In this document: positions 1 to 64,000 of the stretch, piece by piece
How the letters are laid out: each line of letters opens with the position of its first letter
Numbering within the stretch: position 1 is the first letter of the stretch
DNA from: Panopea generosa
Lineage: Eukaryota > Mollusca > Bivalvia > Adapedonta > Hiatellidae
Assembly: GCA_029582155.1 (NCBI GenBank)
Contig: CM055907.1
Location: 15,288,974 to 15,352,973, forward strand
Reading direction: 5' to 3'
DNA: 64,000 nucleotides
Translations under genes and position numbers: made by a program
The notes under the pieces: generated by a model
Told to the model about the DNA's origin: nothing
What the model saw: only the letters and a program-made list of their open reading frames with translations
Databases searched by the model: none

Positions 1-639
1 ATAGATTATTGATAACGATCTATATCTTGTGGTTTGTGGTTGGTTTTGAGGATGAGTTGTTTCTATAAGAAGCTTAGCAAAATTGTTTTTAATCCAGTAC
101 TGACGACGTTACGCTTTACTGCATCAATTTCTATGAAATGTTGTATATGTTCTTATGAACCAGTCGAAGATCTGTTGACGTTGAAGTAGCACGTTTGTAT
201 ACTAACGAGTGTGTTTTATTCGGATGACAAAGGAATCATACAATTGGTAATTGTTAATTTTGTGTTTCATCGATCTATTTGTCATCATTCGCGTATTTAG
301 TTGGGTGTTGTTGGTTTTGAAGTGATTCATTCCGTTATATCACATCTGTTGTACTTCACATACCGTCTTAAAGCACGTGCCTGCTAATTCAATATTAGTA
401 TTTACCTCTTTGTCGAGATTTCAATATACGGTTTTACCTTTGCGTTTTATGATTGATTGCAAGCATGATTTTATTTGCAGCTTTGTTATCTCCTCACAAA
501 TTTGCGATTTATTGGTACCAACATTTGTAACTGGTGAATTTTTATTCTACAATAATTAATTTGTTGTATCACAGCTAGTATTTTTCTCATGTGATTGCTA
601 ATTCGCAGCAAGAATATAAGGTCTCAATACACAGTTGAA

Positions 640-985
640 TTTTGTTATATATAAAATAAGGTCTAGGATTTTACTGGTAAAAAAAGAATTCCACATAGAA
701 TATATTTTTCATAGCAGGAATTTATACACAGTAACTGGTAGGTTGTCCACGTTGTTTTTCTTAAAGAGGGTGCAGTGACACCCTGAGCTTTTTTGAAAAA
801 AGAAGTCCTCAAATGCTCATAAATACATGCATATGTTGAAATCCTATAAAAGTCACATTTTTAACACCAGTGGTGTATTATTGCAGTATATGCTATGCCA
901 ACTTTTGCTCTACTCATCTGCAGCAAGAAATCACAGCCACTATGAACCATTTTGAAAATATTTCATAACCAAAGTACATTGGCCT
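640..985. repeat. dispersed repeat, family shared with 59262-59560
   Basis: The stretch from 'aaggtctaggatttta' through 'catagcaggaatt', 'ctggtaggttg' and 'gcagcaagaaatcaca' has a clearly recognisable diverged copy in direct orientation at 59262-59560, inside an intron of gene B. No coding potential or terminal repeats are evident. It is an interspersed repeat of unknown class. Confidence 0.6.
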
Positions 986-1110
986 ATTTTTTAAGAGTAA
1001 GAATATTGCTACCGTGGAAAAAGGGGCGTAACTGTGTCGTGAGACGTATAGAACTTTATTTAGATTCGGATAGACAGATTTGATTATATATGTTAATATT
1101 ATTTCTTCAC

Positions 1111-1282
1111 AGTATTGGATAAAAATGATTTTATTGGGTCAGACCCAATTGCAACATTTGGAGATCAAAATGTTATGTTCATATGACACCTAATCATTGA
1201 GTCTAATCATGCACTTCTAAAGGATTTGAAAGTGTTGGATATAGACCCAACTTTTGGTTTTCGAACCTTTGATCCAACAGTA
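1111..1282. repeat. MITE-like element with terminal inverted repeats
   Basis: The left part (1111-1140, ...tattggataaaa...ttattgggtc) is the imperfect reverse complement of the right part (1243-1282, gacccaactttt...tttgatccaacagta). Just inside the left arm is a perfect palindrome ATTGGGTC-A-GACCCAAT at 1133-1149. There is no reading frame, so this is most likely a non-autonomous DNA element. Confidence 0.45.
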
Positions 1283-4184
1283 CGCTCTCACATGTGTAAA
1301 ATACACAGCTTTTCATCAAGTTTAAAAACTATAATCTTAATTAGATTTGAATATAAACATTATTCATAATGCTTTTTTGTAATTGATTTAGAGTGTAATA
1401 TAAATATTTGCTACTTATATTACCATCATGATATTTTATTAAGCTGACGTGCGTGTAACTAGGATAATGACATTTTTTAATTTATCAATTTGTGACTTTG
1501 CGGTGAGGATATATTATGTTGTGATTTTTAGCCTGGTTTTAATTACACCAGGACATGTTGGCCTTATTTCTCTTTTCTTTTCATTAAAGTGAGATATGAT
1601 TATTTATCCTAATTTTACTGTTTTGATGTTTGAATCTGACATGTTTTTTTTCTGAAATGAGAAAGAGTATCTCCTGATTTTACTTGATGGTCTGACATTT
1701 AATCCTTAATTGAACGGTATTTAAACTTGACTTGGCCCCCTTCATTGCAACAATACAGATGTTTCTGTTACAAGGTACATAAGATGTATCCCTATCTCTC
1801 CCACAGTGGTAAAGAACTTACAATCACTGTCATTTATAATTCGACCGTTTCTTTTTGGTTTGATATCCATTTAAATCGCCCATTATATTATAAAGTATTA
1901 TTTTCTTAAATCCTTTGATGCCCTGTGACCACCAGTACCTAATTAGTTAATTTCATCTTTATAAATTGATTATTTTGTTCGTGTGTGTCTGCCTAAATAA
2001 TGTTTTCCTTTATTCCGTTGATGGTGTTGATTTTAATATTGCACAACTGTATCAGCATAAATACTGATGTAATTCTTATATTGTTAGCTATTAAGTCAAT
2101 TTTAATGCTATTCCAAAACTGGTCGATAATACGCCTTTTTATTCGTATCAAGTTTTGGTTAATAATAGGAAAATTCGGAAATGAAAAAAGTCTGCGTTAT
2201 CTGCTATCCCTGTTGTTTAACTAACAATAATACTTGCTTGGTTAAATCCCAATGTAGTATACGCCGACGTAAAACTAAGATACATAGAGAGAGAGAAGCA
2301 GATACTAAATAATGCATTGATTGCCCATCCCTCCAACTTATTGTATAATTTGCTTACGTTTCTATTTCATTCCCACATGTTCGTAAGTTAATAACTTCAA
2401 CACTTAGAACAATAACATGACGGGGTTTCCTTTCTTATAATTTGCATCCGTTTGATTTCCCGATTGTCGTGACTATAAAATTGACATTATATAAACAGGC
2501 TGGTGTAAGGAAATGTCATGTCAGAGTCGTGGTTTAATCTTGATTTATTCTTATTTTCCCACTATCAATTCTCTGTTTTACCATGGCACAGTGATATTTA
2601 GGTGTTTATTAGGTAAAAAGATTACATGCTTTTATAAAAAAAAAACATTTTGTAAGATGCACAAAAGTGCTTTCATGCATTTGTCAAATTGTAATAATAC
2701 ATTTTTATAATAATTTAAGGTGCAAGTCAAGATCAGCAGATTTATTCTCAAATTTTATAAATCTGTAAATTAGTGTTTGTGCACAGGTAAAACTATCAGA
2801 GTCTCAAACGTACGTTTCCCATGTAAAGACTAAATAGTACCACACGGGTTTAACATTTGTTTCTGTCGTATATCTAAACGTATGTTTCTGCCGTACGACT
2901 AACATATGTTTCGTCCAACATATGTTTAACATATGTGGCAATTTTACCTGCGTGTGATAACTGCTGTGATATGTAAGTCACGATGCTGGCACATTGTAGG
3001 TTTTAATTTGGTGTTATTATCAATTTTTTCGTCTTATTATATTTCATCATTTAATCACGATCATGTAATTGTTTAAGATATACAAGAACAGTGGCATTTC
3101 AGTTGCGTGTCTGTTTTTCGTCTCATATAGTTCGAATATAGAATGGCATATGTTGTAACATGCTATTTGTTTTATTAAAGACTATTACGTTTAAACATAT
3201 TTTATTTCAACATGAAATGGGGTTGGGCCACAAGTTCTTTCAACATTAGGTTCGGCCCGTCCCCTACATTTTTTACAATGTTTACATTAAATATCAAAAT
3301 GACATATATTAACAATTTTTTCTTAACCTATTATTTGAGAATAGAAAAAGGTAGGAAAGGAAAGAAAGTAATACATTGTAAAACAAACACATATCATTAC
3401 TTCTTTGTGTCGTCCATACGCATGCGTCCTGTGTCCACATTTCGGTAGCACCCCAGTGAGATTCAGATTAGTAAATAAGAAAGCACAAAAATAAAAACAA
3501 AGCTATGTTTTTAACTGTTCTATATTACTTCGATCTTGTGAATTATTTAACTATTTTCCCATTTTATATAAATGTTAAAGACTATTAAATCTAAATATAC
3601 TTAGACTAATCTTCATCTAAATCTATTCCCGCCGCTGCGTCACATTTTTCTTTGTCTTCTCTCAAAAAAAATTTTTTTTCATTGATTATAATAAAAACAA
3701 GAATTAAATTGGTCATTGAGAATGATTTAAAATTATTAGAAAATAGTTTTAAAGGAAAATATAACAACTCTTTGCTACTTGAAATATTGTGATGCTAAAT
3801 GAGAGTGTAAAGAAAAAAAGCTGATCAGTATTGGTTGGGGTTGTTTTTCTTTTTCATTATAAGTTTCTATCTAAAAATAAAATTAATTCTTACAAAATGG
3901 TTTTACTGACCACTATCTGCACGCTTTGTATTAACAATAGCTACAAGCAAGAGATTCACTATTCGTTATGTTTGAGAAACCAAACCTACTTGTTGATGTT
4001 ACGGACGCCGTAAACAATTTACTTTCAAAATATATGCGGTCAGTATGGTTACCAGGTCCACACCTGTATTAAAGCCCCAGGTGTTGAATTCCATGCATTT
4101 AATCATAAATTTTACAGTATGCTTGTATACCAAAAGCATAAACAGTTGGATTTATAATTTGTAAATAGTTAATAAAATAGGTAC

Positions 4185-4480
4185 AGTACCTGTAAAGCGG
4201 GACCCCCTCCCAACTGAAAATGGAATACATGTTGAACGGAATAGCTAACCCCTCATTTTTGTAATTTTAATATTTTCGTCGAAATATTGATAAGCGCTAT
4301 CAAAATATCTATACAACTTAAACAGAAAATTTTGTACTGAGTTTACATAGCAATAGTCCTTTTTATTTATGTCCAAATTTGAAGAAAATTGCTTCGATAC
4401 TTTTTGAGAAAATACATAAAATACCAGGTATTTGAAATACCAGTTGGCTGGTTAGCTGTTCTATCAATATTTATGTTATA
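4185..4480 (+). repeat. dispersed repeat, family shared with 43395-43560
   Basis: Phrases such as 'gctaac...tcatttttgtaatttt..aatattttcgtc', 'aagcgctatcaaaat' and 'gatactttttgagaaaatac' recur in the same order at 43395-43560 ('agctaacttgccatttttgtatttctaatattttcgtc', 'gatactttttgagaaaatacg'). It is an old interspersed element without coding sequence. Confidence 0.5.
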
Positions 4481-5256
4481 ATAATCAGTTTTGATTTGTC
4501 TAGATAAAGTATAATAAAAAATGTAAACTATGATGTTAGATTCCATGTTTTTAAAATATCCTTTTATAATATATTGTGATTACAGTTTAATAGAGTGTGT
4601 GTATTTTAATCAATTTGTATGATAATTACAGTTAGTTACGGAATACTAAAATCATATACATGTGTAATCAAACTGATGTTGGATTCTACGTATTTAATCA
4701 TCAGTTGATAATTCAAGTCGTAGAAACGTTTAAACTCGGCCTTAAACTGATGCAAAATTGCTTGGATAAAACGGGAAATTACCCATTGATATTTTGACTT
4801 ATAAATAAATACATCTATTGTGTTAGTTGTAATAGAAAATGCGTCTTAATTATTATAAATATAATCTGATAACCTAGTTAATGTATGACTAAATGACCGT
4901 GTCATAATTTATAAAACCATCATAAAAGCACAATGCTTGAATGAGGATATAAACTAATTATACCTAATACGTTGTGCTTGTTAATGCACCAATGATAATT
5001 AGCCGTTAAAGGAAGTAGGGAAAATTATTTGTAGTTTCTCTAACACAACATATGTGACATAAAGTACTCCTACTTCAGAAAAAGTGAAGACATCTTTCAA
5101 GTGATGGGAAAGATGTATGAGCAATTCTTAACAAGGATAGACTAACTGCATGTATTATAGGATGAAAGTTTAAGTGTGGTAGATATTGGAGATTGGACAC
5201 GATTGGACTCACTTAAACACAATATATGTGATACGGTATTGATAATGTAATTTCAG

Positions 5257-5435
5257 AGCTGTAATAAGTGGCGACGAACACCAGCAAAATGATTTTAAGC
5301 ACGGTGAATTTCGTGAACAACTACAAATTCAGTGATTTTATCATCGATAAAATTACCGAGGAGCAATCTGCCAGGGACGAGGAAGTGAGACGGAAAAACA
5401 AGCGGCATTCATTATGTGCACCGTCTAATAACAAG
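5257..5435 (+). CDS. gene A, first coding exon (coding from ATG 5289)
   Basis: Acceptor TTTCAG ends at 5256 and donor GTCAGT starts at 5436. An in-frame TAA at 5262-5264 makes 5257-5288 untranslated, so the ATG at 5289 is the start. It encodes 49 residues, MILSTVNFVNN...APSNNK, ending in phase 0. Composition is hydrophilic after a short amphipathic start, with an acidic/basic stretch (EEQSARDEEVRRKNKRH) that could be a helix or a nuclear-targeting signal. The start is not a signal peptide. Confidence 0.65.
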
Positions 5436-8400
5436 GTCAGTAGAACGACATATCTATGAAAATGGAATTTTGTTTTTCAGTCTGTTGTTCACTTTATAAT
5501 GATATCTTTCAGGAACTACTGTTGAATGCAGAATGTAATGATATGAACGATGAGGATAAATTAAAATATCTTGTTACAAACGTTTTAATAAAACTACATA
5601 AAACTTACCTCAGAAGAGGAAATACAATGTTGAATCAGTGATTCTTGAATGAGTTTTAGAATTAACATCCTATGGTGTCATGATCTTAGATCTATAATAG
5701 TGGTTATATATACTTCTATATAAGACATTATTTAACTCCATGGAATATAACATTAATATATATGTATATATGTATACATGAAGCTAAATACTATCTTTTT
5801 GTGTTACGGATAAGGAATAATATTCCGTCGACCCCTTAGAGTAGTTTGATGCATTATGTAAATGGAACATTGTCAGTTTCACACTCCAATGGGTCATCGT
5901 GATCCAAGAGTGAGGTTACTAGGGTAACCAATATAGGCGACAAAGTTTTAGTTTGTTCTTTGTACCTATCTTAACCTGGCGATGAATCAATTTTATGCGT
6001 ACTAATCAGCGTTATAGTTTATGCTCTCACCTATAACCTATATTGATGCCAAATATAACCTGTAACGTGAGCAACCCTGGCTAGCTGAGTTAGTAACGCC
6101 TTCGACTGTTAATCCATAAGTTCGAATCCCTTCCAGGATAGCTCATGTAATTTGACCTACGGTCCTGAGTCTCCCATCTCTGAATGTTTGGGGTGTAGTC
6201 AGTAACCTGTAGAGATAGTGCATGTCGAATACTGGCTTAACAGTCTATCAGATCCCAGGGCAATGGCCATGGTGTGCTGATCCGCCATTTAATATATACC
6301 GGAGTAGCGATATACCATATTCAGAAAGAAAGACACCCTTCCCATACCAACTAGAAAGAACAAAAATCAATATAAAAAATCAAGAACAAACAAACAAATG
6401 CCAACATATTTTAATAGTTTTGATAATATATAGGAAATGGGCTATGGAATGGCACATATTCTAGCATGAATTCAAACTTAAGTTTTAAACGTATTTGGTA
6501 TGCAAGGGTACAACGATCTCAAATATAGATTATTTATTTTCCGCATTCTTTGTCGTCTAACATCAAACATTATATAGATCGATGAGTCACACTGCAACGG
6601 GGGATATTCACAAAAGTAGGTCAATAGTTGCTATTTACCTAAACAAAATCCCCTTAACTTATCTGATTCGCTTTCAATTAATCCGATTTCGTATATCAAT
6701 TCTGTTTGAACAATTAATTTAACAGTAACTTACGACACCCGCCCAATGTTACAGGTATTTTATTCGATTCGTTCTCGTCACAAACAGTCTATGAAATATT
6801 CAAACAACGATCAGATTGCTGCTCACTTACGAATACAAGAATGCTAATATTGAAATTTTACAATAAACTTGAATCAAATATAGGTCAGTGTTACAATGAA
6901 ACAGACATTTACATCCCGCTGTCAAACCCTAACCAGGGTAACCTCAAAAGTCAAACTTATCACTCTGGTGAATACTTGCCATTAAAAAGAATGTTTTAAG
7001 TATGCTTATTTAAATGTTTTCTTCTCGGCTTGAATGAACTATCCAAATAATTGCAAAGGATTCATGAATAGAAAACTATTTCGAGTTGTTTAAACATTTA
7101 CTCTTGGGGCAAAAATTTAACGCAAAGTGGGTGTTTGTTCGAATACGCCCTTAATAAACGCAAATATTGATAAAATCATGGTCTTAAAATCATTGCTATT
7201 TCCTTCTCCTCTACGAGGCAAATTTTAATCTGAATGTCTATTACTTTGTTGTCGTTTAGATTTATGAAAAGTTAATTAACTATTGAAATATTAGCTGTTG
7301 TCCCATCCTAACACCAAAAACAGACCTGAAATATTAACTTAGTATTAACAACATTTTTTTTACTTCTGCGCATGATTATATTCTACGAACTGTTTGTTTG
7401 GGCCATACATGCGTTAGTAATTGTGTGTCAGATGGAGAAAATTAGCTTTTTAATTGGGTTTGACACCATTTGCGACACATTTCCTGTTATATATGCCATA
7501 TCCAGTAGAACCGATAACATGCGGCTGTCATGTTGCATGAAGGAATAAAATACTAATTTTATAAATATAAAAATGCATCAAACTCATTATCTCAAATATC
7601 TTAATCTTGAATAAATTTGTAAAAAAACCCAACAAAACTAGTTCTTTCATTCATATAAACGTGTATAAAACTCAAAATCTCAAATATTTAAACTTTCGAA
7701 TAAACTTGTGAACATCCTGTCACTCCTAACAAAAACGACCTGTTTGACGAAACGGTTGACAAGGTAACAGAAGTTAACAGTAACAAAGCAGGTGTAACAA
7801 AGGAAGAAGCGTCCTCGTTTGACCACAGGCTATACTGTGATCATCAAACCACAGCAATGTTTGCCGATGTAATACCTTACCTTACTCCCAGTTGTTTAGG
7901 ATGACTCGTATAATCCCATACTTTAAGGTTGTCATTGACGGATCGTGCGTAGATCGATAATTTAAACACATGTGCGACTTAATTGTAGGTTTTATTGATA
8001 TTGATATAATATAAATCTTATTATTCTACTTAACGTATAATTGATAAGAGCAATTATAATCAGGATGTGTAATTAGTAATTAGTTACCATAGATTTCACG
8101 AGAAGGGGATTTATTACTGTGTTTACTCGACTTAAGGCGTTCGAAAATATACTTGTTTGTTCATTAACTCAAGGACAGGTAGTGGTTGGAAAACCAGTTA
8201 AGTGTCAAATTGTTATCTTATTGATCAATCGGTTAATGTTTGTGATTGGTATGTGGTCAGCAGACGGAAATAATATGCTTTGGATGTGTACATAGTAGAC
8301 TGGAGTCTTCCATAGAAAAAATACAAACAATGGTTCTATTACAGGAAACTGACTTTGCCTGTCGGAAAAGGTCATCGCTGAAAGCCCGATACTCTGGTGA

Positions 8401-11400
8401 GTTTAATTACTTTTCATTGCTTTTACCTTTTTACTGTTTCATAATTCTCTTATCATTACTTGTAAGTAGAATAGATAAATGCATTTCTCATGTTCCTTCA
8501 TTTCAGCATTTATTAGTCGCATCTTTAATTTGTGGTTTGGGTGAGGTATTTCAGCATACTTTGCATGTGTGCGACATTTTTTATGAATATATCATATCGC
8601 AACAGTATAACACATTTGTCTAACATGTTTATTATGTTATTAGCTGTGAAAGAGTTACTTCTTTCAAATTTTACCATGAAGCCATTTGTTCTTTAACCAT
8701 GAAGCCATTTGTTCTTTTACCATGAAGCCATTTGTTCTTTTACCATGAAGTAACTTGTTATTTTACCATGAAGCCAATTGTTCTTTTACCATGAAGTCAT
8801 TTGTTCTTTCACCATGAAGTAATTTGTTCTTTTACCATGAAGCCTTTTGTTCTTTTACCATGAAGCCATTTGTTATTTTACCATGACGTATTTTGTTCTT
8901 TTACCATGAAGCCTTTTGTTCTTTTATCATAAAGTCATGTGTTCTTTTACCATGAAGCCATTTGTTCTTTTACCATGAACCCATTTGTTATTTTACCATG
9001 AAGTATTTTGTTCTTTTACCATGAAGCCATTTGTTCTTTTATCATAAAGTCATGTGTTGTTTTACCATGAAACCATTTGTTCTTTTACCATGAAGCCATT
9101 TGTTATTTTACCATGAAGTAATTTGTTCTTTTACCATGAAGCCATTTGTTATTTTACCATGAAGTAATTTGTTATTTTACCATGAAGTAATTTGTTCGTT
9201 TACCATGAAGCCATGAAACCATTTGTTCTTTTACCATGAAGCCATTTGTTATTTTACCATGAAGTAATTTGTTCTTTTACCATGAAGTAATTTGTTCCTA
9301 TACCATGAAGCCATGAAGCCATTTGTTCTTTACCATGAAGCCATTTGTTATTTTACCATGAAGTAATTTGTTATTTTACCATGAAGTAATTTGTTCTTTT
9401 ACCATGAAGTAATTTGTTCCTATACCATGAAGCCATGAAGCCATTTGTTCTTTTACCATGAAGCCATTTGTTTGTTTATCTTGAAATGTATATTTATCTT
9501 TACTATCCATACACTTTATGTGTACACATGTTATTTCTATGTTACGATATTATTATTATTCTATGATTATTATATGCATTGCATAAATGTGTATATCGCA
9601 TTTATTGAAAAGAAATCACTATTTCACTATAATAAGATTAAAAAAAATCATTGTGATTTTTTTTTCATTTTAGGTGAGTTCTCAAAAACAAAATTATCTG
9701 AGCAGCCGGCTGCATCGCCGTTTGATACACCAAAAGTAGATACGTCAAGATTGATTACCATAGAAACGACGGATCAATACACATTGACCGCAGACTCGTC
9801 AAGTCTACACATATCTTTGAGAAAACATGTTAAAGTTTGTGAAAACAGTAAGTATTTGCAATCTATGAACTTTGACCTTGTGAAAAATGCAACTTTTCAA
9901 GTGAAAGACTGTCAATATACATATAGTCCTTTTCTGACATACTTCAAGTAAAGGTATCAATAAAACATCTCGGTTTATAGTATATGTGTCCAACGTACAT
10001 TCATTGTATGTTCAAGCGTAGCGGTGGTGCAGTGGATAAGTGTTGGCCGTTTACGCTAAAGGTTGCAGGTTCGATCCCAAACTCAACACGATTTATTTTA
10101 AAAGCAACAACAACAACACTCGGTATTGGTTCTACCCAGGAAGCGGACTCGAAAGCGGTTCATACAAACAAAGTAGTATACATGTATACATTATTGCAGT
10201 TGCCATTATCCCAGAAAATATGTTTGTAGGTACATATGTAATATAAACGTACTACAAAGTGCTGCATAGACTTAACAGTTTTGTGTATTCATGAGGATAA
10301 ATCATTATGTATACTTAGGAAACCTTTACAAAGCAGGTAACAGGCAGTACAATACGATATAAAGATGTTTATCGGGTTCGTATCTGTTACCAGTGTTTAC
10401 GTATGGTTGAATAATAACTATGAAAAGCTTGATAAAAATGTCCTTACATATGTAATACGATATGGCCTAGGTGCGCTCCCTGTATGTTTTATTGTTGCCG
10501 GTTCGGTGAATGTTATATTTCGTTTCATCATATCTAAATTAAATTGAAAAATTTCTTTTGCTTGAGGAGTTGTAATTGATGTAAATGAAATAAAAACCGT
10601 ACCGTTTGCTACAGGTGAAAAAAGGCTGAATAATCATACTTAGATAGAGGTTTTAGTGGTTTTAAACAACCTATATAAAGCTATGTATATACATATAAAT
10701 ACATGTAAGGAGATAATTGAAATGACAACAACGGAATTTCCGATAATTTGGATCTTTTCAGATGCACATTCACAATTTATGATTTATATATGTATGAAGG
10801 TAATTACTTGTGAATAAGCAGCCATAAATGCACATACCAGACTTCGTCGAGCGCACCAGCTTCGATTCAAACCAAAGCCACAATATCAAGGCATCTACCA
10901 ATCCGATATAATTGGTGTCAACCATTGCTTTTATACTGAAGTTTTACATGCAACACATATGGACTGGACGGACAATTTACATACATGAACTGATAGCTTT
11001 ATATGATATATATACATGTATACAATCAAAAGTGTGTAAGCGGTCACCTTTATTAAGCAGTCACTTGTCTTAAAGAGCCAAAATAGCTATTTCCCATAGC
11101 TATGCTTTCAAAGCCAGTTTACCTGTATTAAGCAGCAACCTGTCTTAAAAGGCAATTCTTGCTCATAGCATTCACTGGCTGCTTAAGACAAGTTTGACTG
11201 TATATATACTATATGTATAAATATGTATATTAACAATGAAAACGTTGGTCTTAAGTGGACTATCATCCTTGTTGGATTGTATTAATATTCGCACTCATTA
11301 ATTTACGTACACAAAATAACCATGATTATCACCATCCTCAACATCATCACTGTCATCAGTAACATCAACGACATTACCATCATCAACATCATCACTATCA

Positions 11401-12495
11401 TCAGTAACATCAACGACATTACCATCATCAGCAGCAATTGAACATTCACTGTGTTATTCATTAATTTTATCACTTATATATTTAGAAGTGTGTCTTTACT
11501 TCAGATGTGTTCAAAAGAATCGACTTCGATGAAGAAGTTGCGGGCCAGGGTCGTCTAACAGTATTTCAGTTGCATAGCAACCCATCTTATTTTCTGGCAA
11601 CGACGCATCTTCGTCATCTGGAGCTTCAGGTATACTTGAAAGAGAGAAATATGTATTTTAGTTTAATTTTAAGACATCTTTTATTCGCATAAACTATTCC
11701 TCTCCGTATCAACGATGTTAAGGTTAATATGGTATTTACAATATAAATGCTAATTATATATGGCAGTAAGAGTAGTTTTAGTGAACCTGATCTCGAATTG
11801 CAACACCCATCACGCCACAACGTACCGCTTTAAGAGGTTGTCTGTCCTTGACCAGCACTGGCTTACATCCATTATTAGATGAGGTCAATGATTAAAAAAG
11901 TAAGTGGATGAGATCCATGATTTAAAATAATTAATGGATGCGATCTATGATTTAAAATAATTAATGGATGAGATCCATGATTTAAAAGAATAAGTGGATG
12001 ATATCAATGATTTGATACAATATGGAGGTGAGATCCATGATTTAAAAGAATAAGTCGATGATATCTATGATTTGATACAATATGTGGGTGAGATTCATGA
12101 TATAAAAGAATCGTTAGTTGATAGCCATGATTTAAAAGAATAAGTGGATGATATCCATGATTTGATACAATATGTGGGTGAGATCCATGATTTGTAATAA
12201 AATAACCAATTAATCGTCTTAGCAATGATTCGATATGCACTTGAAAGGTATTTGACTATTCAGGATTTCACTGTATTTCCGAGCAATAGTCATTGTAACT
12301 TAATATTTGATATGTTTTCTTTAGATATAAATTTTGAATATATATTTTGATATTTTATTGTAGAGCTACTGTGCCGATACATTAGATGAAAGTAATCCGG
12401 ATGAGAGATTCTTTCGCTGCTTCCGATCTGAATTTGGAGTGGAACTGGTACAGCCACACGCACATAAAGGTAATATTTATTATCATGTAATGCAA

Positions 12496-12574
<79 letters not shown>

Positions 12575-13325
12575 ACAACCCCTTCCAAAAACACTACAAC
12601 ATACAAACTCACAAATAAGCTCGCACATTGTAATAACCTAGAAGAAAAACAAATACAAATCAATACACACTCCAAAGCCAATGTGACGTAAATGTCTTAA
12701 AACTGCTTGTATTTATCATATGATACATGTTGAGAAACGAACTCATATTTGTTGCAGATAAATAAAAACAAATGATTAAACGTAACAAACTATTTTATTT
12801 TAGTCCAAATAAGTATTGCTTATTCACAATATACACGGCTAAGACCAATCGGTAAATGGGAATACTCTAAAGCATATTGTTAAAAGAAGATGTAAATTAA
12901 TTAAATAACTATATTTGTGTTGTGATATCTTTAACTCTTTTTGAATTTCAGGGTATTACATCCATCACATCGACAACTTCATCAATCTGAGAAAATTAGA
13001 ATTAAACTTCCGGCCGCCAGAGGAGTTTTTTCTACACATGGAAAGAGTAGACGTCGAAACCATTGAACGTATAAATGCCAACACAACGGCCTCATCTTCA
13101 ACAACCAGTCAGAACACAGAAACATCAACATTAAATTCAAAACAATATTTGACACACCCGCCTACGAAAGTTGCCATTCCGGATATATCAAAATCAAGTT
13201 TAAAGAGGAAAGATTCTAAAAAAATTAAAGACAAATCAAGGGAAACTCCACTAGCCACAAAGTCGAGAATGTTAAGTTGTTTTGGTGTAGGACTAAAGAA
13301 AAAGAAAGATAAAACGAAGCAATGA
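5289..13325 (+). CDS. gene A: leaderless IL-1/FGF-superfamily beta-trefoil protein (cytokine-like), 325 aa, six coding exons
   Basis: Joined exons are 5289-5435, 8345-8396, 9674-9847, 11505-11629, 12364-12469 and 12952-13325; every junction is AG/GT with compatible phase and the sum is 326 codons including TGA. There is no signal peptide or membrane segment. Residues 1-90 are polar and basic (RRKNKR at 35-40, CRKR further on) and probably disordered. Residues ~92-237 show three pseudo-repeats of a beta-trefoil. The second, residues 145-165, has F145, P151, F154-L155-A156-T157 and L165 at the exact spacing of the IL-1 signature; only the Ser and the small residue after it are replaced (L147, H148). 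The third (~181-237) has D-E-R-F-F, then E-L, Y-Y-I, L-E-L and F-F-L, matching the order of strands in the C-terminal IL-1 repeat. The tail (~240-325) is Ser/Thr-rich and ends in a lysine-rich stretch. By family knowledge such folds are receptor ligands or intracellular binding modules; the role here is inferred. FGF is the main alternative, but its Cys-centred signature is absent. The start is the first ATG in frame after the upstream stop at 5262. Confidence 0.72.
5477..5641 (+). mobile_element. LINE relic: C-terminal end of a reverse-transcriptase ORF2
   Basis: The frame encodes C-S-L-Y-N-D-I-F-Q-E-L-L, then N-D-E-D-K-L-K-Y-L-V-T-N-V, then R-R-G-N and a stop. The order C-x-[LF]-Y-x-D-[IL], D-x-D/E-K-x-x-[YF]-L and a final basic R-R motif is typical of the extreme C-terminus of CR1/jockey-like LINE ORF2 proteins in molluscs. 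A second copy with the same landmarks lies at 21034-21219. Only the 3' end is present, as expected for 5'-truncated LINE insertions. It sits in intron 1 of gene A, 40 bases past the donor. Confidence 0.6.
6067..6230 (+). mobile_element. tRNA-derived SINE (degenerate)
   Basis: A tRNA-like head with an A box (tagctgagttagtaacgcc) and a B box (agttcgaatccc) starts near 6075. The following body contains 'gtcctgagtctcccatctctgaatgtttggggtgtagtcagtaacctgtag', which echoes the body of the intact SINEs at 15521, 29768 and 35168. It lacks a clear tail and is intronic in gene A. Confidence 0.5.
8345..8396 (+). CDS. gene A, coding exon 2
   Basis: This 52-base exon is bordered by acceptor ATTACAG and donor GTGAGT. 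It is entered in phase 0 and left in phase 1, and encodes ETDFACRKRSSLKARYS plus the first base of a glycine codon. Short basic content (CRKR, LKAR). It is the least certain exon of the gene because it is short, but skipping it would break the frame between exons 1 and 3. Confidence 0.55.
8664..9478 (+). repeat. 23-bp minisatellite, about 35 units
   Basis: A tandem array of the unit 'accatgaagccatttgtt' plus 'ctttt' (23 bp). Variants swap 'agcca' for 'agtaa', 'ttc' for 'tta', and there are a few short insertions such as a doubled 'atgaagcc' block. It lies wholly inside intron 2 of gene A, about 200 bases upstream of exon 3. Each unit carries ACCATGAAG, a good initiation context, but frames are broken and it is not coding. 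Confidence 0.9.
9674..9847 (+). CDS. gene A, coding exon 3 (first beta-trefoil strands)
   Basis: Acceptor TTTTAG ends at 9673 and donor GTAAGT starts at 9848. The exon is 174 bases, entered and left in phase 1, and encodes residues 67-124. The first half is Pro/Ser-rich linker (EQPAASPFDTPKV). The second half, from RLITIETTDQYTLTADSSS to HVKVCEN, alternates hydrophobic and polar residues as in the opening strands of a trefoil. The equivalent exon of gene B (58378-58551) is also 174 bases and phase 1-1. Confidence 0.75.
10014..10180 (+). mobile_element. tRNA-derived SINE with CAA-rich segment
   Basis: The head at 10014-10090 has an A box (gtggtgcagtggataagt) and a B box (ggttcgatccc). It is followed by 'aacaacaacaacactcggtattgg' and a short body. 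It is not a functional tRNA, since the 3' acceptor strand does not pair with the 5' end. It lies in intron 3 of gene A. Confidence 0.6.
11033..11203. repeat. MITE-like element, 'ttaagcagc...gctgcttaaga' family
   Basis: The left end (cggtcacctttattaagcagtcacttgtcttaa) mirrors the right end (tggctgcttaagacaagtttgactg ending at 11200). An internal extra copy of the motif (tgtattaagcagcaacctgtcttaa) suggests rearrangement. Relatives occur at 13515-13657 and 46862-46993. No coding content; intronic in gene A. Confidence 0.55.
11328..11435 (+). repeat. 45-bp tandem repeat of CAT/ATC-rich DNA
   Basis: Two and a half units of a 45-bp sequence containing 'tcagtaacatcaacgacatt' (at 11356 and 11401), with internal ATC triplet structure. 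It lies in intron 3 of gene A, about 70 bases upstream of exon 4. Confidence 0.8.
11505..11629 (+). CDS. gene A, coding exon 4 (IL-1 signature-like repeat)
   Basis: Acceptor ACTTCAG ends at 11504 and donor GTATAC starts at 11630. It encodes residues 125-166 in phase 1 to phase 0. It contains the stretch F-Q-L-H-S-N-P-S-Y-F-L-A-T followed by seven residues and Leu, which keeps the spacing of the IL-1 family pattern [FC]-x-S-[ASLV]-x2-P-x2-[FYLIV]-[LI]-[SCA]-T-x7-[LIVM] with two substitutions. This is the strongest single clue to the fold. Confidence 0.8.
11875..12205 (+). repeat. 30-bp tandem repeat array
   Basis: About eleven degenerate units built on 'gatccatgatttaaaa' plus 'gaataagtggatga', with an alternating variant 'atttgatacaatatgtgggtg' giving a 60-bp higher-order pattern from about 11995 on. 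The array is intronic in gene A. The apparent minus-strand frame with NHGYHPLILL-type repeats is a by-product of the 30-bp period. Confidence 0.85.
12364..12469 (+). CDS. gene A, coding exon 5
   Basis: Acceptor TTGTAG ends at 12363 and donor GTAATA starts at 12470. This 106-base exon, phase 0 to phase 1, encodes residues 167-201: SYCADTLDESNPDERFFRCF then RSEFGVELVQPHAHK. The D-E-R-F-F followed by E-L fits the strand pair that opens the last repeat of an IL-1-type trefoil. The exon matches 62314-62374 of gene B in position and phase but carries about 15 more residues. Confidence 0.75.
12494..12575. repeat. (AAAT)n microsatellite
   Basis: About 20 uninterrupted copies of AAAT/ATAA immediately after exon 5 of gene A, 24 bases past the donor. 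It yields a spurious YLFI-repeat frame on the minus strand. Probably length-polymorphic. Confidence 0.95.
12952..13325 (+). CDS. gene A, last coding exon (C-terminal trefoil strands and basic tail)
   Basis: Acceptor AATTTCAG ends at 12951. It encodes G-Y-Y-I-H-H-I-D...L-E-L...F-F-L-H-M-E-R-V, closing the trefoil near residue 237. A Ser/Thr/Asn-rich region follows, then KRKDSKKIKDKSRE and a terminal C-F-G-V-G-L-K-K-K-K-D-K-T-K-Q. TGA is at 13323-13325. The highly basic tail could bind nucleic acid, membrane phospholipid or glycosaminoglycan; none of this is shown. Confidence 0.75.
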
Positions 13326-13392
13326 GATGGATAATGTATTGTCATAGTAAAAAGAATACTATCACCAATGTTTACAATCATGTTTATTTGCA

Positions 13393-13508
13393 GGAAGATG
13401 GAAGTTCTGCTCAGTTTATTTCTGAGGTTTTCTTTCACCAATAAAACTGGAAATGCCATGTGTTACATTTTATGTATAGAAAATGGCGTTCAATCTCATT
13501 AAAAACAA
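13393..13508 (+). mobile_element. SINE 3' fragment in the 3' flank of gene A
   Basis: The sequence from 'ggaagatggaagttctgctcag' through 'ctgaggttttctttcaccaataaaactgg' to 'aaatggcgttcaatctcattaaaaa' is a 3'-end copy of the SINE family seen at 37790-37962, 45102-45715 and 62680-62922. It begins about 70 bases past the stop codon of gene A and carries AATAAA at 13440-13445, which could serve as the polyadenylation signal. Confidence 0.6.
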
Positions 13509-13514
13509 ATGCTT

Positions 13515-13657
13515 CAGTCAAACCTGTCTTAAGCAGCAATTCAAGGGCAGAAGCAAAAGTGGCTTTTTATTACAGGTTTTTGTTTAATGTATGTTATTTG
13601 CTCTGAGAGCAAAAAAATGTAAACAACAAATGTGGCTGCTTAATAGATGTTTGACTG
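13515..13657. repeat. MITE, 143 bp, with terminal inverted repeats
   Basis: The left end 'cagtcaaacctgtcttaag' plus 'cagc' pairs with the right end 'gctgcttaatagatg' plus 'tttgactg'. The internal sequence is not coding. It is the best preserved of three copies (others at 11033-11203 and 46862-46993). Confidence 0.7.
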
Positions 13658-14759
13658 TATTTGTATTTTTCCATATGCGTCAGAGTTGAGTCGTTGTATT
13701 GTCATACACAGAAGAGATAATGCGCTAACATAAACAGGTTCTAGGGTTATTGTCGAACGGAACAGTCATTTGTTGATATATGTACTCGTCAGATAGATGT
13801 TTGATTATTTAGTGCCATGTTGCTGTGTTATTTATTGTGTGTGTTTTTTTCCCGTTAGTGTGTGTGTGTTTACGTGTGCGTGTCATGTTGCGTGTATCTT
13901 GCTAGTTTTAAAACAGGTGTTCATCTGTAAAAATACATATATGTATGTTAAGTTATTATTTATTTTGTTTTTATATAAAAAAGCAAAAAAAACCCAAAAA
14001 CAATCCCAATTCAAACAACAAACCAATGAGAATTGTAAATGTGCAATAGAATTTAACAAATTTGAAACATGTGTATAGGATGTTAACCGATATGAAGGAC
14101 CCATGGGTGCTCACAAGATAGATAACTGTAAATAGTATCATCCAGTATGAGAAGTTTTAGTCCATGCACCAGCAACATTTATTTTTGATTAGTTTAATTT
14201 AGATATTTAAAATAAGAATTATGAGTGAACTGCTGGTGCTAGCTTTATTAAAGGAATGATGATTAAAATGTCTCAATAATTGTTTCATGGATAAGAAGTA
14301 GCTCTCTTATGCTATTTTCTAAATTGAGCACCCATATTGTCAATTCATTTCAAAGACGATTTATTATTCATTTATTGTAATTATAATTTATATTATATAT
14401 ATTTTTTTGGAATAAAATGTTAAATTCATATGTTTAAAGTATTATCTTTATCAATATATGTGCTTGTTGTAGAGTTCATATTACGTGTAAAAACGATATA
14501 ATGTTGGTAATATATTTCTTTTATTTATATTTATTATTATTATTCCTTGGCATCGTTTTTATGAAGATTCCTGGAGTGATTTGTGGTCTTTTTGACACGA
14601 TTCTTAAATACGTCTTTTACTACATGTAATTATTTAATATGAGTTTAAACGGATAACTAAACATTAACCAACATAAATTTGAGAAAATCCATATATTTGA
14701 TTTTATTATTTTATCTAATGCGACAATATATATTCCATTCTGAAAATTACGCATAGTTG

Positions 14760-14980
14760 TTAGGCCCTCCAAGTGGGGTCACTGTTCCTTAGATCTCTTA
14801 AAGTAATTACCATTGTTCCCCAGATCCCCAAAAGTATATGCCATAGTTAACCAAAAGTATTTCCACACATATCTCTAAAATTAGTACTTTGATGCCCGAA
14901 TCCCTGAAAGTAATGACCAATGTTCCCCCAGGTCCCTAAAAATAATTTGTCATGTTCCTGGATCTAAAAAAAAACCCGGA
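14760..14980 (+). repeat. degenerate tandem repeat
   Basis: About five diverged units of roughly 40 bp built on 'tgttccccagatccctaaaagtaa' variants (for example at 14810-14835 and 14915-14945). No coding content. Confidence 0.6.
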
Positions 14981-15275
14981 AGGAACTCAGTTGTATATGC
15001 ATAAATCACATCTGATTTAATTATAAAATTGAAACACCAAGGGATATATTCAGACACTTAATTTCGCCCAACAATAACGGTGATGACGGTGATAACTGTT
15101 TGAAGGTTTGTAACTTTCAAAAAAGTTTTGCTCATATTTTCAGACCGCATCACCAAGCTTTATTTTGTAACTGTTTAGAAATCCTCAAATATGACGATTC
15201 AGAAGAAGCATATTGCATGTTCAAAGATTGCTTTGATGCATGGGCAAGTGTCAATTACATTTCAGCATTGCCGAG

Positions 15276-15448
15276 GGTCCTCCGTGGCTGAGTGGTCTAA
15301 GGTGTTGTATTCTAATCACAGTTTACCCTTTACCTCAGTGGTCGGGGATTTTTGCCTAGATCAGTCTAAATCATTAATGTAAGAACGTCACTTTCGGCTC
15401 TGATTTCTAATCGGGTCCACAGAGGTCTTCATACAACAACAAAACTAA
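15276..15448 (+). mobile_element. tRNA-Leu/Ser-like SINE
   Basis: The head 'cgtggctgagtggtctaagg' is a class II tRNA-like A box region, followed by a degraded B box (gtggtcggggatttt) and a body ending in 'tacaacaacaaaac'. Its head resembles the minus-strand heads at 45644-45715 and 62835-62922. Confidence 0.55.
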
Positions 15449-15520
15449 ACATGTTTCGTGTTGAACATGACGTGACATCCGATTCAACATTATTCAGTGT
15501 CTTTTTTTAAAAAAAATCAA

Positions 15521-15805
15521 CTGGGCTCGATTAGCTCGGTCGGTAATGCGTCTGACTATCAGTCCAGGGGTCGTGAGTGCGAATCCCCGCCCAGCAACAA
15601 TCTCTGTGACGATTGATATACGACATTGTGTCTCATTATCATTCGACTTCACCGCTGATTCAAGTGGGAAAGTTATCAGTTACTTGCGGAGATGGGGTGT
15701 GCTCGAGTACTGGTAAATCCCAGAAAACAGTGGTTAGGTTAACTGATCGTCTGTTAGCCCTCGATGGCATAAAAATGAAGCTAAATATTCAATCAGTTTA
15801 AGATA
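15521..15805 (+). mobile_element. tRNA-derived SINE, full-length copy
   Basis: The head 'gggctcgattagctcggtcgg' (A box) and 'gtgagtgcgaatccccgccc' (B box region) look tRNA-derived. The body runs through 'cgacattgtgtctcattatc', 'ttatcagttacttgcggaga' and 'ctgttagccctcgatggcat' to an AT-rich 'aatattcaatcagttt' tail. Near-identical copies are at 29768-30050 and 35168-35455 and a headless copy at 19692-19935. Confidence 0.75.
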
Positions 15806-15904
15806 GTTTGAGTATATTTTTAAAGTCGTAAAACTTCCTGCCCGGGCAGCATTAAATTGTAGGTGTGATTATGTATAACAGTTGTTTCCTGTAAATGTCA
15901 GTGA

Positions 15905-16270
15905 CGTTTCATTATGCTTAAAATATATCATAATTCGTCTGCTTCAAGCATGATAAAGGTTTATCAACACAAATCCTTGTATATTTGTTTACCATTTGTA
16001 GTGCACGAGCAAACAAGCTCCTCCCTAGAAATTCAAAATTTTGGCATGTACCAAACCTTTATTTACAACAATTATTTGGGCTTGACAATCAAATATATTA
16101 ATAATCTAGAAGTATGCAAATTTATAACAAAAACATTGCAGCGATGACAGTGTCAATTTGAAAAAAAAGGGTTTCTGATTCGAATCATGTATAGAATTAT
16201 ATAAAATCTGCCCCAGAGCTATCGTACGGTTATATGGAAGCGACTAAACATAGAAAATGGTTATATGTTT
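15905..16270 (+). repeat. dispersed repeat, family shared with 28640-28870 and 51845-52110
   Basis: Landmarks 'gaaattcaaaattttggca', 'tataacaaaaacattgcagcgatgac', 'tcgaatcatgtatagaatta' and 'ctgccccagagctatc' recur in the same order at 51845-52110 and more weakly at 28640-28870. No terminal repeats or frames were found, and the class is unknown. Confidence 0.6.
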
Positions 16271-16432
16271 GTAACCCTGTATCAATCATATATATACATA
16301 TTTGTTTATGTTTTGTATAAACATAACTTCATTTAAATACTCTGGCATATATATGCGTGTACATAGCCAATTTGTATACATATTTTTGATCATTATATTT
16401 ATATAATTTTGGTTTTAAGGAGACAAATCTAC

Positions 16433-16930
16433 TTATTTGAGGTGTAAACCCACCACTGATTTTTGTTCTTTATTCTTTAGTAAATAACAAAAGTTTGAAG
16501 GCTTGTCATTCATAGAAAGTACAAAATTAAAGAAGTGAAACTTACATTTTACCGTTTGTCAACCTCTGCACTATCAAAATATGATGAGAAAAGTAGGGGT
16601 TATGTGTCATATAAGAGATTTTGATATTTTTTTCTGCTCAGTGTGTACACTGGTGACAAATTGAAAGTAGACTTCCGAAATCATGTATTCATACCCCAAT
16701 TTCCAAGCATCATTTTTTCTTTCTAATTTCACAATTCAAACATGACAATGATATCAAAATGTTCAAAATATCTAAAAAAATGCCATTCAAAAAAAAGAAA
16801 AAAAAATGAGCATTAAAATAAGGAAAATGCATTTTTAAAGAAGAAGAAACGAGGATTACTTATAACCGCGATTATTCGACTACCCCACAGAATCACTTCC
16901 TTTTTGCAATGGTGGTACTATGCCTCGAAT
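16433..16930 (+). repeat. dispersed repeat, inverted copy at 30465-30925
   Basis: The segment from 'gaggtgtaaacccaccactgattttt' to 'cacttcctttttgcaatggtgg' is present as its reverse complement at 30465-30925 (ccaccattgcaaaaaggaagtg ... caatggtgggtttacacct). A further partial copy is at 31195-31285. It is an interspersed element of unknown class, about 450-500 bp. Confidence 0.75.
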
Positions 16931-17029
16931 AAAATCTTACTGTATTTTATCAATTCCACGTAGTGGCTGTAAATTTGGTATATCAATGTAAATTTTATGC
17001 TTTCATTGGTGTAGGAGCGTTTCAATTAT

Positions 17030-17145
17030 TTGGGGTGGGGTGGGGGTGTGGTGCAATCTGAGAAAAAGGAGTACGAGGATGTACTTCCAAGCTGCAAAGT
17101 ATATGCTGAAACTGAATATGGGGGTGGGGGGAGTAGGCGACTCCT
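17030..17145 (+). other. G-rich tract
   Basis: Two purine-rich runs stand out in AT-rich DNA: ggggtggggtgggggtgtgg at 17032-17051 and gggggtgggggg near 17120. They could form G-quadruplex-like structure on this strand. No gene is associated. Confidence 0.4.
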
Positions 17146-17159
17146 ACGTCTATGACTTT

Positions 17160-19690
17160 ATTTATTGGTGATTGTTTATATTTGTGTGACATTGAAAGTA
17201 TCCGATAATTAAATTGTATTTGCCTTTATGATATGGCATTTGTATATACGTTGTAAGAAATTATTTGTTAATTACTCGACATTAATTTATTTACTACGAT
17301 ATTCAATTAATTCCCATTTAAGGTTTCTTTGTTATGGCATAGCATTTTTATGTTTATTGCAATCAATATAAAGATGAAATGATATATACATACACCATCA
17401 ATCAATATTATGAATATAATTTGTGATATATTAATTTATGACTTTACATTAATTTAAAGAATATCTATAATTATGCAATATACGGTTATCATAATTCACT
17501 GATCAAAATCACAATTTGGCGTACACATTTTTTTTTTTTACTTAACTGTGACATTAAATTTTTATGTGTATCACCTAACATGGTAATATTATATTTATTT
17601 AAGATGCACAGATAGGCACTAAAATCAATGCATTATAACTATAGCAAAGTAAACAGTATTTTTTTATAAGTCTTATAAAAATAACATAAAATCATAAAAT
17701 AAAAAAAAACATTATTTTATATGATTTCTTTTCAAATCGAATGGATCTGATGTGATGTTGGTAAACAACTCGATATTTATTTGACCATTTTCTAAATTTA
17801 ATAAAAATCAACAAAGCCAAAGAGCCACATTTGTGACAAATATTCCTCTTATTAATAAGCGACACGCCTTTATATTACCTTTATGTGAACCTTAATATAT
17901 AAAGACAGGATGATGTGTGAGACAGAGTTTTTTGTATATCGACCGTTAATGAATAGGCCAATGAACAATTCTCTAATTTATTTATTATGAAACGGTTAAT
18001 ACAGTTATTGCATTTTAACTTTTAAAATTTAAAAAACTTTTAGAATGCAGTGCATATATTTGAAATTGAAAACGAAAGCTTAGTCTGTAAAATTATTGTA
18101 CAATCAAGATTTAGATGATACAATTTAATGTCAAGCATTTACAGAGAGGTACTTACATACAGTTAAGAATATCTGTATAAGGAAAATGCATTTATTAAGC
18201 TCTGTAAAGTTGAGTCCATATGTTCACTGTTTGTCTAACTTGTTTAGATACTACTTGGTAATGTGGAATACTTGCTTAAAAAATAAAATAAAAATATATA
18301 TATCATTAAAGAAAACCAATACAACAAACTAGGAAATTGTATTATTTGAAATTACGAATTTTATATTTAAATATATTAAATGCTATTTCTTACTTACTTT
18401 TCTAAAGAGGAGTTTATGCTTAAAAGAAACACTCGGAATATAACATTAAGTGTTTGATTTACTGAACGTCGAAACTAAAATATTCAATATTTAGTCAATT
18501 AATATGCATGTTTTATTTCTATTTTCATAATTGTCTCCTACATGTGATTGCAAATATAAGGTCAAGGATTATTAAAGACATATATTTAGTATAATTACAA
18601 TGTTATTTCTTTTTTTCTGACATGTGCTATCATTCTGTAACAGTATCAAATGAAAGACTTTTCTTTGGTCATACGTAGTAGTTTAAATGTAATTCAAATT
18701 GACAACTAAAACATTTTGTGTCATTAACAACAATTTAAGTGGTGAAACGTTTTGTAATTGGTCATTTTTTCAGTGTTAGTTAAACTTTTGTTAAGATATG
18801 TCTGTAACATCTAGACATAGTCTATGTATCACTTTTGACTTTATTGTGAAAATTCTAAAATCAATAAATGGTGCTACAAATTTTAAAGTATACTATTTAT
18901 TTTGATTATTTGTATCCCATAGCACTTACGATGTTAATCTCCACATCTCACCATCCATGTTGTTAACTCTTTCATAAATATATACCGTTTGACCACGGAG
19001 TGGAAATCGCACTCGATCAGCTTGACATCCTATTAAAGTGTTAACATAAACTACGTAGCACAATCAGATCCAGAAAGAATAGTTGCAGTAGTTTATTTCA
19101 AATTATTTGGGGGTATCACCATCGTTTCATTACCTGCAAATAAATATATTAAATACACACTATTAAAGCAAAGCATGAAAGTAGACCGTACATCATTTGC
19201 ACATCATTGTATGACTTAACATTTATATATGAGTATAAGATGTTATGTTACAGGCTATGAATATGCGGAATAAACTTAAAACCTTGTTACCTGCAGATTT
19301 GCAGAGTCAGCAAATTCTATCGTATTACTCACAGGAATTCTACTTTTTCCATTACGCATACCGCTCCCTGGAACCGCACAGGGTTGGTAACTAAACCACA
19401 ATAATAAAGATGACAAAAATGATCAAATGAACATGAGACCCATTCAGAGAATTCATATCCATTTGCAGAGTGACAGTGATTCTGTTCTTGGTGGGGTTTG
19501 TTTGAAAAGAAATATATAAAAGCGACCCTGCGACCCTGTTTTATCTTGAAGACGATCCATGCTTCCAGTCTGACCTGTTTTTACATTTGCGTACTCTTAC
19601 ATAAACATAACAACGTTTGTAACTGTTAATTTGTAATGTCGAAAACAATATTAACACATTTTATGTGATGATTGAAAATTGCCATTTATC
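17160..19690. other. AT-rich stretch, nothing recognised
   Basis: Very AT-rich DNA with many short A and T runs. I see no frame with splice borders, no tRNA-like box pair and no obvious repeat partner elsewhere in the window. Confidence 0.5.
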
Positions 19691-19691
19691 T

Positions 19692-19935
19692 CAAACTGCC
19701 GATTCAAGTGAGAAAGCTGTCAGTTACTTGAGAAGAAAGGCTCGGCTGAGTATTTGTTCACATTCTAAAACCCCAGAAAAAGAGTGAAAAAGGGATCAGT
19801 TGTTTGACTTGAGAAGAAGGGTGCGCTTGGTTACTAATTACCCTGACAAAGTCCCAGAAAATAGTTGATAGGTTACCGACCGTCTGTTAACCCCGATGGC
19901 ATAAACATGAGCTAAATATTCTACAAACAATCAAA
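19692..19935 (+). mobile_element. SINE body without tRNA head
   Basis: Begins with 'gccgattcaagtgagaaag' and contains 'tcagttacttgagaag', 'cccagaaaatagttgatagg' and 'ccgtctgttaaccccgatggcata', matching the body of the SINE at 15521-15805. The middle (19745-19860) is partly duplicated (two versions of 'cttgagaagaa'). Confidence 0.6.
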
Positions 19936-20625
19936 CAATCATTGAACTTTGTGACCAAAAATTCGATTTCAAAAGTAACATGTATACAAATAAATAAACT
20001 ATGTATAATGTTTACGTAGCAGAGGATCAAATTAGTTTCCCCAGTTGACATCACTGGCACCGATTGATCTGTGTTTTTAAACACTTCACTTACCTATTTT
20101 GGACTTTTTTACTGGTAATATGCCCATACATCATCTCTTGTTCCACATGTTTTTGAAATAAATGTTAATAACTTTACGCCAATATTTTGAATAAAGATAT
20201 ATGTTTATTTCTAAATATTATATGGAACCTGAATTTTAACAAACATATAAACTTCGCAATGTACCATTTGGTTTAAACATATTTATCCATTCAAATTTAC
20301 ATACATACACATCAGAGTTAGTATAAATATGGATTAGAACGGGGAAAAAATCTTATAGAGTTCTTCTCGATGACATATAGTAATTGTGAACTGGTTTGGC
20401 AGATTATTAACCATTTTATTTTGCTCTTATCATTACGAATATTAACTAATTTAAAATATACTTAATTAAATATCATAACATATTGTTAGAAATATTGGTT
20501 CATATATGTTTTAGAAACTTCAAAAATGAAATGAGTAATTAAAAAAACGAAAATTGATTATATTTATTTATATACTACACGATTTAACATAATAATAGTA
20601 TTAAACATTTATGGACATGTTCTGA

Positions 20626-20784
20626 GCAGCATGGACGAAATTGAAAGAGGGCCGTACCATATTTATTCCAGACATAGTTCGGAGGAGGGATACTTCACAG
20701 CGGTACTTCGGACTTGTTACGGGAAAAGTTTCTAATGAAAACAACTCCCAATGTTTATTTGCTGGGACACATGTCATTACGTAA
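20626..20784 (+). other. exon-like fragment of unknown gene or repeat
   Basis: A 52-codon open stretch reads ...EGRTIFIPDIVRRRD...YFGLVTGKVSNENN...FAGTHVIT, with GTAAGC at 20781 acting as a possible donor and AG at 20628-20629 or 20670-20671 as possible acceptors. The opposite strand is also open (20601-20813, with protein-like composition), so the strand is uncertain. It may be an orphan exon, pseudogene piece or transposon remnant. I do not recognise a family. Confidence 0.2.
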
Positions 20785-21009
20785 GCGTCACCTGGCAGTG
20801 GATCAAACCTCATAACTCATGACAGTTCGTTCATTTTCACGTGGCAATTATAGGAGAGATTGTCAGATATCTACATTTGAATAACTAGTAGCGTTCATTG
20901 TTGGTTTAATTTAGATGTGGTATTTTGATTCTTAGAGTAGAAGCAGGATAATACATTATGTTGATGAGCCGCTGAAGCAAGACTTTGTACATTTTGTAAT
21001 TTACTTCAG

Positions 21010-21220
21010 ATTTAAGACGAAAACCACTTTTTAATGCAGTGTACATTTTACAATGATATCAGAGAAGAACTTGTCAATGAGTACATTTCTAATATACTGC
21101 TAAATGGTATGGATGATGTTGATAAATTTGTATATCTTGTCACAAACGTTCCCAGAAAAGTAGCTAAATATATTGTTAAGGCTTATATGACAAGAAGAAG
21201 TACAATATGTAACAAATGAC
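21010..21220 (+). mobile_element. LINE relic: C-terminal end of a reverse-transcriptase ORF2
   Basis: The frame has Q-C-T-F-Y-N-D-I-R-E-E-L, D-D-V-D-K-F-V-Y-L-V-T-N-V, P-R-K-V-A-K-Y-I and R-R-S-T before a stop at 21217. It is the better preserved of two copies (other at 5477-5641). These are the closing landmarks of CR1/jockey-like LINE proteins; the polymerase domain itself is absent. Confidence 0.65.
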
Positions 21221-24020
21221 TTACCAAACAGTCGTAAATAATATGTTGCTTTGTATTAATCGTGTACATTTAATTTGTTTATTGTTTAATTGCTGGCATA
21301 AATTCATATGAAATAGTATAAATATTTATTGGTGATTGGTAGGTCCATTGGACAGATGTGTTGTTTTAAGATGCTGCATCTGTGTATTATGTTACTATAA
21401 TAAAACATTTACTTACTGATCTACTTAGATACTCTACAAAGGTCTTATAATAATCTATTATTAAAGAGTACATTTTTGGCCATTTTGGGATAATACGTTT
21501 TATACTTGGAGAAATACTTTGACTTTGTGAAACAAAGTATATTTTTTAAACTGTGGGGATAAATGGTATTTTAGCTGAACGTTTTATTAAAGAAGCATGA
21601 CTTATAAGTCCGATATTTTTAGGATAAAATATTTAACACTGATTATTTAAATGCTTTCTTATAAACAAAGCTGTTTTTTGAGCTTTTTGTTCATAAACAT
21701 GTGTTCTCTTCTACTTCGGTAATGCGTGTTTTACTGTCAGAATGTGAAGTGTCGATTAAATCTCCTTCAGCGATAAATGCAACACCAACAACTATCCTAA
21801 GTCCGAAATTATCAAGGACGAGGCTATCGACACGGCGGTCGTGTCGATTGTTTTTTCTTAATGGCACGGCGGAAACATTTTAATTTACATAGCACATGAG
21901 TGAGGAGTAATACCGAATAGAGGGAATTAAGATTAGACAAGACGTGAAAGGAGTAAACAAAAGGAAAATAGACAAGACACGACAATACATGCAACCAAGA
22001 AACCAAAATGCAGCAGACAAGACATCACAAGACAACCTCTCGGACAAAACCAGGGATGCTGCCATATGACGATTCAGAATAGCAGAAGTTGTTCAAGGCT
22101 TAACATGGACTTAAGTCATCGTCGCTTACATGCGCTTTATTAAGAGCAATAACTATTTGGTAAGTTGTACAGCTGTAGGTAGGTTTGTATCGGAAACAAA
22201 TTATAGAAACACAACAGCATGGACTCTGAAACATATGTAGGCGTTTATTTAGAACATACATTTTTAATACAGCAAAAGCTAAATCACATGCGTTTAAAAT
22301 ATATCGTTTTATTTCCATGGAAACAATTAGGTGTTGTGGGCAGCAATTTTAGTGCCTGCATTCCGGAATATGTAAAACTAATCTGATTTGTGCATTATAT
22401 AACAATGTGGAGAAAGCCTCATGTTTCCCAAGTTTTTCTGATGCCTGTGAAAAACACATTAAATGAGTAACGGGTTTTATGTCCCCTCAAACATGTCCAA
22501 ATTACTTCAGGACCAACTTGATAACATCCGAATGGAAGATCGAGCCAGCCTCGAGAGAAGAAGAGACTAGAGGTAGGAAACATTGTATAAAGAGAAAGGA
22601 AACAGGACAAAACAAGCAACTACAATCTTTCTCCCTTTCTTTCTCTATTCCTTTTTATCTCTCCCTTTTATTCATTTTTATCACATGTCAACCCTTAAAT
22701 ACTATGCAATGCAACCATTACGCATATTTAATAATACTCGCGTGTAATACAACCTTGAACGTCTTTGGCTGGATGCCGATTCACCCAACCTTTGTATTAA
22801 TTCGCGTATTTATACAACTTCAAAATTTTAGGCTCATTAAACATTCAAAACGGTCTTTTTTAGTTTAATTTAAGTCAGTTTTACTCTTCCAGTTGATAGA
22901 ATAATGTTTATTTGATCACTGAAAAACAGTACATAATTAAAAACGGATTTTGTTTACAAATTAACGTTCGTCTCTTTCCGATAAAAACCTTCGACAGAAA
23001 ACGAGGAGTTACGAAGCATGTCAAGAAACGCATTGATCGGTTCCGCCTCAGAGAGAAACATAGTATTGTAAACTGCAAGGGATGCGGCTAGAAATTAAAT
23101 AACCGCTTGCGGTTAAATAGTTTTTAAGAATACCCCTTTTAATCTCCTCAGTGTGTTAATGAACTGGAACTCACGAGCTAATTTATTGCACGGAGGCGAC
23201 GATTCGTTCATATAAAACTAAAACATAAATTACTTTTTTTATAACTGTACTAAACAAACAACATTTGGTAGCCCCTAAATAAGTGGATCGTGACGTAATG
23301 GATCGTGACGTAATATCGCGTGCGATAGTATCAAGTGTATATACGAGGATAGATCCTGAGCAAGATATACCAGACCAAACTAGTGTTGTGTACTCATTGT
23401 TTCCCAGTGCGTGTAAACAATATAATGCTTACTACGCTCGATACAGTTTTATTGCAGACATCAATATCTATTTATTTTTAACAAATAAATCTCAATATCG
23501 ATGCATTATGTCGGTAAGTAATCGAGTCTTTATTGAATTACAAAAATGTAAACACAAGTTAAAAGGTCGATCCGCTCGTTTAAGAAATACACATTTCGAT
23601 CGAAGTCATTTATTTTCTCTCTTTTAAAAAAAAGTCACTAAGGGGTCTACAGGAATGGTTTTAGCAAAACTATAAACACATTTAATTCCAATTATTTTTG
23701 TTATTATCAAACAGTGTATTTCATGAGGCTTTTAACTGGTACAAAAAAATCAGCCTGCTTGGTGGGTATATTCAGTGTTGATATTTAATAAATGTATAGT
23801 CGAATCGACAAATGTGTTTTTTTTTAGTTAGGCCAGTCTTACACATCTCGTTATGGTAATTCGACTTAAGAAGGAGGTTTGCATATATGTCCTTGTGGTA
23901 AGTTAGTAACTTGAATTTTTATCTGTACGTTGGAAATGTGATAAATAGAATCTGACAATTGCTGTCAAGTCATATCTCAACATAATCTTGAAAATACTAG
24001 ATTATTCCCGGATATAATCT
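21220..24020. other. intergenic stretch, no gene supported
   Basis: Contains scattered short frames. The stretch 22479-22620 has a protein-like frame on each strand but only weak splice borders and no family I recognise. At 23283-23312 the sequence ggatcgtgacgtaat is directly repeated. Nothing else is supportable. Confidence 0.4.
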
Positions 24021-24083
24021 TACACCCCTCGAGCACCATGTCCTGCCAATAAGAAACAATATCGTGCAGAAAAGGGTAATAAT

Positions 24084-24168
24084 GGGCACGACCGTCGTGC
24101 AGATAAAGACAATAATCGACACGACGGTCGTGCGGATGAGGAAAATAATGGGCACGACAATCGTGCTA
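24084..24168 (+). repeat. three spaced palindromes (GCACGAC...GTCGTGC)
   Basis: GCACGACCGTCGTGC at 24086-24100 is a perfect interrupted palindrome. Slightly altered copies lie at 24119-24133 and 24152-24166 at a regular 33-base spacing, with the spacers also similar (gataaagacaataat / gatgaggaaaataat). Each unit can form a 6-7 bp hairpin. Confidence 0.75.
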
Positions 24169-24746
24169 AAAGACATTTCCTTTTTTATGTCACGTAACAA
24201 ATCTCCGGATTTTTAGAATCAATTCCTAATACCATTGTTTATAGACGACCCTTTTGAACACTTATTTCTAGAAAATGACATGTGTTGTTGTAGAAAATAA
24301 TAATAAGTAGGTTTCTTTCAGACTAGGTACAGTTAGATAATTATGCGGACATAAAATGTATAGGCGAGGCCTCTATAAAGAGTCCATTTTAGATATATAT
24401 CATTATATCTTGGGACTGGAGAAAGTTTTTTAAACTGACATTTAATGGAGTGATTATTTGACATATTTCTTATTAAACACCAAAATAACATTTAATATCA
24501 GTGTTCTGTTTATAAGTTATATTTTTATAATTGGTGCATGCCTTTTCAGAAACGAGATATTTTCTATCAGATTGTTAATTATATAATGTAGTACTGGAAA
24601 ACGCCAAAAGGGTTTTATATATAGGGTGATGCTTTAGTATTGATAGCTTTAAATACTAATGCAGCTATGAGGTAACATCTTTTCGGAAATGGAATCCATT
24701 GCAATTTTTTAAATATTTCCTGAGAGTTTGATTTCAATGGTTTATT

Positions 24747-25990
24747 ATGCTCCCCCAAAGGGGGAAGCATATAGTCGCCGCTTTGTCCGTCCCTACGTCC
24801 ATGTGTACGTCCGTCCGTCCGTGCGTCCCAAAGTTCTTGTCCGGACTATTTCTCTACAACCTTTAGTTGGAATTTTATGAAACTTGCTAGGATGCATCAT
24901 TACCAGGTGCAGATGAGCATATTGTCTTTCTGTTCCGGTTCGATGATTTTTTCACAGAGTTTTGGCCCTTTGATTCTGTTTATGACCAAATTGTTGTCCG
25001 CACTATTTCTCTACATCCCCATGTTGGAATTTTATGAAACTTGCTAGGATGCATCATTACCAAGTGCAGATGCACATATTGTCTTTGTGTTCCGGGTCGG
25101 TGATTTTTCACGGAGTTTTGGCCCTTTCATTCTGTCTGACCAAATTCTTGTCCGCGCTATTTCTCTACAACTCCATGTTGGATTTTTATGAAACATGCTA
25201 GGATACATCATTACCAAGTGCAGATGCGCATATTGTCTATGTATTCCGGGTCGGTGATTTTTCACGGAGTAATGGCCCTTTTATTGAGTCTGTGACCAAA
25301 TGATTGTTCGCGCTATTTCCCTACAACCCCATGTTGGAATTTTGTGTAACTTGCTAGGATACATCATTGCCAGTGCAAATGCGTATATTGTCTTTGTGTT
25401 CCGGTTTGATGATTTTTCACGGAGTAATGGCCCTTTGATTCTGTCTGTGACGAAATTATTGTCCGCGCTATTTTTCTACAACCCCATATTGGAATTTTAT
25501 GAAACTTGCTAGGATGCATCATTACCAAGTACAGATGTGCATATTGTCTATGTGTTCTGGTTCGATGATTTTTCATGGAGTTATGGCCCTTTCATTGAGT
25601 CTGTGACCAAATTGTTGTCTGCGCTATTTCTCTACAACCTCATGTTGGAATTTTATGAAACTTGTTATGTTTGGGTTCCGGTTCGATGATTTTTCACGGA
25701 GTTATGGCCCTTTGATTCAGTCTTTGACTAGATTCTTCTCCGCTCTATTTCTCTACAACCTGTGATTGGAATTTTATAAAACTTGCTAGGATGCATCATT
25801 GCCAAGTGCAGATGTGCATATTGTCGTCATGACGCTATTTCGCAACAACCTCTGGTTTTAATTCTGTAAAACTAGCTAGGTTCTGCGCATACTGTAATTT
25901 TGTTCCGGTTCAATGATTTGCGAATGGGTTCTGTGAAGTGCAGAGACACATATTGTTCCTGCTATTCAGTTTGGTATTTTTCAACCAAGT
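24747..25990 (+). repeat. dispersed element with a 155-bp tandem array
   Basis: It begins with 'gctcccccaaagggggaag' and a cgtccgtccgtccg run, then about seven units of roughly 155 bp marked by 'tccgcgctatttctctacaac' (at 24840, 24997, 25151, 25307, 25462, 25618, and a shortened unit at 25739). Units share 'ttgctaggatgcatcattacc' and 'gatgatttttcacgg'. The pattern is one I associate with bivalve genomes; it is not coding despite long frames on both strands. Confidence 0.85.
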
Positions 25991-26843
25991 AGCCGGTTCA
26001 GAGTCAAACATTCTCTTGGGGATCATCCATCGATTCCACCGATATTTTCTTGTTTAGTATTATAATCGCTGCTCTTTTTTTTTGTTTTTATAATTGCAAT
26101 TTGTATATGTTTGCTTTTATCCCCAATCAATACACCAATAATAAAATGTAGACATTATATAGGCTTCCACGTTAGGATATTGTCAATATAAACCTTTTTA
26201 CTTCTTAAATTATATTTCATAGCAATTACTATACATTTTTTCCGGATATAATGACATATTGTTATTTGTATACCATGGTAAACTGCTTGATTGGGACGAA
26301 TAGGCATTTAAACTGTTCTGTTTTTTAACCAAATATTTTGGACACAGTCTAAAACGACTGTTACGCATGTTCAGTAAAGTGACTAAAAAACTCAACTATA
26401 TTACGGCTAAACTGGCCGCACCACATTGCACAAGCCGCACCACATCACGCTGAGCTGGTTTACTTATGTAGTCTTATGGGTTTACATTTTAAGATGCAAA
26501 TGAATTGAAATTATAATTTATAATTGTATTAGCATGGTATTAAATTCGAATTATCTGCTGGGGAAAACGTCTCTATTTTAGTTCAGTTCCTTTTCTTGAA
26601 CATGTGAGTTTACTGATTCGAAGTTTGATTTTATGTTAGTTTGTTCAGTTAGTTAATTTTGTTTACTTGGATATGTGAGTTCACATACTTGAAATTTGAT
26701 TTAACCAATAAGGTAGCTATTTAGTGGACATATTTCATAGAAAATCAAACTGATTAAATTATCTTGCTGGTGTCTCCTTTACATTCTTGTTCAACAAACC
26801 AACTTTTTGATAACTGCACGATGCGTAATCAAGATATATGAAT

Positions 26844-27102
26844 GAACTACTATACCATGTTTAGCATAAAACAATATGTATGATATGAACTACTGTACCA
26901 TGTTTGGCATAAAACAATATGTATGATATGAACTACTATACCATGTTTGGCATAAAACAATATATATGATATGAACTACTATACCATATTTGGCATAAAA
27001 CAATATATATGATAGGAACTACAATACCATGTTTGGCACACAACAATTTGTATGATATGGACTACTATACCATGTTTGGCACAAAACAATATGTATGATA
27101 AT
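26844..27102 (+). repeat. 43-bp tandem repeat, six units
   Basis: Units start with 'gaactactataccatgtttg' at 26844, 26887, 26930, 26973, 27016 and 27059, an exact 43-base spacing, and end with 'gcataaaacaatatgtatgat'. No coding potential. Confidence 0.9.
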
Positions 27103-28208
27103 TGCTCTTGGGTAATTCATTAATATCTCCTTTACATTGAGTGAAGCATTTTCTTTCAGTTCATTGTTTACAAGAGAGATGAAGGAAAAATACATTGACT
27201 TTATTATATTTTGAAAAACGATTATGTCTATTCCATTCAAACTTTCCCTACCGGTAGCATATTTATATATCAATGATTCCTGGAACTATCTCCACGTAAA
27301 CTGATAACACATTATCATGGTAATGTACGATACAAACGTAGACCATGCCGCTTTTACCAAAGACAAACCCTGTTACAATTTACTATTTCTCCAATCTTTA
27401 AATATGAACGAAATCCCCAAAAGTACGTCTTCTGATAGAATGGCGCCATTTGTAAATGTTGTTGTTTTGTTCGAACGTCAGTCTATGCCGTTTTTATATA
27501 AAATGCAGTTGTTTTCAAGCAAAGTATCGAAAAAACAATGACATATTTATGGCGTTTCATGTATCAGATTCAACGAAACACGCTTATATAACGATGTTCT
27601 GCCGAGTTATCGCTAAAACAGTAATCCCGAGAGATGGAATTTTCAATTCGCACCTGAGGACGATATTTTTTACATGCAATCTTAATTGTGTGTATTTTAG
27701 AGATTTCTATTTAAGTCTATTGCTACGGTACCGCATGCATACCATAGTATTTATGAATGTGAACGTCATAGCACGAGATATTGATGAATTAGTACGTCAT
27801 ATGACGATACGACATAGCGCGAGGAGGATTTTATGAGCGCTTGGAGGGGGTGTAGGATGAAAAATGAGTACTCGGTACTCATAAACGAAAATACAACAAG
27901 CTGTCAGCTTATCTGTCATTCAGGTTTTGGAAATACACAATTGACCGGCTGGCTAGCCTGCTGAAGTCATGCATATACACAGAATTCAATTTCTAACTGG
28001 TGGTCACCTGGTGTTTTTTTTCACTTTGAATGCAACAAACAAACGGTAACGCATCTGATCAATATCAAAATAATTTTAAATTTGGTATTTACGATGTTCT
28101 CGTAAATTTCCATTGAAATACACGAGTAGTTAAATTATACCAATTGAGTAATAAATGTCACCCGCATATCAAAAAGTAAAAATCAGTAACATCGCTTAGC
28201 CTTTTCAG

Positions 28209-28355
28209 TACTTCGTGTGGTTCCTTCCTGCTAAAAACCTACACACAACAGCACGACATCTCTCGCTCTCATGGATACATAATATTGCCGAATATACGTA
28301 TTCGCCACTGTCTGACACAAGTCACGCCCCTGTTCACCAATATCCTGTTGTTGGG
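28209..28355 (+). other. candidate orphan exon, 49 codons
   Basis: Acceptor CCTTTTCAG ends at 28208 and donor GTAAGTC starts at 28356. The 147 bases between are open in phase 0-0 and have protein-like composition (YFVWFLPAKNLH...SHAPVHQYPVVG). No neighbouring exon was found to join it, the opposite strand is also open, and no family is recognised. It could be one exon of an unassigned gene, or chance. Confidence 0.25.
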
Positions 28356-28639
28356 GTAAGTCTCTCTTCGATATGGCCCAACTGTAGTTGTCGCAGGTCG
28401 GAAGCAAATAGTTGGACACATTTTACTAATTAAGTGACGTTTTGCTATAAAGGTGACATTCAAATATACAAATCAATTCATACGATTTAACTCGTTTATT
28501 TCTAATGAAATTTTCTGAAAAATTCTTACATAAAAAGTAATAAAATATGGTTTTGTCAGTTTGCTTCATAGAAAAAAAACAGACGGCCGTATAGTAATTT
28601 TGTTCAGTGTACTGAGATCCATGCGTATTTGTTGAAGTG

Positions 28640-28870
28640 CATTGTGTTACAGGCTTCTCCGCAAATCTTTGGCAGTTTGAGTTAGACCTTTCTTTCAAAC
28701 TACATACAAAAAAAAACCCACGTAGAAACCAGAAAACATTTTGCCAATTAAATAGATAAACAGTAATCTTGTACTATATCAAGTTATAACAAAAACAAGG
28801 CAGCAGCGAGTGTTCAAATTTGAACAAATGATTTCCTGATTTATATCATGTGTATGATTAAAAAAACATA
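28640..28870 (+). repeat. degenerate copy of the 15905/51845 repeat family
   Basis: Shares 'ctttggcagtttgagttagacctttctttcaaactacata' and 'ataacaaaaacaaggcagcag' with 51895-52020. It is older than the other two copies. Confidence 0.45.
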
Positions 28871-29767
28871 TTTTCTTGTGGCTTCAGTATCGCAGTTTGG
28901 GTTTCAAACTTGGATTACTTAACCTTGTTTTAACTTAGATTAAACATATTTTACATCAAATACAATTAAAGGCAAAAATGTCATTATTATTTATGTTTTC
29001 ACCTCCGTTGTCATGTGACGAAACGAATATACCTACATAAAATAAGCCCCGTAGTATCACATACCATACAAACCACAACCATACTAACACAATAACACAA
29101 AAATATATTTTAAATTATAGGGAGTTTCAAAATTTTAAATGGCTAAAACTGAATATTTTTTTTTCCAATATAGCATATATATTCTCACTAATCCCGTATT
29201 GGCAAAAGGATATATATTCAAACATGCCAAAATAATATATTGAAAAGGGATTTCCTAACTTGGTCTAGGCGCCTAGGTTAGACGAAAATAGATTTTACCA
29301 TTGCAATTTAAATATCGAATATTTGTCACATTAAGGTGAATTTGACATACAAAACCATTTGGATGTTATTTATTAATGATAATGAGATGCTTTTTATAAT
29401 TTTTAAAACTATTCTTTAATACATTTTTTTTTCTTCTGATATATTCCTTTAAATTATACTGCATACTATTAATAAACAATACAGTTGTCATCATTTCTTT
29501 TTGGATTCATGACAAATAACTTTATAATTATGTAGTTATAGAAAAAAAAAACACAAATTGTACCGTTCATGACTATTCAATATATATGTTTTATTGTGAT
29601 ACCAAACATGTGCAACCTTTTGGCACAAAATAATTTGTTGTTTCAGTTAACGTTATTGTTTTAAACACAATTCGATAATCAGCATTAGGTTAAGAATTCA
29701 CAATGGTTTGTTAAGATAAGCAAATACAATTTTCAGACAATTGCCAAACTGTATTATTCTTATTTCT

Positions 29768-30055
29768 TAGCCGGGCCCGATTAGCTCAGTAGGTCACGCA
29801 TCTGACAACTAATCCAGGGGTGTGAGTTCGAATCCCCGCCCGACAACAGTCTTCGTGATGATTTATATACGACATTGTGTCTCATAAGAATTCATCTTTC
29901 ACCGCTCATTCAAGCGGGCGTGTTATCAGTTACTTGCGAAGATGGGGTGTGCTCGACTACTGGTTAACATTTCAGAATCCAAGGAACAGCGGTAAGGTTA
30001 ACTGATCGCCTGTTAGTCCATAAGAATGACGCTTAATATTCAATAAATCAAACTT
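29768..30055 (+). mobile_element. tRNA-derived SINE, full-length copy
   Basis: The head 'gggcccgattagctcagtagg' with the B box 'gagttcgaatccccgcccg', then the same body as 15521-15805, ending in 'aatattcaataaatcaaa'. Small deletions distinguish it from the other copies. Confidence 0.75.
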
Positions 30056-30169
30056 ATTTCTTAAAGCCGATTTCAATTAGTTCAGATATCGCCCAAAATC
30101 CTAGGTATCAGATAAGCTGTTTTGTTAAGTTTACTCGTATAAGGTATTCATAAGTACATAATATATGAC

Positions 30170-30330
30170 AATACTTTCGTCATTGGTGTTGCTATATACG
30201 ATAAACTATACTTTGACCATAAGTTTTGCCATATTCGATATAATTTACTTGATGTAACTAGTTATCTTGTGAGGTATATTTTATTTTAACCATTGATGTT
30301 GCTCATGTGCGATATTTTGCGATAAAAGTA
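30170..30330 (+). repeat. degenerate tandem repeat, 'cattggtgttgc' type
   Basis: Three or four diverged units containing 'gaccattggtgttgccatatgcgat'. The same type recurs at 33430-33545, next to the 75-bp satellite. Confidence 0.5.
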
Positions 30331-30464
30331 AATTATCCCCGTATATGTTTAGAGGGAAACCAACAAAAGTTTGTAATATATAAAACAGTACACAGTTATC
30401 TCCCTTAAGTAAATGGAGCACTTTGTCTAAAAATTAGTATCATAGTTCTACTTGTATCGTTAAG

Positions 30465-30925
30465 GCATAGTCCCACCATTGCAAAAAGGAAGTGCTTCCG
30501 TGGGGTAGTCGCATAATGGTGATTATAAATAATCCTCATTTCTTCTTCTTTAAAAATGCATTTTCCTTATTTTAATGCTCATTCTTTTTTATTTGAAAGG
30601 CATTTTTGATGTATTTTGTACATTTTGATAGTATTGTCAAGTTTGAATTGTGAATTTAGAAAAAAAAATGATGCTTGGAAATTGGGGTATGAATACTTTG
30701 TCACCAGTGTACACACTGAGCAGAAAAAAATCTCTTATATGACACATGACCCCTACTTTTCTCATCATATTTTGATAGTGCAGAGGTTGACAAACAGTAA
30801 AATGTAGGTTTCACTTCTTTCATTTGGATTTCTCTTTGAATGACAAGCCTTCAAACTTTTATTATTTACTATAGAATTAAGAATAAAAATCAATGGTGGG
30901 TTTACACCTATAAGAGAGACTTGAG
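30465..30925 (-). repeat. inverted copy of the 16433-16930 repeat
   Basis: Reverse complement of the element at 16433-16930 across almost its whole length, including 'aagtgcttccgtggggtagtcg' against 'cgactaccccacagaatcactt'. A third partial copy lies at 31195-31285. Confidence 0.75.
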
Positions 30926-31534
30926 TGAAATTGGGTTGATTTTTCAAAATGTTAATTTTAGACAAAATAACCTCTTTTTTACACTCTCATAGTCTTAAAT
31001 AATAAATTGGAGACATTTGCTTCGTAAAAAAAACAACATTTTGGCAAGTTTATGCCTGAAATAAAGTATATACGTGTGTGTGCATATCTACATTGAAATT
31101 TCATGAAAAAAAATCACAAAATTTTTAAGATTTTTTATTTTGGATATTTGAAATGTGCAATAATTAGCATGTATTTGTGTGTGGTGTCCATGGTATTAAT
31201 AATGTATGAATGACAAGCCTTTAAACTTTTATTGTTTACTATAGAATAAAAGACAAAAATCAATGGTGGGTTTACACCTTAAAGATCAAATGGGTGATTG
31301 GGTTGCGAGACGACTTAGTTGAGTGACAATGTTTTTTGTATATCCAGAAGGTACGGCACAATGTGTTAATCACTGAACGTGATAGTCACAAATTGAATGA
31401 ATGAATAGGGTTTTACGGCATACCAACACATTATAGGTTATTCGACGCCAAATCACAAATTGAATAGCATTTTATGGTATACATATAGCAGTATAAGGTT
31501 TATTGTATATTTTACATCTAGCGTTTCAAATTGA

Positions 31535-31670
31535 GTTCGTGTTTTGTTCAGGATTTGTATAATAAACATTCATATAGAAATCATGTTTGTTTTATATGCT
31601 CTATAAGGGAATTCATATTTTCTATGAACATAATGAGTTATGGTTTTGTATATTTTACATGCAAAGTTCA
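31535..31670 (+). repeat. outlying units of the 75-bp satellite
   Basis: Phrases 'tgttcaggatttgtataataaacattcata', 'atcatgtttgttttatatgc' and 'tacatgcaaagttcaggt' match the satellite unit at 33645-34815 with heavy divergence. More outliers lie at 31890-31970. Confidence 0.55.
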
Positions 31671-31810
31671 GGTCAGGAGACGAGTGCGTTGTCCAGTTGT
31701 AGAGCTTCGGATCCAGGAGCGGAGCGTCGTGGGTTCAATCCTGCGCCACGGCTATGTGTGGTGTCCATGAGCAAAACACTTTATCCGCATATGCTTATTA
31801 TTCGTCCCAG
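31665..31810 (+). mobile_element. tRNA-derived SINE
   Basis: A tRNA-like head 'gagtgcgttgtccagttgtagagc' with B box 'gtgggttcaatcctgcgccac', followed by 'atgtgtggtgtccatgagcaaaacactttatc', a short body typical of small SINEs. It differs in sequence from the 15521 family. Confidence 0.55.
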
Positions 31811-33429
31811 TGGGAATTCGAGCATGGTTTGTAAAAGTTGTAAAAAACTTGTTTCATAATCGAAGTATAAAAAATAAGATTAAGTTAAACTAACTCATGT
31901 TTTGCAAATTCTACATGCAGAGTAGAATTTATGGTTTGTATATTCGAAATGTAGAGATCATGTTTAGACTTTTAATCATTATAACTGGTTATGGGAGAAA
32001 ATCTGTACATATATATTGAGCATGTTACAATAGGTCTTACACTGTAAAAATGGTATGACAAAACAAATCAAAGTAAACACACACACATGTCTGTACACAG
32101 TAAGAATGTACTTTAGAATTTTCTACTAAATTAATACACCTGAGCATATATAGAAAAATATAATGTAATTTCTTATTACAATACATGCATGTAATAATAA
32201 CAAAATATACTACAAATATACATAAAATGGATTTAAATTTTAATTAATTGGTAATAAGTGTAGTTTAAGTCAAAAACTGTAAATATGTGTACCGCTAAGT
32301 GTTTTTACTTTTTGATTTGTAAGGGAGCTAACTCTTTCAATCTTATCAACGTTTGACATATTATAAATTGTAAATTACATTATATCAAATCAATCATTGT
32401 GGTACATCTAATGATCAAAAAGAAAGAATGTACAAAACCACTGATTTACTAAATAGCGGCTCGAAAACTTTAGACAATCTGAAATAACAACTTTAAAGAC
32501 GACTTGATGACGTTCAAACGTCATAAGATATTAGGTCATTGAAACTTTTTATTATCTAGTCCTTAACACATAAAGATGTTTATGAAAATGGTTTACGATC
32601 ATTTATAAACCTTCTTGTGTGCAGTTGACTATTTCCCAATTGACCATTCATTGATAAATAAGTGTATTAAAAAAAAATATATATATAAATTCCTTACACG
32701 TTGATAAATGTTGTTAAAATTATTAGTTGTTAAATTGCTTTGTAGGATGTATAGAATTGCATACGAAGTATACGACCAATCAGCTTCGACCTTGTTATTC
32801 GTTTTTAAATGAATACATATCCATTTGAATTATGTTAGATATTTTATTGTTAAAGTGTCTGAATGTTCATCTTTGTTATCGTTTCTTGCAACACGAATCG
32901 GTTTATATGTGTAATCATACTACCTTGGCACGTTAGCTCCATCGTAAGTTTCACCTCATGTATTATTTTGATTAATATATAAAACGTTGATGATTTATTG
33001 TCTGGTAAATATCTCAAAATTAACATAATATCAGTACGTATCTTACTAGGACACCGTCTCGACACCTTCGGGACACCGTCCCAAATAACATTAGATGGAT
33101 GTTATCGAAATGAACGCTGTCTGACATTTCATCGGCATGATAAGAGTTATATATATATATACCATACCAATATATTAAGTTAAAAATAGCAACACTAATG
33201 TAATAAAAATGTAAAAGTGTTACTAGTTGTTATCAATACACTAACAAATTGAATGTAAAAGATCTGGGGTTTTATTCAGCTAGATTGAAATATTATTAGA
33301 TAGGCAATACAGAAGCTAGTTTGATGTGTATCAGTATGCGATCGGATGGTTGATTACCAGGGAAACAACATGGCAGTGATTTTACGTGAGAGCGTACCTA
33401 TAAAAACAGATATACAGGTAAAATCTATA

Positions 33430-33550
33430 TATGTTTTTCTTTGACCATTGGTGTTGCCACATGCGATTTATTTTTCTTTGCCCATTTGTGTTGCTATTTG
33501 CAATACACTTGTATTTGATCATTGGCGTTGCCGTGTGAGATATATTTTAC
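33430..33550 (+). repeat. degenerate tandem repeat upstream of the satellite
   Basis: Three units around 'ctttgaccattggtgttgccacatgcgat', spaced about 45 bases. Related to 30170-30330. Confidence 0.55.
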
Positions 33551-33644
33551 TTGTTAATCACTTGTTCTATAACTCAGAATATTATAGTATTTAAGAGGTA
33601 CAATGTCATGTCAAGATCATAGAGATTATATTGTTTATTTTACA

Positions 33645-34818
33645 TATGGTGTTTTTTTTCATGTTTTGAGTAATATACTGTACGTTCATACTGAATTCAA
33701 GTTTGTTTTGTATATTGTAAATGCAAAGACCGTTCAGGTTTTGTATAATAAACTGTACGTTCATACTGAATTTATGCTTGTTTTGTATATTGTAAATGCA
33801 GAGTTCGTTCAGGTTTTGTTTAATATACTGTACGTTCATACTGAATTTATGTTTGTTTTGTATATTGTAAATGCAGAGTTCGTTCAGGTTTTGTATAATA
33901 TACTGTACGTTCATACTGAATTCATGTTTGTTTTGTATATTGTAAATGCAGAGTTCGTTCAGGTTTTGTATAATATACTGTACGTTCATACTGAATTTAT
34001 GTTTGTTTTGTATATTGTAAATGCAGAGTTCGTTCAGGTTTTGTATAATATACTGTACGTTCATACTGAATTCATGTTTGTTTTGTATATTGTAAATGCA
34101 GAGTTCGTTCAGGTTTTGTATAATATACTGTACGTTCATACTGAATTCATGTTTGTTTTGTATATTGTAAATGCAGATTTCGTTCAGGTTTTGTATAATA
34201 TACTGTACGTTCATACTGAATTCATGTTTGTTTTGTATATTGTAAATGCAGAGTTCGTTCAGGTTTTGTATAATATACTGTACGTTCATACTGAATTCAT
34301 GTTTGTTTTGTATATTGTAAATGCAGAGTTCGTTCAGGTTTTGTATAATATACTGTACGTTCATACTGAATTCATGTTTGTTTTGTATATTGTAAATGCA
34401 GAGTTCGTTCAGGTTTTGTATAATATACTGTACGTTCATACTGAATTCATGTTTGTTTTGTATATTGTAAATGCAGATTTCGTTCAGGTTTTGTATAATA
34501 TACTGTACGTTCATACTGAATTTATGTTTGTTTTGTATATTGTAAATGCAGAGTTCGTTCAGGTTTTGTATAATATACTGTACGTTCATACTGAATTCAT
34601 GTTTGTTTTGTATATTGTAAATGCAGAGTTCGTTCAGGTTTTGTATAATATACTGTACGTTCATACTGAATTCATGTTTGTTTTGTATATTGTAAATGCA
34701 GAGTTCGTTCAGGTTTTGTATAATATACTGTACGTTCATACTGAATTTATGTTTGTTTTGTATATTGTAAATGCAGAGTTCGTTCAGGTTTTATATAATA
34801 CACTGTACGTTCATTTAT
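33645..34818 (+). repeat. 75-bp satellite array, about 15 units
   Basis: The unit holds 'ctgtacgttcatactgaatt', 'catgtttgttttgtatattg' and 'agagttcgttcaggttttg'. The period is exactly 75 bases (25 codons), so one frame on each strand stays open: a 405-codon frame on + and a 377-codon frame on -. Inner units are almost identical and outer units diverge on both sides (to about 35080 on the right), the usual pattern of unequal exchange. Absence of a codon-position bias in the differences and openness on both strands argue against a protein. Confidence 0.9.
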
Positions 34819-35085
34819 AACTCGAGCATGTTTGATTTGTATATTCAACACGAAGAGATCATGTATTCTATTAACATGCAGAGTTTATGTTGTTTTCATG
34901 AAAAGTCATTATACATTAAGATGCCATATTTTCTATTAACACGCAGAGTTCAGGTTGTGTTCATTATACATGAAGATATCATATTTTGTATAAACATTCA
35001 GAGTTCAGGTTGTGTTCATTATACATGAAGATATCATATTCGCTATAAACATGCAGAGTTCAGGTTATATTCATTATACATGAGA
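34818..35085 (+). repeat. diverged flanking satellite units
   Basis: Continues the 75-bp family with altered units of about 60 bp: 'cagagttcaggttgtgttcattatacatgaagatatcat' occurs twice almost unchanged (34945-35030) and a third time in part. Confidence 0.7.
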
Positions 35086-35167
35086 CTTTTTTACCAATAT
35101 AATTGGCTATGATAATTTTTCATGTAGTGATTTATGCTAACTTTTGATAACTTTGTTCAAATAATCC

Positions 35168-35458
35168 AGCTGGGCCCGATTAGCTCAGTCGGTTGCGCGT
35201 CTGACTTTCAAACCAGGTGTCGTGAGTTCGAATCCTCCGCCCGACAACAGTCTCCGTGATGATAGATATACGACATTGTGTCTCATTATCATTCGTCTCT
35301 CACCACTGATTCAAGTTGGAAAGTTATCAGTTACTTACGGAGGTGGGGTGTCCACGAGTACTGGTTAATCCCAAGAAACAGTGGTTAGATTAATGATCGT
35401 CTGTTAGCCCTCGATGGCATAAAAATGACGCAAAATATTCAATCAATCAATAAATCAA
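35168..35458 (+). mobile_element. tRNA-derived SINE, full-length copy
   Basis: Head 'gggcccgattagctcagtcgg' and B box 'gtgagttcgaatcctccgcccg', body identical in plan to 15521-15805, tail 'aatattcaatcaatcaataaatcaaac'. It is the copy closest to a tRNA in its first 75 bases, but it runs straight into the SINE body, so I do not call a tRNA gene. Confidence 0.75.
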
Positions 35459-35754
35459 ACAATCCAAAGTTCTTAAAAGCCCATGAGCACACAAACATAT
35501 ATAAATAATACGACAATACACTTTTCAAATGTAATATAGTCAATGTTTAACAAACAAAAATAAGTGCCGGTATCATAAGGTCTGTGTCATGCTGTGGAAA
35601 AACTTATCCAGATATTTTTATACAATGCATATTCGTTTACAGAACGCTAAAGCAGGTTAAAGGCAATTTGTCAGGATTTTTTCAGAATTTTAAAATTGTC
35701 TAAACAGCTTCGTTTCCTATATATCATGCCTAAATATACTCACTGATCGATATT

Positions 35755-38220
35755 TCAAAAAGGTTGTTTAAACATGCAAATATAATATATTGAAAAGGGA
35801 TTTCCTGACTTGGGCTACTCCCTAGGCTAGAGTTAAACAGATTTACTGCTTAAAATAGCATCGCTTTTTGTGACATATTAATAAGACACGTGGTTTTGTT
35901 GTGATTACAATTTGATCCGTTGTAGTGCAGGTTTGCACGTAATAAAAGTGGTTTAATCTAAGAAAGAGTCTAAGTGATGATGCGACAGTCGCCAAACAGT
36001 ATTTTAATGCTGTCTATTTTTGGATGGGGATTTCGATTCAAGTTTACCACTCCAATTCAAATATCGCTTTTGTCACGTTTCGTTGGATTTGACATACTAA
36101 ACTATTTTATACATTAATGATAATAAGAAATGTTTTATCCATTTTAACAAGTATATGTAAGGCATTTTCAGCGTTTTCCTCGTTATAAACTCCTTTTAAA
36201 TACAATATAAAATAAAATAGCCATTGTTTTTGTTGCCCGGGAGGAAATGGCAAAAATAATATTTTTATTACACGTTATAAGAGACAGAAATTCGTTTTTC
36301 AAATTCATAATACTATTACATAATACTGTATATAGATCTTATTGGATATTTGAACTTTTTAGAACGAATTATATTAGAACTGCAAGTTTAAATATATTCG
36401 GCCTGGTCAAATGAAACTTTGAATATATTTTCTTCGCAAAGCATTACAAATTAACATTCTAAACTTAAATAAAGCTATGGTCTATCATGAGATGAACTTA
36501 ACATGTACATATGGATTGAACAGGATGCAATCGGTCTTACGCTACCAAACTGGCAAGATCAAAACAAATTTAGATATACACACAGATGTATGTAAAAGAA
36601 CACAGTGATAACATAACTTAGAATCGCCTCTTTACATAATACAACTGAGTATCTTATAGAATAAAATAATGAATTTCCTTAAACACAATTCATTCATGTA
36701 ATAGTAACAAAATATATATTGATCGATAATAATTTTAGCTTATTGGTGAATAGGTGTAGTTGTAAGACTATGGAAATGTTTAACGTGAAGTGTTTACGTT
36801 TTGAAAGGGAGTTAACTCATCCAGTCCTATCAAGGTTTTAAATATTTTAAAATATGTGGATTCCATCATTCCAAATAAATAATTGTGGTACATTTAATGT
36901 TCGAAATGCAAAGAAGACCGGCATCAAAATCAAAGATAGTCTGAAATAAAACCTTTCTTTGAAGATGACCTGAGTGTGTGAAATTGAAAACACGTGCAAG
37001 CTTCATAACATACAGGGTCGTTGTAACTTTAATTATGTATTCGCTAACACACAAAAAAAAAGGTTTAAGAAAGTGACCAATGATTATTAAAAACTTATGC
37101 ACGTGTACATTTGACCATCTTCAAATTGAACATTTATTGCTAAATAGGTTTGTTAATACGTTAAAATATATGTATTTAAGCCACATTTAGTTGTTAAAAC
37201 TGCTTTGTATGAACTTTACATATATATATATATATGGATTGATCAGGATGCTAAATAAATATGTATTTGAATCTTATTAGAAGTAAGTTTCATTCTAAAA
37301 GTATCTGAAAAATCATCCTTTGTTATCTTGTCATGTAACATGAACGGGTTAGTATTTGTATGCATTATTTTTTTGATGTGTAAAATAATGCAAGAAGTCC
37401 ACCATAAGTTTCACTAATATTGTTAAATATATACGAACAAAACAGCTAAACAGACACCTAGGAATAAGATGATTAATCAACTAATTGATATTGGATTTCA
37501 TCATTGCAGGAACAGTTGAGATTTCGAACCAGCTACCTCACCGTACCTGCAGAACTAACCTAATTCCAAAAGGAGTCACTGCCAAGCAGGTATTTGTAAA
37601 ACGGGGTGAGGGGGTGGGGTCACCTTCGATACTAATGCTGATTATCGAGTTTTGAATTTTACGAAAACAAATTTGAGCATTACAACTACAATTTCACAAT
37701 GGTCTTAATAAAATAAACGTCAAACATTTTCAGACAATTGCAATAACATATTGTTTCCATTTTTTTCATATTAAAATATAATCCGGTATGTTCGATACCT
37801 GCTCGCTCCAAAAACTTTATGTGAGAAAGTTTGCCAGTTACTTGCGGAAGGACGGTGGTTCTACTCAGTCTGAGGTCTTCCTCCATCAATAAAACTGAAG
37901 ATGCCATATATAACCTGAAATTTGTTGAAGATGGCGTTAAACCCCATTCAAAAAAAATATAATCCGATTTCAATTAGTTGAAATATCGACAAAAATCCAA
38001 AGTATCTGGCTAGCTGTTTTGTTTAGTATATATCAAACGTCGATGTTCTATTGTCTCGTTAAACTCTCAAAATTAACAATATTTCTTTATGTTATCTTAC
38101 TGGGGCATCGTCACAAATAACACTAGAGGAATGTTTTCAAATGGAACGCAATCTATAATTTCAACGGCAGGACAAGGGTTTTACAGTATATACCAAACCA
38201 ATTTACCATCACATAACAAG
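35755..38220 (+). repeat. right copy of a diverged duplicated region
   Basis: Partner of 29180-33190: shares 'aatatattgaaaagggatttcct', 'aattcattcatgtaatagtaacaaaatatat', 'gaacatttattgctaaatagg' and 'tcttactggggcatcgtcacaaataacactag'. Divergence and indels indicate an old event. Confidence 0.6.
37785..37962 (+). mobile_element. SINE, 3' body copy
   Basis: From a degraded B box (tatgttcgatacctgctcg) through 'actttatgtgagaaagtttgccagttacttgcggaagg', 'gaggtcttcctccatcaataaaactg' to 'gatggcgttaaaccccattc' and an A-run. Same family as 13393, 45102 (minus) and 62680 (minus). Confidence 0.7.
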
Positions 38221-38648
38221 CGCCACTATTGTAATATAAAAGTTTAATGGTTACGGGTCGTTGACGACCAACTAATTTAAAATGTCAATTATATTTTGCT
38301 CCTGATAGATTAAAATATGATTAAAGAGCCATAAAGAAACTATGCAATAAGATAGCGAATTTACAGAGGACATACATGCTAAATTACATGATAACGCAGA
38401 GATTGACACAGATGTAGAGGTAAATGAGATATTTCGTTTTGAAGTATTTGAAAACCAACATTGTTATATGCGTTTTTTTGTCTCCTCTGTTTCAGCTGTT
38501 CAACCAGAATCTCCTGCAGTATTAACATTTGCCGTGGTATTCTGTATTTCATCGTACCCACTCAAATCTTATTGACTTTAGTGTCCATTCATATTCTTAT
38601 CAATATTCATATAACTAGGCTGAGATGGTTAACAGTTTGGAGCAGACA

Positions 38649-38650
<2 letters not shown>

Positions 38651-38721
<71 letters not shown>

Positions 38722-38725
38722 ATAT
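38651..38725. repeat. (CT)n(AT)n compound microsatellite
   Basis: About 25 CT units followed directly by about 10 AT units. Probably length-polymorphic, and the source of the poly(SL) reading frame here. Confidence 0.95.
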
Positions 38726-39067
38726 ATACCAACTTAATGGAATTGGTGTCAACCATGACTTCTACATGTATACAATATGTTTACATGCAATACATCTGGA
38801 CTGATAGCTTTATTTGAGTAAGATCCAGTTAAGGATTTATAACTACTCACACACTATAAGAAGGACAGACATAGAAACTCGTTGGATCATGAAGATAAAG
38901 TGAAATCATGGTAGTTATATCATTTTATAGAGCGAAAAAATAATTTAACAATAACGGAATTTCCGATGTGGATCTATAAATACATTTGCACTCTACAACG
39001 TACGCGCACGCAATATAGAACGGTGCACAGCGAAATGTTTAACGGAAATAGTTATATACCCTTACCG

Positions 39068-39453
39068 CAATCTGATCACCTCGGCCTTTATGCTACGCAA
39101 TAGACCTCTGACATAATAAGGCGCCATTTTGGAACTTCTCTCTGTCACATGATAAAATAAAATGGCGGCCCCCTTATGCCACCTTTGTGGAAGTTGTGCC
39201 AGAGACTTTTATTTACTGTCTGGGAGAAAAAAAACACGGATGTTTCAAATGTGAAAACCATCGACTTCCCTTTCATACCTGTAATCATCGATATAATAAC
39301 GCCATATATTCAACTTAATGACGGATACATAATGTGCTTCTTTCACGCGAATGAACACAGACTTGTGACACAGGCGAATAGCGTTGGTGTATTCTAGAGC
39401 TATACACGAGGTGTATTATACGGATGATACGGAAATACCCGATGTTTCACGTT
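39068..39453 (+). mobile_element. non-autonomous element, family shared with 45269-45632
   Basis: Begins 'caatctgatcacctcggcc' and ends 'acccgatgtttcacgtt'. Long stretches ('tcgatataataacgccatatattcaa', 'attctagagctatacacgaggtgtatt') are shared with 45269-45632, where the borders are fixed by a target-site duplication. Termini are weakly inverted (aatc..ac.tcgg). No transposase frame. Confidence 0.7.
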
Positions 39454-39469
39454 GTGCCTTTACACAACT

Positions 39470-40500
39470 TTTCACGTATTGATTTTCTTAATATATATGC
39501 ACGTATAGAAATACATAAAGGTCGTAAAACTTTGGAATGTGCGTGGGAGATTTTAAGATATTGGGGGTATATACATTAGCGTATTTCTGATTGGTTGACA
39601 GTATTATAATCTCTATGACATCAACTATGTCAACACATACATACACATTTTATTGCCATCTTCATTGATTACGTGTTGCTATACACATATATGCGTCTTA
39701 TTCAATGTTCTCGAAATGCATAAGAATAAATACTCAATATATAAACATTGCTAAAATACCCTTCTCGAAAGTCATGACCTTTCAATACTCGATTACAATC
39801 AAATCAACACTGGTTTATTTATAGGTTGTGTTGGTTTTGTTTTCTAAATATGTCTATTATAAACACTTTATCGGCAAATCCAATCACATGCTCTGAAGGT
39901 TAATATATAAGAATAAGAATATGGAGAATGTGTTTATATTGTAAAAATAATTCAGACAATCAGAATGAAATAAGTCAGTTAAAGGATTAACATGTGTATA
40001 GATACATTCATACTTCATTCCATTCTGCAGTTTGAATCTAACTTCACAGTCAAATTAAACTATACATTTTACTGAGGTAATTTAAGTCGGCAATTACTGA
40101 CACTAGTTTATTTGTATAATGCACATGTCAAGGAGTACACGTGACCGCTATACACCATATTAGAAAAAGAACAATATTGAGATCGCTGAGTCAGACATAC
40201 ATCGAACTTAATAACACTTGTGCGAGGCTTTTCATTTGAATGTGTTTAGTTGTGGAGTGAAGAGGATATTATATATCTACGTCTGCTGTGAGTATTGCTA
40301 AACTGTATATGTTATTGACATTTTGTGCAATATATTGCTGTTTTATGTTTCATGTCATATAGGTGCACTTATTTAAGTGTATGTTAATAGTATCTTTATG
40401 AAACCAATGGTATGTACATTCTGTTGTATGTATGTTTTTACCTGGCACTCATTTATCTTCGGCAATATGTTCACGCTTTCTCCGTGCAGACATATTATGA
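39470..40500. other. intergenic stretch, nothing recognised
   Basis: AT-rich DNA without exon-like frames or identifiable repeats. I see no regulatory element I can support. Confidence 0.45.
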
Positions 40501-40523
40501 TGCTGATTTAATTATAACGTAAT

Positions 40524-40795
40524 GGTGTCGGTATTGTGGACACCAAAAGGTGTCGGTAGTGTGGACACGAAAAGGTGTCGGTAGTGTGGACACCAAAGGG
40601 TGTTGGTAGTGTCGACACCAAAGGGTGTCGGTAGTGTGGTTACCAAAGGGTGTCGGTAGTGTGGACACCAAAAGTTGTCGGTAGTGTGGACACCAAAAGG
40701 TGTCGGTAGTGTGGACAGCAAAAGGTGTCGGTAGTGTGGACACCAAAAGGTGTCGATAGTGTGGACACCAAAGGGTGTCGGTAGTGTGGACACCA
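40524..40795 (+). repeat. 25-bp tandem array with a hairpin in every unit
   Basis: About eleven units of 'ggtgtcggtagtgtggacac' plus 'caaaa'. Each unit contains GGTGTC and its inverse GACACC nine bases apart, so single-stranded DNA or RNA from the array could fold into a string of hairpins. Units are well conserved, indicating recent expansion. Confidence 0.9.
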
Positions 40796-41408
40796 AAGAT
40801 TCATTTACAGATATAAACGGAATATTCGTGAGTGTCAGGTAAAACATAACAGACGATATGTAATGTTCGTTGACACCAGTGACTAATATGTATCTCACAG
40901 TCGTTACAATTTTTGAGGTGTGGGAGGACGCAACTATTGGGGCAGTGTGTGAGGGCGATACCCACTGGTGGGGTAACAAAGGTTCCCCAGCATTATTTTG
41001 ATATTATTTTGGGTAAGATATGCTTGTCATTTACTTTATTATATTGTGACTTTAAGAATTTAATTTGTTATTTTAAATATGATGTATTTAAAGCAATAGC
41101 TGCTACCGGATTCTAAACCCAGTACCTTATCCACTGGGAGCAAGGCGAAAGGTATATGGAAGGGGATGTACCTTAATTGAGCAGGTACGGGGAGAATTAT
41201 GATATCTTAATAAACAAATATTGCACTCTGCATTCAAGTTTTAAAGAAACTATTGGTTTTATTTACCCCAATATTTAGTGACTTTTAATCATTTTTATTA
41301 AGAAAATAATACAAACCCCATGCACCAAAACGTGAGGAAGAATGTTAGAGCCGGTGGTGGTACAGGGCACTTCTGTTGAATAGTCTGATATTCATCAAAA
41401 TGCTGCAT

Positions 41409-41450
41409 TTTAGTGCGTGAGTGAGTGAGCGAGCGAGCGAGTGAGTGAGT
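41409..41450. repeat. GAGT/GAGC microsatellite
   Basis: About nine tetranucleotide units 'gagtgagtgagcgagcgagc' and a neighbouring (aaat)-like run. Low complexity. Confidence 0.85.
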
Positions 41451-43394
41451 TTAACTAAATAAATAGATAAATTAATTATAAAAGAGTATATAAAGTATGT
41501 TGATCAGAGAGTGGGTGGGGGATGTTTGTGAAATGTGATATAACTGTCTAATAAGACATCCAGAAAACTAGTTTTATTTGACAATAAATAATTACTAACA
41601 TAATCAATCAGGTTACGTGATTAAAAACCAATGTCTATACATCATATCAAGACGGTAAACAGATATGAACATATACGAAACTACCTATCACTACACATTT
41701 TTTGAAATGAGTCTAATACGAGAAACCCAACGACTGGCACAAATACCGGCTCATCGTCTGTATGCACCTGTTTGTCTAAAAAGCTGGTTATAGACGTGCG
41801 CGCGCATCTCCGCCATTTCCATTGTCCCCTACATCAACGGCTTTCTCCCTGATCGTTGGTAAAATTTCACTGTACTTGTTCTCTGTAAGGTCTAGGCCAT
41901 CTTCAGTTATTCATGCAGAAATAAAAAAATGTATTGTGCTTTTAAGAGAGTAAAGCGTATTATGCAGTATGAACTTGTGGCCAGACCCTTTTGCCTTAAA
42001 TTGTATTTGACTTATATGCATGATAAATATTGTAATATGTGTTTATTTGGCAATAAAATATGTTTAAACTAAAAAAACTTAAATACACGATATCATGGAT
42101 ACCTTTGTATTAATATATTACTTCAGAATGCTTAAATTGAAAACCAATACCCAATAGCACAGAACACTTATTTTTTACAAACATGCAGATTTGACCACTC
42201 CTACAAATTCTTTACATTATATAAGCACAAAACAGTTTGATATATACTTTGAGGACGTTTCTGAAGTGAAAAGCAAACAAAAAATCAACACCAAAAATAA
42301 TCAACAAGATATTTACTCCCACTAACTCACAACACCCACCCCCTCCCTTAAATGTCCGTGTTTTAATAAAACGTAACGTGACACCATACACAGACACGTG
42401 ATTTGCCATACCACTGCTTTACCAATGATATACATGGGAAAAACCCGTCTATCGGTTTTTCTAATAAAACTACTGCGTGGGTGTTTGGGTTTTGTACTAA
42501 AATAAACCTTAGGTGTAGTTTTTGTGTAGGATTTTTCGAATAAATCATACCTAGATATACTCACTGACCCTCACAGCCAGCCACACCAACACACTATATA
42601 TATACTATACGAATATTCAAAATGACAATTTCAAGTAAACAAAATATAATTATTATTAAGCTGATGGGATGAAATGGCCGTGCCGCTCGTAAAAGTCGAA
42701 TTGTTCGTTTAAAAATAAAATACACTGCATTCAATTATGTTCGATGTCTTCTTTTTTGTTGCCAACAACTTATACGTTATGTCAAAAATTTATTGAACCT
42801 GGTTCTATAATGAAAAAAAAATTGACGTTATAACTTTCTAAACGCCATATTACAACCTGAATAAAAGACAAATATTGCATAGTATCGGTATTTTATCTTA
42901 AGTGTTTATCTGCTTTTATCGAGAGAAGGTTAAAGGAATACATATCTAAATCTGTGTGTGTAAATACTTACACCAGAACACCCCGCCATACAAAATCATG
43001 CTACATGCCGTTGCTAACACGCTGTGGGTTTTTCCACGCGTAGGAATGTGAGTGGGCTCAACTTTTTATATATAGCTACACGCTGTGGTGTTTTACACAA
43101 GTTTAAGAAATCAGGGATGATAACGGGACTTTCTTTTATTTTTACACCAACATACGAAGATCACTATGGTCGAATCTACACCCTCATTGAAAGTTATGCC
43201 GAACGGTTGTTGAAACGAGTACGATGATTGGTTGAAATAAAAAAAACTAAAAATAGTGATAATGGAAATCCAGTTAGTCTAGAAAAAAAATTGAATAGGC
43301 GTGTATTTTAGTCTGATTGGTCAGATTTCCCCCTGACAAAGCCTCGATCTGATACAGAGTACACATGACATTTATGTAGTAACAATGTAGCTGT

Positions 43395-43560
43395 ATACTG
43401 TACGAGACAGCTAACTTGCCATTTTTGTATTTCTAATATTTTCGTCAAAATACAGGAAGGCGCTATTAAAATTTATAAATTGACATACATGTTATGATAC
43501 TTTTTGAGAAAATACGAAAAAAGCCAGGTACAAAAGAATCGGGTTAAGCTAGTCCGTTCA
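43395..43560 (+). repeat. dispersed repeat, partner of 4185-4480
   Basis: Shorter and more diverged copy of the family described at 4185-4480. Confidence 0.5.
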
Positions 43561-44873
43561 GTATATTTCATAACGTAGAAAACAACTAAATAGAAAATGT
43601 ATGTATTCAGGAACATGCCAAAAAGTCGCCATTACCAGTTGTATAATGTAATGTTACACTGTTCATAGGTGTAAATACATAGTTAAATAAAGATATTTCA
43701 TATGAGTCGCGTGCAATTGATAACACATATGTTTGTATTATTGTTATTGTGTTACATGTTTGCTCATGGTCATTTGTGACTTATGCATAAAGTGATATGA
43801 AACTTTTTGTACGGTTAATTGGGGATGGCATCGACCCCAATTGACCTATGACGAGGAACTAAAATCTTCTTTTTCTTCATAGGCTCCAATCAAGACATTT
43901 AATGACATTTATGAATATATATGTTTAATGATATGAAAAAAAACAACATCACTGATTATGAGGAAACACTTTTGGGGAAATATGGCAAATGTTTTTTGGG
44001 GATCTGAGGCAACAATGGTCATTACTTTAAAATATTCAAAGAAAAGGGACGCCACCCTGGACGGGCCTACCTATCGTCACATGCCTGTCACATCCGTTCA
44101 TCAAGAAGAATTATTGACCTTCGATATCTCATTAATTCTACTGTAACTGATAAAGGACAGGCCCACTTCGTGTCAATGTCGAGCGTTGTTTCAATGTCAA
44201 ATGTCTCTCCAAGTCTAGGTTAGAAGTTATATGTAACGTATCATCGTCTTAGATGTTAGATCTACTTTGTCGTTCCTAGAGCGATAACATTGGCTGAGGA
44301 GGTAGGTCAATATCGACTGATGGTCATGGCGTTCTATTTAAAATGGAATGTTCTAGTTTGAAAAATCTGAGGGATTATATCGAATGAGGAAGTAGGATTC
44401 CAAGATATCTTCTAAATCTATTTTACGATTCATATCATTATATTAAAATTTTGTGAGAAATATTCAATTTATCTTCATTTATTAGAGAAATACTTGAAAT
44501 TATTAGTTCCTTGTTAGGTTTTGAAAAATTTCGTCGAATTACACTGCAAGTGTTTCTACATCTTAGCGCGGTTGTTATAGTCTATATCACTGTGTTGTCC
44601 GACAGTCTGGTAAATTTATCGTAAATGATTAAAAAGAAAAATACAAGATTTCAGACAGTGTTCAATGCGTGAAAAAGTGGATTTTGGGTAATTAAGCAAA
44701 GTAGATACTCACAAAAGAATTGTCCTGCACGTATTTGATAGTGGTGTCAACTTAAAGACCGTGAGTCAAACTGTTATAACAATGCTCGAGGTAGACAAAG
44801 GCTGTACGACAGACTCAGCTCTCCCGATTGGGTCGCATACGCATTTTACCGCACCAATCACAGAAGGTCATTG

Positions 44874-44939
44874 AAAACAGTGCAGAAAGAGTTCAGATTG
44901 CTCGTAACGGGCAATCTGAACAATTCCTGCACTGTTTTT
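44874..44939. ncRNA. 66-nt stem-loop, hairpin-RNA candidate
   Basis: Arms 'aaaacagtgcag' + 'ttcagattgc' pair with 'gcaatctgaa' + 'ctgcactgtttt', separated by a 9-base loop (tcgtaacgg) and one 6x6 internal mismatch block (aaagag / caattc). This gives 22 paired bases around one internal loop, a pre-miRNA-like shape. It is equally compatible with a tiny palindromic transposon end. No expression evidence is available from sequence alone, so the RNA call is a hypothesis. Confidence 0.3.
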
Positions 44940-45101
44940 CACTCTGTCAGTTAATATAAACATAATTCACCCATTGCTGATACGTGGTGAATTAATGCTT
45001 TCAATATAAGAGGTGTCCAAAGGCGTCTATATGAAGTAAAGGGTTAATATACCTGATTCGTGAGATATCAGGTTCTGGTATAAACTAAGATAGACACCTT
45101 T

Positions 45102-45715
45102 CTGAGCTGAATGGGGTTTAACGCCATTTTCAACAAATTTCAGGTTTTAAATGGCATATCCAGTTTTATTAGTGCAGGAAGACCTCAGAATATGTCCGAA
45201 AAGATCAACCGTCCTTCTGCAAGTAACTGGCAAACTTTCTCACATAAAGTTTTTTGAGCTAGCGTGACCAATCTGATCACCTCGCCCTTTATGCTACGCA
45301 ATAAACCTCTGACATAATAAGTCGCCATTTTAAACTACTTTCAGTCACATGATAAAACAAAATGGCAGCCCCCTTATGCCATCATGTTTATATACATGTA
45401 CGTTGAAAATATAAACGTAAATTTCCCTATAAACAAGACCCATGTCGAGTGTATAAATGAAAAAATCGATATAATAACGCCATATATTCAATTTAATGAC
45501 GGATACATAATTTGTTACTTTCACGCGAATGTACACAGCCTTATAACACAGGCGAATATCGTTGGTGTATTCTAGAGCTATACACGAGGTGTATTCTACG
45601 GAGGATACGGAAATACCCGATGTTTCACGATTGCTAGCGTGACACGAACCTACGACCCTAGCGGTGAGAAGTAAGTGATCATGAGACGGTGCTTTAGACC
45701 ACTCGGCCACGGATG
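45102..45715 (-). mobile_element. SINE on the minus strand, split by an insertion
   Basis: Read on the minus strand, the tRNA-like head (gtggccgagtggtctaaagc, near 45713-45690) is followed by 'aggttcgtgtcacgctagc', then interrupted by 45269-45632, and resumes with 'gctcaaaaaactttatgtgagaaagtttgcc' down to 'ggcgttaaaccccattcagc' at 45102. It is the same family as 62680-62922. Confidence 0.75.
45269..45632 (+). mobile_element. 364-bp non-autonomous element nested in a SINE, 11-bp target-site duplication
   Basis: The host SINE sequence gctagcgtgac stands at both borders (45258-45268 and 45633-45643), which fixes the insert as 364 bases. The insert matches 39068-39453. An 11-base duplication is longer than for Tc1/mariner or PIF and within the range known for Mutator-like elements, but long terminal inverted repeats are not seen, so the superfamily is left open. 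Confidence 0.85.
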
Positions 45716-46192
45716 ACCCATTAATAAGCTGAATGTAAAATCATGCTATAAAGTATATGTGATAAACAACATATGCTGTGTTAATTGTCACGTAGTACAG
45801 CATGGTATTTATATTTTGTAAAGATGGACCAATTCATTTATTTTCTGACCTCCTTTCATTTGTTCATGGAAGAGCAGATGCATACAGGATTTAACTGATG
45901 AAAGGAAAACGGGAGTAATATGAAAATGTATAGGTCTATACAATAGAATGGGAGTGCTTCGTTTGAGTCATTCGAAGTTTAAATCCATTAATAATGGCAC
46001 TTTATTTCAATTATAAATAACACTTTGTAAGGGTGACTTGCTCAATAATTTCCTGTTTTCTCGGCAAATTCCAAACCGCAGTGATGCAATTTTACACACT
46101 CCTTCGGTATCTGAATTAAGATTTCAAATGCCCAATGATTGTAATCTCTTGTAAGATTTAGCCAATGAGATGGAGACAGTATCTAAGATGTT

Positions 46193-46381
46193 TCAGAGGT
46201 CAAGTAAGAAATTCGTATACATTTCAGGAACATCACGGTTGTACACTTCCTGAGATGTATCAATTATATTAAGGACAAAGGGGAGTGTTTTAGAATTAAC
46301 TTGTTTAAGTGGTTTTGCTGATGTTACTTGTGTTATTATTACCCAAAAATCTGGGCGCATTTTCCAGAGTTTTCCGGGCAT
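46193..46381 (-). other. unassigned minus-strand frame, 62 codons
   Basis: Reads MPGKLWKMRPDFWVIIT...VNSKTLPFVLNIIDTS...MYTNFLLDL then stop. Composition is more protein-like than neighbouring frames. No family, splice partner or repeat partner was recognised; it may be a transposon-protein fragment or chance. Confidence 0.15.
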
Positions 46382-46861
46382 TTGGATAGGTACTTAATAT
46401 ATATATATAATTGCTTGGCTTTAAAGTGCATGTTATTCAAAAAATTAGTTTGCGAACATGACCGACTAACGTATATTGAATTTTTGTATACAATCGTCGC
46501 CAAAACTGATCCATAAACATCGATGGAAATCAATTTTGATTTTGCTTTTGGGTTTTTACACTGACTATCTCACGTTTTGAATAAAAGTAAGATACAGTAA
46601 TTAATTTAAATTATTTTACCAAACGTCATCGTAATACCAGGGCTTTTACCTTTATGGTCAAACTCAGTCTGCACTGCCTTAAGACAAGTAACACGAGAAA
46701 CTTCCTTTTAGTAGGGCGGCAAGTACAACTGTAAGTCATCATGACGCGTTTCGAGCCATAAAAGGAGTTCGATTCGAGGTCATTGAGAAAATCACTTTGC
46801 ACAATTTAACAGTGTTAATCACATAATTTATTATGTTTCTGTTCGCTACGTACTGCTTTGC

Positions 46862-46993
46862 ATACAGGCAACCCTGTATTGTGCAGCTAGTCAAAGGAAG
46901 AAGCAAACGTGGCCTTTTAAACCATGTTGTTGATTATAGACTCCGGTAAATTTGCCCTGAAAGCATAGTAATAGGCAATTGCAAATGTGGCTG
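46862..46993. repeat. degraded MITE, 13515-13657 family
   Basis: Shares 'gaagcaaacgtggccttttaaa', 'atttgccctgaaagca' and 'gcaaatgtggctgtttaaaacaag' with the better copy. Terminal repeats are largely eroded. Confidence 0.4.
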
Positions 46994-48420
46994 TTTAAAA
47001 CAAGTAACTGCTCGATAGCGATGAGCACTTGCAAAAGTTTGGCTGTGTATCCCATGCTGAAGGTTTTGTCAATCGTTATTGCTAATCTATGATGTCCTGT
47101 CGCATCCAGCCTTTTCTATATATCTTATGAATTTAACAGACTGTTTTATTGGAGAACATATCATTTAACCGTTTTTCCTTCATATGCGTTCTTGTTTTCA
47201 ATCTCCTTAACCACTATCTAAAACTTCGCGCTCATATGCACATGAACCAACCAGAAAAGATAGCAACATCTTAGAAATGTTATTAGCACATGTATAAGGA
47301 TTAAATGTTTCATTGAAATATTCAGCATTAATAAACCGTTGTCAATATTGTTCTAATATTTTAAACTGAAACGCTTTTTCGAATGTTCGTAATTGCAGAA
47401 TTTCTGCTGTCGGGCAATGCATCCGTTAGCCTCTATGCCAATAGAGGTCTGAACATATAAAGCGATATACTTATGGGACTTATACGTCTCTTTAATGCAT
47501 GAAAGAATGTTGAAACAATCGAAAACAATGTTTTTAATCGTTCAGGTTCCTGTTTCACTGGATGTTTCTGAAAGTTTAAATAAGTATCTAGAACTTAACG
47601 TACATTATGGAATGGTTACTTTAATACCTTTTTATCGAAATCCACGTAAACAAGTACAGCTGTTCTGGGGCTGGTCTAATATCTTGATCAGCTAGACGCC
47701 TTTCTTTGAATTAAGTTTTTAATTATTCAATTATATACAAACATATGTTGGTGAAACAGAAGTCTGATTTCATTCTTCAGCACAGAGAGGGTTATAGTAC
47801 GCTTCGTGACTTAGTGTTCCAAAACAACTGTTCATTTATGATGACTCATTTTCAACTATAGCATCACTGGATAAGTTCATCCTTGTCCAAATAACTAATG
47901 TGAGATGTCATGTTTTTCCGGTTACTAGCATACTGCCTATTGTGACTCTACTTAGAAAGGGTTTAGTTTGTGTTTAAACAAATATACGTGATCTTGTAAA
48001 ACCAATAAAATATATGTCACATATGCAAAAAACAACAACAACAGAACATGCTTTATATGAAATTTAAATGATCAATTATACTTGTATATAAAATATTTAT
48101 ACCTTAAACATCGTACTATCATGCTTAAAATGTCTTATTTGGGAAGCCATATATCACATCAGAAGCGGTCACTTACATTATAAATATATTATTTACCTAT
48201 TTTATCTTAGTTAATTAGTCTTTGGGCATTCGTTTCTGGACTGTACTGAAATTCCTAACTAATGGTTTTACTACAGAATCTGTCACGTTTGCTCATCAAG
48301 GGACTGTCCTTATCATATAAAATAATGAAGTAAATTGATTTATCTTAAATTTGTATCTAACTTATAATGCTCTATTGGAACAGTGGTAATTGTTTGTTTT
48401 AATCTACATTTTAATTTCAG

Positions 48421-48590
48421 TTAATCCACACATCTGTATGTATTTTGTATGTAGCTGTCATTGTGATACACACAGTAATACAAAATATACAGCTGATGCG
48501 AGCTGTCGATCAAACAAGTCGATAATCCAATCAGCGAATGATGTTAGTTGCCACGTCGCCTTTTCCTTAGACAAACAAACGATCTCTTAA
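48421..48590 (+). other. candidate terminal exon of unknown gene
   Basis: Acceptor TTAATTTCAG ends at 48420. The frame that follows (VNPHICMYFVCSCHCD...SIIQSANDVSCHVAFSLDKQTIS) is Cys-rich, ends in TAA at 48588-48590, and AATAAA overlaps the stop. No upstream exon could be joined. Low confidence. Confidence 0.2.
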
Positions 48591-49445
48591 TAAAAAACTA
48601 CATTGTATGTACTTTGTATTTATTTGGACAAAACAACGCCACGTGACAAGAGGGCGGATGGATTGTCGCTCTCGCGTTAAGTTTGGTTTTAACTGCGTAA
48701 TATCTATCTTAATCAAGTTATCGAAAACGCCACTTATAATACACTTGTGTTTGGATTGTTCAGTATGATATCCATCGATACTTAATTTCCTCACGCACTC
48801 TTATCCTGTCAACGAATGGTAATGAATCTTGCAATTTATCAATTGAAAAAAACACTGTTGGAAGACTACGTGCATTCACAAGTCTCGATTATATGACGTT
48901 ATAACAGCTGTAAACAACACCGCACATGGTTAGAACTTAGAATTACCTTGCGAATTTGTTTGATTTGATGATAAAACATTATACTTATATTCGAAATTTT
49001 CAGAGGACACATAAGACACATATGAATATATCGGAATAAAAACTGATCAGGCAAAGTTAGACGAAAACTGTGAAGTAAAAGCGATTCATACGTAAGGAAT
49101 ACAATATACAGGTATGATCTAGTTACATTTGGTATTCGAAATAAAAATTGAACAATTCGTTCAGGCAAATTAGAAAAAAAGACTTTGAGGAAAACAAGAA
49201 AAGGAATTATAAAGGATTCAAGTGTGATCTATTAATGTTGGTCTTCATTGATTTAATTATTTTGTCACACACAAAATATACCTTAAGAAATGATTATAAG
49301 CATGTTTGATTTAGAAAAATAAGCGTCGCCAATGATCAAGACTATAGTTCTCAAGACATTAGCCAACCATCGTAAAGTTTAATTTTAAGTATTTGAATAA
49401 CAGTGTTTACAGTTACTATCTATAGCGTTTTATTCGGTTGATTTG

Positions 49446-49766
49446 GACCGCGGCGTGGTCTAATGGTAGAGCGTACGCCTCGCATGCGGAAGGTCGTGGG
49501 ATCAGTCCCTGGTCGGGTCATACCAAAGACTTTAAAAATGGTACTAGAAGCTTCCTCGCTTGTCGCTCAGCATTTAGAGGAGAGTTCTAGGTCTGGTCGG
49601 CCCAGTGTCAGTATAATGTGACTGGGTTGGGTATCATATCATGTGTCTGCCGCATGATACTCCAGTGTGACAGCGCTTAGAATACTGTCTTAAGTAGACA
49701 CCGTCGTGATATGACTGAAAAATTGTTGAAAGCGACGCTAAACTCCATACAACAACAACAACAAAA
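49446..49766 (+). mobile_element. tRNA-derived SINE with CAA tail
   Basis: Head 'gaccgcggcgtggtctaatgg' with a B-box-like 'gtgggatcagtccctgg'. A body of about 230 bases ('gactgggttgggtatcat', 'tactgtcttaagtagacacc', 'gctaaactccata') ends in caacaacaacaacaaaa. It is the only SINE of this type in the window. Confidence 0.7.
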
Positions 49767-50208
49767 TCGGTTGATTTAATTTCCTATTTACTTGATGATA
49801 TATACGGAAATAAATCGTTGTTGACTTTAAACGACGTTGTTGTTATTTTTAAATTGACACATGAAATAACTTGATATTTAATAGTCGCAAATAAATGTAT
49901 TTTTGTTTCATGATTTGTTTTGGTAATAAAATGATTAATATTTTAAGGAACACATATTGTATCGATTGCACTATCGGAAGTTACTGTTATGCTGTACAGA
50001 TATCTCATATATTGGTTTTTGCAATATATCGAAAAACGTTATCGCTCTATTCATTGGATAAGATAGTATTAATCAGTAAATAACATGAATTGCTGGTTTT
50101 ATTCGTGAACTGTTACTGTATGAGAGTGTGCTTATTGTAAGACCGACTGAAGATGTAATCCGACTGGTCAGATACTACCATTTGATAAAGTATCATGGCA
50201 TGTATTTA

Positions 50209-50216
50209 TGACGTCA
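50209..50216. promoter_or_regulatory. CRE palindrome TGACGTCA upstream of gene B
   Basis: A perfect cAMP-response/ATF site lies 650 bases upstream of the gene B start codon, with a kappaB-like GGGTATTTCCC at 50295-50305. Both are short motifs that occur by chance. They matter only if transcription starts nearby, and the splice acceptor before the start codon implies that the promoter is upstream of this point by an unknown distance. Confidence 0.2.
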
Positions 50217-50607
50217 TATTTTGCTTTCACGTTGTTAAATCGTTTCTCCTCAATGCAACCGAGGGTCACTCAATAAGTCATGTTTGTTTCCTGCGGGTAT
50301 TTCCCTCGTTGATTTCACAGTAACACATTCAACTGCATCGTCAGGACTGTTTGCTTTATATATTATGCTTGTGTATAATGAACGAAGACATAATGTTGTA
50401 TTAACGGTATCAACATTATTCGAGTAGCATACATATATCTTAGTAGGCTCCGATATAAAGTCAGTATGTTATTTGCTTGAACCATATTTGAACAAACAGC
50501 ATATGGAAGTTTTACCTTAAAAAAATGTCAAAATGGTAATAGTTTCAGCTAACTGTTTGGATTTTCGTCTTATTTGTCATCCACGAGTCAAAATCATTTT
50601 AGAAGTA

Positions 50608-50809
50608 CAGTAGAGCTTCGTTGGCTAAAACACGGATTGCTGGAATACCGCATTTAGCTTGGACCACTTATCTGATCCCTGCTGCATACTATTTCGATGT
50701 ATATACATGTACATGTAGGTATTATGTTGAATAAGATTTAGCTCGAACTACCCTTAACTCGAACTATTTCGTCCTGTCCCGTCTGGTTTGAGCTATCGAA
50801 GTTCTACGG
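50608..50809. repeat. MITE, 202 bp, TA target site (pogo/Tc1-like ends)
   Basis: Ends 'cagtagagcttcgttggc' and 'gctatcgaagttctacgg' are inverted repeats and the element is flanked by TA on both sides. The interior 'ggaccacttatctgatcc' and 'tatttcgatgtatataca' are shared with 56071-56246 and, inverted, with 61546-61747. It ends 56 bases before the gene B start codon. Confidence 0.75.
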
Positions 50810-50865
50810 TATACACTATTCGTCAATTAAATAAATTAATCTAATTTTGTAAATATTTAGATACC

Positions 50866-51372
50866 ATGCCGAGGCGACACGAACCAAAACTGTGTGTAAT
50901 AAGGCAACGTTGTCTTGATATTGATGATGATATCGAAACTGGGATATGTACTACCAATGGATCAAACAATAATGAACACTTAACTAGAAGTGATGGTTTA
51001 GGAGCGAAAACTATCAACGATGCAAACAAGAACACGGCAGAAGCAAGGAACCATTTACCAAATGGAATTGGATTTACAAAAAACACAACATATTTACGGA
51101 GAACAGAATTTGCACCATATAAACGACGTACCGTACCAAGAGACTCACAGCATCGAGTCATGCGGAGTGCTTCTAGGCCAGAAGTAAACTGTGGTCTTAG
51201 TGACGATAACGATCTGGATGATGATGGATTTTTTGTTAAGGATTGTCATCAAACGAGTTCTTATAAACATCCGAGCAACGTGTCTGCCGATTATGCCGAC
51301 TCTTCTCCACGTGCTCTTCCGAATAGTCACAGGTCATTGGTACGACGGTGTCTTCCGTTCGGTAACCAAAAA
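50866..51372 (+). CDS. gene B, first coding exon (disordered N-terminus)
   Basis: An acceptor-like TATTTAG stands 5 bases before ATG 50866 and donor GTAAGT starts at 51373. It encodes 169 residues beginning MPRRHEPKLCVIRQ and ending RRCLPFGNQK, phase 0. The exon is rich in Asn, Asp, Ser and Arg, with no hydrophobic core and no signal peptide. Antisense frames of similar length are shadows. Confidence 0.7.
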
Positions 51373-54300
51373 GTAAGTTAGGGTATTTAAATATTTCTAG
51401 TTTGAAACACACGCTTTAATAAATATAGTTATTACATGATGGATGACGGAGTTTGATCAACAGTTTATTTAATCTTACCGTTTACATGTACCGGCACGTA
51501 TATCATACTCTGCAACAACCCATGTGGTTCTTAGGTAAGAATGTCGTCATTTTCAATCTCTTCTGTAGGAGAAGGAGTGGTGGGGATCGGGGTAGAAATT
51601 GGTCACATGTCCTCCTCTACTTTATGCATAAAAATGAAAACATATACCCAACTGGAAACGTAGCCTTCAAATGACACAACCGCTTTGGAACGGTCTGTAG
51701 TAAAATACGCCTCTAGGAAACTTAAAGCCCAACACTTTCTACCGGGGCAGAGAATTATGTAAGAGTGGCTAATGTACAACAGCTGTTTTTATTACCTGTG
51801 AGAGATGGAATAACAAAACTGCTGAAATGTGTATAAACACAGACCCATGTGTATTTGTTTGCAATTCAGAGTCCATGAGCTTCTCTCTTGAAATTCAAAA
51901 TTTTGGCAGTTAGAGTTTAACCTTTTTTTCAAACTGCATATAATAGACACTTTTTGCCAAATAAATGTAGTAACAATATTCTTGTTGTATGCAAAATTAT
52001 AACAAAACAATGCAGTGATGACTTTGAAATTTTGGAAAAGGGTTCTCAGATTTAAATCATGTATATAATTATATAAAAACCTGCCCCAGAGTCATCTTGC
52101 GACTTTTATAGGACTATAAACACTAAAGTTTACAGTCTTACTGTTATCAGTCTATATGATCTATATAGACTCATTGCATTGCATTTCTCAATGAAAAGTA
52201 GTTGCAGTTGGATTGGGCTAAAGTGTGTCAGCATGCATATCATTGGCACTCAATATTGATTTGCTGGCGCAACGTTATGTTGTCACCGAGTTTCATATGA
52301 CTTTTACAGCAATCTGCCAAAAAAACGTGCATCCTCATTCAACATGTATATAACATAATAAACCTGTTCCAGAGTCTTCTTGCGTCTTTTATATCACAGA
52401 CGGGTGCGCAAAACTCGGTCTTTATTCGTTGTTACATTATTAGTGAAATAGCAACGAGGACGACACAAAAAAGTGATGACTGCTTATGTGCAAAGATGTT
52501 ATCATATGCTTAATGTATTACCTTGCTATTTTACAGCAACCAGACGAAGTAAATGAACTTTACATATCGCATGATTATCAAACAGATAGTGAAGTAGGCG
52601 ATAAGTTTGGTGCTGTTCTGAAAACCTATAAATATTCATCTAAGTACAATCAACATTTTCTATGTGACGTCTCACATGGAGGTCCAGCTGACCAAATGAA
52701 GATTCAGTAAGTTAAGTCCCTTTTCTCATACATATTATTAGTAACTATTACAGCATCAGTCTTAAGTGCTGTGGGGTTAGGGGTCATGGTTTGATCTCAA
52801 TTATGTGGATAGAAATCTTACAAGCAATGTGTAGTTTAGATTTATCGGAATATAGACTTAAAGTAGTGTTAATGGTGCCAAATGCTGTTGTTTGCAATCC
52901 AGTCATGAATCAGTCTATTGGTGTGGCGTTCGATGATGACGTCGGTAGGTTAATCCTGTAAACCAATGATCTCTTACGTTGAATACATTTTATTATTATT
53001 GATGGTTACTCATGAAGTGCATCCGAAATTGATTGAAAAACGAATACCTCCCGGAAAAAAATGCCTCGTAAACCGGTGCGACGAGGGGTGTTGTATATTT
53101 CATAAGCACTAATAAATCGATTCTATTTAAATGGGTATACTTTTTGTTTTCATGCTGTGTTCTGTATTTTCAAGATCTCATTTCACTATGCTGACTTCAA
53201 AATCGTCTTATCTGATTTTAGATCGTGTCATGGAAATGCAATTGACTTCACGTAATATGTAGATGCATATTCCCTGTGTTGTTAAAAGAACGGTCATTTT
53301 CCATTTTCTACATTTTTTGTATTTTTTTAATTATTACTGCAAAACGAAAATATCATCACAAGGTATATCAAATAAAACTATATTGTTATATCAAGAAAGA
53401 GAGACGTGCCCGTATATCCCCTATTGCTACTTTAACTAGTGTATAGAATGAAACATACCGGAAAGGGACAATCAGCGTGGAAATGATTACACTTACTTAT
53501 TTATCTACTTATTTCCTGCTAGCATAATTGGAAAAACGGAACATAATTAGGAAACAATGGTATGACGTTCTGAACAATGATACGACTACTGACATATCAT
53601 AAGGACAAGGTCAAGGTTCACGAACCCTCTTAAAAATTACCTGTACCCTATTTTGTCTGCAAAATGTGATTTTTTATTATACTTTATTTTAAGTTTATGT
53701 TTCCAATTTTCCAATTTTCACTTTATACAATATCATCAAAGTGTATATGTACGGAAAAATATGCAATTTTATGTATTTTAAGCCATTTTAGATAAATATA
53801 TCATGTTTTTAACTGTGAAAGAACTCTTGTCACCAATCAATGTATACACATATTACTCAGAGAGTACAAGACTATTATAAGAATAAATATATTTGAGTAG
53901 CAAAAAATGCTTTCATAATCAAAAAAACTTTTCAAATGCCAGAAATAGGACAAAATTGGGGGAAATGAGTATTATCTTTAATTTTAAGCGTCTATGGAGT
54001 CATTCTATGAATAGAAAATAACAACATAAAATCAATAAATAAATTAAACATATTTTCAAAAAGTAAAGTATATTAAATACAAAATAACCAAACTTTGCTG
54101 AAAAAAAAACTATATGAAAGAAACACATTGTGCAGGGCCGCTGTTGGTGCTCCGCGAACCATGGCCCTTTGACAAAGGAACCAGTCAACGAAGTCTAAAT
54201 ATCGGCCATGTAAAATGCATTTCTTTTAATACTTAATATTTAGCAAACCTTGGTGTGTTTGTTTCAAATTTATTTTATTCTTTTAAAACATGTGTATAAT

Positions 54301-57300
54301 TTTTTAAATTTTATGTTTTTCTATTCATAGTAAAATAACTCCAAAGACGGTTAAAATGCCCATTTCCCCAATTTTATCCTATTTTGGCATTTAAATCTGT
54401 TTGTTATTATGAAGGCATCCTTGTCTCACTAATATATTATTCTAATAATTGTCTGGTACACTCCAAGTAATATGTGTAAATATTGCTTTGGTGCAAGGGT
54501 GCCTTCACTGTTCAAACCAAGCCTTTTTTTACTGAAATGGCTTAAAATGCAGGAAAATTCCTCATTTTCGCTGGTTATGTACACTTTAATGATATTGTAT
54601 TAAGCAAAAAAATGAAAAATTGAAAAATAAATTGTACATGTAATAGAATAAAGTATATATAAAATGAAAAAAACAAACAAACACATTTTGCCGAACAATA
54701 ATGTTTAATTTTATTCCTGCATACAGGTTCATTTTTGGAGTTCGTAAACCTCGTCCTGTGACTAAAAGCTCTTTCTCGTAATAAACCAGTATGCTTGGAA
54801 AGGTGCCATAACTCTGACAAATAATTAAAAGGCATTATATTTTATATACAAATAGCCATGTAAAAAAATATAACTTTTATATTCATAAGATTTACTTTAT
54901 ATGATAGGAATAAATTTAAGGAAATATCAATTTATATTTTTAAGTTTTACTCATATTTTCAAAATAATCTGGAGGTCATTGGCTTCATAGATGTATTGAA
55001 ACTTATTTTTAGTGTAGTGTATCAGGAAAAAAACCTACAAATGTATTTAACAGTAGCTATTGCAAAGCATCTCAATATCATTAATAAATAAAATCCGAAT
55101 ATGTTGGTATGTGGAATCCACCAAAACGAGACAAAATCGATATCTTAATTGAAGTGGTCAACTTGAAACAAAATCCCTAATCTATAAACAAACGTACTTA
55201 AATATTGCTTGGCGACCTTCGAATCGTCATTCCGATTTCTACGATGAAACAAGTTTTTATTACCTGTAAACCTGTATAATGATTCAAATTGAAATAAAAA
55301 TAAAATCATCTAACTCATTTAATACATCACAAACTATGTTGCAATTTTAAACGGGACATTTATTTTAGTCTAACCTATGCGCGTAGTTCATGTTAGCAAT
55401 TCCTTGTTCAATATGTTAGTTTGGCATGTTTCATTGATATCCCTTTGGTAATACGGAGTCATAAGTATATAAAGGCATTGTATATTGGGAAAAAATGTTT
55501 ATAGCCCATTTGAAAATTTTGAAAAGTTCTGTTACGTTCTATGTGAACTTTCAAATAGCTGTAGATTATATTTCTTGTACTGCTGTACGTACATGTTTAA
55601 TTACATGTATGTGTAGTCAAGGGTTTGATTCGTATAATTCCCCTTAAACAAAACTATACAAACGATGTGGCATTTAATGACAGAAGTTACGATTGGCCGG
55701 TTTTAAAATAAAATTTATTAAATTAATTCTTTTCAGAAATTGGGATGAACTTATACTCGTGAACAATGTATTTGTGCCTGACTTAAACCACACAGCTGTG
55801 CTCAATCTTTTTCATGACGTCAAAGTCGATGGAAAAACTCGATTTAGCCTAGTAAGTTTTTATTTTCTATAAAGTATTCTCAGTCCACTTTATAATGATA
55901 CACAGCCCCTGTCTACATATTGCCGGTTTCATAAGGTTTCACCACAAGCAAAACTAAATGATCTTTTCATAGAACCTAAAAATAAACCAAATATCATTAG
56001 TCCATTTAGCCCTTATAATCATGGTTCTATAAACCTTCTTAGTTTATTGTGTTTACTTTGTTTTGTACATAAGTACTTTGTTGGCTCGAACACGGATGGC
56101 TGGAACATCATGTATAGCTCCAACCACTTATCTGGTCCCGGCCGATGTCCTATTTCGATGTGTATACATCTACATGCGTGTTATAATATTGCCTCTATTA
56201 ACTATATGTCCAGTCCCATCGGGTAAGAACCATCGAAGTTCTACTGTATATGCAATGTTTTATATATGCACACTTGTTGGCATTAACGTTTTATATAAAC
56301 GTATTATTGTTTTGTCTATAGTACATATTAGTAGTGAATTACAATAATGATCAAACAAGTGTCAACTTTTAACTTTTAAATATTATGCCTCTTTTGGATG
56401 TGATGTGATATGCGCTTGTTGAGTCATAATTGATCTAAATGGGTGTGTAATGAAACCTCAAGCAATGTGCAATTCAAAATCTCAGAATATACAGTTAAAT
56501 TTGTGTTACTCGTTCATGGTGTGGTCATTATTAGTTGGTGGTGTCTACAAGACAGTCATCCAGCCCGAAGTTTTGTGGCGTTCGAAGTTGACGACTGTAA
56601 GTTGATCCTAGTCATAAGTGGTTCTCGGGTTGAACGAGTTTTATGTAGACCTGGCTTGCTGTGTCACGTCGCATGGCACCTTTCCGCTCTCCTTCTCATG
56701 TCAGTGAGGTCAACAACACTGTGTTGAATTTTGAAAATCGTCAATAAATGATGTTCCATAGGTCACATCGATAATAGGGTCCACTAAAGAATCTTGAACA
56801 TACCGATGACACATCCAGGTTTGCCTGTGTACTTGCGCAGGGAAAAATCGAAAGAGTTGTCTCTAAAAGTATAATGGCATGATCAAATTAATTCCAATTG
56901 GTGGTAAGGGTACATCTATCCTTTCTTGAATGATGGTTGACTCGTAACTAACTGCTTAATACTCAGGTCTGCGGCTAGATCCAATAACGTCCGACTCACT
57001 CGGTGTGGATTGTGAATAGAGCAAGCCACTGAGTCATTTGACATATAGATACTAATAAAAATGAAATCCCCACCAAATATATATGATGGATTTCTGGAAT
57101 TTACATTTAGTGTTAGCAAATGTCGGTTGGCTCTGGGACTAGATGTTTAGTATGCGTAGCCTACCTAACTTTGCGATACTCCTGCATCAGGGTGTCCTTA
57201 CTCCTGTGGGCTTAAATGGCTTATGTTAGTAACTGACATATGAATTTATAAATTGAACACTTTAATATATATATCATTTTCGGTTAAAGTGTTTAAATGA

Positions 57301-60300
57301 TAACTTAATTATTAAATAGGTGACCAGACGACGACGAAGCGAACATGATAAAAAATACAAATGGCAGTGGTTCGAGACATCAGCTTTACTATTTCCAGAT
57401 AAGCGCGAGTCTCGTAAGTTATTACTATTTTCATTATTACTGGTCCTTTGGGTAAGGCAGTTTTGCTCGGAATTAGATACGAAATCCGTTTTTTTATTGT
57501 GTTCCATACTTTAAAGGGAAACCATTTACTATCAGCAGTAGTTTTTGTTGTACATGTGTGACGGGCCTTAACAGAGTCGCCATGTATTTGATTTCAGTAA
57601 TATGATTTCGTATTGGAATTGAACTCACGGGGCTTATCTAAGTTAGGGGTATGAGTCTAAAAAGGGGACATGATATTCCGAACCAGGTGTTTTAACCTCC
57701 AATAAAAATCAAGGATCTCCTTGCCGTTCCAACAATTCATAGCCATGGAACGCTTACTAAACTATGATGTGATTCAAACTTTCCCTAAAGCTATTGACCA
57801 ATCAATGGGCTTAAATGTGACTTTACAAACATGAAATTCACTGACTTGTCATCATCCTTTTACTTTATTGATGGATGACAGTGAATCAGCGTGATCGTAA
57901 TAATTGTTAGAGGATTCTTTTAACAGATTTTATTCACGTCGTATGTTTACTGGCAGGATATCTTTGACATTTAAAATATTTGATTTAAACGATGGTTCGA
58001 ATATGTTCTTTCTCTTCAAACATATCACGCCTGACGTCTTCCTGAACGGAACTAGTTACTAAACGTAACGAACTGTAATACTTAAGGACAAGAGACATTC
58101 CTCTTATACCCTTTGTCCAAGATTCGAAAACTAGAAAATGGTGTTTGAATTGGTTAATTATTATTCGTATCATGTTTTCAAATATAGCTGCAATAAAAGA
58201 AATTCTGCATGGAAGGAAAATGTTCTTAATTATAATTTATTTAACCCCCCCCCCCAAAAAAAAAACAACAGCCATTTAAAGTGAAACATTAAATTGACAG
58301 CCATTTTCTGTTTGATGGTATACTGTTTTGTTTCGAAGTTTTATACATATATGTGATTCCTATGTTTATGCATAAAGATGGAATTGAAGAGCCAACCATA
58401 AAGAAGTTGCACTACCAACCGTTGGAAAACAACAGGTATGAACACAAGACGTGGTGCAGACTTAACGTGGAAGGGACACAACTCTATTTGGATGTAAATA
58501 CTTCGGGTGTGGAAACGGGCGTCTTGAGAGATGATACAGGAGATGAAACAAGTATGTATTGTTTGTGTTTTAATACATCCTTAAGGTCTCACTGAAGAAT
58601 TACCTCCCTTACATGACGGTAGCAAGATTATTACGCCAAAGAAATTAGAGCTGTGTAAAGCGGTTAGGCAATTATTTTGTTAAAAATACATAAAATATCA
58701 TATTTCTTTGTGCATACGGGAACATTCGAACATTTTCATGATTTGTGCAAAGTTTGGGTGACATTGGGAACTGTTTGATGATGCTATAACAGTTTAAAGA
58801 TGCATGGTGATACACTGCAACAAACGGGCAGAAGTGTCAAAAATGAAGCGGTGTCATCAAACCATCGAAATTGTGAAAAAGCAACCTGGTCAACCAGATT
58901 GGACCAACAGAGGACTATCTATGGAAATAAGGCACTTTTAGAACCATTGGTAATGTATCCAGTGTTCCAGAAGTGTATGTCTCTTTATGTAGAACAGTAC
59001 AAAATTAATTGGTATGTTTGACGTTAAGATGGAAATTACTTGGATCATGTTGCTAATAATTGAAATGATAGAGCAGTGCTCCATATTTTTAAGCTATGGC
59101 ATTTTGCATATATAACTATAACTCCTGGTGTATGTCCAAAATCATCATACCATAATTATTTATCTCCATTTATCGGAATGCTTTATCTACCACATTTTTA
59201 AATTCATCATAAAATTCAGGTCTCTCTATACAGTATGCACCTGTTCTTATTCTATATAAAAAGAAGGTCTTGGATTACAAACGTTAAAACAAATTTTACT
59301 AAAGAATCTTTTAAAAGTATATATTTTTATAGCAGGAATTCGTCTACACATAAAAATGCACATTTACTGGTAGGTTGGCAAGCTTTTCTTATTAAAGACA
59401 GTACACGCATCTATTAAAATCATATACGTTTTTTAACACTAGTAATGTCTTGTTACAGCATCGGCTACGCCAGCTTTAGTTTTTCTTTTCTGCTGCAGGA
59501 AATCACATTTCAAATGAGCCATGTTGAAAATAATTCAAACAAAATAGAACTTTAAGGGCAATGATCATGTAATGGTTGCACAAAAAAAGGGGCACATCTA
59601 TGTAGTGTGACCTTTAGAAAGCTGATCCTATATACCTATATGTAACTTAGCTCAAAATACTAATTGAAATTTCTAAAAGTATTTTTACTTTTTTTATACC
59701 ATGTTATTAAGAACTTATACAGAGAAAGAAAATCAACTGACTGAGAAGTTATAAACGTTCACATATTCACGTAAATTCTTCCATAAAAATTATTTCATTG
59801 CACAATGAAATTCTCTACAAAATGGGAATATTCTCAACGAATTATGTTTAAAGGTGTTAAAGTACTAATGCTGAAAAAAAATTGTGTAAACTGCAACTAA
59901 AACATCAAGAACAGTACTTAAGATTTTACTTCAAACTGCAATCAATATAATTCTCTACAAAATGGGAATATTCTCAACGAATTATGTTTAAAGGTGTTAA
60001 AGTACTAATGCTGAAAAAAAATTGTGTAAACTGCAACTAAAACATCAAGAACAGTACTTAAGATTTTACTTCAAACTGCAATCAATATAATTCAAGAGCC
60101 TATTTTCGTATTCAAAACATTATAAAACATCTAACCTTACATAAACCTTACATTTATGTAGAGGAAACCAACTGCAGGTGAAATTTGAATGATAAACTTG
60201 GCAAAACATTAATTCTTCACATGTAATTTATATCACGAGAGATGCAAGTTTCTTATCTTTCAATATAGTCTTTTTCATGTAATGTTATGTTCACGATACA

Positions 60301-60376
60301 TTAATCTTTTGATTTAGATTTGACTGATCAAAGTTCTGCCTGTCATATATACCATTTGATTTACATCCAATTATTG

Positions 60377-60432
<56 letters not shown>

Positions 60433-63400
60433 CTATCTATTGTAATATATATCTATATCCAGAAAACATCATGCAATGGTCAGTTTACAGGGAAAACCCT
60501 GTCACACACTTTCCAGAATTCGTAGCATCTTTGTGCGGACATACAGAAGCATCCTATGTTACTGTTCAGAACATTTCAATAGGTGTTTCAGTAAGTATAA
60601 TCCTACTTTGTTAATAGTGTCTATCTTTGCAATACTTAACGATCAGAGGTAACAAATGAACGGTGATTTATAAGCAATTCAATGCATATAAATATAACGA
60701 CTTAATGACTGCGGTTTCACTTAAGAATTACCTCTCTTACATAACGGTAAGATTCTTACGCCAAAGAAGTTAGAGCTGTGTAAAGTGGTTGGGCATTATA
60801 TTTGTTGAAAATGCATAAAAGTATCATATTTCATTGAGCATATGAGAACATTGGAACATTTTCATGATTTCTGCGAAGTGTGGATGACAATAGGTACTGT
60901 TTGATGATGTTAAAACAGTTTAAATATGCGTAGCAAAACATAGGCATGAATGTCAAAAGTGAAGGGGTGCCATCAAATCATCGAAATTGTTAAGAAAAAC
61001 AACCTGATCATCCACATGTTTTTTTTAGAGGACTATTTATAGGAACAAAACCCTTTTAGAACCATTGGTGATGTATCTCTATACGTAAGCGTCAAGTTAA
61101 TGCCACAATTGCCTATCAAATAACGGGGACGTGGATGAAAAAAAAATACTTAATAAACATTTTATAGATAAAGCAACAAAAAATTAAAACACATATAAAA
61201 CAAACGAATTTCATATACTTTTTCACTCGTTAAAATAGAATGGGGAATGGTGATAAATGAAAATGACGACAAATGAGTTAGATATTTACTCTCCATTTAA
61301 ATAATTCATATTTAAAGCATGCTATCTTTGTGACCTTTTTTAACTGGCTTCAAGAAGGACAGCTGACACTGTCGACCAACTCTTAACGACGAGTGACGTC
61401 ACATTTGTAAAAATGGATACTAATGAAGATGTTATATATAAGAAGTTGTATATAAAAGGTTAATTGAAGCATAGCAGTGTATAGTATAAACATAAAACTA
61501 TATTACTCACGAAATACCCACTATATGCATAAGAAATATGTAATGCAGCAGAACCTCGATGGTTCGAACCAGACGGAACTGGGCAAAATAGTTCGAATAA
61601 AGGGTTGTTCGAGTATTGTTATTCATTATCATTTCGTACATGTGCATGTAAATACATCGAAATAGGACTTCGACCGGGACTAGATAAATGGTTCGAGATT
61701 TATATGATGTTCCAGCCATCCGTGTTTGAGCTAACGAAGTTTTACTGTGATTAATTACAGTTATTTATACCTGTAAGTTTTAAGTCACTTTCCTACTGCA
61801 GGTGTGTACACGTGATCGTACCATATACAGAAATGTATTGGATACAGTCATATATTTCATGTTGTACTGTTCAAAATTCAAGATTGCAGTTAAAGAATAA
61901 AACGAAATAAATTGAATAAAAAAACAACTAGCAGACAAAATGTTCCGCATGACGATCGAGACGTTGAGATAATCCAAAACATTTTTGTGCATATTTTCAT
62001 ATATTTAAAAGTATCAGATCTTTACTGTTTTGATCAATTCATTTAGATTGAGTTATAGAAAAAAAAAGTATAATATGGAAATATATTGTACTCGTACGTA
62101 TTATGGTGAAAATACTGGACGAGACGCCGTGGCAAACCTAAGCTTATAATACTGTTATCAGAAATGTATACGTATTTTATCAATTATCTATTGATTTATA
62201 TTGACTGGTTATCTTAATTATCTATTGATTTATATTGACTGGTTATCCGTATTATCTAATGATTCATATTGAATGGTTATTCTAATGCTTAACTGATGTG
62301 TTTCGTTTATCAGAATTCTCCGCAATGGTTCCTGTTCCGTACGTTGGGGTCATCTGTATCCTTTAAAAAGGAAGGTACGTAGTAATAAGATTTTTTTTGA
62401 TGGCATTTTCAACACGATCTAGGTTTATATGTGGCATCAAATGCAGCTATTTTATAAACCAATTTAAAGGAGTCCAAATTTAACCACTGTCCATCGGGTT
62501 AGGACCGACATCTGCAATACAATTTTTTTGTTAGGTTTAGCATGTGGTATTCGATAGATATGTTTAACCGAGGTAAAATAAGTAACTTGCTTCGAAGTTG
62601 GTGTTTTAATATTACTGCTCGTGTCTTACCTAAGAAGCAGTTTCATTTCAACGGCCGTCTTAATAAAATGTTTCATTTGAAATGGATGGGATTTACGGCC
62701 ATTTTCACCATATTTCAGGTTATATAAAACATATCCAATTTTACTGGTGGAGGAAGACCTCTGATTGAATCTGTATATAACCACCGTTCTTCCGCAAGTA
62801 ACTGGCAAACTTCCTCACATAAAGTTTTTGGAATGAATGGGACTCGAACCCACAATATTAGCAGTGAGTGGTAATTAGTCTTGAGACGGCGCCTTAGACC
62901 AAGCGGCCACGACGTGGGACCCTCATTTGAAAACAATTTGAAACGATTACAATACACTCCAAAACATATGGCACATATGCCAAGGAAAGACAACGAACGT
63001 TACATGAATATTCAGATATGTTTCAACGAACACGTTATTGAGGGATGAGTGTTATTTATTGATAGTTCATGATGAATGAAATGGCATGTAAAACGTGGGT
63101 GTAAGTTCAAATTCCATAACAATGTCACAAACAAAGTTCATTTCTTATATTTATATTGTTATTGCATTATATTAACAGAGTCATGTCATGTTTTGCTTTT
63201 AATTAGTACCGATATGATGTACGCATTCACAAGTTAAAATGGATGAACCAACAGCAAAAGACACGCCTCTTGTACACGACCCATTGATTCATGACGTCCA
63301 AACTGTTACAAATTATGAGATATTTACATCATAATACATCTCAAATATCGAACAAGGTCGACTTTATTTAAAACTATATCTAAAGCTAAACATTTACGTT

Positions 63401-64000
63401 ACCGTTCTTTAGAAAATATAGAACTATATAAAAGGTACGAAGGTAAAATATTAAATATGTTGCAAACCTTTAAATAAACATTGCAGCTACATATCTGATT
63501 TGCTTATACATTGAATCACAAAACGAACAATTATGACCACAATTAAGTATTACATGGAAATGCTAATTATAACATTATTTTTTTTTATTTCAGATAACAG
63601 CCGATATATTGGTTTTGACAGGTCAAACCGCAGACTTACAGCACAAGCTAAGGAATTCTATTTCAAGCGTGTACCACTCGACCACGATAGAGACTCGACT
63701 GACTCGGGGTTATCTGACGTATTACCATTGTCATCACTGTCCAGTACGGCATCTTCGGATTCATCTACGTCATTTTTATCATCACGGTCATCGTCCAACG
63801 CAGTTTCATTTGAATCTGATTTAGAAATGGACTCTAGTGGGTATGAATCTTCGTCTCCGAAAAACTCTATGAATGCAAGCAGCGTAGTACAGTGCGAAGA
63901 CATGGATACGGTTGGCACAATGACACATCCGTCTGCTGATATGGACATGGAGTGCAGAAGAATTACACGCAGCATGTCACGGCAGACCAGTACAACAATG
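50866..64000 (+). CDS. gene B: PDZ domain plus IL-1/FGF-superfamily beta-trefoil protein (partial, 532 aa to window edge)
   Basis: Joined exons are 50866-51372, 52537-52706, 55737-55851, 57320-57413, 58378-58551, 60463-60590, 62314-62374 and 63594 onward; all have AG/GT borders and compatible phases. Residues 1-170 are polar and look disordered. Residues ~185-264 form a PDZ domain: degenerate carboxylate loop K192-F-G-A-V-L, then H-G-G-P-A-D (216-221), W-D-E-L-I-L-V-N-N-V (228-237) and helix H244-T-A-V-L-N-L-F, whose His suggests class I ligand choice. A basic linker (RRRR at 267-270) leads to a beta-trefoil (~320-445), with W-C-R-L, F-P-E-F-V-A-S, W-F-L-F-R, R-Y-I-G-F-D and K-E-F-Y-F-K-R-V in the order expected of IL-1-type repeats. 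The tail is Ser-rich and acidic. No signal peptide is visible. An intracellular adaptor-like or unconventionally released ligand is inferred, not shown. The 3' end lies outside the window. Confidence 0.72.
51845..52110 (+). repeat. dispersed repeat copy in intron 1 of gene B
   Basis: Matches 15905-16270 over 'gaaattcaaaattttggca', 'atgcaaaattataacaaaacaatgcagtgatgac' and 'ctgccccagagtcatcttgcg'. A short extra echo occurs at 52315-52400. Confidence 0.6.
52537..52706 (+). CDS. gene B, coding exon 2 (first half of PDZ domain)
   Basis: Acceptor TTTTACAG ends at 52536 and donor GTAAGT starts at 52707. Phase 0 to phase 2. Encodes QPDEVNELYISHDYQ... and the PDZ opening up to H-G-G-P-A-D-Q-M-K-I. 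Confidence 0.75.
53659..54691. repeat. about 1-kb foldback inverted repeat in intron 2 of gene B
   Basis: The left arm (53659-54034) is the imperfect reverse complement of the right arm (54308-54691). Landmarks are 'gcaaaatgtg', 'tacaatatcatcaaagtg', 'ttttaagccatttta', 'gacaaaattgggggaaatg' and 'ctatggagtcattctatgaatag', all found inverted in mirrored order. The spacer is about 270 bases. No transposase frame, so it is a foldback or large MITE-type element. Transcribed, the intron could form a long double-stranded stem. Confidence 0.8.
55737..55851 (+). CDS. gene B, coding exon 3 (second half of PDZ domain)
   Basis: Acceptor TTTTCAG ends at 55736 and donor GTAAGT starts at 55852. Phase 2 to phase 0. 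Encodes N-W-D-E-L-I-L-V-N-N-V...H-T-A-V-L-N-L-F...G-K-T-R-F-S-L, the betaD strand, alphaB helix and last strand of a PDZ fold. Confidence 0.8.
56071..56246. repeat. MITE, family of 50608-50809
   Basis: Contains 'ttggctcgaacacggatgg', 'aaccacttatctggtcccg' and ends 'catcgaagttctactg'. The left end is eroded. It lies in intron 3 of gene B. Confidence 0.65.
57320..57413 (+). CDS. gene B, coding exon 4 (basic linker)
   Basis: Acceptor AAATAG ends at 57319 and donor GTAAGT starts at 57414. Phase 0 to phase 1. Encodes VTRRRRSEHDKKYKWQWFE then TSALLFPDKRES. The run of four arginines could be a nuclear signal or a proteolytic site. Confidence 0.65.
58243..58271. repeat. C-run followed by A-run
   Basis: Thirteen C and about eleven A in succession. 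A typical place for sequencing or assembly length error; it is intronic. Confidence 0.8.
58378..58551 (+). CDS. gene B, coding exon 5 (first trefoil strands)
   Basis: Acceptor GCATAAAG ends at 58377 (weak pyrimidine tract) and donor GTATGT starts at 58552. It is 174 bases, phase 1 to phase 1, the same size and phase as exon 3 of gene A. Encodes HGIEEPTIKK...TWCRLNVEGTQLYLDVNTSG...GDET, with T-W-C-R-L and Q-L-Y-L-D-V as the opening strands. Confidence 0.7.
58595..59015 (+). repeat. 400-bp dispersed repeat, direct partner at 60715-61078
   Basis: The copies share 'aagaattacctc', 'ttacgccaaagaa', 'ttagagctgtgtaaag', 'gaacattttcatgattt', 'tactgtttgatgatg' and 'ttttagaaccattgg' in the same order. 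This copy follows exon 5 of gene B and the other follows exon 6. No coding sequence. Confidence 0.75.
59262..59560 (+). repeat. dispersed repeat, partner of 640-985
   Basis: Shares 'atagcaggaatt', 'tactggtaggttgg', 'ttttaacact', and 'ctgcaggaaatcacattt' with the copy at 640-985. Intronic in gene B. Confidence 0.6.
59811..60090 (+). repeat. perfect 140-bp tandem duplication
   Basis: The block beginning 'ttctctacaaaatgggaata' at 59811 repeats at 59951 without a visible difference through 'caaactgcaatcaatataa'. This is a very recent duplication or an assembly artefact, within intron 5 of gene B. Confidence 0.9.
60378..60431. repeat. (AT)n microsatellite
   Basis: About 27 AT units, ending 30 bases upstream of the acceptor of exon 6 of gene B. 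Length variation here could affect the branch-point region. Confidence 0.95.
60463..60590 (+). CDS. gene B, coding exon 6 (middle trefoil repeat)
   Basis: Acceptor TATCCAG ends at 60462 and donor GTAAGT starts at 60591. It is 128 bases, phase 1 to phase 0, against 125 bases with the same phases in gene A. Encodes KNIMQWSVYREN...HFPEFVASLCGH...YVTVQNISIGVS. P371-E-F-V-A-S aligns with P151-S-Y-F-L-A-T of gene A, one residue shorter. Confidence 0.75.
60715..61078 (+). repeat. 400-bp dispersed repeat, second copy
   Basis: Direct-orientation partner of 58595-59015, more diverged toward its 3' end and with a T-run at 61020-61026. Confidence 0.75.
61546..61747 (-). repeat. MITE, inverted copy of the 50608 family
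   Basis: Begins 'cagcagaacctcgatggttcg' and ends 'gctaacgaagttttactg', the same inverted ends as 50608-50809. The interior reads as the reverse complement of the 56071 copy ('ccatccgtgtttgagc'). Intron 6 of gene B. Confidence 0.7.
62180..62285 (+). repeat. 34-bp tandem repeat, three units
   Basis: 'ttatctattgatttatattg' plus 'actggttatc' is repeated three times with increasing divergence, just upstream of exon 7 of gene B. Confidence 0.8.
62314..62374 (+). CDS. gene B, coding exon 7
   Basis: Acceptor TTTATCAG ends at 62313 and donor GTACGT starts at 62375. It is 61 bases, phase 0 to phase 1. Encodes NSPQWFLFRTLGSSVSFKKE, the strand pair before the last trefoil repeat; F-L-F-R is reminiscent of the F-x-F-x-[RK] of IL-1 family members. 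Confidence 0.7.
62680..62922 (-). mobile_element. tRNA-derived SINE on the minus strand, near full length
   Basis: On the minus strand the head 'gtggccgcttggtctaagg' (A box) and 'gtgggttcgagtcccattc' (B box) precede the body 'ctttatgtgaggaagtttgccagttacttgcgg' and 'ggtcttcctccaccagtaaaattgg'. It is the best complete member of the 13393/37785/45102 family and lies in intron 7 of gene B. Confidence 0.75.
63594..64000 (+). CDS. gene B, coding exon 8 (end of trefoil and Ser-rich acidic tail), runs off the window
   Basis: Acceptor TTATTTCAG ends at 63593; entered in phase 1. Encodes D-N-S-R-Y-I-G-F-D-R-S-N-R-R-L-T-A-Q...E-F-Y-F-K-R-V (417-443), closing the trefoil. A tail follows with D-S-T-D-S-G-L-S-D, long Ser runs and D-S-S-G-Y-E-S-S-S-P (496-505). 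No stop codon before the edge, so the exon is partial. The antisense frame at 63658-63975 is a shadow of this acidic tail. Confidence 0.75.

Follow-up and report, generated by a model that had tools for sequence, protein, structure and literature searches.

Gene A, which lies in a 64,000-nt stretch of the Panopea generosa genome (the window; C14:15288974-15352973 of a 1.47 Gb, 39-contig genome), and its diverged paralog, gene B, appear to form a leaderless beta-trefoil cytokine-like family related to the vertebrate IL-1 superfamily, a reading of their sequences in which we place moderate confidence. Both are probably IL-1-like trefoil cytokines in an invertebrate. The first-pass annotation had described gene A as an IL-1-like trefoil. 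Profile statistics and a sub-threshold match of gene B to the Pfam model of IL-33 speak for that description, whereas the signature motif that it cited gives no support.

Exon structure of gene A and its paralog

Six exons on the forward strand, all with GT-AG borders, were spliced into 978 nt encoding 325 residues plus a stop, with a closed frame and intron phases of 0,1,1,0,1. The gene model proposed at first pass was thereby reproduced in full, although its six exons are joined by five junctions rather than the six that it counted. Exon 1 (window positions 5289..5435; 147 nt, ending in phase 0) begins with MILSTVNFV, a start without a signal peptide that is kept in gene B. Exon 2 (8345..8396; 52 nt, phase 0 to 1) belongs to the N-terminal extension and has the same phases as exon 2 of gene B. 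The last part of this extension and trefoil repeat 1 are found in exon 3 (9674..9847; 174 nt, phase 1 to 1), with the predicted trefoil starting at about 9742. Exon 4 (11505..11629; 125 nt, phase 1 to 0) completes repeat 1 and encodes the greater part of repeat 2, and its 131-nt counterpart in gene B has the same phases. Exon 5 (12364..12469; 106 nt, phase 0 to 1) carries DERFFRCFRSEFG and opens repeat 3. Repeat 3 is completed in exon 6 (12952..13325) by GYYIHHID...LEL...EEFFLHMERV, up to about position 13049, and is followed by the tail and the stop. This C-terminal tail is basic, runs for about 90 residues after repeat 3 and ends in KKKKDKTKQ. A probable poly(A) signal, AATAAA, is located at 13440..13445 on the same strand, starting 115 nt past the stop.

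Gene B encodes 316 residues on the minus strand of C14, in exons at 15224222-15224082, 15222220-15222148, 15221569-15221426, 15221227-15221097 and 15220507-15220046 that are joined with phases 0,1,1,0. It starts about 70 kb upstream of gene A, 65 kb beyond the window, and on the opposite strand. The two proteins are 28% identical over 224 residues and 31% identical in the core, and they have in common a start of the form M-[IL]-L-S-[ST]-V-N-F-V and a late Cys-Phe. The fifth intron of gene A, which precedes exon 6, is missing from gene B, and the tail of gene B after the trefoil is about 90 residues long. Because gene B repeats the layout, keeping the first four intron phases (0,1,1,0) and the N-terminal start, it supports the exon model of gene A.

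A hydropathy scan (not SignalP) found no long hydrophobic N-terminal stretch, signal-peptide-like or membrane, in either protein, the best 19-residue means being 0.76 in A and 0.71 in B. This agrees with the earlier description of the gene A product as leaderless.

When the genome was searched with the core, gene B was the one clear relative returned besides the exons of gene A itself, and a further match had E 2.8. This last match (L006), together with the pair L019 and L020 (E 0.8), was considered as a source of further paralogs and left as probable chance. At locus L016, about 3 kb beyond gene B, the 3' end of that gene is duplicated. No protein-level relatives were found in the viral contigs or prokaryote genomes searched. 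Within the window, a Pfam scan of 10 of the 186 listed ORFs gave only a sub-threshold match to CPCFC (E 0.06) and identified no neighbour gene.

At E up to 10, the gene A protein matched no Pfam family and no PDB chain. The first-pass annotation had suggested a search with the Pfam IL1 and FGF profiles, and neither family matched A. Gene B matched a single one of 24,736 Pfam models, IL33_bt (PF15095), with E 0.11 for the full-length protein and 0.022 when the core was searched alone. At 15.1 bits this match is below the cut-off of 27, and A had no match to that model. Against the PDB, gene B gave two unrelated weak matches (E 0.31 and 0.58), and the combined A+B profile gave none. Pfam IL1 (PF00340) had no match above cut-off in A or B, and searching the genome and the control genomes with it likewise returned no match. 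This failure is weak evidence because human IL-33 itself escapes PF00340 at E up to 1. Pfam FGF (PF00167) matched neither A nor B, and two exons elsewhere in the genome match it above cut-off. Pfam models of Fascin, of ricin-type lectins and of other lectins matched neither protein, and the QxW motif is absent from both.

The IL-1 signature and intron positions

The first-pass annotation had pointed to F145, P151, F154-L-A-T157 and L165 of gene A (11564..11626, in trefoil repeat 2) as having the spacing of the IL-1 signature. These residues stand where it placed them, but their significance did not hold up. We used the PS00253 pattern as printed in an excerpt of PMC4880838 and counted how many of its nine fixed positions were matched. 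Gene A matches 7/9 at residues 145-165, failing at the S and [ASLV] positions, and gene B matches 5/9. At least seven positions were also reached by 20 of 5000 shuffles of A. When six-frame ORFs of 40 aa or longer were taken from the window, two unrelated stretches equalled or exceeded the gene A match, with 7 and 8 positions. The pattern is incomplete in human IL-33 (5/9) and IL-18 (6/9) as well. Human IL-1 proteins carry the signature in their last repeat (repeat 3), whereas the best fit of A sits in repeat 2. By eye, the global alignment of A+B with IL-1 has no PS00253 signature in register in the third repeat of A. Opposite the vertebrate signature, this alignment places LVQPHAHKGYYIHH in A and LIQPKQHKNIYLHH in B, with the fixed letters mostly lost. 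The motif was rejected as evidence for IL-1, being too common, unconserved in B and in the wrong repeat. Since the PS00253 and Pfam tests fail, and the three-repeat trefoil fold of A and B is predicted rather than observed, we do not file the two proteins as IL-1 family members.

Intron positions were mapped under 48 parameter sets onto an alignment computed without intron information. In both A and B, the codon that intron 3 interrupts fell on IL-1beta residue 40 in 46 of the 48 settings and on residue 37 in 2. We take the exons of IL1B to be 47, 52, 202, 165, 131 and 213 nt long, which sums to the 810-nt CDS and gives phases II,0,I,I,0. On these lengths, residue 40 is presumably the phase-1 intron site of IL1B. 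An excerpt of PMC4880838 gives the same IL-1beta intron phases, in agreement with the lengths assumed. Phases 1,1,0 into and through the trefoil are present in both A (0,1,1,0,1) and B (0,1,1,0). Intron 4 fell off the IL1B site, being unaligned in 46/48 settings and at residue 81 instead of 84 in 2; when anchored, it mapped to residue 81 (3 off) in 30/48 settings and was unaligned in 18/48.

The same layout occurs outside A and B. An FGF-like exon of 104 nt at C15:16976753 has phases 1 to 0 at a comparable place. It corresponds to positions 34-67 of the FGF profile at E 0.33, which is under the cut-off, and is followed on its own strand, some 14 kb further on, by an FGF exon that passes the cut-off. 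Since A and B thus share their phase pair with an FGF-like exon, intron layout in the trefoil does not single out IL-1 and was rejected as evidence of that kind. The 1,0 layout probably marks trefoil cytokines in general.

Profile comparison with IL-1, FGF and other trefoils

Our comparison set consisted of nine human IL-1 sequences, eight human FGF sequences, one fascin (four lobes) and one STI. The query was a two-sequence alignment of A and B, and the global log-odds profile aligner penalises register shifts. Against IL-1, A+B scored 24.4 (z 6.2) in an end-to-end alignment of 150 columns, and none of 2000 shuffles did as well. The corresponding score against FGF was 0.7 (z 0.65), with 464/2000 shuffles as good. 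Fascin was the next best comparison (z 2.0; 10/200 shuffles as good), and STI gave z 0.16 (81/200). Taken singly, A scored 10.5 against IL-1 (z 3.3; 1/200) and B scored 17.8 (z 4.8; 0/200). As a control, human IL-33 scored 18.4 against the other eight IL-1 proteins (z 4.7; 0/200), a level of affinity to the human set that B roughly equals and A does not reach. When IL-18 and IL-33 were left out of the IL-1 set, A+B reached z 3.9 (0/200). FGF compared with IL-1 scored 12.6 (z 3.9; 1/200).

Across six parameter sets, z stayed between 4.0 and 6.8 against IL-1 and between -0.3 and 1.0 against FGF, with reversed profiles below z 1. In local mode, 8/200 shuffles did as well as A alone against IL-1. 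The global alignment is accurate only in part: repeats 1 and 3 appear correctly placed, but repeat 2 is clearly displaced. We also scored natural ORF pieces against IL-1, and A and B were each above all 142 of them. This null left out the A and B loci, three FGF loci, repeats and low-complexity pieces, and it still held loci L027 and L028, which contain FGF exons. A stricter null, in which 136 of 144 pieces were kept, left out the loci with FGF exons (L027-L030) too, and A and B were each above 136/136, the pieces reaching 7.6 at most.

HMMER (--max) pointed the same way as the global aligner: the IL-1 profile gave 7.0 bits for B (0/500 shuffles as good) and 3.8 for A (4/500). A profile of IL-18 and IL-33 gave 14.7 bits for A (0/500) and 4.7 for B (1/500), and the FGF profile gave -1.4 for A (210/500) and -0.6 for B (90/500). 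FGF8 scored 7.6 bits on the IL-1 HMM, above both A and B. Without IL-18 and IL-33, the IL-1 profile gave 1.5 bits for A (12/500) and 0.1 for B (24/500), and the hhalign score was 17.09. Using the full set, hhalign scored A+B at 24.86 against IL-1 (Prob 12%; 0/60 shuffles as good), 17.06 against fascin (1/60), 14.34 against FGF (11/60) and 12.46 against STI (27/60). Among controls, IL-33 scored 17.03 against the other IL-1 proteins and IL-18 scored 45.8. The hhalign optimum, the match of A to IL-18 and IL-33 and, judging from coordinates, the match of B to IL33_bt are each displaced from register by one repeat. Internal comparison of repeats was equalled by 1/100 shuffles for repeats 2 and 3, 18/100 for repeats 1 and 2, and 49/100 for repeats 1 and 3. 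An exon-anchored Needleman test with averaged BLOSUM was set aside as uninformative: it gave z 0.03 for IL-33 against the other IL-1 proteins, and z -0.52 and 1.13 for A+B against IL-1 and FGF, respectively.

These comparisons bear on what else A and B could be. They may be divergent FGF-type or generic trefoil cytokines that derive from a common FGF/IL-1 stock and have no special tie to vertebrate IL-1, which we consider rather unlikely. By hhalign, FGF scores 24.90 against IL-1, level with A+B, and the scores of B alone do not separate the two families (17.14 for IL-1 and 17.16 for FGF). The FGF-like exon on C15, with its phases 1 to 0, also fits such an origin. Nevertheless, A+B aligns globally with FGF no better than expected by chance, whereas the joined FGF exons from C15 score 82.8 against human FGFs by hhalign. 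Neither A nor B matches PF00167 or has a signal peptide, and both lack the Cys-x-Phe-x-Glu element that we take to belong to FGFs.

We regard as unlikely that A and B are intracellular fascin-like or lectin-like trefoil scaffolds, never secreted, whose resemblance to IL-1 reflects convergence on core residues. The missing leader, the long basic tail and the C-terminal TEV of gene B, which we take to resemble a PDZ-ligand end, would all suit a scaffold, as would the rank of fascin as next best by the global aligner and its 1/60 by hhalign. However, the affinity to IL-1 is clearly stronger (0/2000), and neither the Pfam models of these families nor the QxW motif is represented in A or B. It is very improbable that the proteins are not trefoils and owe their affinity to beta-rich composition and a small query alignment: the query has two sequences only, repeat 1 goes undetected internally and standard tools give no significant match, but composition-keeping shuffled or reversed profiles score far lower and natural ORF pieces fall short.

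A candidate ligand and its relation to known trefoils

If A and B are IL-1-like trefoil cytokines, they would be synthesised in the cytosol as precursors in which an N-terminal extension of some 90 residues precedes the core. By analogy with this class, the proteins would leave the cell through unconventional secretion or when it is damaged, and cleavage at PKVD|T in A or GSVD|S in B may come first. The core would then act outside the cell and signal via a TIR-domain receptor. The C-terminal tail is an addition absent from vertebrate IL-1s. Asp89 of PKVD|TSRLITI (9739..9741, forward strand), at the trefoil start, is a candidate caspase-type processing site on sequence grounds. GSVD|S (D77) of gene B also stands upstream of the core. 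In standing ahead of the core, both sites resemble the caspase-1 site of IL-1beta, but aspartates are frequent in this region.

On the receptor side, the genome contains at least 150 TIR matches. This number and the genome size of 1.47 Gb are plausible for the mollusc that the first-pass annotation proposed. LRR-like repeats were in frame on the strand read at 12 of 30 TIR loci. A crude regular expression for Ig-TIR found none in these 30 loci on one strand and 8 loci on both strands, 3 of which are among the 30.

An excerpt of PMC9334734, on the Aplysia immunome, lists MIF, progranulin, TNF and IL-17 as molluscan cytokines without naming IL-1, and it attributes MyD88, IRAK and an Ig-TIR class to molluscs. 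According to excerpts of other reports, there is no IL-1 homolog outside vertebrates, though IL-1 receptor-like genes occur there (PMC9020223, 2022), IL1 is absent from invertebrates and jawless vertebrates (PMC9382457, 2022), and IL-1s trace to the earliest vertebrates (PMC12108812, 2025). IL-1alpha-like material in annelids is described in an excerpt of PMC9756803 from antibody-based reports only. Among the papers listed from one open-access library, titles and abstract openings named no molluscan IL-1 gene, which is no proof of novelty. In an excerpt of PMC5861070, IL-18 and IL-33 are said to be no nearer in sequence to IL-1 than to FGF, and on that argument the resemblance among trefoils, including A and B, may be convergent.

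Common ancestry with vertebrate IL-1, which the first-pass annotation had preferred to convergence, still appears likely from the sequences, even though Pfam IL1, the PDB search and the in-register signature all failed and the intron layout is common to FGF. We are evenly divided on whether A and B are true IL-1 superfamily members in a protostome, in which case the ligand would predate the bilaterian split and the IL-1 axis would have been lost or overlooked elsewhere instead of being a vertebrate invention. A ligand candidate would allow the "receptor before ligand" view to be tested directly, with two defined genes.

Among known systems, fascin and the R-type lectins and mytilectins would share the trefoil fold class with A and B. 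They are set apart by weak fascin affinity (z 2.0) and by the lack of a Pfam match or QxW motif in A and B, with mytilectins compared by Pfam alone. FGFs are likewise trefoil cytokines, as A and B would be on their predicted fold, and the C15 FGF-like exon has the same phase-1/phase-0 pair; A and B differ in having no above-chance global affinity, FGF Pfam match or signal peptide. The vertebrate IL-1 superfamily includes IL-1beta, IL-1Ra, IL-18, IL-33, IL-36, IL-37 and IL-38. Relative to these proteins, A and B have lost the FES-x(3)-P-G-W-F signature in register, continue for about 90 residues instead of ending at the last trefoil strand, have no Pfam IL1 match and come from an invertebrate host, with an extra intron in A. 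In common with vertebrate IL-1s, they are leaderless, place an N-terminal extension before a core of about 145 residues, have intron phases 0,1,1,0, carry by eye an R/K-x-F...G element ahead of repeat 3 and display profile affinity from end to end.

Duplicated 3' end of the paralog and TIR domains genome-wide

The 3' end of gene B, the minus-strand paralog of gene A (our IL-1-like candidate), is duplicated ~3 kb downstream of gene B (L016 1501-1639; match at C14:15216951-15217067, minus strand); the copy is 85-87% identical to the original. Across the whole P. generosa genome, at least 150 matches to the TIR domain were obtained (231 candidates, 150 scored). They represent a large TLR-type expansion.

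Tandem repeats

Intron 2 of gene A contains a 23-bp minisatellite at 8669-9472, with one tandem-repeat row (8669-9214) comprising 23.7 copies and more overlapping rows extending to 9485. A 75-bp repeat array at 33658-34814 (15.4 copies, 97% matches) has a long ORF on each strand, one of 410 and one of 394 aa; it is probably a satellite rather than a gene. The two units of a 140-bp tandem duplication at 59809-60093 show 100% matches, and the duplication is therefore either very recent or an assembly effect.

Mobile-element-like pieces

Two similar short ORFs, at 5444-5641 and 21016-21219, resemble the C terminus of a non-LTR reverse transcriptase; a Pfam scan of the latter returned no match. 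At 10020-10090, in intron 3 of gene A, inspection by eye showed a tRNA-like head that includes a GGTTCGATCCC box and resembles that of a tRNA-derived SINE; ARAGORN called no tRNA there.
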